From the NCBI GenBank assembly GCA_029907515.1, contig JARYLT010000008.1, positions 1-57,301 on the forward strand: a stretch of 57,301 nucleotides of DNA, given 5' to 3'. Positions 1 to 57,301 of this stretch are shown here, one piece after another. The position numbers and the translations under genes are program-made. Positions within the stretch are counted from its first letter, which is position 1; each line of letters begins with the position of its first letter. This DNA is from Spirochaetota bacterium. GTDB taxonomy: Bacteria > Spirochaetota > UBA4802 > UB4802. The notes beneath the pieces are model-generated. The model searched no databases, had not been told where the DNA came from, and saw nothing but the letters and a program-made list of their open reading frames with translations.

Positions 1-681
1 ATTACCACTTGAGCGAATAATCTTTATGACTCGATCAATTTCCTTTTGCGGAGCAGATGGCATTGCCACAATGCACTCTTTAACACCATACTGTTCTACC
101 AGGGAAGGTATATCATCAGTGGTCCCCAGCACAGGCTTCCCACACAACAATGTACCAACCTTGCGCGTATCATCATCAACAAATCCTATGATACTATCAG
201 CTCTGCCATCACGTTTAAATTCAGCAAGCAAGGTTCTTCCTGCTTCACCTGCACCAGCTATTAAAATAATTTTTGATTTCTTTTTTGGCAATGCGATCTT
301 CTGAGGCTTTGTTTCCCGTATAATGACACGATACACTATGAGTAATGCAAGGCCACCTGCACTGGCAAGAAAAAGAACTCTATTACTGGCAAGATTCACA
401 ACACCGCTATATATCAACAATAGCACTGTAGCGCCTGTAAACCCTTCAATGATACGATAATAATCCTGCATCGTGGCATACCGCCATAGTATGCGATAGC
501 TCTGTGTAATATACAATCCTGCTATAGTAAGAAATGCGTGCAATACGGCAGGTGTAATGAAAGCATCCAATGAATATGAAAACAATAGCGATGCAATACC
601 ATATCCAGCAATGATACACAGCATATCAGCCACAAAAAAGACAACTGCCAATGGTTTTATAGTATACAGTACCTTCTTCAT
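1..681 (-). CDS. PglF/WbpM/CapD-type polysaccharide biosynthesis protein (C-terminal part beyond window)
   Basis: The frame opens at the ATG at 681 and stays open for 227 codons to the window edge, so only the N-terminal part is seen. The first ~130 residues are hydrophobic with about four membrane segments. A Rossmann-like stretch follows with the glycine-rich motif AGAGEAGR near residues 140-147 and a GFVDDD strand end. This is the N-terminal layout of the membrane-bound nucleotide-sugar 4,6-dehydratases (PglF, WbpM, FlaA1-like; CoA_binding_3 then the catalytic SDR domain). The catalytic half is not visible, so an initiating sugar transferase with the same membrane plus CoA_binding_3 front end is possible. 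It starts 2 bp after the stop of the DegT aminotransferase, consistent with a sugar-nucleotide operon. Confidence 0.75.
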   Translation of the reverse strand, partial: MKKVLYTIKPLAVVFFVADMLCIIAGYGIASLLFSYSLDAFITPAVLHAFLTIAGLYITQSYRILWRYATMQDYYRIIEGFTGATVLLLIYSGVVNLASNRVLFLASAGGLALLIVYRVIIRETKPQKIALPKKKSKIILIAGAGEAGRTLLAEFKRDGRADSIIGFVDDDTRKVGTLLCGKPVLGTTDDIPSLVEQYGVKECIVAMPSAPQKEIDRVIKIIRSSGN

Positions 682-683
682 AA

Positions 684-1832
684 TTACCTTTTGAATTGTT
701 TTGCAATTGACAGCACGCATTCAATCACATAATCAATTTGTTCATCTGTCATTGAAGGAAAGATTGGCAGACTAATCTCCCGTGTAAACACCCACTCGCT
801 ATCTGTAAACATCGCTTCCTGATTGCCATATCGTTTCACAAAATAAGAAAATCGGTAGAGCGGAATAAAATGCACACTTGTTTTTATGCCGCATTCTTCC
901 AATTTCACAATAAATTCATCGCGCGAAATAGTAAGCGCCTCAAGATTTATCTTGAGTGGATACAGATGCCATGAAGAATCTCCTTTGTTCACAACATACG
1001 GAATTAATGCATCATTTTCAGAAAACGCATCATTATATCTTTGAGCTATCGCTTCCCGTTTTTTTTGCAACATTTCCACTTTTTTAAGCTGACTAAGACC
1101 CATTGCCGCAGCAATATCGGTCATGTTATATTTATAGCCCATCTCTTCAATGTCATACTGCCAGCTTCCACCCCTGTCGTAGCGCCTCCATGCGTCACGG
1201 TTCATGCCGTGCAGTCGCAATCTCCCAGCTCGTCTGGCCCACTCCTCATTGCGCGTTACCAGCATCCCGCCTTCACCCGTTGCAAGGGTCTTGGTTGCAT
1301 AAAAGCTGTAACAGCCAACATGCCCAATTGTACCAGCAAGTCTATTTTTGTACCAGGATGGTAATGCATGCGCCGCATCCTCAATGACATACAGGTTGTG
1401 CTGACGAGCAATATCATCTATTGCATCCATTTCGCAGGGAGTTCCTGCAAAATGTACCGGGATAATGGCTCTGGTTTTGGGCGATAGTAACCGGTACAGT
1501 GAATCAACACTGATGCAATGGGAGTCCCTGTCAATATCAGCAAACACCGGAGTAGCCCCACAGTAACAAACAACCTCTGCTGTGGCAACAAAGGTATTAA
1601 CAGGAACTATGACCTCATCACCCGGGCCAATGTTGCATACTTTTAGCGCCAAATGCAGCGCAGCCGTACACGAACTTACTGCAACAGAAAATGGCATTCC
1701 TGTATACTGGGCAAATCTTTCCTCAAACTCAATTGTTTTTGGACCCATTGTTGTCCAGCCACTTTTAATGGCGCTGACTGCAGCCTCAAGGTCGCTGTCA
1801 TCGATGTAGGGAACATGAAACGGGATATTCAT
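684..1832 (-). CDS. DegT/DnrJ/EryC1/StrS family sugar aminotransferase
   Basis: PLP-dependent aminotransferase of the family that aminates keto-sugar nucleotides for O-antigen, capsule or glycan synthesis. The PLP lysine lies in SFYATKTLATGEGG, and the cofactor-binding Asp in the IEDAAHAL motif about 30 residues before it; the N-terminal SSCTAALHLAL phosphate loop is intact. Length (~382 residues) is normal. The longest frame begins at a TTG at 1841, but the ATG at 1832 has AAGGA about 9 nt upstream and is preferred. With the PglF/WbpM-like gene just downstream it would make an amino-deoxy sugar nucleotide: dehydratase gives the 4-keto sugar, this enzyme aminates it. The exact sugar cannot be told from sequence. 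Confidence 0.9.
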   Translation of the reverse strand: MNIPFHVPYIDDSDLEAAVSAIKSGWTTMGPKTIEFEERFAQYTGMPFSVAVSSCTAALHLALKVCNIGPGDEVIVPVNTFVATAEVVCYCGATPVFADIDRDSHCISVDSLYRLLSPKTRAIIPVHFAGTPCEMDAIDDIARQHNLYVIEDAAHALPSWYKNRLAGTIGHVGCYSFYATKTLATGEGGMLVTRNEEWARRAGRLRLHGMNRDAWRRYDRGGSWQYDIEEMGYKYNMTDIAAAMGLSQLKKVEMLQKKREAIAQRYNDAFSENDALIPYVVNKGDSSWHLYPLKINLEALTISRDEFIVKLEECGIKTSVHFIPLYRFSYFVKRYGNQEAMFTDSEWVFTREISLPIFPSMTDEQIDYVIECVLSIAKQFKR

Positions 1833-2078
1833 TGCATACAATCCTTGTATAACAGACTATGTATATTTTCGGAAGAAAATAGAATGTTAAATATGAAAAA
1901 AGAATTGAAAAATTTTATCACATATTCATAAACTTAACTTCTTTAAAAGAATATCAAATTATATATACTTTCACCGTTATAGAGGTGAGATGGTTTATCA
2001 GTTCATCATGAAATTATTTTAAAACGTACAATACTTATGGTTCCTGACAATTCATTACACAGAATAATGAGGATGGTT

Positions 2079-2648
2079 ATGAAAAAAAACATTTTTGCAC
2101 TCTTTTTCACATTATGCATTACCGCTATTCCTTCACTGACCTTTGCAATAGCAGATATTGCAGTTATTGGAGGATATACTCCCTACGGAAATATAGAGTT
2201 CTATGAAGAGCGGTATGATTCGCTCAAAGGGTATAATTACGGAGTGATGGGGCATCTCAATGTTGATACAGAAGTCATCATGTTTGGATTTGGATTTTAT
2301 TTCCATGGTGAACAGTTGCATTATACATTCAACGGGGATACAAGGAATTTTACTGTTAAACAGTCATGGGGGCCTGATATTATTATCATGATAACAGCAA
2401 GTGAGATTATTGCCCCTTATGTAAGAGCTGGCATTGCACTTTTGAGTGAATTAAAATACGATTATGGATACGATAAAAAAGAAAAACTCAGATTTTTAAA
2501 TAGTGGCTGGTGGGCCATAGGCTCAGGTATTCACATAACAGAACAGGTTCTCGTTTTTGGCGAATTACAACGACTGTCCATGTCGCATGACAATGAACAT
2601 TCATCTAAACGTTATACAGTAAATGCTGGAGCAATGTTTAATTTTTAA
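2079..2648 (+). CDS. secreted small beta-barrel-like outer-membrane protein
   Basis: A 189-residue protein with a clear signal peptide (MKKNIFALFFTLCITAIPSL, cleavage probably after TFA). The rest alternates hydrophobic and polar residues with many Tyr/Gly/Phe and ends in AGAMFNF, a C-terminal aromatic typical of outer-membrane barrels. The start at 2079 is chosen over upstream in-frame ATGs at 2037, 2067 and 2073 because GAGG lies 6 nt before it and the signal peptide starts there. It is transcribed away from the sugar genes. No specific family recognised; an opacity/OmpW-like porin-type barrel is the best structural guess. Confidence 0.6.
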   Translation: MKKNIFALFFTLCITAIPSLTFAIADIAVIGGYTPYGNIEFYEERYDSLKGYNYGVMGHLNVDTEVIMFGFGFYFHGEQLHYTFNGDTRNFTVKQSWGPDIIIMITASEIIAPYVRAGIALLSELKYDYGYDKKEKLRFLNSGWWAIGSGIHITEQVLVFGELQRLSMSHDNEHSSKRYTVNAGAMFNF

Positions 2649-2693
2649 CATTCGTTAAAAAAACCAGAAAAACGTGTGTTTTGTTTCAACGTT

Positions 2694-3095
2694 TTAGTGC
2701 CACTTCAAAAGTAATGCAATTTTTGCTGTAAGTGCACTGACAGTGGCTCCTATAAACGCACCCCACAACAAATCAATACATGTAATGAGCACTGGCCATC
2801 CTTTAATGGTTGCCTGGTTTGTCAGGTCATACGTTGCATAGCTTACAAGCCCAAATAATGCTCCTGCATAAAAGGCATGCAGTGCTGATTGTGCGTTAAT
2901 TGCAGGTATAATACAAAAATAGTGTAATCCAATAATAAATAGAACATAAAATGTAATAACAGCCCACCACACCACATCACCCATGAGATAGCCTAAATAT
3001 TGTTTGTACATATTTTTTGCTATAACAGTTAACCATAGTGCATCGATGAGCAAAAAAAGAATTAATGCAGTGATATACATTTTTACGTAATTCAT
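2694..3095 (-). CDS. DUF2177 family integral membrane protein
   Basis: About 133 residues with four hydrophobic segments. The pattern LIDALWLTVIAKNMY near the N terminus, then GALFGLVSYATYDLTNQATIKGWP and the last helix LLWGAFIGATVSALTA, matches the DUF2177 family of small four-helix membrane proteins, whose function is unknown. The frame extends up to 3188, but the ATG at 3095 has GGAGG 7 nt upstream and begins at the first membrane helix, so it is used here. Converges with the barrel gene at 2079-2648. Confidence 0.75.
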   Translation of the reverse strand: MNYVKMYITALILFLLIDALWLTVIAKNMYKQYLGYLMGDVVWWAVITFYVLFIIGLHYFCIIPAINAQSALHAFYAGALFGLVSYATYDLTNQATIKGWPVLITCIDLLWGAFIGATVSALTAKIALLLKWH

Positions 3096-3171
3096 GATAG
3101 AACCTCCATTTAAAATAAAATTTTTATACTTCAATTGTAGAAATAAAACAATCATTTTTTCATGAAAAAAG

Positions 3172-3672
3172 TCATATAACAGGCTCAATGTCGTGTATAT
3201 TCACTTTTACTGCTACTCCTTTCTGTAAAATGTCAATTGACACAACAACATATTGTTCTGCTCCCTTTCCTTGCAGAATCCCCTGTACACCTGACAGAGG
3301 ACCAGTGACTATTTTTACCTTTTGTCCTTCTTTTAAATATGGATGCTCATCTATGGCAAGCTTGCTATTAACCATTTTATATATACTCACTATCTGATCT
3401 TCAGGAACAGGCTGATATCCGGAACTATCGCCCAATATTTTTAGCACACCATTAATTTTTAAAACGTGCAAAAAATAAACTTTATCATCCGGGAGCTTAA
3501 CAAATAAATACCCCGGAAACAGAGGAAAAGGAATGAGCTTTTTTCTATCTTTCCATTGACGTAATCTTTCAACAACCGGCAAAAACGACTCAATGCCTTT
3601 TGCTAACAGTGCATTGTGCACTTTAAACTCATGGCGAGAGCGAACATACACCGCATACCAGTTACTTTCCAT
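3172..3672 (-). CDS. specialised NusG (RfaH/UpxY/LoaP-like) transcription antiterminator
   Basis: 166 residues with an NGN domain (WYAVYVRSRHEFKV at the N terminus, then FPLFPGYLFVKL) and a C-terminal KOW domain (EGQKVKIVTGPLSGVQGIL). NusG binds RNA polymerase and promotes processive elongation; specialised paralogues of this size are dedicated to long polysaccharide operons. The neighbouring sugar genes and the lack of secE/ribosomal neighbours argue for a specialised paralogue over housekeeping nusG. Its start overlaps the end of the winged-helix gene at 3662-4204 by 11 bp, so the two are translated together. Two separate GCGATAGT octamers lie nearby (3424, in this gene; 3736, in the next). 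Confidence 0.85.
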   Translation of the reverse strand: MESNWYAVYVRSRHEFKVHNALLAKGIESFLPVVERLRQWKDRKKLIPFPLFPGYLFVKLPDDKVYFLHVLKINGVLKILGDSSGYQPVPEDQIVSIYKMVNSKLAIDEHPYLKEGQKVKIVTGPLSGVQGILQGKGAEQYVVVSIDILQKGVAVKVNIHDIEPVI

Positions 3673-4204
3673 TGTGCCATACCAGTAGCGCTTTGTCTAA
3701 ATTGAGTTTTTCTTTATATTTTGTTTTTTCCTTTGGCGATAGTACCAGCGGCCGTATCTTTCGCTTTATAATACCTTCAGCTTTTTCAATGAGTTGTGCC
3801 AGGTAAGAATAATCAACAGTGCCAACAATGACAACGTCAATAATACCACTATCAACACCTTTGGCATAATCACCTACTATATATGCTTCATGAATTTTCC
3901 CTAACTTGGCAAGCACACTGTCAATCAACACATCAATACCTAAATATTTTTTTACCACATTATGAATATCTTTAAAGAGTGGATGGCCAGTATTTGCATT
4001 ATAGTACACCTTATTACCATTGGCGTTGCGTTCTAAATAGCCCGCCTCAACAAGACGGTCAAGCTCCACACGGACCGCATTGGTGGATTCATTCATCTGA
4101 GCGGCTAATTCACGCAGATACCCTTTAGTGGAAGGATTAATAAAAAATTTGAGTAAAATCTTTAGCCGCGTTTTTGATGTTATCAGTGCATCTAACATAT
4201 TCAA
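3662..4204 (-). CDS. winged-helix DNA-binding protein with nucleotidyltransferase-like C-terminal domain
   Basis: 180 residues. Residues ~10-70 form an ArsR/MarR-like winged helix (LRELAAQMNESTNAVRVELD is the recognition helix region; YLERNANGNKVYYNAN the wing). The C-terminal half contains IVGDYAKGVDSGIIDVVIVG, which resembles the GS-x10-DxD core of minimal nucleotidyltransferases, but Gly-Ser has become Gly-Asp and DxD reads IIDVVIV with only one Asp, so catalysis is doubtful. Overlap with the antiterminator gene suggests a two-gene regulatory unit for the polysaccharide locus. That role is inference from context. Confidence 0.6.
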   Translation of the reverse strand: MNMLDALITSKTRLKILLKFFINPSTKGYLRELAAQMNESTNAVRVELDRLVEAGYLERNANGNKVYYNANTGHPLFKDIHNVVKKYLGIDVLIDSVLAKLGKIHEAYIVGDYAKGVDSGIIDVVIVGTVDYSYLAQLIEKAEGIIKRKIRPLVLSPKEKTKYKEKLNLDKALLVWHNGK

Positions 4205-4510
4205 AACGAGTAATAATTTTGTTCATTTATGTCAAGTTATTAATGGCGGTCTGGATGTAAAAATCTTTCAATAACCCATATCGCTTTCTTCTTTTTTATT
4301 TCTTCAATTTTACTATAAAAGTTATCTATTAAATGTAGCTGTACAATATATATGACATAAGCCAGATATGCAGATTTAATACATGCATACCTTTTTTTAA
4401 AATTAAAGTCATACATATTAAAGCTATTACAGATGATATGGTTGCTATTACGTATGGAAATGCTTTTGATTGCATCAATGACATAAAAACGTGAGAAAAT
4501 AGTAGATATC
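4205..4510. other. 306-bp AT-rich intergenic region
   Basis: Lies upstream of the winged-helix gene and downstream of the M16 peptidase stop, both on the minus strand. It should contain the promoter of the regulator/antiterminator pair and the terminator of the rimP-to-M16 operon. I see a TTGACA (minus strand, 4230-4235) but no convincing -10, and no GC-rich hairpin with a T-run. No open frame with coding character. Confidence 0.4.
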
Positions 4511-5773
4511 TTAGATATTCAGATGAAACTCATTGATGGGATTTTGAGGTAATTTTCCTATTGTCACCAGGGAAAACTGTGCATTATCTAAAATTCTGTG
4601 GGCAACGCGCATAAAATCTTCCATTGTTACTGCCTGTATATTTCTTACTATTTCTTTGAAGGTAAATTGCTGGCCAAAAACAATCTCATTTTTAGCAATA
4701 TGACTCATGCGAACCTCAGTACTCTCAAGACTTAATGCCATATTCCCAATAAGGTAGCTTTTTGCATCAGCCAACTCCTCTTCGGAAATTCCCTGAGACG
4801 TAATTAACCGGCACTCATTTGCAATTAATTGTAATAGTTTGTTATACTGTGAAGGGGCTGTACCGCAATAAATGCCAAATACACCCGTATCCATGAACGA
4901 TGAATGAAAACAATAAATACTGTAACACAATCCTTCTTTTTCACGTATATTCTGAAAAAGACGCGATGACATACTCCCACCTAAAATAGTATTAAATAAA
5001 TAATATGCCCACCTGTCTTCATCAACTTTACTCAAGCCATCAGTACCAATACACAGGTGTACCTGCTCCAAGTCTTTATCCAGGTGTACTCGTAACTTGC
5101 GTTCATACTGTGGTAGTGAATGAATGCTTATATTTTTTGTTGCGGTACAATCCTTATAGAAATACTTTTCAATAATTTGACGTGCTTCTTCTATATTAAA
5201 GTTACCTGAAATAACAAAAAGGCTTTCGTTATCAGTATAATGATGTTTATAAAAAGAAACAATGCTTTCTCGATTAATGGAACTAATTGTATTAAAGCTG
5301 CCCAGTATTGAATGCCCCAATGGGCTGTTATAAAACATGGTATCCATAAAAAGATCATGGATGTGTTCATCCGGTGTATCTTCATACATCCGGATTTCTT
5401 CAATTACCACATTTTTTTCTTTCTCTATCTCCTCTTCATCAAATGTGGAATGAAGATAGGTATCTGACAGTATTTCAACAGCTAATTCTAAATAATCCGA
5501 TACCACATTAATATAATAACAGGTATACTCCCTGTTGGTAGCTGCATTGTGCTGCCCGCCAACCCTGTCTACCAGACGTGCAATATCCTTTGCACTGTAT
5601 TTATCTGTACCCTTGAAAAGCATATGCTCAATGAAATGGGCATACCCCATTTCATTGGCTTTTTCGTGCCGCGAGCCCACCTTAATCCACAGGCCACACG
5701 ACACCGATACAACATTATCAATTGGCTCAAGCAAAACTGTAAGCCCATTAGGAAGTGTAAATTTATGTACCAT
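4511..5773 (-). CDS. M16 family zinc metallopeptidase (processing peptidase-like)
   Basis: 420 residues, the size of single-unit M16 peptidases such as YmxG/PqqL-type and mitochondrial processing peptidase beta. The inverted zinc motif HxxEH is present as HFIEH at residues 46-50, and the distal glutamate region EEIRMYEDTPDEHIHD follows about 75 residues later, so the enzyme should be active. The C-terminal half carries the usual LGGSMSSRLFQNIREKEGLCYSI motif of the inactive partner fold. No signal peptide is seen, so it is probably cytoplasmic. It follows pnp by 8 bp; the order rpsO-pnp-M16 is widely conserved in bacteria. Confidence 0.9.
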   Translation of the reverse strand: MVHKFTLPNGLTVLLEPIDNVVSVSCGLWIKVGSRHEKANEMGYAHFIEHMLFKGTDKYSAKDIARLVDRVGGQHNAATNREYTCYYINVVSDYLELAVEILSDTYLHSTFDEEEIEKEKNVVIEEIRMYEDTPDEHIHDLFMDTMFYNSPLGHSILGSFNTISSINRESIVSFYKHHYTDNESLFVISGNFNIEEARQIIEKYFYKDCTATKNISIHSLPQYERKLRVHLDKDLEQVHLCIGTDGLSKVDEDRWAYYLFNTILGGSMSSRLFQNIREKEGLCYSIYCFHSSFMDTGVFGIYCGTAPSQYNKLLQLIANECRLITSQGISEEELADAKSYLIGNMALSLESTEVRMSHIAKNEIVFGQQFTFKEIVRNIQAVTMEDFMRVAHRILDNAQFSLVTIGKLPQNPINEFHLNI

Positions 5774-5781
5774 TTTTCGGA

Positions 5782-7869
5782 CTAATGCTTCTTCATAGCG
5801 TCTTTGCGGCTCAAGTTGATGCGCCCCTGCTCATCAATTCCAATAACCTTGACCAGCACCTCATCACCTTCGCTCAAAATATCCTTCACCTTTTCAACCC
5901 GCGAGTGATCAAGCTTTGAAATATGTACCAGCCCCTGTTTGCCAGGCAAAATTTCTACAAACGCTCCAAAATCAGTAATTCGCTTTACAATACCTTTGTA
6001 GATAGCACCAACTTCCACCTCTTCAACCAATCCTTTAATAGAAAGCTGTGCCTTGTCAATTGCATCCTGTTCACTGGCAGAAATGAATATGGTACCATCA
6101 GGCTCAATATTGATATCGGCACCTGATTCTTCAATGATCTTCTTGATGACTCTGCCGCCGGGCCCAATCACCTCGCCAATCTTTTCAATTTCGATCTTCA
6201 TAACGGCAATTTTTGGTGCATGAGGCGATAGTTCCTTTGCAGGTTCTGATATGACTTCATTCATCTTTTCCAGTATATAGAGCCTGCCTTCTTTTGCCTG
6301 CTCCAATGCTTTGCGCATTATCTCTGTGGTAATACCCTCAATCTTTATGTCCATCTGAAATGCAGTAATACCGGTTGCAGTACCAGCAACTTTAAAATCC
6401 ATATCGCCCAGATGGTCTTCAATACCCTGGATATCACTTAAAATGGCATAGCGGTCGCCCTCCAGTACCAGACCCATTGCAATACCGGCAACCGGAGCTT
6501 TCATGGGCACACCAGCGTTGAACAATGCCAGCGAACCTGAACACACAGTGGCCATTGATGAAGAACCATTAGATTCAAGTATTTCTGAAACAACACGGAT
6601 GGTATAGGGAAATACACCTTCATCAGGAATAGCATATTCCAGTGCTCGTTCAGCCAGCATACCATGGCCAATCTCACGACGACCCACACCGCCAACCCTT
6701 CCAACTTCGCCAACACTGAAAGGAGGGAAGTAGTAGTGAAGCATAAACCGCTTATATGATTCCTCAATTAAATCAATACTATCAATACGCTGAGAATCAG
6801 CAACTGTTCCCAGGGTTACTATCCCCAAACTCTGTGTCTGTCCACGAGTAAACAGTGCCGAACCATGTGCGCGTGGCAAAATGCCAATCATGATATCAAT
6901 TGGTCTAATGTCTTTGAGTCCCCTGCCATCTGCGCGCTTGCCTTCATTTAAAATACGCGAGCGCACCACTTCGGCATCCAAGTTGTCTACAATTTCAGAG
7001 ACCAGCTTAATGGTATCAGGGAATTGTTCCTGCAACTGACTGGTTATTGTTGTAATCAGTGCGTCTTTTGCCTGCTCGCGTGCCTTCTTTTCATGAACAT
7101 CTTTTAACTGTTCTATGTTAGCAAAAAATCGCTCTCGTATAACTTTCTCAAGTTCCTTATCGCTTAATTTTGGTTCATAGGACATCAGTGGCTTGCCACA
7201 GGCTTCTTTTAATGCTTCCTGTACTTCACACAGTTTTATGATATTGGCATGGGCAAATTCAACAGCTTCTATCATTTCATCTTCAGTTAAATTCTTTGCC
7301 TGACCTTCGATCATGGTCACAGCTTTTTTTGTTCCGGCCACAACAAGATCAATATCACTGTGTTCCATTTCCTGAAAATATGGATTTATCTTCCACTGCC
7401 CATTAATTCGGCCAACCCTCACAGCCCCAACAGGCCCCTTAAAAGGTATACCTGATATAATGAGTGCTGCTGATGCTGCATTTATTGCCATCACATCCGG
7501 CTGATGCTCTCTGTCAGCAGAAAGCACATAAATAATAACCTGCACCTCATTGACAAAATCATCCGGGAATAAAGGCCGTATGGGCCTATCAGCCAGTCTG
7601 CTGGTTAAAATTTCTTTGTCACTGGGTCTTCCTTCACGTTTAATAAACCCACCGGGTATCTTGCCCGCTGAGTAATGTTTTTCCCGATAATCGACCGTCA
7701 ACGGGAAAAAATCCTGTCCTTCCACAACCTTCTTTGACGCAACAGCCGAAGCAAATACTATCGTTTCACCACACGAAACCGCCACGGCACCATCTGCCTG
7801 CTTTGCAAGTATTCCGGTATTAAACAGGATTACATCATCTCCAATATGTGCTACAAATTCCTTATTCAT
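5782..7869 (-). CDS. pnp: polyribonucleotide nucleotidyltransferase (PNPase)
   Basis: 695 residues, the usual length. Phosphorolytic 3'-5' exoribonuclease of mRNA decay. Domains in order: first RNase PH domain (from VAVSCGETIVFASAV through the REGRPSDKEILTSRLADRPIRPLFP signature), helical linker, second catalytic RNase PH domain (GRGLKDIRPI, FTRGQTQSLG, and SDIQGIEDHLGDMDFKVAGT with the catalytic acidic residues), KH domain with GPGGRVIK and a C-terminal S1 domain (GAIYKGIVKRITDFGAFVEI). Downstream of rpsO as in most bacteria. One GCGATAGT octamer at 6225 encodes the LSP of KELSPH on the opposite strand. Confidence 0.98.
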   Translation of the reverse strand: MNKEFVAHIGDDVILFNTGILAKQADGAVAVSCGETIVFASAVASKKVVEGQDFFPLTVDYREKHYSAGKIPGGFIKREGRPSDKEILTSRLADRPIRPLFPDDFVNEVQVIIYVLSADREHQPDVMAINAASAALIISGIPFKGPVGAVRVGRINGQWKINPYFQEMEHSDIDLVVAGTKKAVTMIEGQAKNLTEDEMIEAVEFAHANIIKLCEVQEALKEACGKPLMSYEPKLSDKELEKVIRERFFANIEQLKDVHEKKAREQAKDALITTITSQLQEQFPDTIKLVSEIVDNLDAEVVRSRILNEGKRADGRGLKDIRPIDIMIGILPRAHGSALFTRGQTQSLGIVTLGTVADSQRIDSIDLIEESYKRFMLHYYFPPFSVGEVGRVGGVGRREIGHGMLAERALEYAIPDEGVFPYTIRVVSEILESNGSSSMATVCSGSLALFNAGVPMKAPVAGIAMGLVLEGDRYAILSDIQGIEDHLGDMDFKVAGTATGITAFQMDIKIEGITTEIMRKALEQAKEGRLYILEKMNEVISEPAKELSPHAPKIAVMKIEIEKIGEVIGPGGRVIKKIIEESGADINIEPDGTIFISASEQDAIDKAQLSIKGLVEEVEVGAIYKGIVKRITDFGAFVEILPGKQGLVHISKLDHSRVEKVKDILSEGDEVLVKVIGIDEQGRINLSRKDAMKKH

Positions 7870-7911
7870 TGTATAATCCTTAACTACTTATTTTAAAATC
7901 TTTTGTACCCT

Positions 7912-8169
7912 TTACCTTCGTATGCCAAGTGATTTAATCAGTTCTCTGTACTTTGTTAAATCCTTCTTCTTAAGATAATCAAGAAGTCGTCTGCGTTTGC
8001 CTACAAGCTTCAGCAATCCACGTCGTGAGTGATGGTCTTTAACATGTACTTTGAAATGTTCGGTCAGATGGTTAATCCTCTCAGTTAAAAGGGCAATTTG
8101 AACCTCTGCTGATCCGGTATCCTTGTCATGCAACTGGTATTTGTTGATAATCTCGCTTTTTTCTGCCAT
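7912..8169 (-). CDS. rpsO: 30S ribosomal protein S15
   Basis: 85 residues, close to the family's 88-89. The core [20 protein letters not shown] and [20 protein letters not shown] is diagnostic for S15, the central-domain 16S rRNA binder. An AAGGAGG lies about 13 nt upstream of the ATG, a wide spacing that may reflect folding of the leader. In other bacteria S15 represses its own mRNA through a leader structure; an inverted repeat (8219-8224 with 8239-8244) lies in the leader here. Confidence 0.97.
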
Positions 8170-8218
8170 ACGACTTTTTAGTCCTCCTTACAATCACTAT
8201 ATTCTAATTTATTATATT

Positions 8219-8244
8219 CACTGTAAGTCTTATAATTCACAGTG
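8219..8244 (-). promoter_or_regulatory. small inverted repeat in the rpsO leader
   Basis: CACTGT at 8219-8224 pairs with ACAGTG at 8239-8244 around a 14-nt loop, about 50 nt upstream of the rpsO start. S15 leaders are targets of autogenous control in several bacteria, with differing structures. This repeat could be part of such a structure, but a 6-bp stem alone is weak evidence. Confidence 0.25.
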
Positions 8245-8298
8245 CTATTTGCAGTCAAAATCAGTCAAGAAATAAATTATAAAAAGCAGGGGACACTT

Positions 8299-9240
8299 TT
8301 ATTTCATTGTATCAATTTTATCAAGCTCTTCAATAAAAACTTTTTTACACCTGTACCCTTTTTCATCTTTCACAGCCAGTGCCACCAACGCTTCAGTCTC
8401 CTCAGGCACCACCCTGAATACAGGCTCACCGGTAACATATGTAATATCATCATAGCCAAGTAGTTTGCCATGTTTAATCTTTATCAATGAATCTCGTTTT
8501 ACAGCTATGATACCAAAGTGACCAAGCGCTCTGAAAGGAGTAATAATTCCACGCATATCTTCACTATTTTTGTGCGATAGCTCAACGCATTGTTCCATTG
8601 TTATAGCATCCGTAACGTTGAAGTCCCCGATGGCAACCCTTCGCAACGCTATAACATGTGCCCCTGTGTGTAATCGCAAACCCAGATCTCGAGCCAGTGC
8701 TCTGATATAGGTACCCTTGCTACATGTAATGTCAAGTGTAAGCTGTGAACACGCTGTATCAAAATCTAGCACTGTAATTTTATGAATATGGACTGGTCTT
8801 GGAGCTATCGCTACCAATTCCCCTTTGCGCACCCTATCTGATGAACGCTTCCCGTTAATTTTAATGGCGGAATAATCAGGAGGAACCTGCATAATTTCCC
8901 CTGTAAAATAGGTTTGCAGGCATGATTGTATATCCTCAACTGTGCACTGAATATTGCTTTTAGAAATAACCTGACCCTCAATGTCATGTGTGTCAGTTGC
9001 CACGCCTAATTGCATGGTGGCAATATACCGCTTGTCCATACCCATAACAAAAGGCACCAGCCGTGTTGTCCATCCCAGGCATACAATTAAAAGACCTGAT
9101 GCAAATTTATCCAGCGTACCTGCATGTCCACACTTTTTCACTTTCAGTGTTTTTCTGATACGATGTATAATATCAAAAGAAGTATAGCCAGAAGGCTTGT
9201 CAATAAGCAACACACAATCCTTTATATGTGGAACACTCAT
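8299..9240 (-). CDS. truB: tRNA pseudouridine(55) synthase TruB
   Basis: 313 residues. Makes the universal pseudouridine 55 of the tRNA T-loop. The catalytic Asp is D44 in GHAGTLDKFASGLL; KPSGYTSFD at residues 15-23 and CSKGTYIRALARDLG in the middle are further family motifs. The C terminus has an extra PUA-like segment (LIKIKHGKLLGY onward). It sits 3 bp after rbfA, the usual infB-rbfA-truB order. Confidence 0.96.
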   Translation of the reverse strand: MSVPHIKDCVLLIDKPSGYTSFDIIHRIRKTLKVKKCGHAGTLDKFASGLLIVCLGWTTRLVPFVMGMDKRYIATMQLGVATDTHDIEGQVISKSNIQCTVEDIQSCLQTYFTGEIMQVPPDYSAIKINGKRSSDRVRKGELVAIAPRPVHIHKITVLDFDTACSQLTLDITCSKGTYIRALARDLGLRLHTGAHVIALRRVAIGDFNVTDAITMEQCVELSHKNSEDMRGIITPFRALGHFGIIAVKRDSLIKIKHGKLLGYDDITYVTGEPVFRVVPEETEALVALAVKDEKGYRCKKVFIEELDKIDTMK

Positions 9241-9243
9241 ATA

Positions 9244-9618
9244 TTACGTATCACTGCTTCCGCTATTATTCTTTGAAGATTCTTTTTCTAATTTTTCCAG
9301 CAGGTTGACCATATCCACACCTTCTTCAATAGATGTATCTAAATGAAAACGAATTTCAGGAATAGTGCGGATACTTAGAGCTTTACCAACTCTGTACTGG
9401 ATAAATCCGCGTGCAGATTGCAGGCCAGCCAGTGACTTCTTTTTGGTGTTTTCATCACCCAGCACTGAAACATACACATCTGCATATGCATAATCTTTAC
9501 TCAATTCAACATTTGTTACTGTTACAAACCCAATACGCGGGTCTTTAATCTCCGTTACTATTAACGTGCCAACAAGTTTTTTAATCTGTGTTTCTAATTT
9601 CTGTTTTCTGAATCCCAT
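9244..9618 (-). CDS. rbfA: ribosome-binding factor A
   Basis: 124 residues with the single KH-like fold of RbfA, a 30S maturation and cold-adaptation factor. Diagnostic pieces are EIKDPRIGFVTVTNVELSKDYAYADVYVSV and the C-terminal RTIPEIRFHLDTSIEEG. Lies between infB (9 bp upstream) and truB (3 bp downstream). Confidence 0.95.
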   Translation of the reverse strand: MGFRKQKLETQIKKLVGTLIVTEIKDPRIGFVTVTNVELSKDYAYADVYVSVLGDENTKKKSLAGLQSARGFIQYRVGKALSIRTIPEIRFHLDTSIEEGVDMVNLLEKLEKESSKNNSGSSDT

Positions 9619-9627
9619 GTTTCCGGT

Positions 9628-12111
9628 TTATCCCCGTGAGGAATCCTCTAATTTCTTTTTTATTTCTATTATCTGATATGATTCAAAATTATCGCCTTCT
9701 TTGATATCATTGAAATTCTCTAACGTAAAACCACATTCCTGACCTGCTTCAACCTCACCTGCATCGTTTTTAAAACGTTTCAATGAATTAAGCTTACCAT
9801 CATAAACAACAACACCATCACGAATTAGTCTGATGTTATCGCTTCGCTTTAATCGTCCCGTTAACACAATAGCTCCTGCCACAGTTCCAACCTTGCTGAT
9901 TTTGAAAACCTGTTTAACCTCACCTGTTGATGTAATCTCCTCTTTCATTTCAGGCGACAGCATACCTTCCATGGCTGCCCTGACATCATTAATGGCATCA
10001 TAGATGATATTATAATACTTAATTGACACACTTTCTTTCTCGGCAATTTCTGCAACCTTTGCTGATGGTCTTACCTGATATCCTATTATGATAGCATTTG
10101 AAGCCGAAGCCAGCATAACATCCGATTCATTAATGCCGCCCGTTGCTGCATGAATTACTTTAACACGAATATCATTGGTGGAAAGCTTCTGCAACGAATC
10201 GCGCAATGCCTGAACTGAACCATCAACATCTGCCTTGATTACAATCTTGAGTTCTTTGATCTCGCCTTCCTTAATCATTGTATTCAGGTCTTCCAGAGTT
10301 ACCTTCTTTATCTTCTGGGCACTTTCAAGACGTACCAGTTCCTGGCGCTTTTGGGCAATCTGGCGTGCATATTTTTCTGATTCAACTACCTGGAACGGAT
10401 CACCTGCCGATGGCACTCCGCTAATCCCAAGAACTTCAACCGGCATTGAAGGAGTGGCCTCTTGAACCTGTTCACCGATATCAGTAAACATTGCACGCAC
10501 CCTTCCTGAATACAGACCAACCACAAACGGATCACCCACATGCAATGTGCCATTCTGAATCAACACCGTTGCAATAGGCCCTCTTCCCGGGTCAAGTTTG
10601 GACTCAATAACAACACCCCTTGCACGGAGTTTAGGATTGGCTTTAAGCTCAAGCATCTCTGCCTGGATTAATATTAATTCCAAAAGCTCATGGATATTTA
10701 TTTTTTGTTTTGCACTAATTTCAGCAAAAAGCGTTGTGCCTCCCCACTCTTCAGGTATAAGTTCGTATGCGGTTAACTCCTGTTTCACCCTGTTTGGGTT
10801 TGCTTCAGGAAGGTCTATTTTATTTATTGCTACTATAATAGGCACATTTGCAGCTTTAGCATGATTTATTGCTTCTATAGTCTGTGGCATAACACCATCA
10901 TCTGCTGCTACAACCAGCACAACAATGTCGGTTACACTTGCACCACGCGCACGCATTGTGGTAAACGCTTCATGACCCGGAGTATCAAGAAAGGTAACAT
11001 ATTTATCTTCAACCTTTACCCTGTATGCGCCTATATGCTGTGTAATCCCTCCATGTTCCGTTGCGACAACATTGGTTTCGCGTATTGCATCAAGCAATTT
11101 TGTTTTACCATGGTCTACATGTCCCATAACAGTAACAATAGGTGGCCGGGACACATAATCCTGGGGCCGATCCTCTTCATCAACTTTGATAACTGTTTCT
11201 TCATATAATGAGACCACTTTTACTTCAGTACCATATTCACTTGCCAGTATTGAAGCAGTATCAGCATCAATGACCTGATTAATTGTAGCCATAACACCCA
11301 TTGACATAAGCTTGGCAATTACTTCACTGGCTTTGATATTCATCTTTTTAGCAAGATCCCCAACGGTAATTGTCTCGGTAATCTCTATTTCTTTTGGAGC
11401 AACAGCTTCCCGTGGCTGAGATTCTTTTTTTCGCTTCAGGAGCAATAATTTTTCTTCCAGTTCTTCCTTTTCTTTTTTTAAAAAACGTTTATCTTTATCC
11501 TTTTCCTTATCTTTGGCTTTTCCCTTGTCCTTTTGCCGTTTCTGCAAATCCACAACTTCTTTATCAATAACCGGAACATCTCTTTTTTCAACTACTGTTG
11601 GCGCATGCTGTCTTTCAGGTCTTTGTTCCTTTTCTTCGGTCCTTGGCCTTTGTTTATCATCTTTCCTGAAATCTTTTCTGGGGAACCTGTCCTTAGGCTT
11701 GCCATGTCTTTCTTTTTTATCAAATCGCTCCTTTTTTTCCTGCTTTTCTTTTTCAACTACTCCCGTCTCTGCCCGCTGTTTCGGAGCAACTTCTTTTGAA
11801 TCCTCTTTATGTTCAACAACTTCTTCAGTAGCTTCGTCTTCTTTTGCCTCAGCTTCTTTTTTTAACTCTTTTGCAACATGTACTTTTCTTTTTAGTTTTA
11901 TTTTCTTCTTTAATTCCGCTTGCTGAATAAGTTTCTTTGCTTCCTGGGCTCTCTGTTCTTTTATTATCTGAATCTTCTTTTCTATAAGAAAGACATCGTC
12001 ATTTGCCAGTTCAGACTGATCATCTGTACAGGGGATGCCAAGATCCTTACAGATTTTTATAACATCATCTGTTGAAACATGATTTTTTGTTGCCACATCG
12101 ATAGCTTTCAT
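9628..12111 (-). CDS. infB: translation initiation factor IF-2
   Basis: GTPase that places initiator tRNA on the 30S subunit. The frame extends to 12222, but the ATG at 12111 has AGGGA about 8 nt upstream and begins directly with the IF2 N-terminal fold ([19 protein letters not shown]), so 827 residues are assigned. A strongly charged Lys/Glu-rich linker spans about residues 65-245, followed by a second IF2_N module ([22 protein letters not shown]). The G domain has GHVDHGKT (~residue 328), DTPGHEAF (~373) and NKID (~432), then domains II-IV. The long low-complexity linker is normal for the family. Confidence 0.97.
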
Positions 12112-12237
12112 TAACAAATCCCTATTAGATAAAATTATTAGCCTGTTCTTACGCCATATCAATGGAAGAGAGCAACCCGGAAACCCTACCTTTATGAATA
12201 ATAGACTCTTACTTCCGTTCAAATGGCACTATCTGTA

Positions 12238-13563
12238 CTATTCCTGCTTATCTTCCTGCTCATCTTCATAATCTTCTTCTTCAAAGTCAACATATTCTTG
12301 TATTATATTAATTATCTTTTGAGCTGTTTTTTCACCAATACCATCAATATTCATCAGATCCTCTACAGATTTTTCAACCAGATCCTCAACAGAGAAAATT
12401 CCACCCGCTTCAAGCAGAGTAATGGTTCGAGCATCAAGGCCTGGTAATTCTTCCAGCGGTGTTTCGCCTTCTGATGTTGTTGCAAATAGCTGCTCAACCA
12501 GTGCACGTGATTCACTTGAACTTAAGAATTCACGATACTGGTCCTCAGTTTTAATGTCGATATTGAACCCGCATAATTTGGCAGCCAGCCGCGCATTGTG
12601 ACCGTTTTTCCCGATAGCCAGACGGTACTGATCATTGTCAACAACCGCTATGACTCCACCATCCCTGGTTTCAATAATTTCTTTGACCTTTGCCGGAGTC
12701 AGTGCATTTGAAGCCATTACCTTTTTATTGGGTGAATATTCTATAACATCAATCTTTTCACCTTCTAACTCACGGACAATTGATTGAATCCGTACGCCTT
12801 TCATCCCAACACATGCGCCCACACTATCAATGTCATCCCTGTCACTGGTTACGGCTACCTTGGTGCGCATTCCTGGCTCCCGTACAATATTTACTATTTT
12901 AACTATGCCATCATAAATTTCGGGAATTTCCATTTCAAAAAGTTTTTCAACAAATTTTGGATGAGCACGGGAAAGTACTACACTGGGACCTTTGCTGTTT
13001 TTCTGTACACTCAACACTATAGCTTTAACTCTGTCGCCTATTTTATAATGTTCAAGTGGCGACTGCTCACGTGCGGGAATTATACCTTCAGTTTTTCCCA
13101 GATCAATATAGAGTGCTTCTTTTGTTTTACGCTGGACATAGCCATTTATTAATTCATTTACTTTGTCTTTATACTCATCATAAACAATATTTTTCTCTGC
13201 TTCTTTAATCTTTTGCAAAATAACCTGCTTTGCTGTTTGTGCAGCTATACGCCCAAATGTTTCAAGAGGGTTTTCTTCCACGATGACCTCATCACCAAAC
13301 TTTGCATCAGGTTTAATCTTTTGCGCTTCTTCCAGTGATATTTCTTCAGCATAATTTTTAGGCACCCGTACCACCATTTTTCGCGAAATAATCTTTACGG
13401 TATTTCTTTCTCTATCAAAGGTAATATCTACAGGTTTGGTGATGCCGTATTGTTTCTTATATGCAGACAGCATCGCTGACTGAACTATCTCCTCAATCAT
13501 CTCACGGGTTATCCCTTTTTCAGTAGCAATCTGATGCAGTGCTTCAAAAAAGTTTCCACTCAT
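12238..13563 (-). CDS. nusA: transcription termination/antitermination protein NusA
   Basis: 441 residues from the ATG at 13563, preferred to the GTG at 13572 because AAAGG lies 8-9 nt upstream. Order of domains: NusA N-terminal RNA-polymerase-binding domain, S1 domain (GYVQRKTKEALYIDLGKTEGIIP), two KH domains (VGACVGMKGVRIQSI and AIGKNGHNARLAAKL), and one C-terminal helix-hairpin-helix (LPGLDARTITLLEAGG then LMNIDGIGEKTAQKI) with an acidic tail. Binds paused polymerase and nascent RNA. Follows rimP by 11 bp. Confidence 0.97.
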   Translation of the reverse strand: MSGNFFEALHQIATEKGITREMIEEIVQSAMLSAYKKQYGITKPVDITFDRERNTVKIISRKMVVRVPKNYAEEISLEEAQKIKPDAKFGDEVIVEENPLETFGRIAAQTAKQVILQKIKEAEKNIVYDEYKDKVNELINGYVQRKTKEALYIDLGKTEGIIPAREQSPLEHYKIGDRVKAIVLSVQKNSKGPSVVLSRAHPKFVEKLFEMEIPEIYDGIVKIVNIVREPGMRTKVAVTSDRDDIDSVGACVGMKGVRIQSIVRELEGEKIDVIEYSPNKKVMASNALTPAKVKEIIETRDGGVIAVVDNDQYRLAIGKNGHNARLAAKLCGFNIDIKTEDQYREFLSSSESRALVEQLFATTSEGETPLEELPGLDARTITLLEAGGIFSVEDLVEKSVEDLMNIDGIGEKTAQKIINIIQEYVDFEEEDYEDEQEDKQE

Positions 13564-13574
13564 ACTATTCACCT

Positions 13575-14027
13575 TTAATAATCTAAATTTGCTTTTATGA
13601 TTTGAGAATATGAAAGATTCAATACTTTATTGGTTTCATTAATAGTAACTATCTCCCCCTCTATCCCTACAAGCGTGCCTTTGAATGTTTTCCTGGTATC
13701 ATCCTCCTGATAAATACCTTTAACAGGCGCTCCGGTAAACCGTAGAAAGTCTTCAATAGTTCTGAGTTCTCGCTTTATTCCCGGTGAAGAAATTTCAATA
13801 GTATAGTCATCAAGCAACTGTCCTTCATCTATACGATGGGACAACTCCTTGCTGAATTTTTCACAATCAAGATGCGATATGCCATTAATATGATCAATTT
13901 TAACTGTAATGCGCGGTGTCTTCCCATGCAAAACAAGAACACTGTCATATACACTATAGCCCAGGTCGTGAGCCACATTGTTAATTATTAACTCAAGGCT
14001 TTCATTGAGTTTCATAATAATGCTCAT
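13575..14027 (-). CDS. rimP: ribosome maturation factor RimP
   Basis: About 151 residues. Needed for 30S assembly; always just before nusA. Recognised by AHDLGYSVYDSVLVLHGKTPRITVKID, LDCEKFSKELSHRID and the YTIEISSPGIKRELRTIEDFLRFTG signature. The frame runs back to 14090, across the leader terminator, so a later start is required; ATGs at 14027 and 14015 both fit and neither has a good Shine-Dalgarno. Confidence 0.93.
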   Translation of the reverse strand: MSIIMKLNESLELIINNVAHDLGYSVYDSVLVLHGKTPRITVKIDHINGISHLDCEKFSKELSHRIDEGQLLDDYTIEISSPGIKRELRTIEDFLRFTGAPVKGIYQEDDTRKTFKGTLVGIEGEIVTINETNKVLNLSYSQIIKANLDY

Positions 14028-14051
14028 GTTTATTGATATATAACATTGACT

Positions 14052-14077
14052 AAAAAAAAGAGTGGCTTTTGCCACCC
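14052..14077 (-). terminator. intrinsic terminator in the rimP-nusA-infB leader
   Basis: On the minus strand GGGTGGC, loop AAAA, GCCACTC form a 7-bp stem (one G-U pair) followed by a run of eight T. It sits between the predicted promoter (14132-14160) and the rimP start, so transcripts must read through it to express the operon. This is the arrangement of an attenuator. Confidence 0.6.
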
Positions 14078-14131
14078 GCTTTACACACAATCGTTAACAA
14101 TAAAGCAGAAAACCAACTACCTCAATTAATC

Positions 14132-14160
14132 AATATAGTATCATATGCTTACAATTTCAA
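14132..14160 (-). promoter_or_regulatory. predicted sigma-70 promoter for the rimP-nusA-infB-rbfA-truB-rpsO-pnp operon
   Basis: Minus strand: TTGAAA (14155-14160), 17-nt spacer, TATATT (14132-14137). Transcription would start near 14125 and give a leader of about 50 nt before the terminator at 14052-14077 and about 100 nt before rimP. Confidence 0.55.
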
Positions 14161-14274
14161 GCTTTTTTTTAACTTTACATTCTCTGCAGGAAAAATTCTG
14201 ATTTACATACTATGCCATACTAGTATATATTTTACCTGCAATAAATCAATAAATCCCTGTATATAAGGTACTGT

Positions 14275-17200
14275 ATGGAACGTGATATTTTGCAATCAAT
14301 TAAACTGGAAATTACTAAAAATCTAAAGTTTACACCATACTTACGTATATGCCTTCATCCCTTTATTGCACAATCAAAAAGTGATATTGCACATAATATA
14401 CTATGTGCAGAACTATCTGCAGAGCCAGCTATTCGATTCAGTGCATTACGTACAATAACCCACTATAAACTGCCAGGATTCACAGACCTTTTCCATGCTT
14501 TATTCCAGCACTCAATAACCGATGATGAAAAGATCCAGATCTGCACATACCTTGCAACATATGGGAATAGCCAGACGGTAGAGCTTTTAAATAATTATAT
14601 TATGGATAATTTCAATAAAGAATCAAACCATACAATAGTAATACAGTGCCTTGAAGCGCTGAGAATATTACGGCATCCTGACAGTAAACTCCTTGCCTCA
14701 TTAAAAAGCATAATTAATGAGACAGGAACTAATGAGGTAATCCGGTACTATGCAATACGGGCATTGTCAATTTACGATGATATTCATGTACTGAGTTCAA
14801 TAATTAATCAGAATGAATATACTCTTCTGGGAATTTTTGACGCCATTGCATTTATGAGCGACTATTGTATTACCAAAAAGACTCAAAAAAATGAAGCATC
14901 AGATTCATCAAAAGAAGAAAATCTTATTATAGAACTCAGGGTCTTTTTATCCAAGATGCTACCTCATTTTGATGAATTTTCAACACGGGTGAAGATTTCA
15001 TGTTTGAACGCTCTTATTACATCTAAACACAGGGAGACCAACGATTATGTATTAAAAATACTTGGTGGCCAAAATGAAAATGAAAAAGAAGAACTACTTC
15101 TTTTACTCCAGCATACCATCATGTTATTACGGGATCCAGAACCGTTAATCAGGGCACTCATTTCATATGGCACTGTATCGCCCCATCATAATACAATAAT
15201 TGTTGATACCATTATAAACTATTTTGAATCGTTTCAGAGCGACAGAAGCAGTACATTATTAAAAGATAAACTTTTTAATTATTTCACCGTCACATTGGAT
15301 TCTTTCTTTGAACTGTATAGAAAAAATTATATGATATCAGATGTAGAAGAAAAAAATTACCCCGAAATCTTCAGGGAGGTAAGGAATTTTATACTGTTAA
15401 AATTTTCTCCACAAATTTTAAACAGAATTATTCATTATCTTAAGCATGAGAAAAATGATGAAATACATAAAATCATCACTCTTTTAACCACTTATTTGTC
15501 TTTCATTGACAGCTCTATTCGAGATCCATTTTCATCATTGGTTGAAATGCTCTATGACAGGGATCCCAAAAGCAGGGAAATTACTGCCTCACGGTTAGAA
15601 ACAATTGACTTCGAAAAGCGATTTTTACAGGAACGAATTATCAGGTTATGTAATATAATAGCCAAATTAAATATTCAATCAGCTGCAACCCTCCTTGTAA
15701 AAATCTATAATTATCTAAAAAAGTATCGTGATGAGAAACTATTTGATGCATGCATACAAACATTATCCACCATGAAATACCCTTATATGCTTGGTGAACT
15801 GGAATTAATGTTATTATCAGGCGACCGTAACGACCAGCTTTTCTCACTCAAATACCTGGCACATTATACAGACCAGCAGGCAGCCTCTATCCTTTTTGAA
15901 CTTTTGAAGAATACAGCAAATCTGGACCCTGAGGTGATAGTTACTGCCTTACATCTCCTGTTACAGGACGAAACTGCACAATATAAAAATTCATCTGAAA
16001 TCCTAAAAAACATTGCACTGACATATAATGATATAGCCATTAAGCAAGCCGCCATACGTAATATTGGCCACTGTGGCGATGAAAAAGAGATGGAATGGCT
16101 TATAACACTTTTTACTGAAACAAATGAAATTTCTATAAAAGAAACAATACTACAATCAATTAGCAGCATCATACCCCGCTTAAGAGATTTCAATAAAAGG
16201 GCATTGTCTCAGTTCCTCTTAGATTGTTTAAAAGAATCAGGGATTCGCATCCGTATATATGCAATCGCAATATTATTACAACTCAACAATAAGGAAGTAG
16301 CAAAATATATTAAAGAAATGCTAATCATAAAAAACAGGGACATCCAGACAGAAATGCTATATATATTTCATAATTACAATACACCAGAATTTTCATATTT
16401 TCTATTATCCTTATTAAAGGAAGAATATGCAATTGCTCCTGAAACAATATCAATATTACAGAATCTACCCGCTGAAATTTCTGAGGACATTGTCAATTTT
16501 ATTGGTAACATGTACAGAAAGAATGGAATTGATATTTCTCAGGCCGAAGCTACTTTAACAATCAAACCAGGCAAAATTGATACTTTAAGCGATTTCTTTA
16601 TAATAACAATAACGACATATGGAGATACAAATCCAATTTTACTTGAAAAACTTGCGACCACACTCAATACTATACAATCCCTTATCCTGAATCACTGTAA
16701 AAAAAATAACCTTGTAATCCATGCACTGTTGCCTGGTTTAATTACAGTATATTCTAATAATCCTTTGAATATTGCTGATGCCCTGATAGCCATCGTACAA
16801 AATATACAGCAGTATAATGATACTTCACATATACCATTTAGAGCAATTATTCAGTCCTATAATGCCAGGGTAATACAATCAGGGCAGGATATTATAATAG
16901 TATCTGATGCACAATACACCCATGATATTTTATATAACTATGCCATCATAGATGAAAAACTATATTCTGCAATACATGATGAATTTACCTGCAATCCCCT
17001 GCCGCACATACTTGCCAATCATGCACACATTCCACTGTTTTATCTATCCAATAAAAAGAATTCGCTTGTTGAAGCACATAAGGCTCTTGACCAGATTATC
17101 CTGAACGAAAAGACAAAAAAAGAAAAAGAACAGGAGTTGCTTGAAGAAATAAAAAAAAGAAAATTACACATACAATCACAGGGCTCTGCTGATTATCTTG

Positions 17201-17367
17201 CTACTCTTGAAAGAGTGAACGGAATCCTGCGTAGTGAAATAAATGAAATTAATAAATATATACAAAAAAGAAGCACCGATAGAGAACTCAATACACAGGT
17301 TTCCAGGATGCTTGAAAATTTACAGAAAAAAATTTTTCTGGAAATATCAAATTTCATCATGAAATAA
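14275..17367 (+). CDS. large HEAT-repeat protein with a degenerate nucleotide-cyclase-like domain and C-terminal coiled coil
   Basis: 1030 residues, cytoplasmic, no signal peptide or membrane segment. About residues 30-760 are helical HEAT-like repeats (for example PAIRFSALRTITHYK, GIRIRIYAIAILLQLNNKEVAKYIKEML). Residues ~765-900 (LSDFFIITITTY, ... NPLNIADALIAIVQNIQQY ... IPFRAIIQSYNARVIQSGQDIII) follow the strand-helix order of a class III adenylate cyclase domain but lack the FxDxxGFT metal aspartates, so it would be inactive. The last ~100 residues are Lys/Glu-rich coiled coil. The domain reading is my inference. Divergent from the rimP operon; AT-richer codons than its neighbours. Confidence 0.6.
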   Translation: MERDILQSIKLEITKNLKFTPYLRICLHPFIAQSKSDIAHNILCAELSAEPAIRFSALRTITHYKLPGFTDLFHALFQHSITDDEKIQICTYLATYGNSQTVELLNNYIMDNFNKESNHTIVIQCLEALRILRHPDSKLLASLKSIINETGTNEVIRYYAIRALSIYDDIHVLSSIINQNEYTLLGIFDAIAFMSDYCITKKTQKNEASDSSKEENLIIELRVFLSKMLPHFDEFSTRVKISCLNALITSKHRETNDYVLKILGGQNENEKEELLLLLQHTIMLLRDPEPLIRALISYGTVSPHHNTIIVDTIINYFESFQSDRSSTLLKDKLFNYFTVTLDSFFELYRKNYMISDVEEKNYPEIFREVRNFILLKFSPQILNRIIHYLKHEKNDEIHKIITLLTTYLSFIDSSIRDPFSSLVEMLYDRDPKSREITASRLETIDFEKRFLQERIIRLCNIIAKLNIQSAATLLVKIYNYLKKYRDEKLFDACIQTLSTMKYPYMLGELELMLLSGDRNDQLFSLKYLAHYTDQQAASILFELLKNTANLDPEVIVTALHLLLQDETAQYKNSSEILKNIALTYNDIAIKQAAIRNIGHCGDEKEMEWLITLFTETNEISIKETILQSISSIIPRLRDFNKRALSQFLLDCLKESGIRIRIYAIAILLQLNNKEVAKYIKEMLIIKNRDIQTEMLYIFHNYNTPEFSYFLLSLLKEEYAIAPETISILQNLPAEISEDIVNFIGNMYRKNGIDISQAEATLTIKPGKIDTLSDFFIITITTYGDTNPILLEKLATTLNTIQSLILNHCKKNNLVIHALLPGLITVYSNNPLNIADALIAIVQNIQQYNDTSHIPFRAIIQSYNARVIQSGQDIIIVSDAQYTHDILYNYAIIDEKLYSAIHDEFTCNPLPHILANHAHIPLFYLSNKKNSLVEAHKALDQIILNEKTKKEKEQELLEEIKKRKLHIQSQGSADYLATLERVNGILRSEINEINKYIQKRSTDRELNTQVSRMLENLQKKIFLEISNFIMK

Positions 17368-17409
17368 ATTTTATCTTTGGAGGTGCTTGTTTATAACAAG
17401 TAGTATACA

Positions 17410-18261
17410 TTATTCTACATGTTCCAATTCAGCAAACTGACGTGAAAGATTCATCTTATGCTCTATCAGTGCATATGAGTGGGTAAGAAAGAAAACATCA
17501 TTTTTAAACTGCAATAATTTTTCATACTGCTCATATGCAGTTTGATAATCTTTCAGCTTAAAGGAGCTTTCGGCAAAATAGTAATGATATGCCTTGTCAT
17601 AATCCCCTTTAGCCACATCTATTGACTTCAGCCATATAAGTGCTTTATAATATTCACCTTTTTTGAAATGAATTTTTGCATACCCTATGACAGCATCTGG
17701 ATACTGTGGATTAATTTTTAAAGCAGCATCAAAAAATGTTACAGCCAATTCCAGTTGATTTCGATCAACATAAATATTTCCTATTTTTATTATTGCCTGA
17801 AGCTCTTTGCGGTTAATCTGCAAAGCTTTTCTGAATAAGATAAGCGCATCACCTTCTCTACCTGTTAATGCATACAGCTCACCCATTAATATGTATATCT
17901 TTGGATTTTCGGGCACAAGGTGCATTGCTTTTTCCAGGTATATACGAGCAGCATCGTATTCCCTTTTACGCATACAGGCAACACCACAATTATACAAAAA
18001 AGGATAAAACAGGGGGGCATGCTTCAATCCTTCTTTAAATATATCTATTGCACCTTGTAGATCATTGGCTACAAGCTTTTCAGCACCTTTATTATTATGC
18101 AGGGCAGCTTCAGTGTCGCCTGTGCAAAAAAGTACTCCATCCTTTTCATAAATAGTATATTTTGGATTTTGTGCGATAGTTCCTGTTAATTCATCTGAAG
18201 CAAAACAAAAACTACTGGACAGCAAAATTAACATTGCAATCTTCAATGGTAAAGGAAGCAT
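17410..18261 (-). CDS. secreted TPR-repeat protein
   Basis: 283 residues with a signal peptide (LKIAMLILLSSSFCFAS) and about five tetratricopeptide repeats, for example PFLYNCGVACMRKREYDAARIYLEKAM, then PKIYILMGELYALTGREGDALILFRKAL. TPRs are protein-binding scaffolds; a periplasmic location is expected. The start overlaps the end of the ABC ATPase gene by 19 bp, so the two are cotranscribed, but I see no functional reason for the pairing. An internal ATG at 18234 is an alternative start that would also keep the signal peptide core. Confidence 0.8.
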   Translation of the reverse strand: MLPLPLKIAMLILLSSSFCFASDELTGTIAQNPKYTIYEKDGVLFCTGDTEAALHNNKGAEKLVANDLQGAIDIFKEGLKHAPLFYPFLYNCGVACMRKREYDAARIYLEKAMHLVPENPKIYILMGELYALTGREGDALILFRKALQINRKELQAIIKIGNIYVDRNQLELAVTFFDAALKINPQYPDAVIGYAKIHFKKGEYYKALIWLKSIDVAKGDYDKAYHYYFAESSFKLKDYQTAYEQYEKLLQFKNDVFFLTHSYALIEHKMNLSRQFAELEHVE

Positions 18262-19208
18262 GCTACCTTTGCTCCATGTACTGTAACTGTTGCAGGATAT
18301 GCTTCACTGCATACAGGCATTGCGTACTGGCATCGTGGATGGAAATGACATCCTTTTGGGGGATTTTCAGGCGAAGGGATTTCACCCTTAACAACTGAGA
18401 ATGAATGCTTGGAAGGTTTTATATCCGGAATCGAAGCAATTAAACTACGAGTATATGGATGCAGTGGTTTTTTATACAGTTTATCGGAAACATTTTCTTC
18501 AACAATTTTGCCCAGATACATTACCCCAACTCTGGTGCTTATATGCTTTACAACTGCCAGATTATGCGCAACAAAGAGATATGCCACACCTAACGTTTCC
18601 TGCAAATCATTCAGCAAATTTAATATCTGTCCCTGAATCGATACATCAAGAGCTGATATAGGTTCATCAAGAACCACAAATGAAGGGCTCAATGCCAGAG
18701 CCCGAGCAATGCAAATACGCTGCCGTTGCCCTCCACTGAACTCATGAGGGTATCGTGAAGCATGGCCTGCATCAAGGCCAACCATTTGTAACAGATTATA
18801 TGTTTTTTCCTTCACTTCCTCTTTTGAAAAGCTTTGGTGAATACGCAGAGATTCAGATACAATCTTTTCAACAGTCATACGCGGATTAAGCGAACCATAC
18901 GGATCCTGGAATACTATCTGCATATTTTTCCTGAACCTGCGCAAACCATCTTTTGACAATATGTGCAATGGTGTATTTAAAATATCTATTTCACCACTGT
19001 CGGGCTCAATGAGGCGTAGTAATGTACGTGCCAGCGTTGTTTTGCCACATCCGCTTTCACCAACAAGCCCATAAGTGGTTCCCTCAACAATCGATAAACT
19101 AACTCTATCAACTGCCTTAACAATCGACTTCTTCCCCAAAGCACCTTTTTTCATGGTAAATGTCTTAACAATATCACGTACCTGAACAACACAATTGCCG
19201 TTTCCCAT
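18243..19208 (-). CDS. oligopeptide/dipeptide ABC transporter ATP-binding protein (OppF/DppF type)
   Basis: 321 residues. Walker A GESGCGKT at residues 50-57, signature FSGGQRQRICIARAL, Walker B VVLDEPISALD, H-loop in VAHNLAVV. The C-terminal extension LHPYTRSLIASIPD followed by a Cys cluster (CHFHPRCQYAMPVC) is typical of the OppF/DppF branch. Normally works with OppD, two permeases and a binding protein; none is next to it here, so partners must be encoded elsewhere. Expected on the cytoplasmic face of the inner membrane. Confidence 0.9.
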   Translation of the reverse strand: MGNGNCVVQVRDIVKTFTMKKGALGKKSIVKAVDRVSLSIVEGTTYGLVGESGCGKTTLARTLLRLIEPDSGEIDILNTPLHILSKDGLRRFRKNMQIVFQDPYGSLNPRMTVEKIVSESLRIHQSFSKEEVKEKTYNLLQMVGLDAGHASRYPHEFSGGQRQRICIARALALSPSFVVLDEPISALDVSIQGQILNLLNDLQETLGVAYLFVAHNLAVVKHISTRVGVMYLGKIVEENVSDKLYKKPLHPYTRSLIASIPDIKPSKHSFSVVKGEIPSPENPPKGCHFHPRCQYAMPVCSEAYPATVTVHGAKVACFLYH

Positions 19209-19434
19209 TATTAAATAATTATCTCCATCTAACTAGAAATTTCCAAACCCATACTTAATGTTATATGATTTGATAAAACATTCAAAAGATTCATTGTCAA
19301 TATAAAAATAATTGAATAATTACGTACTATGATTAATATAAATTATAGTGTAAACTCTAACTAATCAAGCTTGACAACCAGATATGCTAATTCATGAATA
19401 TTATATGAAACCCTTACAAAGGAGTAATAGAGAT

Positions 19435-20469
19435 ATGGGGAATTTAAAATCAAAAAGAATTTTTTCGTTTTTTTTACTTCTTACCATACTTTTCAGCTTG
19501 GGGTGTGCTACTATATATCGCCAACAAAAGAAAAAAATGAATGAGAATTATTATGAAGGTATACAACTGTATAAAAAAGGGAATTATGCACAGGCAAAGG
19601 AACGTTTTGAAACAGTACTTTCCATTGACCCCGAACATACTGGAGCACGCCAGTATTTAATAATTACTACAGAAGCCTTGCAGAAACGTGCCCAAAAATA
19701 TTACGATGCCGGTATTACCTATAAGCGTAGGGGTGACCTCGAAAACGCACTGCTGCAATTTCTGGAAGCTGAAAAACGTGATCCTGAATATAAAGATGTC
19801 AAAACACAAATTGCAAATATCAGGAATTCAAATTATGCTCAGAAGAAATATGATTATTATTATATCACTGCCAAAAAACAATTTGACAAAAAGCAATATA
19901 TTGCAGCTTACAAAAGTGCAAGCAGGGCAGAAGTTTTTAACCCTGATAGCCTGGAATTAACTACTTTAAAAACACGGATAAATAATCAGTTAGATAATGC
20001 CTCTTATCCGTATACCTCAAAAGCTGAAGAAGCTCGTAAAAAGAATAAGTTTGATACAGCAAAAACATACTGCAACAAGGCACTAAAAGTAAATCCATGG
20101 GATGAAAAAGCAAGGAATATTCTTAAAGATATTTATAGAATGGAGAATCTTAACGAAATGTATGCCAATGGTGAAAAGGCATACCGTACAGGTGACCTTA
20201 TAACAGCCTACCGGTTATTTAAAAGAGTGGACAATGAAGAGCCAGGTTATCGCAATACTTCTAATTATTTATCAACCATCAAATCAAAACTGGAAGGTAA
20301 TATTAACACCTACTATAATAATGGTGTAGCATACTATGAACAGGATAATTTTGAAGCTGCTATTGCTGAATGGGATAAAGTGCTTTTAATAGACCCTGAC
20401 CATCAGAAAGCGCGGGAATACCGTGAAAGAGCTGTAGCAAAATTAGAACTGCAAAAAACATTACGGTAA
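19435..20469 (+). CDS. TPR-repeat lipoprotein
   Basis: 344 residues from the ATG at 19435, chosen because GGAG lies 10 nt upstream and a lipoprotein signal follows (FFLLLTILFSLGC, lipobox LSLGC with the Cys as first mature residue). The mature part holds several TPR-like repeats, including YYEGIQLYKKGNYAQAKERFE and the final YEQDNFEAAIAEWDKVLLIDPD. Probably a periplasm-facing lipoprotein scaffold. The upstream in-frame ATGs at 19384 and 19405 lack ribosome sites. Function unknown. Confidence 0.75.
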   Translation: MGNLKSKRIFSFFLLLTILFSLGCATIYRQQKKKMNENYYEGIQLYKKGNYAQAKERFETVLSIDPEHTGARQYLIITTEALQKRAQKYYDAGITYKRRGDLENALLQFLEAEKRDPEYKDVKTQIANIRNSNYAQKKYDYYYITAKKQFDKKQYIAAYKSASRAEVFNPDSLELTTLKTRINNQLDNASYPYTSKAEEARKKNKFDTAKTYCNKALKVNPWDEKARNILKDIYRMENLNEMYANGEKAYRTGDLITAYRLFKRVDNEEPGYRNTSNYLSTIKSKLEGNINTYYNNGVAYYEQDNFEAAIAEWDKVLLIDPDHQKAREYRERAVAKLELQKTLR

Positions 20470-20524
20470 TACCAGGACTATATACACCCGCTTCCAAATT
20501 TTGGGCACTATATAGCATTATATT

Positions 20525-21715
20525 TCACACAACCTTCTGCAAAGCCTTTCCTGATACCAGGTGTTTGATTCCTTCATCAAGCCCTTCTAAGGTAAGTTCA
20601 AACATAGGGAAGATATTCTTAATCATGCGTGTTGTCTGTATATAATCCCATGAGCGTTTGGGGATTGGATTAAGCCATATTGAATGCTTAAACGTTTCAC
20701 GCAAGCGTTGCAGCCACACAATCCCTGGTATATCATTGTGATACCAGTAATCGATAGCTCCGTTTACCCAGGTAAGCTCTGAAGGAGCCATTTCAGCATC
20801 ACCAACAATGATAAGTTTATAATCCTTATCAGCATTCTTTAAAAAATCGGCAGTGCTTATAGATTCAGAACGTTCAATATCTTTCCACAGGTCCTGATAC
20901 ACACAGTTGTGGAAATAGTAATATTTTAACTTACTTATCTGTGATGATGCAGCTGAAAAAAGGCGCTCAACTAACCGTGCATACGGCGTCATTGATCCAC
21001 CAACGTCCATGAGTAAAATAAGCTTTGAGGCTTTTTTCTCTTTTTTCTTCCATATTAGCTCTAACTCACCGGCGTTGCGGCTGGTAGCATCAACGGTTTG
21101 TTCAACATCTAACTTTTCTTCAGGGCCGATAGGCAGAAGCGAACGCAGATGTGATAATGCCACCCGCATCTGTCGAGTGTCAAGAACCACCTGGTTAGAG
21201 TAATTCTTAAACTCACGCTTTTCAGCTATCTGTACTGCACTTTTGTTACGTGAAACACCCTGCCCAATCCTGATGCCTGCCGGATTATACCCCCAGGCAC
21301 CCTGCGTGGAACGGCCACCAGTACCAATAGCTTTATTGCCACCAACATGATTTTTATAGTGCCCCTGGCGCAGTTGCTCTTCAAAGTTTCGCAGTATTTC
21401 ATCTAAATTTAGCTTTTCAATCTGACGCTTTTCCTCTTCGGTGAGGTGTAACTCTTTTACTTTTTTTAAGCCTTCCAAAATCTTTTCAAGCAGTTCATCC
21501 GTTGTTTCTACATCCTTGAATGTATCAAGGAATGCAATATCGTATCTATCGTAAAACACCTCATTTTTTACAAGGATAGCCCGTGCCATATAATAGAATT
21601 TGGTTAAGCTTGTATCATTCAGATTTAAAGCCAACGCTTCATGCAGTGCAATCCACTCATGAATTGATACAGGCACACCCTGTGCTTTAAGATTGAAGAA
21701 AAAATTAATAAACAT
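20525..21715 (-). CDS. von Willebrand factor A (CoxE-like) domain protein
   Basis: 396 residues. The C-terminal half is a VWA fold; the metal (MIDAS) motif reads DVGGSM, with the first Ser of DxSxS replaced by Gly, followed by the family's YYYFHNCVYQDLW and IIVGDAEMAPSEL strands. The N-terminal half has the helices and Gly-rich TGGRSTQGAWGYNPAGIRIG linker typical of CoxE-type proteins. Partner of the MoxR ATPase immediately upstream (11-bp overlap); such pairs act as chaperone/insertase systems for metal centres or complexes. The substrate here is unknown. Confidence 0.85.
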   Translation of the reverse strand: MFINFFFNLKAQGVPVSIHEWIALHEALALNLNDTSLTKFYYMARAILVKNEVFYDRYDIAFLDTFKDVETTDELLEKILEGLKKVKELHLTEEEKRQIEKLNLDEILRNFEEQLRQGHYKNHVGGNKAIGTGGRSTQGAWGYNPAGIRIGQGVSRNKSAVQIAEKREFKNYSNQVVLDTRQMRVALSHLRSLLPIGPEEKLDVEQTVDATSRNAGELELIWKKKEKKASKLILLMDVGGSMTPYARLVERLFSAASSQISKLKYYYFHNCVYQDLWKDIERSESISTADFLKNADKDYKLIIVGDAEMAPSELTWVNGAIDYWYHNDIPGIVWLQRLRETFKHSIWLNPIPKRSWDYIQTTRMIKNIFPMFELTLEGLDEGIKHLVSGKALQKVV

Positions 21716-22559
21716 CGCGTGTCCTTATACTGCTATTATACGCATAATGTGTTTTTCCTGAATTAACAACTACATCAATATCTTCTTTCTTCTTCAAAAG
21801 AGTACCAATAAAAGGCAATTCATCTTCTATCTTTTTGACAGGTACTCCACCAACCATAAGCGCCTGAATCCAGTCAACAAGCTCGCTGGTTGAGGGTTTT
21901 TTCCGCAACATATCAAACTGCCGTATCCAGTAAAATTTCTTCAAACATTCACGTAAAAGTTTCTTTTCAATATTAGGGAAATGCACCCGCACAATCTTTT
22001 CCATAAGTTCCTCATCAGGAAATGCTATATAATGGAATACACATCTTCGTAAAAATGGATCAGGCAACTCTTTCTCGCTGTTGGATGTAATAATTACAAT
22101 AGGGCGGTGTTTTGCTGTTATTGTTTCGCCTGTTTCAGGTATATAAAAATTCATAATGTCAAGCTCATGTAACAGGTCATTGGGAAACTCAATATCAGCC
22201 TTGTCTATTTCATCAATTAACAGTACCACCTGGTCTTCTGATGCAAACGCTTCGCCTAACTTCCCTAATTTAATATACTGTTTAATATTAGAAACATCCT
22301 TATCGCCAAATCGAGCATCATTCAAACGCTGCACTGTATCATACACATAAAGCCCTTCCTGAGCCTTTGTTGTTGATTTAATATTCCATACTAAAAGCCT
22401 TTTACCCAGTCCTTTTGCAATAGAATGTGCAAGCAACGTTTTGCCTGTGCCCGGTTCACCTTTTACCAGCAACGGGCGTCCCAGAGCTATCGACACATTT
22501 ACATTATCTTTAAGTTCCTGGGAAATAACATAATCTTCGGTTCCGGTAAAATAATTCAT
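21705..22559 (-). CDS. MoxR-family AAA+ ATPase
   Basis: About 284 residues. Walker A GEPGTGKT, Walker B VVLLIDEIDKAD, sensor-1 Asn in IIITSNSEKELPDPFLRRC with the arginine finger. Start set at the ATG at 22559 because GAGG lies 6 nt upstream; an in-frame ATG at 22586 would put that ribosome site inside the gene. Overlaps the VWA gene downstream, the standard MoxR-VWA pairing. Confidence 0.9.
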   Translation of the reverse strand: MNYFTGTEDYVISQELKDNVNVSIALGRPLLVKGEPGTGKTLLAHSIAKGLGKRLLVWNIKSTTKAQEGLYVYDTVQRLNDARFGDKDVSNIKQYIKLGKLGEAFASEDQVVLLIDEIDKADIEFPNDLLHELDIMNFYIPETGETITAKHRPIVIITSNSEKELPDPFLRRCVFHYIAFPDEELMEKIVRVHFPNIEKKLLRECLKKFYWIRQFDMLRKKPSTSELVDWIQALMVGGVPVKKIEDELPFIGTLLKKKEDIDVVVNSGKTHYAYNSSIRTRDVY

Positions 22560-22703
22560 CATGCACCTCAATATACTTTTTTTCACGATAGTTTATTAGA
22601 AAGCTGCAGCATGCATAGCATATGGCTATAAAAAGCAGAATGCCATTTACTATCTATAGTTACAGTGTAGTGCAAAATCAGTTAAAAACAAAAAATTACA
22701 CTG

Positions 22704-23099
22704 TTATGTTCCAATACACTGAACCATGACCTTTCGTGTACGCGGGCCATCAAATTCGCAGAAGAATATCCCCTGCCAGGTACCCAGTTGTAAACAGTTA
22801 TTTTCAACAATTATAATAATAGAACATCCTATAACAGAAGACTTGATATGAGCAGGTGAATTGCCCTCCACATGGGCAAAATGCAATGATTCTAATTTAA
22901 GGTGCGACAATCCCATAAGAATGTCTTTAGGAACAGTAGGGTCTGCATTTTCATTTATAGTTACCGCCGCCGTGGTATGGGGAATGTACACACAGCATAA
23001 CCCACTTTTTACATTTTCTTTTGCCACTACCTCTGCAACCTTTGCAGTGATATCAATCAATTCTACTTTTCGTGTTGTCTGGACCTGAAATGTAACCAT
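22704..23099 (-). CDS. yjbQ: YjbQ/UPF0047 family protein
   Basis: 131 residues. Hallmarks are VYIPHTTAAVTINENADPTVPKDI, the buried HxxGNSPAHIKSSVIG metal-site region and the end GTWQGIFFCEFDGPRTRKV. The family is often annotated as secondary thiamine-phosphate synthase because an E. coli member has weak activity of this kind; the physiological role is not settled. Single gene, divergent from the 570-residue protein. Confidence 0.9.
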   Translation of the reverse strand: MVTFQVQTTRKVELIDITAKVAEVVAKENVKSGLCCVYIPHTTAAVTINENADPTVPKDILMGLSHLKLESLHFAHVEGNSPAHIKSSVIGCSIIIIVENNCLQLGTWQGIFFCEFDGPRTRKVMVQCIGT

Positions 23100-23174
23100 A
23101 ACACTTTACCACCCCTGTTCACTATTGAAATATACATACTAAATTTTTCAAGTTATTTTCCCCATATAATATTG

Positions 23175-23204
23175 TTGACATACATCACATAGTATCCGTA
23201 TATT
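23175..23204 (+). promoter_or_regulatory. predicted sigma-70 promoter upstream of the 570-residue protein
   Basis: TTGACA at 23175-23180, 18-nt spacer, TATATT at 23199-23204. The start codon is at 23223, so the leader would be only about 12 nt and the ribosome site weak (AAGAG). Confidence 0.5.
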
Positions 23205-23222
23205 TAATTTAAGAGTATCTCA

Positions 23223-24935
23223 ATGAAAAAGATAGACAAAACAAAAGAAAACATCAAAGTCGATGAACTTGATGAGAGAACCCGCAAGCAAATGTTTGAA
23301 AAATTTGTTCAGGCGGGAGGGAAAGTTATCCAGGAGCGTGAAAAGCCAACCACCAGGAACAGTAAAACTATAAAACCTGCTTCAAGAGTAGTACGACAAT
23401 CACAAGCAAAAACACCACCCAAAGAATCAAAGCAGCCAAAAATACAATCAGATGAAATTTTTGAAACCTGGCTGCAAAAAAAACTTTCCAGGTTACTTAT
23501 TCGCCTTCGTCTGTTCTTTCTTGGAGTTACTTCACTTTCTGCTGAGTACTGTAAACCTCGTTTTATGGATAACCTTATCCATACATATAAAACAGCACTT
23601 CTTCAATTTCAAGTACAGTATTATCACATCTTCAATCCACAGTACAGCAAGCAGGTTATAGCCAAACTGGATCAGATAAACCCCCTTTATTACGAACTGA
23701 TTGTGATGATTTCAAATATTTTTGACAGAACACGATTTAATGAAATTGAAGCCCTTCAACAATCAAATGATATGGTACATGTGCAAAAATTAAGAAACTA
23801 TCTCCTACCCATGTATAAAAGCCTCTACATTCTTTATCCGTACATCGAATTAATTGAATTAGCTTACCGCAATGCATTAGAAATACAGGCATCAGTAGAA
23901 AATCAAAAATCTACATCGTATGAAAAGAGGAAATATATCCGCAACAGCCTGTATATTACATTTTACAAATTTTTACCCCGGCTTCATATCCTGTTCTGTC
24001 ATTACTATAATGTCTATATTGATATAACAAGCCCCTATATCAGAACTATCTTACAAATAAATGATAGCGATCTGCCCGGCAAACGTAAAGCAGTAAAGCC
24101 TGGTGAAAAAGAAGAAGAACAACAACAAACACAGGAAGAGCAAAAAGAACCTTCAGAAATTCCGCAACACATTGCAAAAGGGCTTTCGCTTATGAATATA
24201 AGCACCAGTGATATAGCAGCACTATTTTCCAGGGATTCGTATGTACAGGCAAATCCAGCAGACAAAGCTATTATTACCTATGCACTTTTTAAAAAATTTG
24301 ACGATGAATTTTCCATTATACTCACCACAAATAAAATAAAATATAATATACAGTTCACCGATGCAGGTAAAATAGATTACAAAAACAAGCTTACAGATTG
24401 CTATAATGAATTGCGCAAAGTAACTGAAAGCTTTGAGGAATACAAACATGTTCTTGAAACCTACGAGCGCATACGTGCTGAAAAGCCAATCAACAATGCA
24501 CAGTATATTGAATATACAAAACGCTTAACACAGCTTGAAAAAAAGAAAAAGGTTGAATCAAGAAATATGCGCATGACCACAAAAGCCATCATGGACAGGA
24601 TTGCCGCTGAACTTGATGTTCTTATCCGTGACATGGATGAAGAAAATAAAATTATTGAAAACCCTCAAGATTTTCTTGAGTTTGATGTCAATGTTGAAGC
24701 AGTTCATCTGTTACAAAACAAAAAGGTGTATGAAGCAATACACCTGGCTTACTTTTATGCCTGTGCACTTTCTTACCGGCTTTCTGAAGGTGACCTGGCA
24801 GGTGATATTGAATTTAAAGATGGCGAGGCGCCTATTGGTATTGGCCAGCAAATAAATGTAACTGGCACAGTATCACAGGAAGAAAAAAAACAAAACCAAA
24901 CCTCAGTTATTAAGGAGCTTGAAGACCTTTTTTAA
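23223..24935 (+). CDS. hypothetical cytoplasmic protein, 570 residues
   Basis: Not recognised. The first ~80 residues are charged and low-complexity (MKKIDKTKENIKVDELDE; proline/lysine-rich), then a largely helical region rich in Tyr and Ile (residues ~100-280), an acidic Gln/Glu-rich linker (EEEQQQTQEEQKEPSE near residue 300), a second helical part with coiled-coil potential (~390-490) and a C-terminal SVIKELEDLF tail. No signal peptide or clear membrane segment. Its end overlaps the end of the convergent mnmD-like gene by 26 bp. The tail could be a docking peptide, but that is speculation. Confidence 0.65.
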   Translation: MKKIDKTKENIKVDELDERTRKQMFEKFVQAGGKVIQEREKPTTRNSKTIKPASRVVRQSQAKTPPKESKQPKIQSDEIFETWLQKKLSRLLIRLRLFFLGVTSLSAEYCKPRFMDNLIHTYKTALLQFQVQYYHIFNPQYSKQVIAKLDQINPLYYELIVMISNIFDRTRFNEIEALQQSNDMVHVQKLRNYLLPMYKSLYILYPYIELIELAYRNALEIQASVENQKSTSYEKRKYIRNSLYITFYKFLPRLHILFCHYYNVYIDITSPYIRTILQINDSDLPGKRKAVKPGEKEEEQQQTQEEQKEPSEIPQHIAKGLSLMNISTSDIAALFSRDSYVQANPADKAIITYALFKKFDDEFSIILTTNKIKYNIQFTDAGKIDYKNKLTDCYNELRKVTESFEEYKHVLETYERIRAEKPINNAQYIEYTKRLTQLEKKKKVESRNMRMTTKAIMDRIAAELDVLIRDMDEENKIIENPQDFLEFDVNVEAVHLLQNKKVYEAIHLAYFYACALSYRLSEGDLAGDIEFKDGEAPIGIGQQINVTGTVSQEEKKQNQTSVIKELEDLF

Positions 24936-25731
24936 ACGCAGCCATGTGAAGCTTTCGCCCTTTTCGTATTTCTTCTGGTGTTTCGCATAACGTTGGATCA
25001 GTAAATGGTACAGCTTTAGGATTTGTTTTCAAATATAACCAGTAGCTGTCATCAAGAGGCTCAATTTGTATATTTTTTTTAGTGGCGATAGTTCCTTCTT
25101 TTTTTCTGCCCACCTCTGGTCCTTTGCCAACAATAAAACCTGCCTGTTTCATTGCAGTTCGTATATGCATTGCAGCCGAATAGGTTGTAACAATACACTC
25201 ATCGTTGCAGAGTGAATAAAGCTTCTTGAAAAAATCCACTGTCCACAACTCAGGATTTTTTGCTGGAGAGAATGGATCATGAAATACAGCATCAAAGTAA
25301 TTCGCAGGTAAATGCGATAGTAACTGGCGGGCATCTCCATACAGCACACTATGGCTGAAATAATCTGTGATTACTGTTTCACCACGTGCTGATCGTTTTA
25401 ATAGATCATAGATTGTATCTCTTTCATCATGGAAGTAAACATATTCCATTGCAGACAGTATATCAGTATTCTTTTCAAGTGAAATGATGGCATAAAAAAC
25501 AGTATGGTTTTGTTTCAGTGCTTCAACACAAAGAGCAAGCACATTATAGCCAAGACCAAAACCTATATCAAGAACATATACCTGACCCCGTTTAGTAAGC
25601 ACCTTTGAAGGAATAACATGCATATACAGTGCTTCCTGATATGCACCGGAAAGCGAATGCATTGCCTCATTATAGGTGTCATCAACTACGGTTATGGTAT
25701 TGTCTTCTGTGGTCACAGTTTTAAACTGCAT
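24910..25731 (-). CDS. mnmD: MnmC methyltransferase-domain protein (MnmD-like)
   Basis: 273 residues, corresponding to the N-terminal methyltransferase half of MnmC as a free-standing enzyme. SAM-binding VLDIGFGLGYNVLAL, acidic end ISLEKN, and the hallmark FHDPFSPAKNPELWTVDFF. The last step of mnm5s2U34 synthesis in tRNA methylates nm5U to mnm5U; the missing oxidase half implies another supply of nm5U (for example directly from MnmEG). Two GCGATAGT copies lie in it (25085, 25314). Confidence 0.87.
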   Translation of the reverse strand: MQFKTVTTEDNTITVVDDTYNEAMHSLSGAYQEALYMHVIPSKVLTKRGQVYVLDIGFGLGYNVLALCVEALKQNHTVFYAIISLEKNTDILSAMEYVYFHDERDTIYDLLKRSARGETVITDYFSHSVLYGDARQLLSHLPANYFDAVFHDPFSPAKNPELWTVDFFKKLYSLCNDECIVTTYSAAMHIRTAMKQAGFIVGKGPEVGRKKEGTIATKKNIQIEPLDDSYWLYLKTNPKAVPFTDPTLCETPEEIRKGRKLHMAAFKKGLQAP

Positions 25732-25741
25732 AAACTAACTA

Positions 25742-26125
25742 TTACCTGCATTGTAACAAAGATGCTATCTCATCATCCAGCGTATAATCCACTATAACCA
25801 TATAGCCATCTTTTCTTTTTTCAACAAGCACAAGCTTCCGTGACACTACATGGCTGTCAGATTGGGCATACTGCTTTTTATTAATTGCCATTGCATTGCT
25901 GATAATTGCCTGGCAACGCTGATCTGCAATTTTCACTGCTTCTTGTGATATAGTATCGTTATTCAATTTCCCTGTGGGCAAAGAGTTTTTGGTTAATAAA
26001 ACCACAATACGTACAGTATTTTTATTAATGCAACCTTCCTTTCTTATATTTTCACTGTCAGATGAGCATGATTGCAACAAGATAAGAGCAAATACACAAT
26101 AAAAGTATACTATACATTTTTTCAT
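25742..26125 (-). CDS. small lipoprotein of unknown function
   Basis: 127 residues from the ATG at 26125 (AGGA 8 nt upstream; the frame also runs to 26146). Signal peptide MKKCIVYFYCVFALILLQSC with lipobox LQSC. The mature part (MAINKKQYAQSDSHVVSRKLVLVEKRKDGYMVIVDYTLDDE) matches no family I recognise. Lies 24 bp after yggU and 10 bp before mnmD, one transcription unit. Confidence 0.65.
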   Translation of the reverse strand: MKKCIVYFYCVFALILLQSCSSDSENIRKEGCINKNTVRIVVLLTKNSLPTGKLNNDTISQEAVKIADQRCQAIISNAMAINKKQYAQSDSHVVSRKLVLVEKRKDGYMVIVDYTLDDEIASLLQCR

Positions 26126-26149
26126 TACATTATTCCTGACAATCATTTG

Positions 26150-26425
26150 TCATTTATTAGTATATTGTTCAAGTCGCTTCATAAAAATACCTTCATTTAA
26201 CCCTTTAATTTTTATCTGCTTATTCCTTCCCTTTTCACCACGGACAATTTCAATAGATGATTTGGGAACATGTACTATTTCCGCCAAAAGTTCAACCAGC
26301 GCTTTATTAGCTTTGCCATCAACTGGTGGAGCATTCAGGTGAATGCGTAAAACACCGTTTTCAAGCTGCGCACTGTTTTTTGATGATTTGGGGATAACTT
26401 TCACAGTAATAATGCATTCTTCCAT
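26150..26425 (-). CDS. yggU: YggU/UPF0235 (DUF167) family protein
   Basis: 91 residues. The motif LNAPPVDGKANKALVELLA and the C-terminal EIVRGEKGRNKQIKI identify DUF167, small ubiquitous alpha/beta proteins of unknown function, possibly nucleic-acid binding. There is no clear Shine-Dalgarno. The terminator of the candidate RNA lies only 30-75 nt upstream, so this gene may depend on read-through of it. Confidence 0.87.
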   Translation of the reverse strand: MEECIITVKVIPKSSKNSAQLENGVLRIHLNAPPVDGKANKALVELLAEIVHVPKSSIEIVRGEKGRNKQIKIKGLNEGIFMKRLEQYTNK

Positions 26426-26455
26426 GAAATCACACAGTGTTTTTTTAATTTACGT

Positions 26456-26620
26456 ATAAAAAAGAAAGAGGATGAAATTTCGGGAATTTCACCCTCTTTC
26501 TTTTCTGGATAACCTTTACCCTTACTTGTGGTACATCTTGTACCAAACTGACTTTCCGCAAGAGTACTTGCGGCTAGAACAGTAAGAATTTAGAGTTGTA
26601 AATAACCTAAAACTTACTCT
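26456..26620 (-). ncRNA. candidate structured RNA (sRNA or terminator-controlled leader)
   Basis: Minus-strand segment with a promoter in front, three helices and a terminator. Helix 1: AGTAAG (26613-26618) with CTTACT (26581-26586), continued after a small internal loop by TTTAG (26607-26611) with CTAAA (26589-26593). Helix 2: CCGCAAG, 4-nt loop, CTTGCGG (26556-26573). Helix 3: TGGTACA, 3-nt loop, TGTACCA (26529-26545). Then the terminator. No reading frame of note. It matches no RNA family I know; either an independent sRNA of ~165 nt or a regulatory leader for yggU-lipoprotein-mnmD. Confidence 0.5.
26458..26503 (-). terminator. intrinsic terminator of the candidate RNA
   Basis: Stem of about 16 bp (GAAAGAGG then TGAAATT paired across a 5-nt loop, with one A-C mismatch at 26472/26492), followed on the minus strand by TCTTTTTT. 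The other strand has a weaker T-run, so it may work in both directions. Confidence 0.7.
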
Positions 26621-26627
26621 TCGTTAT

Positions 26628-26658
26628 ATAATAAAATATTCTTTGAGTAAAAAGTCAA
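26628..26658 (-). promoter_or_regulatory. predicted promoter of the candidate RNA
   Basis: Minus strand TTGACT (26653-26658) and TATTAT (26628-26633), spacer 19 nt (slightly long). Predicted start near 26620, directly before helix 1. Confidence 0.4.
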
Positions 26659-26659
26659 G

Positions 26660-27086
26660 CATTAAGAAAATTTTTTTATTAGAGACATAAAAATTTTTAT
26701 TATTTTTAAACTTGTCTATATCAATGCATCCTGATGCATAGTATTCAGAATTCAGTAGATAACTAAATAATAGTTATTGTACTACACCATAAAATGGGCA
26801 AACCTCTATCACCAATTTTACAGCATGTCCCAAATAAAGAATACTATACTCAAAAAATAGTTTAGTGATTGATGAAATTTTTAATTACATTACCGCATAG
26901 ACGAAAGATTTAACAGCCTACTTTTAATAAATTAAAAATTTTTGTTTATAGTACTGTTTATAGTGAATCTTTCTTGACAAATAAACCGACCTGTCAGTAT
27001 TCATTAAACCTGTACGTGCTATACACTTTTAAACAAATTTAATATAAACTGATTCAACAAATAATTACTTATTCCGGAGGTATTAT
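26660..27086. other. AT-rich intergenic stretch before the lipoprotein hydrolase
   Basis: No coding frame seen between the candidate RNA promoter and the hydrolase. The right part holds a TTGACA and an operator-like palindrome (separate entry) and the ribosome site CCGGAGG. The left part (26660-26970) is AT-rich with no structure I can name. Confidence 0.4.
26974..26998 (+). promoter_or_regulatory. -35 element with TetR-operator-like palindrome
   Basis: TTGACA at 26974-26979 is followed by the near-palindrome ACCGAC-CT-GTCAGT (26985-26998; one mismatch between the arms). The arm sequence resembles operators of TetR-family repressors, and the placement in the promoter spacer is typical for repression. 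The -10 (TATTCA, 26998-27003) is poor. No tetR gene is in the window. Confidence 0.35.
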
Positions 27087-28052
27087 ATGTTTTCTGTTAT
27101 ACGTGTAATGTTATTTTTTACATTGATTGCTTTAACTACAGGCTGCTCATCCCTTGGCATGCGAAATATCCCCCTTGATGAACTAAAACCAAAATATGCA
27201 AATGAGGCTTCCCGCTTTATCCTTATTAATGATACAACCATTCACATCAGAGATGAAGGCAAAAAAGATGGTCCTGTTTTGCTGCTCATTCATGGGGTCT
27301 GTGCATCATTACATACATGGGATGGATGGGTAGATATATTGAAGGATCATTTTAGAATTATCCGATTTGATATCCCCGGTTTTGGATTATCAGGGCAAAT
27401 ACCATCTAACAATTATACTCCTGAATACAGTGTCGATTTACTAAACAAAGCAATTGAACATATGGGTATTAAGAAACTTTCCATTGCAGGAAATTCATTA
27501 GGAGGCTTTATTGCATGGAAGTTTGCCATTACACATCCTGATAAAGTTGAAAAACTCATCTTAATTGATTCTGTCGGATATCCGCAGGAAATGCCCTGGC
27601 TATTGAAATTTTCCACAAATATTTTTGTCAGACCATTTGCACGAATAGGCATGCCACGATATTTTATCAATAAAGCTGTCCATGAAGTATATGGAGATCA
27701 GAGCAAAGTCACTGATGCAATAGTTGACAGATATTTTGAACTATCGCAAAAAGAAGGAAATAGAAGTGCCTGGATAGATGTTTTTATGGTAATGAAAGAC
27801 TATTCCAAAAGAAAAGATCTTTCAAAAGGCCTTACTGATATACAATGTCCTATCATGGTAATGTGGGGGACAAAGGATATCTGGATACCCTATACTACCG
27901 AATTTCCTAAATGGCAAAAAGACCTTCCTCATGCAGTTTTTAAAGTGTATGAGGGTGTTGGGCATATACCAATGGAAGAGATACCCGAACAAACTGCAAA
28001 AGATGCTTTTGAGTTCTTAACGGGGAAAAAGCTTTTCACGGCTAAACAATAA
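27087..28052 (+). CDS. alpha/beta-hydrolase-fold lipoprotein
   Basis: 321 residues with lipoprotein signal (VMLFFTLIALTTGC; lipobox LTTGC). Oxyanion motif LLIHGVCAS, nucleophile elbow GNSLGG, acid in WGTKDIWIP and His in GVGHIPMEE give a complete Ser-His-Asp triad. Closest in layout to haloalkane dehalogenase/epoxide hydrolase-like or esterase members; substrate unknown. Strong ribosome site GGAGG 7 nt upstream. Anchored in a membrane facing the periplasm. Confidence 0.85.
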   Translation: MFSVIRVMLFFTLIALTTGCSSLGMRNIPLDELKPKYANEASRFILINDTTIHIRDEGKKDGPVLLLIHGVCASLHTWDGWVDILKDHFRIIRFDIPGFGLSGQIPSNNYTPEYSVDLLNKAIEHMGIKKLSIAGNSLGGFIAWKFAITHPDKVEKLILIDSVGYPQEMPWLLKFSTNIFVRPFARIGMPRYFINKAVHEVYGDQSKVTDAIVDRYFELSQKEGNRSAWIDVFMVMKDYSKRKDLSKGLTDIQCPIMVMWGTKDIWIPYTTEFPKWQKDLPHAVFKVYEGVGHIPMEEIPEQTAKDAFEFLTGKKLFTAKQ

Positions 28053-28101
28053 TAGTATTGGGATAGGGGGCGATAGTTCTTATTACTAAAAGAGAATTTT
28101 T

Positions 28102-29103
28102 TTATACTGTGTTAATATCATTGGCCCCCAGCTTTATTTTTCTGCCCTCAAATGTCAGTATATTGTTATTCACCAGATACTCAAGAGTGACAATAATCCA
28201 CCCTTTTGCTAACCATCTCCGCTCTAATGAGCGGGGATATATACTATTTAAAAGTCTGGCAAATGTTATGCCATGTGTTTCATTTGCAACAAGGGAGTAC
28301 ACCTGCCTGGTGCGTAGCTTTCGGTATTCTATAATTTCTTTTATTCTTTCTTTTGGATTATGGATAGTGCTGCCGTGAGCGCTCAATATTAGTTTTAAAT
28401 TGGGCAGGCATAAGCACGCTTCAAGAGTATCAAAATATTCCTGCAGGTTGGAACGAGGCGGACCAAGCCAGGTATAAATGCTTCGCAGGATATTGTCACC
28501 TGCAAATAGGATACCTTCTTTGTTATCATATAACATGATATGGTCATTGCAATGACCGGGTCCATGTATGATAGTAAAGTTATACCCATTTATTGCAATA
28601 GTTTCGCCTGGCCTTACCGTAGTGTCATGCGATTGCAGGAATGCAATACCATATACTTTTTTATACATGGTTCTGAAAACAACCTGAAGTGGTAATTCTG
28701 ATATACGCTCAAATACTGTAGAGTACCGGTATTTTTGCAATGTGCTCAATTTATATGAATTTCTATATGCATGTTTATTTGATAAAACACTGGCCATTTG
28801 CTCAGTAAGCATAACCTTAAGCCCGTAATGACTCTTCAATTGCTTTAATCCTGAAAAATGATCAGGATGCGAGTGGCTTGGCAATACCCGTAAAATCCGC
28901 CAGTTTTTATTACGGTTCTGTATAGAGTTAATTGCATCACCTACCAGGTGTATTGATGTATCATCCCCATAACCAGCATCAAAGATCAAACCATCATCAC
29001 CGGCAATGATATATACATTGACAGGGGGAGCAATTCTGCGTGGCTTGGACTGAACTATTTTAAAAATCCCAGGGTATATTTCTTCACAGGTACCCATTAC
29101 CAT
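28102..29103 (-). CDS. metallo-beta-lactamase-fold hydrolase
   Basis: 333 residues. Metal motif HSHPDH (LPSHSHPDHFSGL), then the second His in GPGHCNDHIMLY and FAGDNIL, and a late His in LSAHGSTIHNP. This is the layout of glyoxalase II/LACTB2-like enzymes, with a C-terminal winged-helix-like tail (EYRKLRTRQVYSLVANETHG onward). Reaction unknown; thioester or phosphodiester hydrolysis is likely. Lies 12 bp after prmA. Confidence 0.83.
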   Translation of the reverse strand: MVMGTCEEIYPGIFKIVQSKPRRIAPPVNVYIIAGDDGLIFDAGYGDDTSIHLVGDAINSIQNRNKNWRILRVLPSHSHPDHFSGLKQLKSHYGLKVMLTEQMASVLSNKHAYRNSYKLSTLQKYRYSTVFERISELPLQVVFRTMYKKVYGIAFLQSHDTTVRPGETIAINGYNFTIIHGPGHCNDHIMLYDNKEGILFAGDNILRSIYTWLGPPRSNLQEYFDTLEACLCLPNLKLILSAHGSTIHNPKERIKEIIEYRKLRTRQVYSLVANETHGITFARLLNSIYPRSLERRWLAKGWIIVTLEYLVNNNILTFEGRKIKLGANDINTV

Positions 29104-29115
29104 GCACCATCACGT

Positions 29116-29928
29116 TTACTTTTTAAAAACCAGGCAATGCCATTCGTCCATGATGTTTTTATCAACAAGTGTGCAATACTTTTGCATTAATGCAATAATT
29201 CCTTGTGCCCAGCGGTCATGGATGCCGCTGGCTATTAACGTTCCACCTTTTTCAACCAGAGACGCTATTGCAGCAGCATTTTTTTCAATAATATCCGATA
29301 GCAAATTTGCAACAACAATTGTATACTGTGTTTCACTTCTCACTTTTGCAATATCAGAAACAAAAAAATTAATTCTGTTACACCCATTGTATGCTGCATT
29401 TTCCTGTGCACGCTGTATTGCCAGTGGATCAATATCAAATGCATCAATGGTGCCAAACCCAAAAAGCTCTGCTGCTATGGCAATAATTCCAGTACCGGTG
29501 CCAATATCACACAGTGAATACAACGAACGTTTTTCTGGTGCGATAGTATCTGTAATGGACTCAAGTGTTTGAATACACATGCGTGTGGTGGGATGGGTTC
29601 CATCACCAAAGGCATCCTTTGGATTAATGGCAATGGTGTATTTGTATGAGCTATCGCACATCTTTCCTTTTGTTGCTGGATAAATAAATACAGAAGGGGT
29701 TACTGCTATACCATTGAACGAATCAAGATAGCGGTATTTCCAGACTTCTTCATCAAGTGTTTGTATGAAAAGAATATAATCACGCGCACATGCAGGGATT
29801 TCTTCCTCAGAATTGAACAGGGCAATTACTGCTTTTTTATCATATAATATGGATATACTCTGGGCATGCTCTTCAAGCTTGTTGCTCAATTCTTCATCAA
29901 GGTCAGCAGTAAAATACACCTGAAACAT
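29116..29928 (-). CDS. prmA: ribosomal protein L11 methyltransferase PrmA-like
   Basis: 270 residues. SAM motifs DIGTGTGIIAIAAELFG and DAFDIDPLAIQRAQENAAYN, preceded by KDAFGDGTHPTTRMC and followed by VVANLLSDIIEKNA, are the PrmA signature set. Trimethylates L11; often dispensable. Lies 6 bp after nrdJ. Confidence 0.9.
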   Translation of the reverse strand: MFQVYFTADLDEELSNKLEEHAQSISILYDKKAVIALFNSEEEIPACARDYILFIQTLDEEVWKYRYLDSFNGIAVTPSVFIYPATKGKMCDSSYKYTIAINPKDAFGDGTHPTTRMCIQTLESITDTIAPEKRSLYSLCDIGTGTGIIAIAAELFGFGTIDAFDIDPLAIQRAQENAAYNGCNRINFFVSDIAKVRSETQYTIVVANLLSDIIEKNAAAIASLVEKGGTLIASGIHDRWAQGIIALMQKYCTLVDKNIMDEWHCLVFKK

Positions 29929-29934
29929 GCAACA

Positions 29935-32232
29935 TTACCCACAACGTGAAAAACCACACATACGACATACTGAACAGCCCGATTCAAATTCCAGTGGGCC
30001 GTGACATTCAGGGCACACACCCACCATAACCGTTTCGCTTCCTTTGCCGTTTGTTTCTGCTATATTTTTATACATGTCCTCAATGCTTTCACTTTGCTGA
30101 GCATCAGGATTTATATAGCGCTCCATGGCTTTTGCTATTGCATCAGCGCAGGAATAAATCTTGCCGCCCTTAACCCATGCCTGGTTTGGACAGCGCACAC
30201 CTTTAAGCTGCTTGATTATCTGCTGTGGTTCAATACCGGAACGCAGCGACAGCGAGATTAACCTGCTCACTGCCTCCGTCTGACTTGCTGCACAACCACC
30301 GGCTTTACCCATGGTGGCAAATACCTCAAACAAGCCATGCTCATCTTCGTTGATAGTGACGTACAATGATCCACAGCCGGTATTCATCTTTAATGTTTTG
30401 CCCCAGGTAACTTCCTTACGTGGACGCGGCTGTATTTTTAATACCGGGCGTTCCAGAGGCTTTTCTTTTTCAACCTGCAATACCTGTGATTCTCGTGATC
30501 CATCACGGTATACTGTTATGCCCTTACATCCCAGTTCAAACGCCAGTTTATATACGGTTTCAATATCCTGCAGTGTTGCAGAATTGGGGAAATTAACAGT
30601 TTTAGAAACAGCATTATCAACAAACTCTTGAAAAGCAGCCTGTATGCGTACATGCCACTGAGGCGTAATATCATGTGCGGTAACAAAGATTGCTTTTATA
30701 TCATCGGGGACTTCGTTGATATGAGCTACTGAACCTGTTTTTGCAACCTTCTGCATCAGTTCTTCGCTGTAGATACCTTTCTGTTTGCAATATTCCACAA
30801 ACAGCGGATTTGACTCAACAAGCTTATTGTTATCAAGCACATTGCGTACATAGGCAAGGGCAAATATTGGTTCAACACCACTTGATGTACCGGCTATAAT
30901 ACTTATGGTGCCCGTTGGAGCTATTGTGGTGGTAGTAGCATTGCGAAGAGGTTCCTGCCCTTTTTCAGCATACTCTGAAAGCGGAAAGTTTGGGAATGCG
31001 CCACGCTCCTTTGCCAGAGCACGTGAAGCCTCTTTAGAAGCTTCCTGAATGGTTGCCATAACATTCTTTGCAATGCTCAATGCCGCCTCAGAATTATATG
31101 GAATACCAAGCGCTACGAGCATGTCGGCAAAACCCATAACGCCAAGTCCAATTTTACGGTTGGCTTTTGTATTTTCTTCAATCATGGGAAGAGGGTACTT
31201 ATTTACATCAATTACATTATCAAGAAAATGCACTGCCTTATAGGTTAAGTCTTTTAATAATTCATAATCGATAGATGCTGCACCACCATTATGCACCACA
31301 CATCGGGCCAGGTTAATTGAACCTAAATTGCATGATTCATACGGCAATAGTGGTTGCTCGCCACAGGGATTGGTGCTTTCAATAAGACCAATTTTCTTTA
31401 ATACATTCTTTTCATTTATCCTGTCAATAAACACTATACCCGGCTCACCATTTTTCCATGCCATTTGCACAATAAGTTCAAACACTTCACGTGCCTTTAG
31501 CTTTCCTGCTGACTTTCCACTTCGTGGATTAATAAGATCATATTCTTCATCATTTTCAACTGCTTTCATGAAGGCATCACTTACTGCCACTGAGCAGTTA
31601 AAATTGGTAAGTGCATCATTTTTTTCCTTGGCACGGATAAATTCTATGATATCAGGATGTGTAACATGCAATATTGCCATATTTGCACCACGTCGAGTAC
31701 CACCCTGCTTGATGGTTTCTGTGGCAGCATTAAATATATTCATAAAGGATACGGGACCACTGGATACCCCTTTGGTAGTCTGAACTACATCATTTTTGGG
31801 CCGCAACCTGGAAAAAGAAAAACCAGTGCCCCCACCACTTTTATGAATTAATGCCATATACTTTATTGCATCAAATATACCATCCATGGAATCTTCAACT
31901 GGCAACACAAAACACGCAGAAAGCTGACCCAGTGGCCTGCCTGCATTCATTAATGTTGGGCTGTTTGGTATAAAAAGCAGGTCAACCATCATTTCATAAA
32001 ATGTGGTTGCTACCTGATTAACATGTCTTGCATCTTTTCCGTACAACAAATCGGCTGAAGCAATGTATTTTGCAATGCGCTCAAACATCTGGCGCGGTGT
32101 TTCAATAACATTTCCTTCCTCATCTTTTGCCAGATACCGCTTTTCAAGAACTATACGAGCATTTTCAGTAAGCTGAGGCTCTTTATCAGAATGTATTGTT
32201 ATTTCATTCCAGTTCTGTACTTTTGCACTCAC
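29935..32232 (-). CDS. nrdJ: vitamin B12-dependent ribonucleoside-diphosphate reductase (class II)
   Basis: 765 residues from a GTG at 32232, which has GGAGG 7 nt upstream; the frame also runs to an ATG at 32277 with no such site. Reduces ribonucleotides using adenosylcobalamin. LSACFVLP carries the first redox Cys (C107), NPCGEQPLLPYESCNLGSINL the radical-site Cys region, and the C terminus has a zinc-ribbon-like CPECHGPLEF...CRMCGFSRCG with the shuttle cysteines. This matches the oxygen-independent NrdJ form with a C-terminal zinc ribbon. No B12 riboswitch is visible in its short leader. Confidence 0.95.
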   Translation of the reverse strand: MSAKVQNWNEITIHSDKEPQLTENARIVLEKRYLAKDEEGNVIETPRQMFERIAKYIASADLLYGKDARHVNQVATTFYEMMVDLLFIPNSPTLMNAGRPLGQLSACFVLPVEDSMDGIFDAIKYMALIHKSGGGTGFSFSRLRPKNDVVQTTKGVSSGPVSFMNIFNAATETIKQGGTRRGANMAILHVTHPDIIEFIRAKEKNDALTNFNCSVAVSDAFMKAVENDEEYDLINPRSGKSAGKLKAREVFELIVQMAWKNGEPGIVFIDRINEKNVLKKIGLIESTNPCGEQPLLPYESCNLGSINLARCVVHNGGAASIDYELLKDLTYKAVHFLDNVIDVNKYPLPMIEENTKANRKIGLGVMGFADMLVALGIPYNSEAALSIAKNVMATIQEASKEASRALAKERGAFPNFPLSEYAEKGQEPLRNATTTTIAPTGTISIIAGTSSGVEPIFALAYVRNVLDNNKLVESNPLFVEYCKQKGIYSEELMQKVAKTGSVAHINEVPDDIKAIFVTAHDITPQWHVRIQAAFQEFVDNAVSKTVNFPNSATLQDIETVYKLAFELGCKGITVYRDGSRESQVLQVEKEKPLERPVLKIQPRPRKEVTWGKTLKMNTGCGSLYVTINEDEHGLFEVFATMGKAGGCAASQTEAVSRLISLSLRSGIEPQQIIKQLKGVRCPNQAWVKGGKIYSCADAIAKAMERYINPDAQQSESIEDMYKNIAETNGKGSETVMVGVCPECHGPLEFESGCSVCRMCGFSRCG

Positions 32233-32346
32233 ACAAATTCCTCCATAAAATAATAATACACAGTTATATACCTGCAAATAATGTATTCAATTATAAAAAA
32301 ATAATCAATACTACTATGAAATACTATGATTATGCGGGAATCAAAA

Positions 32347-32374
32347 ATACTAAGTACGTATTAATATTTGTCAA
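32347..32374 (-). promoter_or_regulatory. predicted sigma-70 promoter of nrdJ
   Basis: Minus strand TTGACA (32369-32374), 16-nt spacer, TAGTAT (32347-32352). Leader to the GTG would be about 105 nt. No NrdR-box palindrome was recognised. Confidence 0.5.
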
Positions 32375-32451
32375 CAACCATTTATTAAAAAGTTATACTC
32401 AACCATACGCTATCGTTAGCTGAAGAAGTTATATTGGCAATCAGGGTTTAA

Positions 32452-33540
32452 TTAACTCTGTTCCACCATTGAATAAAATTCTTTAAAAAGATATCGCGAA
32501 TCGTGAGGACCTGGATTTGCTTCAGGATGATACTGTACACAGAATAAAGGCAGTTTTTTATGACGTAATCCTTCAACAGTGGTATCGTTACAGTTGATAT
32601 GTGTTATCTCAATATCCGGAATCTTTTTTGTGGATTCATAATCCACGGCAAACCCATGATTCTGCGAGGTTATTTCAACTTTTTGTGTTAATACATTTTT
32701 TACCGGCTGATTCCCACCCCTGTGGCCAAACTTCAATTTATACGTCTTAGCCCCCAAACCAAGCGCCAGCAACTGATGCCCTAAACATATCCCAAAACAG
32801 GGTATCTCAGTCTTAAGAATATCTTTCACCAATACCTTTGCATAATCAACTGCATCGGGATCCCCGGGACCATTTGACAAAAACACACCTTTAATAGTAG
32901 TATTTTTTAATACTTCCGATAACGGTGTGATGCCTGGATATACAGTAACATTAAACCCTTCAGCGGTAAGCAGCCGTAAAATGTTGGTTTTAACACCAAA
33001 GTCAAATACAGCAATAGTTGGCGCCGTGTCACGGTGTGTACCAAATGTATATGGTTTCTGGCACATGACATTGCGGGTTAAATCAAGTCCAGCCATGGAC
33101 GGATGAGAAAGCACCTTTTCAAGTGCTCCAGCCTTATCCAGAAAAATGCCTGCACGCATTGCCCCTTTGTCACGTATATGGCGGGTTAATTTTCTGGTAT
33201 CAACACCTTCAATGCCGGGAACCTTATATTCTTTCAGATAGTCATCAAGTGAACGTTTAGCTCTGAAATTGGAGTATGTTTTGCTATATTCTTTAACTAC
33301 AAATCCTGCAACCTGAACACGCGATGATTCAACATCCTCATCATTTACACCATAATTACCAATCATGGGGTACGTCATGGCAACTATCTGACCGTTGTAT
33401 GATGGGTCGGTCAAAACCTCCTGATACCCACTCATAGAGGTGTTAAATACCACCTCGCCCAACGCTTCACCTTCCCAGCCAAATTGAGTGCCCTCAAATG
33501 TTGTTCCGTCCTCTAATATAAGAAATGCTTTTTCAGGCAT
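32452..33540 (-). CDS. carA: carbamoyl-phosphate synthase small subunit
   Basis: 362 residues. Glutaminase that feeds ammonia to CarB for pyrimidine and arginine synthesis. N-terminal CPSase_sm_chain domain (FNTSMSGYQEVLTDPSY), then a class I amidotransferase with the nucleophile C252 in CFGICLGHQ and the His/Glu of YHPEANPGP. carB is not adjacent in this window. Confidence 0.97.
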   Translation of the reverse strand: MPEKAFLILEDGTTFEGTQFGWEGEALGEVVFNTSMSGYQEVLTDPSYNGQIVAMTYPMIGNYGVNDEDVESSRVQVAGFVVKEYSKTYSNFRAKRSLDDYLKEYKVPGIEGVDTRKLTRHIRDKGAMRAGIFLDKAGALEKVLSHPSMAGLDLTRNVMCQKPYTFGTHRDTAPTIAVFDFGVKTNILRLLTAEGFNVTVYPGITPLSEVLKNTTIKGVFLSNGPGDPDAVDYAKVLVKDILKTEIPCFGICLGHQLLALGLGAKTYKLKFGHRGGNQPVKNVLTQKVEITSQNHGFAVDYESTKKIPDIEITHINCNDTTVEGLRHKKLPLFCVQYHPEANPGPHDSRYLFKEFYSMVEQS

Positions 33541-33596
33541 AACCTACCTTTCTATTATCAGTTTGTATATCCATTATATTGCAACAGGGTTTTGCT

Positions 33597-35036
33597 TCAA
33601 TAATTTTTAGAAAAATATGTGTAAAAACACAGTTCATTGCCAAAGCTACTCATCCCAACATTAATGGGGGTAATATTGTGCGATAGTTCATAGGAATAAA
33701 CCGTATATGCTGGAGTGGCAAGCCATGCATGGAAAAGCTCCACCACTTTTATCCCTGCTAATATACCAAGCAGTATATTTCGGTTACCAGCCTGCTTATA
33801 TGCAACCACTCCTCCCAGTGTAAATTCAGAAAGCCAGTAGCCATATCCCCACAATCTATTACCTTTATAGAAAAGACCTCCTCCCGGAACTATCGCCGAA
33901 ACAAGAACTGCCGTTACATCCTTATCTGCAAAAAATGGCGGTAGATACCGGTGCCTTTCGTATGCATACGCCAGCTGATCAAAAAACGCCACCGTATACG
34001 TAACTGGAAGGGTTGCCCACAGATACACATGCAGCCGATACTGTGCATCCGTTTTGTCACGATCCTGTATCCATGGAAAAAAATTGACTTTCCCCTTCCC
34101 AAGCGCAGGAACAAGTCCTAACTGCATCATCACTGCAGCTGCACCTGTATACACCCCCTCCCACCGTGGCTCAGTATGCGTAAACCCCAGATAATGTGTT
34201 GCCAAAAATGCGCCGTATCCTGGAAGCAGGATATTACCAAATGGATTAACAACACAACAGGCTTCAATTGCACGTTTGCTGTCACTATCACCTTTTAACA
34301 ATTCCTTGCCCGAACGCTCAAAGACTACATTTTCATGAATCTTTGCAGTGATAGCTTCAAGCAAATCCTTTTTACAAACAGTGGAGTTTAATGCAAGCAT
34401 ATCACCTGAAGTATAGTCACCATCAAGCTGTACCAGCGCTGTATAGCGACGCACAACGTGGACGGTGCATTGTTTTCCGTTTACCAGTGTATATGTTTTT
34501 TCGGCAAGTCCATGCCATTGCCCGGCATTGACAACATAGGTACGCGCATCAATTTTTGTTTTTACAGTGCACTGTAATACATCCTGATGGCGCTTGATAA
34601 TCTCCCGTTTAACTTTCAGAGGAATATTTCTGGCAATGGTTCCCTGCACTGTTACTGTTTCTTCCTTAAACGCTACTTTGTCATCCAGCGGTTTAAATGA
34701 AAGTTCACAGTAATACACCGGGCCCACCAGAAACACCCGCATATATACCAGTAACGATACCCCATACAGGTGTGCTTTGCCAATAATATCACCTGGTGCT
34801 TGTACATCCGTCATGCTGACGAAACTTTCAGCATCAGCCGGTACAAGCTGCTTGCATTCCTCAAAGGCTTCCTTTACCGCGTTTTGCGTTATGCTGCTCA
34901 AAGCTTGTATCATTGGTGTCTGTATGCTTGTATTAATGATAATGACATCAACAGGCATATCATCTGCATACACTGCTTTCATGCATAGCATTGCATACAC
35001 TGGCAGCAAACATATTATTAAAAATGCATTGCGCAT
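33597..35036 (-). CDS. secreted/membrane protein, paralogue of the next upstream gene
   Basis: 479 residues with an N-terminal signal (IICLLPVYAMLCMKAVYA). The first ~270 residues look periplasmic; the C-terminal part has several hydrophobic segments. It shares with the 35018-36493 gene a C-terminal module with GGGLFYKGNRLWGYGYW, a hydrophobic stretch, then IKVVELFHAW. That module resembles the DUF5683-type Gly-Leu-Phe-Tyr-Lys-Gly motif. Overlaps that neighbour by 19 bp. Function unknown. Confidence 0.6.
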   Translation of the reverse strand: MRNAFLIICLLPVYAMLCMKAVYADDMPVDVIIINTSIQTPMIQALSSITQNAVKEAFEECKQLVPADAESFVSMTDVQAPGDIIGKAHLYGVSLLVYMRVFLVGPVYYCELSFKPLDDKVAFKEETVTVQGTIARNIPLKVKREIIKRHQDVLQCTVKTKIDARTYVVNAGQWHGLAEKTYTLVNGKQCTVHVVRRYTALVQLDGDYTSGDMLALNSTVCKKDLLEAITAKIHENVVFERSGKELLKGDSDSKRAIEACCVVNPFGNILLPGYGAFLATHYLGFTHTEPRWEGVYTGAAAVMMQLGLVPALGKGKVNFFPWIQDRDKTDAQYRLHVYLWATLPVTYTVAFFDQLAYAYERHRYLPPFFADKDVTAVLVSAIVPGGGLFYKGNRLWGYGYWLSEFTLGGVVAYKQAGNRNILLGILAGIKVVELFHAWLATPAYTVYSYELSHNITPINVGMSSFGNELCFYTYFSKNY

Positions 35037-36493
35037 GATATTCCAATTACCTTTTCATAAGGGTTTATTCTAAAATCAGGGGAAACATCTATAGAGCTCA
35101 TTTCACTGGTTACTGATAGTGCATATGGAACTGATACTGTATGAACTATCTCCACAATTTTTATAAGCGATAGTAACCCGGCAAAAGCATACATTGCTTT
35201 TGCATGAGAAGAACCCGTAGTATAGCTTTTATTCTGCTCATCCCAGCTCTGTGGCTTTGCATAGTTATACAGCAATCCATACACACATATATTGGTCAGA
35301 TGAAAATAAACATAGCCCCACAGGCGATTGCCTTTATAAAACATGCCACTTCCAGCCCCTATCAGAGCAAGATAGATTTCAGTAGTTGAGGAGCCCATGG
35401 TTGGCACCTGTCCCTGATATAAACGCGCCTGCTGCAGGTATTGATGTGAAAATGCATCAACAAAAGAAGGCATGCCACAGGCAAGGAGCATATACCAGGC
35501 AAAGTAATATGATGCCATCTGGTTACGCGAAATATCATTGTGATGTTTCTTTAACTCAGAAGGTCTGTTAACAAAACCCCAGATTTCAAGACCAATATAG
35601 GGCACCACATTACCTGCCCACAGGAGAAGCCCCCCATAATCTTCACTGGTATAGTAACCAAACAACGGGACAACAAGTGGCATTGACGCACTTGCAGGAA
35701 CAGTAAAAGCCATCAATATACAGCTATCCTCAACCTGTGACTTTTTAAAGACAATCTCTTTCTTTCTGCCGTAGTAGAAGTTTTTTATACTGTCAGCTTC
35801 CTTTTTAAAATTAATAAGAATTATTGAATCATCTGGAACTGTAGTAGCTACTGTATTGTTAAAAACATCAACTCTGCCTCCACGAACCAGCACCGTATAA
35901 TTGTCATACACAGTCTGTAGTGTATAAAAAGTATATGTGCCACTAATTACATAATCACCAGTAACAGTATTATTTTTCACTGTGAGAGGTACTGTATACT
36001 GCTCACACAGCTTAGCAATAAACTGCGATGCTATTTCCTCTGCAATGTAGCTTGCTTCACGGTCAGCTTTGTCCAGGATATTGACTGCAACCTTTGTGTT
36101 GTAACTGCAGAATTGTTTGCCATAGTATGGCATACCAAGCCCATACGCATTAATGGCTACCACATAGCCCTGTGCAGAGCGCTCCACAGTACCCATAACA
36201 ATAATCTGTAAATCAGCCTGACTGGCAAATTGCAGTATGCATTGCTCTTCATTACACGGCAGGCGCTGCAGTTGCTGAAGCAGATTATCAGGATTAATAA
36301 TATCAAATATGCCAAGTGACGTTGCAATATTTACACAATGACCCCGAATAAGCGTTGCTAAGTAATTTTCATCAGACGAATACCCACGTATAATACCAAA
36401 CCCTGCTTTGGGTTTAGCATACACGGAAAAAGAAAATAAAACAACATACAGTACTATGATGCTGGCTATAGTATGTTTTTTAGGGATAGTCAC
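35018..36493 (-). CDS. secreted/membrane protein, paralogue of the next downstream gene
   Basis: 491 residues from a GTG at 36493 (AGAAGG 5 nt upstream; the frame also opens with a TTG at 36520). Signal peptide ASIIVLYVVLFSFSVYA. An N-terminal periplasmic domain has Cys pairs (CVNIATSLG ... PCNEEQC). Residues ~215-265 (YVISGTYTFYTLQTVYDNYTVLVRGG, VPDDSIILIN) look like a beta-domain. The C terminus repeats the motif GSGMFYKGNRLWGYVYF ... LIKIVEIVHTV shared with the 33597 gene. Function unknown. Confidence 0.6.
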   Translation of the reverse strand: MTIPKKHTIASIIVLYVVLFSFSVYAKPKAGFGIIRGYSSDENYLATLIRGHCVNIATSLGIFDIINPDNLLQQLQRLPCNEEQCILQFASQADLQIIVMGTVERSAQGYVVAINAYGLGMPYYGKQFCSYNTKVAVNILDKADREASYIAEEIASQFIAKLCEQYTVPLTVKNNTVTGDYVISGTYTFYTLQTVYDNYTVLVRGGRVDVFNNTVATTVPDDSIILINFKKEADSIKNFYYGRKKEIVFKKSQVEDSCILMAFTVPASASMPLVVPLFGYYTSEDYGGLLLWAGNVVPYIGLEIWGFVNRPSELKKHHNDISRNQMASYYFAWYMLLACGMPSFVDAFSHQYLQQARLYQGQVPTMGSSTTEIYLALIGAGSGMFYKGNRLWGYVYFHLTNICVYGLLYNYAKPQSWDEQNKSYTTGSSHAKAMYAFAGLLSLIKIVEIVHTVSVPYALSVTSEMSSIDVSPDFRINPYEKVIGISCAMHF

Positions 36494-36533
36494 ACAAACC
36501 TTCTCATACCAGGTATTCAAAATTCTTTATAGA

Positions 36534-39032
36534 CTATTTAATTACAATATCATAGGGATACAACAACAATGCTTCTTCACGGGAAAGTGCTTCTAATGCC
36601 AACGCATTTATTACATACTGTAATATGCCTGATAATGATGCCTGAAAGCTAGTCCCTTTCAGTAACTTCCGCAAGTCAATATCTTTCTGCGGCAACTGCA
36701 CAACCTGGAACTCCCCCTTGATATGAGCAAGAGTGGCAGCATAGGATATTGCTGCTATAAGCCCACCTTCCTTATCAGCAAGCTTGTTCTGCAAAGCCTG
36801 GGTACCGGTAAATACTTTCCCCTCAGCTACCGACGGGATGCTTTCTTGTGGGATATTCCTTCCCGTTTCAACTTTTTGAACAAACTCATTATAGGTATAA
36901 TCCACACTCTTCTGGATCAGCTGTTTTTCTTTCTCTGTGAAAGCTCGTGATTCAGAAAAAATATCTGCAAATTCGCTCATCTTGATTGTTTCTTTATTGA
37001 TGCCTAACTTGCTGTACAATTCCTCTAGATTAAATTTTCCAAATATGACTCCTATTGAGCCGGTAATGGTTGCTTTGCTGGTAAAGATAGTATCATTTGT
37101 ACAGGCTATATAATAACCTCCTGAAGCAGCAATATTCCCAAATGATATAACTACCGGTTTTTTATAGCGCTTTTTCATTGCTACAAGTGTATGCCACATC
37201 AAATCAGAAGCAATTGCCGAACCCCCTCCCGAATTAATGCGGATTACCACTGCCTTAACATCTTTATCAGCAAATACCTTTTCAAGATATTTTCGATAGT
37301 TACTATCACCTATCATTGCTGGTGACAGAAAACTATCATCTTTAGCTTCCCCACGTATAATATTTCCCTCAACATAGATAACAGCAATCTTTGGTTTGGG
37401 TCCCCACTCATATACAAACATTGTTTCTTCAATATAACTATCGCATGTAACCAGGTATGACAGGCCATATCGTTCAACACCTAATCGTTGTAACACTTCA
37501 TACGGTCGTGCAATGTCATCAATAAATCCCCTTGACTTTGCTAGCTGTGGTGTTAATATACCACCTGCTATACATTGCTCCACTTCCTGAACAGAGATAT
37601 TCCTGTCCTGAGCAATATCCTGTATGTACTGCTGATTTAAATCTTTCAGCAATGAAATAATATTTTCCCTGGCAGCATCTGACATCTGTTGCCGTGTAAA
37701 CGATTCGCCAAATGATTTATACTGACCTTTTTTAACCTCTTCAAACCTGATACCAACTTTATCAAACAGCCCTTTGAAAAAGTACACCTCAGCCTTAAGG
37801 CCGGTAATACCAAAAGGCTGGTTGGGAACATAATATATTTTAGATGCTGACGAAGCAATATAGTATTCGATATTGCCCATTGATGCAAGGATGCAGTATA
37901 CCGGCTTCCCTTTTTGCTTACATCGCTTGATTTCTTCTCTCAGTTCCTGTGCCTGTGCAAAATTTAAAGCTGGTGCATCTATCTGAATAAGTATACCTGC
38001 AATACTTTTGTCATACATTGCCTCACGCAGTGAGCGCACAATATCAAAAAAAGATGCTTTTGATGGCTCAAATAAGCTTTTGTCCTTAACCTCTTTAACC
38101 TGATCCCGCAGGACTATCGACAAATACCGCATCTTGGAACTCAATGCATTCCTGAAGCGCTCTTCAGTTAGTGTGATACCAAAGGTATAGGCTGTTGCCT
38201 TCTGCTTATCAAAATGCATATACCCAACATCATAGAGAGAACTACCACCAGTTCGTGATGATATGTCAAATGGGATAGCCAGTGCAAATAATATATTGCG
38301 ATCCATGTCATACTGCAAAGAGCATATGATATCGCGCCACACCATTCCTGAAAGGGTAAACACATGCAATACATCTTTCCACGGTTCACCCTCATAGCGT
38401 TTAATGTCCCATGCAAATGAAAGAGTATTACCAAAGGGACGAATCCCAATAGAATACCATTCACGCTGTTTTAATGTAACCTCATCTAAGGATGGTTTAT
38501 TAGCATGATCAATGACCATACCAAATGAAATGAACCGTGATGGCATCAAAAGCAAACTGTATCCCCATGATGTTACAGGGTCATTGTTCACTGTATACCG
38601 GTTATAACTTACTCCAACACCCAACCAGTCAGTAAGCATAATACCTTTGGCAAAATACCATGATTGACCCTGTGTTTGTATAACTTCTTTTTCAGCAAAT
38701 AATGCTTCCACTGTACTATATGCAATGGTAAATCCGTATAATGTTGTAGCGGCATAATGCGTTCCTATATCACCGGAATTAATGTGTGCGTAACGGTACT
38801 GTAATGAAAAGGCTTCATTAATATCAGCAAAAACTGGATTTATATAACTATACGATGGTATCCCTGGCATTGATACCGTAGCACCTGGCATCAATACATC
38901 TGGTGCTTGCTGCTTTACATCAGGGAAGGCATTCCCGGTAACTATCGCATTAATCAAAATGCATGCCAATAACAGTAATGTCATCCTTGATATATTCCTG
39001 GCCAAATGTAACAATCCCTTCTGTAATTGCAT
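36534..39032 (-). CDS. sppA: signal peptide peptidase SppA fused to an N-terminal beta-rich domain
   Basis: 832 residues from the ATG at 39032 (GAGGAG 7 nt upstream), overlapping the previous gene by 83 bp. The C-terminal ~550 residues are a tandem S49/SppA: the N-half Lys is K439 in GQYKSFGESF and the C-half Ser is S637 in NIAASGGYYIAC, 198 residues apart, as in E. coli SppA (K209/S409). The first ~270 residues carry a signal sequence, then alternating aromatic strands (SWGYSLLLMPSRFISFGMVID, WYSIGIRPFG) resembling an outer-membrane barrel. The fusion is unusual. SppA degrades cleaved signal peptides at the inner membrane, which conflicts with a true barrel. Confidence 0.8.
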   Translation of the reverse strand: MQLQKGLLHLARNISRMTLLLLACILINAIVTGNAFPDVKQQAPDVLMPGATVSMPGIPSYSYINPVFADINEAFSLQYRYAHINSGDIGTHYAATTLYGFTIAYSTVEALFAEKEVIQTQGQSWYFAKGIMLTDWLGVGVSYNRYTVNNDPVTSWGYSLLLMPSRFISFGMVIDHANKPSLDEVTLKQREWYSIGIRPFGNTLSFAWDIKRYEGEPWKDVLHVFTLSGMVWRDIICSLQYDMDRNILFALAIPFDISSRTGGSSLYDVGYMHFDKQKATAYTFGITLTEERFRNALSSKMRYLSIVLRDQVKEVKDKSLFEPSKASFFDIVRSLREAMYDKSIAGILIQIDAPALNFAQAQELREEIKRCKQKGKPVYCILASMGNIEYYIASSASKIYYVPNQPFGITGLKAEVYFFKGLFDKVGIRFEEVKKGQYKSFGESFTRQQMSDAARENIISLLKDLNQQYIQDIAQDRNISVQEVEQCIAGGILTPQLAKSRGFIDDIARPYEVLQRLGVERYGLSYLVTCDSYIEETMFVYEWGPKPKIAVIYVEGNIIRGEAKDDSFLSPAMIGDSNYRKYLEKVFADKDVKAVVIRINSGGGSAIASDLMWHTLVAMKKRYKKPVVISFGNIAASGGYYIACTNDTIFTSKATITGSIGVIFGKFNLEELYSKLGINKETIKMSEFADIFSESRAFTEKEKQLIQKSVDYTYNEFVQKVETGRNIPQESIPSVAEGKVFTGTQALQNKLADKEGGLIAAISYAATLAHIKGEFQVVQLPQKDIDLRKLLKGTSFQASLSGILQYVINALALEALSREEALLLYPYDIVIK

Positions 39033-41265
39033 GGATTTTCTCCTCAATAGGTTTTGTTAATGACTGATTGAGTATTTCATTCAATGAATCCTCACCAAAT
39101 GTTATATCACTATTACTGTTATATAAATCTGTCAATCCATCTGTATACAGTATCATCTGATCACCTGCGCTGAATGAACAGCGCGAAGAATAATACTGTG
39201 CCATGGGGTCAACACCCAGTATTTTGGATCTTCCTTCCAGATGATATAATTTTTTATCCTTTGAAACTACCAGTGGTGCTATGTGCCCTGCATTGATGTA
39301 TTCCATAGATCTTGTCCGCTTATTATACAGGCCTATAAATAACGTTATTAGTTCAAATCCCGTATAGCGGATAGTTAAAAAATGATTTAATTCAGCAACT
39401 ACTTTATCAATACCTTTCTTTTCTTTTAACATTCCGTTGATAATAGCACTGGTGGCTGATAATATCATTGCAGCAGATAACCCATGACCTGATATGTCAG
39501 CAATAACTACTGCCACCCTGTTTTTGTCCACAGGGATGATATCATAGTAGTCGCCGGTTACCTTCAAATACGGCCGTGAATATATAGAAAACTGAATACC
39601 ACAATCCTGTGGTGGTTTCTTTGGGAAAAGTCGAACCTGAATATATGATGCCAGATCAAGTTCCTTTTCATAATTTCGTGAATTGATATATTCCGTTAAA
39701 GCCTTGCTGTTGATGACAAGCTGATGAACCTGCAAGGCTAACATGGAAAGAAAGTTTAGTTCTACATTTGTAAAATAATCGCCTTTGTTATGGACAAAAA
39801 GAATACCCTTTAAGGATTCATTTATATATACAGGAATACAGGCTTCAATACCGTTGGTTATAATGTATTCTTCAACAGCCTTTTCATCATTCCTGCTGGA
39901 AAAAAAACTTGCCGAGGTAATGGTTTCATTCCTTTTTTTAAAAAACGAGGCAAGATTAGAATCTTCATCCAGAACAATAATTCGTTCATCATTATACTGA
40001 TAGTTATCAATAATTGCATAGCTTATTTTTTTAACTTTGATTAGCGTCTTCAGTTCATTTTCAATAGCATCCAGTTTTTCCTTTAAATTTTTTGGCCAGG
40101 TTATGATTTCTGCAATTCTCTGTAATGACAGAGAATATTCATCGTTTTTTAAAAATATAATATCATCAAGCGCCCGTATGATGAGCATCCTGATGTGGAG
40201 AATAATCAGCATGATTGCAAGAAAAAGTCCAATAATAATTGGGGGCGATAGTAATATGGAATAAAAATTATACATATAAAATAACCCCGTCGATATAACC
40301 ACTGCAATAATAATATCCACAACCATTGATATACTGTTTTTTTGAAGATTGGCCACCGACCCCAGGCTGTAATTTGCAAGAAGCCCATTCCCTATACTCA
40401 CCGGTATAGCTATGGTAAACAGGAGTGAAAATAAAGTAGAAGACTGCATATCATGATACGTACCTGCAAGCAACACTGCAAAAGGCAAAACACCACCTGC
40501 CACTATTGCGCCTGCCACTACAATATTTCTTTTAATTAAAAATCGTGCATGGTGGTTGTGCTCACAAACCAACATGATAGCAGCTATAATAAACAATACA
40601 ACTGAAATAATCCCATTGAACTGATACACTTTTCCAAAGGGTAAAACATTACAATAGACGGTTCCACTTAAAACAATTCCGGTTACAAGAACAATCACAT
40701 AGCACAATGTTTTAACTGGCGGATTGCTTTCTTTCATCGTAAATACAATATAGAATAAACAGAGGGGAACAAGAGAGCTGACAGCAGGATAGACAGCATG
40801 TAACCGATGCACAAAGAAAAGGTCTATGTATACAAGACAATTAAGAGCCACAGCATTAGCAATCACTATAAATAAATTAGCAAACATGTCCTTCCGTGCA
40901 TAATAGACGCCCGCAGCCCATACAATCAAAAGAATTGAAGAAAATGCTAGTATTAAAACCAGCCACAATGCTACCTTATTATTACTTTTAAAATGTTGTT
41001 TAACAGTTGTATTATTGATGGTAGATATACATTCCCAATCAGTTAGCGTTTGGAAATCATTATTCAGAGTTCTACTGTTACATGTTTTAAGTGTAGCTTT
41101 AAATAAAGCATGTGGTGTATCATGCAAACGATACAAAAACGTATTCCCCACCAGTAGCCGATCAAATGGGTATGTAACTGCATTCTTATAGCCATCAGGA
41201 ACAGTCAGCACAAAGATTAGAGTATATATAATACTGAAACTGTAAAAAAGTATTCGTTTTTTCAT
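38950..41265 (-). CDS. membrane-bound SpoIIE/RsbU-type PP2C phosphatase with GAF domain
   Basis: 771 residues. An N-terminal extracytoplasmic loop and about eight membrane helices (to ~residue 360), a GAF-like sensor (~400-540), then a PP2C/SpoIIE domain with intact metal ligands: GDYYDIIPV, DISGHGLSAAM, INAGHIAPL, YTDGLTD and DDITVIGM. Such phosphatases dephosphorylate STAS anti-anti-sigma factors in partner-switching cascades; the STAS protein at 56730-57068 is a candidate substrate. Overlaps the GAF-containing paralogue upstream by 4 bp. Confidence 0.9.
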   Translation of the reverse strand: MKKRILFYSFSIIYTLIFVLTVPDGYKNAVTYPFDRLLVGNTFLYRLHDTPHALFKATLKTCNSRTLNNDFQTLTDWECISTINNTTVKQHFKSNNKVALWLVLILAFSSILLIVWAAGVYYARKDMFANLFIVIANAVALNCLVYIDLFFVHRLHAVYPAVSSLVPLCLFYIVFTMKESNPPVKTLCYVIVLVTGIVLSGTVYCNVLPFGKVYQFNGIISVVLFIIAAIMLVCEHNHHARFLIKRNIVVAGAIVAGGVLPFAVLLAGTYHDMQSSTLFSLLFTIAIPVSIGNGLLANYSLGSVANLQKNSISMVVDIIIAVVISTGLFYMYNFYSILLSPPIIIGLFLAIMLIILHIRMLIIRALDDIIFLKNDEYSLSLQRIAEIITWPKNLKEKLDAIENELKTLIKVKKISYAIIDNYQYNDERIIVLDEDSNLASFFKKRNETITSASFFSSRNDEKAVEEYIITNGIEACIPVYINESLKGILFVHNKGDYFTNVELNFLSMLALQVHQLVINSKALTEYINSRNYEKELDLASYIQVRLFPKKPPQDCGIQFSIYSRPYLKVTGDYYDIIPVDKNRVAVVIADISGHGLSAAMILSATSAIINGMLKEKKGIDKVVAELNHFLTIRYTGFELITLFIGLYNKRTRSMEYINAGHIAPLVVSKDKKLYHLEGRSKILGVDPMAQYYSSRCSFSAGDQMILYTDGLTDLYNSNSDITFGEDSLNEILNQSLTKPIEEKIHAITEGIVTFGQEYIKDDITVIGMHFD

Positions 41266-42563
41266 AGTACTTCTGAAAGTATTAACATAAAATTATTCTC
41301 TGGTATACTGCGGATGTAAACATCAATGGTTTCATCAACTTCATCTATTCCTCCAATATTATTGGGAAGCCATCCTGATGTTATTATAAGCTTTTTGATA
41401 TTATTAACCTGGTTAATAGCATCTTGCAGGTTCAAGGGCATAACTTTAGTTTTTTTCTGAACGTATACCTTCATATTACAGTTTCCGGACCTGCTTATGC
41501 AATATTGTTTCTTTTTCTTCTTCACAATCATCATGGGCAAATTTTCTTCAATGAGTTCTTTTTCTTTAAGAACACCATTTATTTTCTTTATAATATGATC
41601 AGGTAAAAATCCAAGACGGGAATAACTCTGCATTAACACACTGATTGCCGGAATCAACAATGATAACAGCGAAATATTGGCCTGTAACGGACATAGTGCA
41701 ATATAAGAGGTCATTGGATCCGGATTGTAAATATTGAAATAACAGGTAATGGTACTGTTAGGATTTTGTATCATCATATATTGAGTCTTGTGAATAATAC
41801 CTTTATCAGGGGGTAAAAATTGCTTTAACACCTTATGTCCCAGTTCATATTCCTTCTCAATCTCTTTGTTTTTGATCAGTTCATGCATAAAGAAGCTGTT
41901 AACAGTAACTGTGGCAATTTTTGAAGCTAATGCTTTTAACATTAAAATATCCCTCCGGGATATTCTTCGTTTCATTTCACCAATGATCATCAGGCCTAAA
42001 AAAATATCATGATAGTAAATGGGGATGATAATTTCTCCACCCAATTTTTCCATTTCAAACATGATGCTCCTTTGAAAATGCAATGAAGGATCCATCTTGC
42101 TTTTTATCAGAATATCATCCCCTGACTGAATTATCTTGAATATAATATTATTTTTATCAATATGAGCTTTGCGTATTACTTTCTGTTTTTGCTGTTTCTG
42201 ATAGTAAATGGTGTAATCATCGCTTGCATGGGAATAAAATATTAGCAGCCCCGACTTAACACCAATATACTGTAATACCTTATCAAAGATAACCTTGATA
42301 ATATCATCAAATGACTGCAACGACAAAAACATGTCAACTGTCTGTATATAGAGATCTTCATATTTTAATGGAATTATCTTTTTATAAAATCGTTCAATAT
42401 AATACGTATACAGAGGAAAGATGGTTACAATGGAAAAAACTATAAATATAACAAGAAGATTACCTTCAATCTTCACAGTGTGTAGCATCCAGCCCAAAAA
42501 CAGCAAAAGGGAAAGAAAAACAATATTAATCCCCTGAATAATTAACTGGCGAAATACCCTCAT
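41262..42563 (-). CDS. GAF-domain membrane protein with degenerate SpoIIE-like C-terminal region
   Basis: 433 residues. Two N-terminal membrane helices, a GAF domain (~65-215) and a C-terminal region that begins like a SpoIIE phosphatase (HKVLKQFLPPDKG) but has no DxxGHG, no YTDGxxD and no DDIT: the place of the first Asp reads YIALCPLQANIS. It therefore appears to be a catalytically dead relative of the next gene, with which it overlaps by an ATGA-type junction. A regulatory partner of the active phosphatase is a reasonable inference; the homology itself is inferred from order and spacing. Confidence 0.6.
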   Translation of the reverse strand: MRVFRQLIIQGINIVFLSLLLFLGWMLHTVKIEGNLLVIFIVFSIVTIFPLYTYYIERFYKKIIPLKYEDLYIQTVDMFLSLQSFDDIIKVIFDKVLQYIGVKSGLLIFYSHASDDYTIYYQKQQKQKVIRKAHIDKNNIIFKIIQSGDDILIKSKMDPSLHFQRSIMFEMEKLGGEIIIPIYYHDIFLGLMIIGEMKRRISRRDILMLKALASKIATVTVNSFFMHELIKNKEIEKEYELGHKVLKQFLPPDKGIIHKTQYMMIQNPNSTITCYFNIYNPDPMTSYIALCPLQANISLLSLLIPAISVLMQSYSRLGFLPDHIIKKINGVLKEKELIEENLPMMIVKKKKKQYCISRSGNCNMKVYVQKKTKVMPLNLQDAINQVNNIKKLIITSGWLPNNIGGIDEVDETIDVYIRSIPENNFMLILSEVL

Positions 42564-42574
42564 ATACTATCTAT

Positions 42575-43186
42575 CTATCCTGTCACAAAATGTTTTTCAA
42601 AATCCTTCAAAACCTCCTGAAACATATCTTCCACTCCCAGACTGCCCTGTATGACAGCGAAGGTGGAGTCTGCTATTGACAAATAATTTTTTCTGATAGT
42701 TTCAAGAGTTTGTAATGTTTCAAATATTTCTTTATTGTCACCTGACCGCCTGTGTATTCGCTCTAAGGCGATAGCAGGCTCAATATCAATGAAATACACC
42801 CTGTCAGGCACAGGAAATCCTCTTTCAATATTCATCCTGACAATGTCTGAAGGTTTGATGCCATCACCTGCCTGATAGGCAGCAGTTGAATAAAAATATC
42901 TATCAACTATCACCACATACCCTTTGCTAAGTGATGGTGTTATGTTATGTTCCACATCATATGCCCTATCCTTTATAAAAAGATCAAGAAGCTCATCCCT
43001 TGTACCAGGGATTTCTCCTTTTAGCATTTTCCTAAGAAGCTTGCCATACTGGCTGTTGGTTGGCTCCTGCAAAAGAACCGCTGGAGATATTGCCCTGCAA
43101 AAAGAAAACAAAAGATTTGCCTGCGTTGATTTGCCTGCACCATCTATTCCTTCAAAGACAATAAAAAGCGGGGTTTTAATCTTCAT
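42575..43186 (-). CDS. tmk: thymidylate kinase
   Basis: 203 residues. P-loop FEGIDGAGKSTQ at residues 10-21, DRYFYSTAAYQ (the DR[YH] motif) and a LID-type region with ERIHRRSGDNKE. Phosphorylates dTMP to dTDP. Lies 13 bp after pgi and 11 bp before the GAF protein. Confidence 0.96.
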   Translation of the reverse strand: MKIKTPLFIVFEGIDGAGKSTQANLLFSFCRAISPAVLLQEPTNSQYGKLLRKMLKGEIPGTRDELLDLFIKDRAYDVEHNITPSLSKGYVVIVDRYFYSTAAYQAGDGIKPSDIVRMNIERGFPVPDRVYFIDIEPAIALERIHRRSGDNKEIFETLQTLETIRKNYLSIADSTFAVIQGSLGVEDMFQEVLKDFEKHFVTG

Positions 43187-43199
43187 GATTGTGATTTTT

Positions 43200-44591
43200 T
43201 TATAGTATATATGATTCTTTTTTTACATACCCTTTTACAAACTTTTCTTTATAGTCCTCATACCCCGGTCGTTCCAGCAGCCCAAACGTAAAACGTTTCC
43301 CCTGTTCCACCGCAGGTTGATCGTATGGATTTATGTTATACAGATAACCAGCGTATGCTGTTTGCATTTCCAGAAACATGATTAACTGACCAACAGCCTC
43401 TTCATCAAGTTTGGGGAGTATGATCGATGCATTAGGCCGGCTAGCCTCTTTCAAAACAAGCTCCGTTGCCTGTTCTTCAAATTCATTCAGCTTCCGCAAA
43501 CTTTTCCCGCTAAGGTATTCCAGTTCCTGTTTGCCTTTGTAAAACTGCGGCATCAGTATGTCGGTTCCAAAATCCTTCAGTTTCAGAAATGTTATAACTT
43601 TGTCATTTGGCCCTTCCAGATAAAGCTGTAGCTGTGAATGCTGATCAATAGTACCTAAAGCGGCAACCGGGGTTAAGCCTGCCATCACCTCTTTCCCCTG
43701 TATATCAAAACGCTTTCCCAACGACTCTGCCCATAACTGACGATACCAGTCAGCAAACAGGTACAGCTTGCGCGTATAGGGCATGAGCACATTAATACGT
43801 TTATTCTTTTTTATATCAAACAGGTAATGAAATGCTGCATTTAATAGCGGAGCGTTTTCCCATACAGTTTTGCCAAAATAACGATCTACCACACGTGCAG
43901 CACCTTTGAGCAACCCATGTGCATCAATTCCCAGAAATTCAGCAATTACCAGACCAACAGCTGACAGCACCGAAAATCTTCCACCAACATTTGATGGAAC
44001 AGGAAATGACACAAACCCCTCTTCCTGTGTTATCTGTCGCAATATGCCTTTGTCAGGATCGGTTATAGTCACTATGTGTTTTTTGTAGTCCTTGGTTTGT
44101 TTTTTTATTGCATCCAGTAAAATTGCAAAGTTTGCATTGGTTTCAGTAGTCCCTCCCGATTTTGATATGACCAAAAACAACGTTGAAGGAATATTGAGTA
44201 TTTTTAGTAACGATTGCATCTCACCAGGATCAACATTATCAAAAAAATACGCTTTGCATCGTTTGCCACGGTCTGTATCAGGCAATTCATTAAGATAAAT
44301 ATCCGCCAGGGCATTTTTCAATGCCTGTGGCCCCAGTGCTGACCCACCAATACCAATTAAGGCCACTGTATCACACCAGGGCACCGTTGCTTTAAATGCA
44401 CGTATATCCTCAACAATAGTATCAGCAAATGGCAATTCCAGAAAACCCAGCATCCCCTTTGCCTTTTCATCATCCATTCGCTTACGTGCAGCATCACATT
44501 GTGGAGTAAGCTCATCTATATCCTTCTTTGCAATACCATGCTCGGATCCAATAAACTCATCCATAAAATAATTAAAATCAAACTGAATCAT
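43200..44591 (-). CDS. pgi: glucose-6-phosphate isomerase
   Basis: 463 residues from the ATG at 44591, with AGGAG 7 nt upstream; the frame opens at 44648 but the extra 19 residues lack family character. Interconverts glucose-6-phosphate and fructose-6-phosphate. Motifs IGIGGSALGPQAL, VISKSGGTTET, and GRFSVLSAVGL with the catalytic region LWAESLGKRFDIQGKEV and later DQHSQLQLYLEGP. The shorter archaeal/Bacillus-type length fits. Provides hexose phosphates that also feed sugar-nucleotide synthesis. Confidence 0.96.
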   Translation of the reverse strand: MIQFDFNYFMDEFIGSEHGIAKKDIDELTPQCDAARKRMDDEKAKGMLGFLELPFADTIVEDIRAFKATVPWCDTVALIGIGGSALGPQALKNALADIYLNELPDTDRGKRCKAYFFDNVDPGEMQSLLKILNIPSTLFLVISKSGGTTETNANFAILLDAIKKQTKDYKKHIVTITDPDKGILRQITQEEGFVSFPVPSNVGGRFSVLSAVGLVIAEFLGIDAHGLLKGAARVVDRYFGKTVWENAPLLNAAFHYLFDIKKNKRINVLMPYTRKLYLFADWYRQLWAESLGKRFDIQGKEVMAGLTPVAALGTIDQHSQLQLYLEGPNDKVITFLKLKDFGTDILMPQFYKGKQELEYLSGKSLRKLNEFEEQATELVLKEASRPNASIILPKLDEEAVGQLIMFLEMQTAYAGYLYNINPYDQPAVEQGKRFTFGLLERPGYEDYKEKFVKGYVKKESYIL

Positions 44592-44713
44592 GCAACTACT
44601 CCTGTAAATAGTATACTTTTTATATACTACAAAATCATCACATGTCAACCATATTATTGGCGATAGTTACTGATAAAAAAGAATGTTGCTTTTAAAAGGA
44701 ATGTTATACGTAA

Positions 44714-45670
44714 TCAGCTGTGACGTGCTTGCGCTTTGTTTAATCTATCCATGATGGCCTGCCCCAGACCAACCTCAGGAATTGCCTCCGCATATATGAC
44801 AGAAAGCCTCATTGCATCAAGAGCATGAAGGCATGTAAAAAGATTTGCCGCAGCCTGCCGCAAATCACCATTATCAGAAAGATACATGACATGGATATTT
44901 TTAAATGACAGATCCCTTTTTTGATAAAGAATAGCTCCACAGGAACTGTCATCAGGGATTTTGCTTATATCGTTTATCAGGACGATTTTTGTTTTTGGGG
45001 CATAGTGATAGGGCAATTGACCAGGAGCTTCAACCTGTGTGTGACGTATAACAGATATTTTACCTGCAACAGCTTCAATATCTTCAACGGGTATCCCCCC
45101 ATGACGAAGCAATGTAATGCTATCTTTTTCTATCTTGATAATGGTTGATTCAACCCCAACAGGACACTGTCCACCATCCAGAATGATTTCAACCTTATCA
45201 CCCAGCTGCGATGCAACATGATTCGCAGTAGTAGGGCTCAAATATCCAAATGGGTTTGCACTTGGCGCAGCTATGGGCACGCCACTTGCCTGGATCAGTT
45301 TTTGTGCAACCTGATGTTGTGGCATTCTTACAGCAACGGTATCAAGTCCTGCAGTAACTATCTCCGGTATTATTGTGCTTTTTGGCAGCACCAGTGTCAA
45401 TGGACCAGGCCAGAATGCTTCCATACACCGCAGGGCAATATCCGGTAGAGTAGCTACCACCTCCTGCACCATATCGCGCGAATCCACATGAACAATAAGA
45501 GGATCAAAATAAGGTCTTTGCTTAATTTCAAAAATCTTTGCCACTGCTTCTGCATTTAAAGCATTTGCACCAAGCCCATATACCGTTTCAGTTGGGAATG
45601 CTACCACATTGCCCTGCTTAATTGCCTGTGCTGCCCTCTGGATATATGTTTCCGTAGCAGGATATATCAT
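44714..45670 (-). CDS. tsaC: threonylcarbamoyl-AMP synthase (Sua5/YrdC type)
   Basis: 318 residues, the long Sua5 form: YrdC domain (VVAFPTETVYGLGANALN; KRPYFDPLIVHV; VAVRMPQH; PIAAPSANPFGYLSPTTA) plus a C-terminal Sua5 domain after the linker APGQLPYHYAPKT. Makes the threonylcarbamoyl-adenylate for t6A37 in tRNA. Start codon follows the stop of the thioesterase gene with no gap. Confidence 0.95.
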   Translation of the reverse strand: MIYPATETYIQRAAQAIKQGNVVAFPTETVYGLGANALNAEAVAKIFEIKQRPYFDPLIVHVDSRDMVQEVVATLPDIALRCMEAFWPGPLTLVLPKSTIIPEIVTAGLDTVAVRMPQHQVAQKLIQASGVPIAAPSANPFGYLSPTTANHVASQLGDKVEIILDGGQCPVGVESTIIKIEKDSITLLRHGGIPVEDIEAVAGKISVIRHTQVEAPGQLPYHYAPKTKIVLINDISKIPDDSSCGAILYQKRDLSFKNIHVMYLSDNGDLRQAAANLFTCLHALDAMRLSVIYAEAIPEVGLGQAIMDRLNKAQARHS

Positions 45671-46126
45671 TTATCTACCGGTATCCTTTTTCCTGACATA
45701 AATATATTTATGCACACGAGCTACCACCTCACCCTGATCATCTTTAACTTCAGCTACAAATTCTGGCATAGACTTACCGTTTTTATCAACTTCCTTTTTT
45801 ATTTGTTCTACCACTTCATCAGGTATATAAAATTCAGCATGAACTGTTGAGCGCCCGGGTTTTACAAATTCAATTGTTGCTGACTTATCCCATACAATAT
45901 ACTCTTTCCCAAGGATATCCATCAATAAAATCATATAAAATGGGTCGCACATGGTATACAGCGAGCCACCAAAATGGGTCCCCACGTAATTACGGTTATA
46001 CCATGTAAGTTTCATTGAAACCGCAACCTTATTTGTTGTGTCATCAAATTTTATCCGTATCCCGGCACCTAAAAATGGTGGATAAAGGTTAACAAGTTTT
46101 CTCAGTATTCGTTGTCGTGTTGTCAT
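45671..46126 (-). CDS. hotdog-fold thioesterase-like protein (DUF4442 type)
   Basis: 151 residues. The stretch WYNRNYVGTHFGGSLYTMCDPFYMILLMDILG has the layout of hotdog-fold thioesterases of the DUF4442 family. No specific substrate can be named. Directly upstream of tsaC and presumably cotranscribed. Confidence 0.75.
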   Translation of the reverse strand: MTTRQRILRKLVNLYPPFLGAGIRIKFDDTTNKVAVSMKLTWYNRNYVGTHFGGSLYTMCDPFYMILLMDILGKEYIVWDKSATIEFVKPGRSTVHAEFYIPDEVVEQIKKEVDKNGKSMPEFVAEVKDDQGEVVARVHKYIYVRKKDTGR

Positions 46127-46321
46127 ACTCTTTTTACATCTTAATAATAAAGTGAGTTTAGCTCAACTACTATGAATAGTATTATATAACATATAATGAA
46201 TCATACTAAAAATTTTATGGACCCGCAGTATAATTAAAAAATTGAATTGACGTACCTGTTGAATTATACTGTATAATAATTTTACCTTACATAACCTTAT
46301 CGTTGCCATTGAGGTGAACCC

Positions 46322-46780
46322 ATGAAAAACATTTTGTTGCCATGCATTTTTGTATTGATGTTTGCAACTATAGCATCTGCTGCAAACAATATTGGTGCTG
46401 GTTTCATCTTAGGTGATCCATCAGGGTTAACAGCAAAAATTTTTATGGGGAAAAGTGATGCCATAGATATTGGCATAGGAGAATCTGCAGATGATTTATA
46501 TATTTATGCAGATTATTTACGCCATTTCCATGGTGTTTTCCCAATTAACGAACTGGTGTTTTACCTTGGTGTTGGTGCAGGATTCCATGATTGGGAAAAA
46601 GACAGGAAAAATGACCATGAAGAAGAAAACAGAATTGATGTTCGTATCCCGGTAGGGCTTGAATATACATTTACAAAAGTTCCAGTTGGCATATTTATTG
46701 AACTTGTACCTGCACTACGTATTATTCCCGATGTTGATTTTGATATTCGCGGAGGCTTAGGAGCACGATATTATTTTTAA
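46322..46780 (+). CDS. small secreted beta-barrel-like protein (DUF3996-like)
   Basis: 152 residues, signal peptide MKNILLPCIFVLMFATIASA, then GAGFILGDPSGLTAKIFMGK, a motif resembling the Borrelia DUF3996 barrel family (GxGxxxGxPxGLxxK), and a C-terminal RGGLGARYYF ending in Phe. Expected in the outer membrane. Ribosome site GAGGTG about 5 nt upstream. Isolated between convergent/divergent minus-strand genes. Confidence 0.65.
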   Translation: MKNILLPCIFVLMFATIASAANNIGAGFILGDPSGLTAKIFMGKSDAIDIGIGESADDLYIYADYLRHFHGVFPINELVFYLGVGAGFHDWEKDRKNDHEEENRIDVRIPVGLEYTFTKVPVGIFIELVPALRIIPDVDFDIRGGLGARYYF

Positions 46781-46791
46781 TTGATGATGTC

Positions 46792-46858
46792 TCACGCAGA
46801 GTATTGATTGATACCACAAGGAAGATAAAGCTATCATCTCCCTGTATACTCTGCGTGA
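46792..46858. repeat. 12-bp inverted repeat between convergent genes
   Basis: TCACGCAGAGTA (46792-46803) and TACTCTGCGTGA (46847-46858) are perfect inverted copies 43 nt apart, between the barrel gene and ugd, which converge. There is no T-run after either arm, so a simple terminator is not convincing; a recombination or mobile-element remnant is possible. Confidence 0.5.
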
Positions 46859-46878
46859 TGGTACCTTAATCATATAAC

Positions 46879-48213
46879 CTATTTCACTTTGCCCACACCA
46901 ATTTGATAAATTTCGAAGCCATCTTTTTGCAATTTTTTCATATTATACTGGTTTCTGCCATCAAAGATAACCGGATTTTTCAATCGCTTTTTGACCTCAT
47001 CAAAATCCGGGCTTCTGAATTCCTTCCACTCAGTAACCAGCAGCAACGCATCCGCACCAGTGAGTGCATCATATTTACTATCGCAATACTCAATGTTCTG
47101 TAATCCTTTAAGATAAAATCCCTGTGCCTGTTCTGTTGCCTTGGGATCATAGGCTTTAACTTTTGCATTTCTTTTTAATAACTCTTTTATAATGGTGATA
47201 CTTGCTGCTTCACGCATATCATCAGTTTCCGGTTTGAAGGCAAGCCCCCAGATTGCAAAAACCTTGCCCGACAGATCCTGGCCAAAGCGTTTTACAACCT
47301 TATCCACCAGTGAAAGTTTCTGTTTTGCATTTACTTCCTCAACTGCAGTGATTATCTTTGGTTCATATCCATAATCCCTTGAAGTCTTTATCAGCGCCTG
47401 CACATCCTTGGGGAAGCATGAACCACCATACCCAACACCGGGATAAATAAAGCTGTAGCCAATTCTATGATCACTGCCAATGCCAATGCGCACCATATTA
47501 ACGTCCGCACCTACTTTTTCACAAATATTGGCTATTTCATTCATAAAGCTTATCTTTGTTGCCAGCATGGCGTTTGCAGCATACTTTGTCATTTCTGCAC
47601 TTCGTATATCCATTGCTATAAAGCGCTCATGGCTGTGTGTAAATGGTGCATATAATTCTTTCATAACATTCAGTGCTTCTTCATCATCAGTTCCTATGAT
47701 AACCCTGTCAGGACGCATAAAATCTTCAACCGCAGCACCTTCTTTCAAAAACTCCGGATTGCTCACTACCATAACCTTGAAGGTAACACCACGCTTTTTC
47801 AGTTCTTCCTGAATGGTCGCTTTAACTTTTTCAGCAGTGCCAACCGGTACTGTTGATTTATCCACAACAATCATATCATGGGTCATAAATTTACCAATTG
47901 ACTGTGCTACATCAAGCACATGGCGCAAATCAGCACTGCCATCCTCGCCCATAGGCGTGCCAACAGCAATGAACATAACATTTGTTTTTTCCAGTGCTTC
48001 TTTAATATCAGTAGTAAAAAGTAGATTTCCTTTTTTATGATTTTCTACAACCAGCTCATCAAGCCCTGGCTCATAAATTGGGATGATTCCTTTCTTAAGT
48101 TTTTCAATCTTATTGCTGTCAGTATCCACACAAATTACCGTATTTCCCATTACTGCAAAACATGTTCCGGTAACCAGACCAACATACCCTGTTCCCACAA
48201 CGCTTATTTTCAT
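46879..48213 (-). CDS. ugd: UDP-glucose 6-dehydrogenase
   Basis: 444 residues. N-terminal NAD fold [12 protein letters not shown], catalytic Cys C266 in [11 protein letters not shown], and the family motifs [23 protein letters not shown] and [14 protein letters not shown]. Oxidises UDP-glucose to UDP-glucuronate, a precursor of acidic exopolysaccharides. Ribosome site AGGAG 7 nt before the ATG. Monocistronic. Confidence 0.96.
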
Positions 48214-48299
48214 ATTAATACTCCTATATGTTAGTTGAATATTTTATATACAATATAGTATATTACAAAAACTATCTCCAATAAAAAACATTAATGCAG

Positions 48300-49493
48300 T
48301 TACATACAATATCTATCAACAATTAATTGTGCAAAGTATAATGAACTGGTAAATGCCGGTGATATTGCATTGAGCACATGTACCGTTTGTGCATCATGAT
48401 AGATGCAAAAATCCATTACCAGCTCTTTTTTTGTCCAATCAACCAGCTGCGGCCGTATGCCCGCCTTTGTTGTTTTTTCTATATCGCTGTACAATAGCTT
48501 CCAGACCAGCTCTTTTGCATCACGGTAAAAATAATAGGGGATATATTTTTTTGGTTCTTCAATGGCAACACTCCTGAAGCTTCTGTTAGCAAAAAACAGC
48601 AATGCATCTTTTAATGCTATATTTATGCTTTCACTACCAAGACCCTGCAGCAGCCCATAGTGTTCTCTGCCAAAGACAGGCATTGCAGTAGGCCCTATGT
48701 AGACATCACCATAGGGGTTTACAGTAAAATGAACCCCTAAAAAGGGATTACGAATGTCAGGCACGGGATAAATATTACCATTAACTTTAAGAGAACTAGA
48801 TTTTTTTAATTTTGTATAGATTCCTTTAAACGGTATTAATGTTAAATGATGGGCTAAACCTCTGAGGTGAGCAACGATATCACTGTAGGCACCAGCACAG
48901 TTGATGAGTTTATCAAATTGTATTGTGTAGTCACCAGCAATAACCGTATTTTCATTTTCAAAATGTGTGAACGGCGTATTGAACAATACGTTCACACCTC
49001 TTTGTGTACAATCTTCATATAATGCCTGCATCACCACTTTTGGATCCACCACCGCTGTGTGTGGCGAAAATAATGCCTCCTGATATGTTTTTGCGCAGGG
49101 CTCAATGTCAGATAGTTTTTTTGCATTGATCAACTTCACTTCAACACCATTATGTTTTGCACGCTGTTCAAGCATGGAGAGCGTTTGCAGTTCGCTACTG
49201 TTCTTTGCAACAATTACTTTACCAGTTTCACGTACCGGAACACCTTTTGACTTGCAGAATGACTTCATGAGCCTGTTGCCTTCAATACAGGTACTGGCTT
49301 TCATGCTTCCGGCTGTATAGTAAATGCCTGCATGGAGTACTCCACTGTTACGGCCTGAAGCATGCATCCCGACATGCTCTTCTTTTTCACAAACAATTAT
49401 TTTTTTCTTTTTTTTAAGCGATAGTTCCCGCGCCATTGCCAGGCCAACAACACCTGCGCCAATAATACAGTATTCAGTTTCAATTTTCTTCAT
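48300..49493 (-). CDS. lhgO: L-2-hydroxyglutarate oxidase-like FAD enzyme
   Basis: 397 residues. FAD-binding CIIGAGVVGLAMARELS at the N terminus, then GRNSGVLHAGIYYTAGSMKA, INCAGAYSD, PVPDIRNPFLGVHFT and GPTAMPVFGREHYG, the arrangement of LhgO/YgaF (DAO fold). Oxidises L-2-hydroxyglutarate to 2-oxoglutarate, with electrons to FAD and then quinone. GAGGA about 10 nt upstream. One GCGATAGT copy (49418) encodes the LS of RELSLK. Confidence 0.9.
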   Translation of the reverse strand: MKKIETEYCIIGAGVVGLAMARELSLKKKKKIIVCEKEEHVGMHASGRNSGVLHAGIYYTAGSMKASTCIEGNRLMKSFCKSKGVPVRETGKVIVAKNSSELQTLSMLEQRAKHNGVEVKLINAKKLSDIEPCAKTYQEALFSPHTAVVDPKVVMQALYEDCTQRGVNVLFNTPFTHFENENTVIAGDYTIQFDKLINCAGAYSDIVAHLRGLAHHLTLIPFKGIYTKLKKSSSLKVNGNIYPVPDIRNPFLGVHFTVNPYGDVYIGPTAMPVFGREHYGLLQGLGSESINIALKDALLFFANRSFRSVAIEEPKKYIPYYFYRDAKELVWKLLYSDIEKTTKAGIRPQLVDWTKKELVMDFCIYHDAQTVHVLNAISPAFTSSLYFAQLIVDRYCM

Positions 49494-49600
49494 AACACGT
49501 TAATCCTCTCATTATAATCTGAGTGGTATTAATACGTTTTACATCACCTTACTACCAGAAGGTCAGGAGTATAGTACATTTTAATTACTTCATATAAAAA

Positions 49601-50386
49601 TCATGGAATTATTGTAAGTATATCGCCATCGGAAGGAAATTCAATGGTTTTATTAAGGGAAGCAACCAGTGATTTCATTTTTTGTAGCTGCTCCTGAAAA
49701 TGTATATCTACCACTGGATATACATGAACCGCATACACCTCACGTGGCCAGGCACCACTTTTAATTAATGTAATTATATCTTTTGAAGAAAGATGCAATG
49801 GATATGTATCATCCGAAGCTATTCCCCATTCTATCACCGCAATATCTGCTGATGAAAGTAGCCCCTGTAATGCATCGCAGTAACCGGTATCACCGGTAAT
49901 TGCCACTGACCGTGTACCAAAATCAAAGCGGTATCCTGACGAAAAGTCGCCATGAGCCAGTGTTACAGCTTCTACCCTGTATTCATTGCCTTCAAAAGCA
50001 TCACCATTATTTAATTCAATCAATTCAACCTTAAACGGCAATGGGTAGTCACCCATAAATGGCAAAAGCCTGTCATGGTAAAAATTATGCAACCCTTTTG
50101 GACCCACAATGGTTAACGTTTCAGTTCTGTGGCCTGTATGGTCCCACATCTCGCCCCATAAAAGATCGGGCAGGCCTGAAACATGATCAACATGATAATG
50201 AGTAAGTATCACTGTAGAAATATTGCTGTAGTTGAAATCCGAATCATTAAGGGAAGCTATGGCATGATACGCACCACCCCCAAAATCAACACATACCAGT
50301 TCACCATCTATGGAAAAAGCAAGTGCCTGTGGCTTGCGTTGCGTTGCATTACAGGTCCCCGTTCCTAAAAAGGCTAACTTAACCAT
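49601..50386 (-). CDS. metallo-beta-lactamase-fold hydrolase (RNase Z/ElaC-like)
   Basis: 261 residues. FLGTGTCNATQRKPQAL at the N terminus, metal motif LTHYHVDHVSGLPDL, VAITGDTGYCDAL with the bridging Asp, and a late HVYP His. The fold is that of ribonuclease Z-like phosphodiesterases, but the RNase Z exosite arm is absent, so tRNase Z activity is uncertain. Confidence 0.83.
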   Translation of the reverse strand: MVKLAFLGTGTCNATQRKPQALAFSIDGELVCVDFGGGAYHAIASLNDSDFNYSNISTVILTHYHVDHVSGLPDLLWGEMWDHTGHRTETLTIVGPKGLHNFYHDRLLPFMGDYPLPFKVELIELNNGDAFEGNEYRVEAVTLAHGDFSSGYRFDFGTRSVAITGDTGYCDALQGLLSSADIAVIEWGIASDDTYPLHLSSKDIITLIKSGAWPREVYAVHVYPVVDIHFQEQLQKMKSLVASLNKTIEFPSDGDILTIIP

Positions 50387-50503
50387 ACACCTACCAGATA
50401 CGTAAGCTTCAAATTAACCACAGGGTAGTGGTAAGGCAATAAAAATGCAAACAATATTTTTTGCTGGCAATGATTTACACTCATATTCCATCACAATTTG
50501 CAA

Positions 50504-50776
50504 TCAAGCATCAAATGAATCATTATAGGTTAACATATGCCATGCTATTGTGAGCTTCCGTGCCGTTGCAATAATTGCTTTTCCTGACCCTTTTGTACCT
50601 TGTAATACTTTATAGAGCTTCATGAGCCAATCCTGCACCTCGTGTATCCGTTGCATACCCATTACCAATTGTACAAATGCTTTCCGTAATTGTTCTGGTC
50701 CATGTTTGGTTGTTTTCGCATAATTTTCTCCTGTTTTTACTATATCCTGCAGGAAATCACTCTCTATTCTTTTACC
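50504..50776 (-). pseudogene. C-terminal fragment of an IS110/IS116/IS902-family transposase
   Basis: A stop-to-stop frame of 90 codons with no usable start. The last 25 residues include the pattern SGKAIIATARKLTIAWHMLT, matching the C-terminal Gly-Lys-x-x-Ala-x-x-Ala-x-ARKL-x-x-x-x-W-x-M-L of IS110-type transposases (Transposase_20). The N-terminal DEDD domain is missing, so this is a dead remnant. Its 5' part overlaps the first of the two direct repeats. Confidence 0.6.
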
Positions 50777-50808
50777 CTAAAATTCTCTTTTTCCTGTAAA
50801 TCTTTGCA
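50748..50808. repeat. direct repeat copy A (~60 bp)
   Basis: Begins CTGCAGGAAATCACTCTCTA and matches copy B (51084-51144) in the same orientation with a few mismatches and one or two indels. The two copies bracket the hairpin-rich 276-bp segment. Too long to be an ordinary target-site duplication; duplication or recombination of element ends is likelier. Confidence 0.75.
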
Positions 50809-50820
50809 TAATTATTCTTC

Positions 50821-50855
50821 GTAAGGGGGCATTTATGCACTAAATGCCCCCTTAC
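50821..50855. repeat. perfect 15-bp hairpin
   Basis: GTAAGGGGGCATTTA, loop TGCAC, TAAATGCCCCCTTAC. No T-run follows, and no gene ends at it. Probably an element end or part of a structured RNA. Confidence 0.7.
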
Positions 50856-50963
50856 AATCCCCCAAAGCGCACCTCATGCGGCGGTGTGCCTTACTTGCTA
50901 TTAATCAATCCTTCCACTGCGTGCTGCGGAATAGTATCCCTTCAGGTCCTCGCACGCATCCCA

Positions 50964-50991
50964 ACGTGCCGTACTTCCCTGTACGGCACGT
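50964..50991. repeat. perfect 11-bp GC-rich hairpin
   Basis: ACGTGCCGTAC, loop TTCCCT, GTACGGCACGT. Sits in the GC-richer core between the two direct repeats. Confidence 0.65.
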
Positions 50992-51083
50992 CTTTGCCCA
51001 TTACTCCATTTTTATACAATCTTGCTGGGTTTAACAATAATTATTATTACTTTATCTTAACAATTATTTCTTTAAACTTTTGA

Positions 51084-51144
51084 CTGCAGGAAATCACTCT
51101 CTATTTTTTTTACTCTAAAATTCTCTTTTCCCTGTGAAACTTTA
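51084..51144. repeat. direct repeat copy B (~60 bp)
   Basis: Second copy of the repeat at 50748-50808, same orientation, same first 22 positions; the match fades after the CCTGT near 51135. Confidence 0.75.
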
Positions 51145-51174
51145 GACATATATTCACGTACCGGTAAACAGGTA

Positions 51175-51202
51175 GGGCTATTACCACGTGTGATAATAGC
51201 CC
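51175..51202 (-). terminator. possible terminator hairpin after the FecR-domain gene
   Basis: GGGCTATTA (51175-51183) pairs with TAATAGCCC (51194-51202) across a 10-nt loop, 26 bp past the stop codon. It lacks a T-run on the minus strand, so it may only stabilise the 3' end. Confidence 0.35.
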
Positions 51203-51227
51203 CATTATCTATCTTATATTACAGTTA

Positions 51228-52217
51228 TTACTGTGTCTTGAACTGATTCAAATCTACTTTTGGCTTTTCAATTTTTGGCTTCATTGCACTCATCTGGTCT
51301 TTTGCTTCAGTTGCAGATTGATCCTTATCAACCGCTTTTGCTTCCTGCATCTGGCTCTTTGCCGCATCAAGTGACTGCTGAGCTGCTTTGCCCGATTCAT
51401 CCTTTATCTCACCCTTAATGCCTTCTATCATTGCCTTGTCGCGGGCTTTCTGCTCTTCAACGAGTGCTTTATCCTTTTCGCGCTGCTCTTCTAGCATTGT
51501 TTTGTCAGCTTTTTTTTGTTCTTCAACATATTTCAGTATCTCTTCACGCTGCTGCTCATATTTCTTGCGTATATCCTCGCGCATTGCCTTAATTTCAAGC
51601 AAGATATTGAGCATGCGCAGCTTATCTTCTGATATCTGCTTTGCAACCATATCCTGTCCCGGAACAACATCAACTTCCTGCTTTTCTTCCAGTACTATAG
51701 GCTGGCCCGTAGCTAAACTCTGGTTCAACACTTCAAGCAAGCCGTCTAAACAGGCAACATTGCTCTTGTCTTCTTCCTGTGTTACCAGAAAATCGGTACC
51801 ACGAACAGCTGCTATTGCCGTTGGGGTTTTTACCTGGTAACTATCGCCCTTGGCCAACTTCTTTGTTACCTTTGAAAACATGCGTCCTTTTTCAACGATA
51901 AACGAAGACTCTTCAGTGTTTGAGTCTAGATTGGTAATGAGCTTTTCAACTTTGATAACAGTATCACCTAAAATCTTTACCGCATTTTCACCAAAATAAA
52001 TTTCAGCCATGGATTTTGGCCCAACGGTTTTAATGGTCATGCCTTCTTTTATTGCATCGCCAATCTGGGCCTTGCTTTCAGCACCACCTGAAACAAGAAG
52101 TACCGTACCGGCAACAAAGTTAACCAGTCCTTCTCGGGCTACAGTAAATTTCTTTTCTTTTTTACAACCAACCACTGCAATGGAACACATCAAGATAACT
52201 GCTACTAGTTTTTTCAT
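51228..52217 (-). CDS. FecR-domain lipoprotein with coiled-coil tail
   Basis: 329 residues from the ATG at 52217 (GGAGG 6 nt upstream; an in-frame start at 52229 is within the ribosome-site region). Lipoprotein signal VAVILMCSIAVVGC. Residues ~30-170 are a FecR domain (EGMTIKTVGPKSMAEIYFGE ... TPTAIAAVRGTDFLV), followed by a long charged helix of EEQREKDKALVEEQK-type repeats (~200-300). Periplasmic, membrane-anchored; FecR domains of this kind are thought to be structural rather than iron-related. Partner unknown. Confidence 0.82.
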   Translation of the reverse strand: MKKLVAVILMCSIAVVGCKKEKKFTVAREGLVNFVAGTVLLVSGGAESKAQIGDAIKEGMTIKTVGPKSMAEIYFGENAVKILGDTVIKVEKLITNLDSNTEESSFIVEKGRMFSKVTKKLAKGDSYQVKTPTAIAAVRGTDFLVTQEEDKSNVACLDGLLEVLNQSLATGQPIVLEEKQEVDVVPGQDMVAKQISEDKLRMLNILLEIKAMREDIRKKYEQQREEILKYVEEQKKADKTMLEEQREKDKALVEEQKARDKAMIEGIKGEIKDESGKAAQQSLDAAKSQMQEAKAVDKDQSATEAKDQMSAMKPKIEKPKVDLNQFKTQ

Positions 52218-52416
52218 ATACTCCTCCAAAAATAGTATTACTTATTTATCAGTGAATATAGTGAAAGCAAAAATTTTCCCAAACCTCATCTGGAATCTAT
52301 TGATATATAGCCATCCAGAATTACATTTAAGGATAAAACCTTTTTTAGTATTCTGAACCTCTCTTGAAATCTTACAATACATGAAACATACTACACATGA
52401 CCTGCGCAGTCAAGCA

Positions 52417-53685
52417 CTATATTCCCCTGGGCTCCAGACGCAAAAAATCAGTTGGATAGGCTTTGCATAACTCCTGCACCTGTGAGCGCACCCGATTAAG
52501 AACCTTTTCATCATCCATGTTGTCAATAATATCACAGATTAAAGTGCCTATAAGCCTGAAATCATCTTCACCAAGCCCCCGTGTTGTCAGCGCAGGGCTT
52601 CCCAAACGTATGCCGCTGGTTACCATAGGGGATTTATCGTCAAAGGGAACGCCGTTCTTGTTACAGGTTATACCAGCTTCATCCAGCCTGTTTGCAACAT
52701 CTCTGCCCGTTAGATTTTTATTTCGCAGGTCAACCAGCATCAGGTGATTATCGGTGCCGCCACTTACAAGGGTAAGCCCACGCGACAATAATGTATCGGC
52801 CAGCACTTTTGCATTGGCAATAACTTTTGCCGAATACTCTTTGAATGATGGCTGCAATGCCTCACCAAATGCAACTGCCTTGGCTGCAATGGTATTCATA
52901 AGCGGCCCACCCTGAATGCCGGGGAAGATATACTTGTTCATCATACCTTCATATTTTTGTTTTGCTAAAATAAGACCTCCTCGTGGCCCACGTAGTGTTT
53001 TGTGTGTTGTCATGGTGACAAAATCGGCTACCGGAACCGGCGATGGATGGTGTCCAGTTGCAACAAGTCCTGCAATATGTGCAATATCTGTTAACAGCAC
53101 CGCACCAATGCTGTCGGCTATCTCCCTGAATCTGTTCCAGTCAATGATGCGCGGATATGCCGATGCTCCGGCAATGATAATTTTTGGCTTGTGTTCTTTT
53201 GCCAATCTATATGCTTCATCATAGTCAATACGATGCGTGTCTTTCGTTACACCATACGAAACAACCTTAAAATAAATACCGGAAAAGTTTACTGGCGAGC
53301 CATGGGAAAGATGCCCGCCATGTGACAGGTTCATCCCCATAATGGTATCGCCCGGTTCAAGTAACGCCATCAGCACTGCCATATTTGCCTGTGTTCCGCT
53401 GTGTGGCTGTACATTTGCAACATCAGCACCAAAAAGCTTTTTTATTCGTTCGATAGCTACGGTTTCCACCTGGTCAACAAACTGGCAGCCATTATAATAG
53501 CGCTTGCCGGGATACCCTTCTGCATATTTATTGGTCATAGTGCAGGACGATGCTTCCAGCACTGCCTGCGACGTATAGTTTTCAGATGCAATGAGAATAA
53601 GCGAATGTTCCTGTCGCTGGTTTTCTTTCTGAATGATTGAAAATACTTCAGGATCTGAATCTTTTAAATATTTTTGTAAACCCAT
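52417..53685 (-). CDS. glyA: serine hydroxymethyltransferase
   Basis: 422 residues. PLP lysine K229 in [17 protein letters not shown], folate/substrate motifs [25 protein letters not shown] and [12 protein letters not shown], and [15 protein letters not shown]. Interconverts serine and glycine, supplying one-carbon units. GAGG 7 nt before the ATG. Monocistronic. Confidence 0.98.
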
Positions 53686-54101
53686 GAATTACCTCTTGTT
53701 ACGGGAGAAATGGTTATGCTTATGTATAGTAGTATACACGCATATACTGCGTATGTCCACAATTACAAAATAGTGTCAACATAAAATTTTTTATTCATTT
53801 ATTTCTGTAAGGGGGTGTCCCAAAAGTCGTTTCGATACAAATTTCGCAACGCCATTGAGTAATTTTGCAAGAATGTGGCAAAATTGTATCGAAATGAGCG
53901 AGTATTATCAATTCACGTCAAAGATGATTGATGAAATGTATACTACGCGATATAATCGTAGTATGCAATTTTTTTTGGATTGTTTTTACGTTAATTGAAA
54001 CCATTGATTTATTATTGTATACTATATACCATTTGCTCTTTAGTCATCTATACACTCAATTCATCATTACATAATGTACATTCAGTATCTGGAGAAAACC
54101 C
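53686..54101. other. 416-bp intergenic region between glyA and mazG
   Basis: Divergent promoter region. It contains the palindromic element at 53811-53900 and, nearer glyA, an imperfect palindrome around 53740-53760 (TACGCA/TGCGTG). No open frame is seen and I find no convincing -10/-35 pair in the region nearest mazG. Confidence 0.5.
53811..53900. mobile_element. palindromic element remnant A (MITE/IS-end like)
   Basis: Begins GGGGGTGTCCCAAAAGTCG, close to the terminal repeats of several IS families (for example the GGGxCTGTCCCAAAA ends), followed by an 11-bp perfect inverted repeat: TTTCGATACAA (53830-53840) and TTGTATCGAAA (53884-53894). No transposase. A second related end lies at 54885-54909, after mazG, in the same orientation. 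Confidence 0.45.
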
Positions 54102-54878
54102 ATGTCAATACCACCCCTGTATAAATTAAAAGAAATTGCCAGTATATTGCGCAGTGAACACGGATGTGCGTGGGATAAAGCACAAACGTCGGATACACTC
54201 AAACCGTATCTTATAGAAGAGGCGTATGAAGTATATCAGGCAATAGAAAACGGAAACACCGAAAATCTTAAAGAAGAGTTAGGCGACCTGTTATATCAGG
54301 TATATGCCCATGCTCAGCTTGCAAGTGAACAGAATATATTTGATATTGATGATGTTGCCAGTGGTATTATTGAAAAATTAATCCGCCGTCACCCCCATGT
54401 ATTTGGCAATGAAACGGCAAAAGATAAATACGAGGTAATTGACCGCTGGGAAAAGATAAAAAAGAAAGAAAAGGAAGATGGCCAGTCTATGTTGAATGGA
54501 GTACCGGTACATCTGCCGGCACTTCTGAAAGCTTACCGTGTGCAGCAAAAGGTATCACGTGTTGGTTTTGACTGGGAACATATTCAGGATGTCGTTGTCA
54601 AGTTACATGAAGAAGTAAATGAATTCAAAGACGCATTGCAAAATAACAAAGAAAGCCGGGAAGCACTAAAAGAAGAAATTGGTGATATACTATTTACCAT
54701 TGTTAACATTGCGCGTCATGTTGAAGTTAACCCCGAAGAAGCCCTGCAACATACCGTCTCAAAGTTTATTACGCGCTTTCAGCACATAGAAAAAAGACTG
54801 CATGAAATGAATAAGGATATAACACAAACATCATTGCAGGAGCTGGATGTACTATGGGAAGAATCAAAGAGTAAATAA
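54102..54878 (+). CDS. mazG: nucleoside triphosphate pyrophosphohydrolase MazG
   Basis: 258 residues with two MazG domains, the housekeeping form. Metal helices EEAYEVYQAIENGNTENLKEELGD (EExxE then ExxD) in the first and LHEEVNEFKDAL ... ALKEEIGDILFT in the second. Hydrolyses NTPs to NMPs, countering aberrant nucleotides and lowering ppGpp under stress. Flanked on both sides by related palindromic elements. Confidence 0.95.
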   Translation: MSIPPLYKLKEIASILRSEHGCAWDKAQTSDTLKPYLIEEAYEVYQAIENGNTENLKEELGDLLYQVYAHAQLASEQNIFDIDDVASGIIEKLIRRHPHVFGNETAKDKYEVIDRWEKIKKKEKEDGQSMLNGVPVHLPALLKAYRVQQKVSRVGFDWEHIQDVVVKLHEEVNEFKDALQNNKESREALKEEIGDILFTIVNIARHVEVNPEEALQHTVSKFITRFQHIEKRLHEMNKDITQTSLQELDVLWEESKSK

Positions 54879-54884
54879 CAAAAA

Positions 54885-55020
54885 GGAGCTGTCTAAAAGT
54901 AGTTTCATAAAAAAATTCTTTACGCTTGTCAAAGGGCTATGCAACCGTTTACTGTTCAACCAGCAATCGGTCGTCGAGTATTCCGAACACAGTGAGGAAT
55001 GTATCGAGACGACCGATTGT
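54885..55020. mobile_element. palindromic element remnant B (MITE/IS-end like)
   Basis: Starts GGAGCTGTCTAAAAGTAG, resembling the end of element A. At its right is a hairpin with a perfect 12-bp stem, CAATCGGTCGTC (54964-54975) and GACGACCGATTG (55008-55019), with an inner ATTCC/GGAAT pair (54980-54984 and 54996-55000). No T-run follows, so it is not a clear terminator although it sits between two convergent genes (mazG and the LysM lipoprotein). Confidence 0.45.
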
Positions 55021-55027
55021 AATCACA

Positions 55028-56347
55028 TTATTCGGTCTTCATTTTAAGTTCGGTTGCTGGTGGTTCATTCTCTTTAATTGCTTCAGTATTTTCCTCTTTT
55101 ACGGGATTTACAGGCTGAGTGAGCTTTGTTGCAGCTTTTGGTATCTTCAATATCCAGCCCGGCTTTATTAGATTAGGATTTTTTACTTTATCACGGTTAG
55201 CATCATAGATTACATTCCATTTGAATCCATCATTGTAAAACTTTTCAGCAATCCGCCACAGGCAATCTCTTTTTGCAGGGTTATACTTAACTTTATACAA
55301 TGTATATTCAGTTTCTTCTTCCACCTTTTTCTGTATAGCTTCTTTCTGTTCCTCTTTTACCGCTACCCCCTCTTTCCCCTGCTGCTCAACAATCGGGGCA
55401 ACAGCTACTGCTTTTTTAGAGGACACCCCCTGTGCAATGTTTATAGCCTGCCCTGAGGCAATCATTGATTCCTTATACTTGCCATCATTAAATAATGATT
55501 TTGCCTGTACCAGCGATTCTTCCGCAGCCTTTATATCATTGGGGGATAGTTTAGCTGCCTCACTGCCTTTTGCTGCATCTATTGCTGCCTGAGCTTCCTC
55601 AATCTTCTTGGCAGCAGTTGCTTTCAGCGATATGAAGTATGCATCATCAGCATTGAGCTTGGCAACTTCTATTGCTGAAAAACCTTTTTTAAGTTCACCA
55701 GCTTCATACGCAGAGCGGGCAATCTGAGAGTGCTCTTTTGCAAGAGCCAGCTTCTCAGGAGCGTACTGTGCTGCGCCATAACTTTCCGCCTGTGCTATCA
55801 CTATATTCACTTCTTTTATGGAATCAGCCAGCGTTTCCTTCTGGTTCATTGCTACATTGCGGGCGTTTTTAGCATACAAATCTGCATCTAACGCAGCTTT
55901 ATATGCAGCAAGGTAATTTTTATTTTCATACTGCTTATTTGCTTCCTGCAGCATATCACCTGCTTTTGCATAATCTTCCTTTGCAAGTACTGATGCATAT
56001 GCATCATCAGCAGCCTTCAGGCTCTGAGTTGCAATATCCAGAGTATCTTTTGCAAGCAATGGCAAAGCCTTATCATAGGCTTCCTTTGCCTTTTTCTGTG
56101 ATTCTTGAGCATTCTGTTTTGCTTTATCATACTCTTCATTCTTTACATTATCATGGGCTTTTAAAAGCAAATCCTTAGCTGCAGTATATTCATCTTTTGC
56201 ATAGTAATCCGCTTTTACAGATTCAGCTTCAGTGATTGCATTTTTTGCAAGCGATAGCTCCTTTACAGGAACCTTTTCAAAACAGGCAGTAATCATTGAC
56301 AAACATACAATGGCTGCCAGTACAGCGACGTTCTTGTTTATGTGCAT
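55028..56347 (-). CDS. LysM-domain lipoprotein with alpha-helical repeats
   Basis: 439 residues. Lipoprotein signal VAVLAAIVCLSMITAC (lipobox MITAC). Residues ~25-330 are Ala/Lys/Glu-rich helical repeats (AKDEYTAAKDLLLKAHDNVKNEEYDKAK; similar units recur about every 50 residues, DUF4398-like). Residues ~355-400 form a LysM domain (PAKRDCLWRIAEKFYNDGFKWNVIYDANRD), a peptidoglycan-binding module. A cell-envelope spacer or tether is likely. GGAGG 5 nt before the ATG. Confidence 0.85.
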   Translation of the reverse strand: MHINKNVAVLAAIVCLSMITACFEKVPVKELSLAKNAITEAESVKADYYAKDEYTAAKDLLLKAHDNVKNEEYDKAKQNAQESQKKAKEAYDKALPLLAKDTLDIATQSLKAADDAYASVLAKEDYAKAGDMLQEANKQYENKNYLAAYKAALDADLYAKNARNVAMNQKETLADSIKEVNIVIAQAESYGAAQYAPEKLALAKEHSQIARSAYEAGELKKGFSAIEVAKLNADDAYFISLKATAAKKIEEAQAAIDAAKGSEAAKLSPNDIKAAEESLVQAKSLFNDGKYKESMIASGQAINIAQGVSSKKAVAVAPIVEQQGKEGVAVKEEQKEAIQKKVEEETEYTLYKVKYNPAKRDCLWRIAEKFYNDGFKWNVIYDANRDKVKNPNLIKPGWILKIPKAATKLTQPVNPVKEENTEAIKENEPPATELKMKTE

Positions 56348-56729
56348 ATATTCCTCCGAAATTATGTTTATGGTTTATTCATTTGATCACTATGGCCTTC
56401 ATGCTGCCATTATGAGTTTATGTTCTATCATGTAAAAGCTTGACTTAAAAAATTTCCCACTGTTATTTTAAACTTGATTGGGTATCTCCATTATACTGTA
56501 CAACTCAAAATTACATTCAGGATGCTACTATCAGTAGCAATCTGCATACTTAAATTTCAGGAAGAGAAATCCTGATATTAAAATAAACATTCCTTGCGGT
56601 TACTATCGCCCAAAAACATTACATTATGAAAACTATTTACCTGCATTAATTTCAAAATTAAATGTGTCAAAAATTTCTATTTTTTATGAACCACTCTTCA
56701 GTATATTTTACTCACAATCTGCTTGTATC
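56348..56729. other. 382-bp intergenic region
   Basis: Between two minus-strand genes. Seen: a GCGATAGT copy on the minus strand (56602-56609), a 7-bp hairpin TGCTACT/AGTAGCA (56523-56539), and a perfect TATAAT on the minus strand (56490-56495), about 140 nt before the LysM gene, with only a weak -35. No coding frame. Confidence 0.4.
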
Positions 56730-57068
56730 TTAGCGTTTAAATGACTCTATGGCAGCCTCTTCAGAATCATATATTTCAAAGAAGGACGTTAACTTTGTGA
56801 GTTCAAATACCTTTCGCACTGATGCAAAAACATTAATGATCTTTAATCCACCCTGATATTTCTTTAAATTTGAAAGGCTGGATATCAATGCCCCAATCCC
56901 TGAAGAGTCAATATACGTAACTTTTTCCAGATTAATGATGACATTAAATTTTTTTTCTTCTATAAGACTGTTGATGATGTCCTTAATTTCCGGAGCATTG
57001 TAAAGGTCTATCTCACCAGATATATCCAGTATGACAACATCATCCTTAGTTCTTTTTGTAATATCCAT
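56730..57068 (-). CDS. STAS-domain anti-anti-sigma factor (anti-sigma factor antagonist)
   Basis: 112 residues, a single STAS domain (SpoIIAA/RsbV type). The core ITKRTKDDVVILDISGEIDLYNAP and the phospho-site YIDSSGIGALISSL, whose first or second Ser is the phosphorylated residue in homologues, are intact. In partner switching, an anti-sigma kinase phosphorylates it and a SpoIIE-type phosphatase reactivates it; the phosphatase at 38950-41265 is a plausible partner, 16 kb away. No kinase is in the window. Confidence 0.93.
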   Translation of the reverse strand: MDITKRTKDDVVILDISGEIDLYNAPEIKDIINSLIEEKKFNVIINLEKVTYIDSSGIGALISSLSNLKKYQGGLKIINVFASVRKVFELTKLTSFFEIYDSEEAAIESFKR

Positions 57069-57114
57069 AAATAGTTAACTCCCCAAAATAATGCTTACAG
57101 TGCATCATCAGATA

Positions 57115-57143
57115 ATACTACAATACTGAAAATAACATGTCAA
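57115..57143 (-). promoter_or_regulatory. predicted sigma-70 promoter of the STAS gene
   Basis: Minus strand TTGACA (57138-57143), 17-nt spacer, TAGTAT (57115-57120). Same TAGTAT as in the nrdJ promoter. Leader ~40 nt with a GGGGAG about 10 nt before the ATG. Confidence 0.5.
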
Positions 57144-57301
57144 GATATTTTATTTTTATTGTTTTGTAAACAATTTTTTTTTACAACCTGTTCTAATACT
57201 GTGCAAATTCCAGAATGAAATACTACATAAAATAAAAAAATTGTTTTACCACCAGATTTTTTTATTGACATAATCAATATTATTATATTCAATTTTATTA
57301 A

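Follow-up and report, generated by a model that had tools for sequence, protein, structure and literature searches.

The window, here meaning the whole 57,301-nt stretch analysed (contig JARYLT010000008.1, from an uncultured member of the Spirochaetota), carries on its minus strand, ahead of yggU, a segment predicted to encode a small structured RNA. A sequence-only reading had described a promoter, a first helix (H1) with an internal loop, two tight hairpins (H2 and H3) and a terminator in this segment, and all were confirmed by reading the sequence and by folding. The segment had also been held to contain no reading frame, and no ORF of at least 60 aa is present. The weak stem H4 (26521-26507), whose sequence and presence vary among genera, was absent from that description. 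The features are as follows.

26628-26658, minus strand: predicted promoter, with TTGACT at 26658-26653, a 19-nt spacer and TATTAT at 26633-26628
26458-26622, minus strand: putative small RNA of ~165 nt, expected to start near 26622 and to end near 26458
26577-26622, minus strand: H1, a bulged 5' hairpin with internal loop; apical loop UACAACUC at 26600-26593, containing an invariant ACA
26556-26573, minus strand: H2, CCGCAAG-UACU-CUUGCGG, 7 bp with a 4-nt loop; three pairs changed on both sides among homologues
26529-26545, minus strand: H3, UGGUACA-AGA-UGUACCA, 7 bp with a 3-nt loop; sequence and structure conserved
26507-26521, minus strand: H4, a weak, optional small stem, GGGUAA-AGG-UUAUCC, seen in minimum free energy (MFE) folds
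26458-26506, minus strand: intrinsic terminator, 22-bp stem with a 5-nt loop, ending in TTTTTT (26463-26458)
26150-26425, minus strand: yggU (DUF167; PF02594, E = 8e-25), the next gene, outside the RNA gene

The start of yggU at 26425 lies 32 nt past the end of the terminator. Between yggU and mnmD is a short putative lipoprotein gene without a Pfam match (25742-26146, minus strand), and an ORF of similar size occupies this position in G001. On the plus strand, 23223-24935 encodes a 570-aa protein, also without a Pfam match, which has look-alikes with similar N- and C-terminal ends beyond yggU/mnmD in other families (L070 6486-8327 and L083 4936-6282); it is an uncharacterised conserved protein of the order.

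For the 170-nt stretch the folding energy is -64.3 kcal/mol (z = -8.64), a value that none of 200 shuffled sequences equalled, and for the body without the terminator (H1-H2-H3) it is -33.0 (z = -5.47; 0 of 300 shuffles as good). The site was not listed by a generic promoter/terminator scanner, which limits the spacer to 16-18 nt (19 nt here) and whose looser loop and T-run rule this terminator does not satisfy. The predicted promoter is supported by sequence conservation rather than by the scanner: all 17 aligned homologues have TTGAC, and TA/T..T is retained in the -10 region at a spacing of ~16-19 nt. A terminator stem stands at the equivalent place in the homologues that were read or folded in full.

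The earlier reading recognised no known class here. This agrees with Rfam 15, in which no family reached its gathering score for the whole window or for 12 homologue loci. The window's weak sub-threshold matches involve miRNA, snoRNA and sRNA models and fall mainly on the terminator hairpin, and locus L083 had none up to E = 1. The element resembles 6S RNA (RF00013) in length and as a free-standing gene, but lacks the long closing stem and central bubble of that RNA, folding instead as separate hairpins; the same genome (G000) has an RF00013 match of its own elsewhere, on G000:C155, that exceeds the gathering score, and 6S RNA was rejected. CsrA sponges of the CsrB/RsmZ type likewise have several hairpins and a terminator, and CsrA is present here, but they carry repeated GGA loops, which the new RNA does not; among the homologues read, just three (G038, G025 and G021) have GGA in the loop of H2, and this candidate was also rejected. 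The SAM riboswitch (RF00162) and other terminator-controlled leaders share the arrangement of hairpins before a terminator, from which the new RNA differs in having no constant downstream gene, no anti-terminator and no Rfam match. A literature search confined to open-licence papers, in which absence is weak evidence, found no description of an RNA like this from the group.

A DNA search located the element before yggU in all four of the other same-genus genomes searched, and also in a second genus of the focal family. A covariance model without the terminator (R1) found one further family through G038 (E = 0.0086). As the context in G038 is a STAS-domain gene, the RNA and, further on, yggU, the sequence behind STAS genes was read, and this exposed the RNA in G025, G006, G028, G035, G022, G013, G032, G030 and G018, as well as in record JALOTJ010000100 (L075), taken as G026 by STAS position and sequence. 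Searched over the order, a second model (R2) recovered the known set together with G009 (E = 4.1e-15) and G021 (E = 4.3e-6), both outside its training set and both read as complete elements. A third model, including the promoter (R3), identified one such RNA in 19 of the 46 genomes of the order, in five families, with E-values of 5e-18 to 4e-7 that indicate fit and not independent proof, since most of the matches are training sequences. By family, the RNA is present in all genomes of f1 (6/6), f2 (1/1) and f5 (8/8), in two of four in f4 and in two of 20 in f7, while the covariance models detected it in none of those of f3 (0/4) or f6 (0/3).

When R3 was applied to 393 genomes drawn from the phylum, just these 19 passed E = 0.02 and no other sampled spirochaete did so, in a scan that scored 9 to 11 candidates per genome and may miss diverged copies. 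R2 gave six further matches in the phylum scan (E 0.0036-0.045), and those read resemble chance. When the 27 negative genomes were scanned less stringently, all matches were weak; seven were read and resemble chance. The weak matches L025, L103-L108, L114-L117, L133-L138 and L152 were rejected as chance; those read lack the order promoter-H1-H2-H3-terminator or appear to be coding sequence. In G010, G019 and G023, the gap of ~30-75 nt between the STAS gene and the yggU that follows it is too short to hold the RNA. The named relatives that carry the STAS gene are Spirochaetes or Spirochaetota MAGs, apart from one labelled just 'uncultured bacterium'. Spirochaetia bacterium UBA2205 belongs to the focal genus, and its sequence behind STAS is that of G001. 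The order may correspond to UBA4802 of GTDB.

Comparison of G000 with four other species of the genus reveals 92-99% identity in the H1-H3 body and 96-100% in the terminator, against 68-88% in the first 250 nt of yggU, 65-77% in the spacer region and 64-71% in upstream DNA; these values are from semi-global alignments, in which unrelated DNA already scores a high baseline. The difference between the body and yggU indicates that the RNA is more tightly constrained than the coding gene next to it. Alignment-free MFE folding of single homologues gave H1-H2-H3 in most, with G025 and G006 as clear exceptions for H1; the z-scores of their bodies are unremarkable.

The earlier reading had proposed that related genomes be searched for covariation, and compensatory changes were found in both H2 and H3. 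In H3 (GGUAC..GUACC), 96.3% of alignment cells are paired, three of six pairs have changed on both sides, and the covariation score was reached by none of 500 shuffles. In H2 (CACC..GGUG in most relatives), three of five pairs have changed on both sides. The arms of H1 shift register between families in MAFFT alignments, which makes a pair counter unusable, so a curated arm test was applied instead. The arms differ almost wholly between families yet still pair, at 48 of 50 end pairs in 10 sequences; the cross-species mean is 2.5 of 5 and none of 100000 arm permutations reached the observed value, a figure that overstates the case because the arm ends were picked by eye to pair. Linkers and H1 arms vary freely; H2 and H3 hold particular sequences in addition to structure. 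In the H1 loop ACA is invariant in the H1 alignment, but family f5 has ACAUC or ACAGG in place of ACAAC, which makes a single conserved seed uncertain. The sequences of G005 and G001 suggested a pseudoknot pairing the AACUC loop with a GAGUU further downstream; it does not hold in G000 or G038 and was rejected on inspection.

The gene that follows the RNA varies. In f1, f2 and some genomes of f5 it is yggU. G038 and L070 (a UBA5368 record, equivalent to G028) have instead an MBL-fold gene on the opposite strand, L077 (equivalent to G025) has murB, also on the opposite strand, and G035 and G021 each have a chemoreceptor-like gene, which is on the opposite strand in the former and on the same strand in the latter; the MBL, murB and chemoreceptor genes were named by eye from their translations. 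Where it is not yggU, the downstream gene is mostly on the opposite strand and points at the RNA. Upstream, a STAS-domain gene precedes the RNA in the 14 genomes outside the focal genus that carry it, mostly within ~60-100 nt. In the focal genus the STAS gene is on another contig, and the RNA there keeps its own predicted promoter. Neither neighbour, therefore, defines the RNA. A SAM riboswitch (RF00162, 92-94 bits) lies ~140-400 nt behind STAS in five of five focal-genus genomes (L027, L028, L029, L030 and L031), where it occupies the place at which other genera carry the new RNA.

The variable downstream gene argues for an autonomous RNA gene and not for a leader or riboswitch of yggU. The earlier reading had left both open, as a free small RNA or a yggU leader; the first is upheld by the occurrence in 19 genomes, and the second does not hold in general, given the changing downstream gene and the lack of an anti-terminator pairing in the folds. 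Comparative sequence evidence supports a putative gene of ~150-170 nt, with its own promoter and its own terminator, that is kept independently of the neighbouring gene. That the segment is a real, autonomous structured RNA gene is held with high confidence.

What the RNA does can be proposed less firmly. We infer its transcription, its action in trans, the contact site in H1 and a partnership with Hfq. Transcription would proceed from the RNA's own sigma-70-type promoter and be ended by its own intrinsic terminator, and the product would work in trans as a regulatory small RNA, its shape maintained by the hairpins. The likeliest point of contact with mRNA targets would be the apical loop of H1, where ACAAC(U) is accessible; Hfq, encoded in these genomes, may bind at the terminator and its U-tract. 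Hfq genes are present in 43 of the 46 genomes, alike in those with and without the RNA, and CsrA genes in 42 of 46, in nearly all of either kind; as both occur irrespective of the RNA, a role for them is allowed but not proven. Taken as a whole, a trans-acting regulatory small RNA with the H1 loop as its contact site is the reading towards which the analysis leans, with some reserve.

The main rival is an autonomous non-coding RNA that binds, titrates or scaffolds a protein and does not base-pair, with H3 (near-invariant GGUAC..GUACC) and H2 (CACC..GGUG) as the protein sites. It gains this place because H3 keeps sequence beyond structural need; conserved sequences in both hairpins, freely varying linkers and H1 arms, and the frequency of CsrA are all consistent with it. 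On the other hand, the repeated loop motif typical of CsrA sponges is missing, and the RNA is not linked to any candidate protein partner. Binding of this kind is possible but the less probable of the two modes of action. A narrower proposal, in which a near-housekeeping, lineage-specific RNA has a dedicated protein partner that recognises the GGUAC hairpin and acts by a non-antisense mechanism, seems unlikely.

Proximity to STAS also raises the question of whether the RNA is, in origin or at present, a 3'-UTR-derived small RNA of that anti-sigma antagonist-like gene, sharing its terminator and acting in the same pathway. The 14 genomes in which it closely follows STAS would fit such a relationship. 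However, the RNA persists with its predicted promoter in the focal genus, away from STAS; in G035 the STAS gene has a terminator-like hairpin of its own before the RNA promoter; and STAS persists in genomes without the RNA. A duplex test of the RNA against STAS start regions gave no consistent signal. Derivation from STAS is accordingly regarded as very improbable.

Least probable of all is a cis-acting leader, a riboswitch-like attenuator controlling yggU-lipoprotein-mnmD through terminator read-through: the 32-nt distance to yggU in the focal genome, across which read-through may supply some yggU transcript, and the recurrence of the yggU-mnmD order would suit it, but several other genera have a next gene directed at the RNA, the folds contain no alternative anti-terminator pairing, the terminator is almost unchanged within the genus, and a same-genus relative (G003, L002) has a ~100-nt insertion between terminator and yggU.

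The preferred reading, a trans-acting regulatory small RNA, places the element beside the intergenic trans-acting small RNAs of other bacteria, which it resembles in its own predicted promoter, a length of ~100-200 nt, hairpins, a Rho-independent terminator with a U-tract, a narrow taxonomic range and autonomy from neighbouring genes. For many base-pairing small RNAs, structure is usually less well conserved from family to family than it is here.

The small RNAs of uncultured spirochaetes have hardly been described. The RNA family reported here, from uncultured Spirochaetota, is new and well supported and belongs to a familiar kind. With its covariation support, the conservation of its predicted promoter and of its terminator, and a genomic niche that is defined, it is of family grade and ready for a covariance model. 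As its body changes more slowly than the adjacent protein gene, it can be argued that this RNA matters to the cell.
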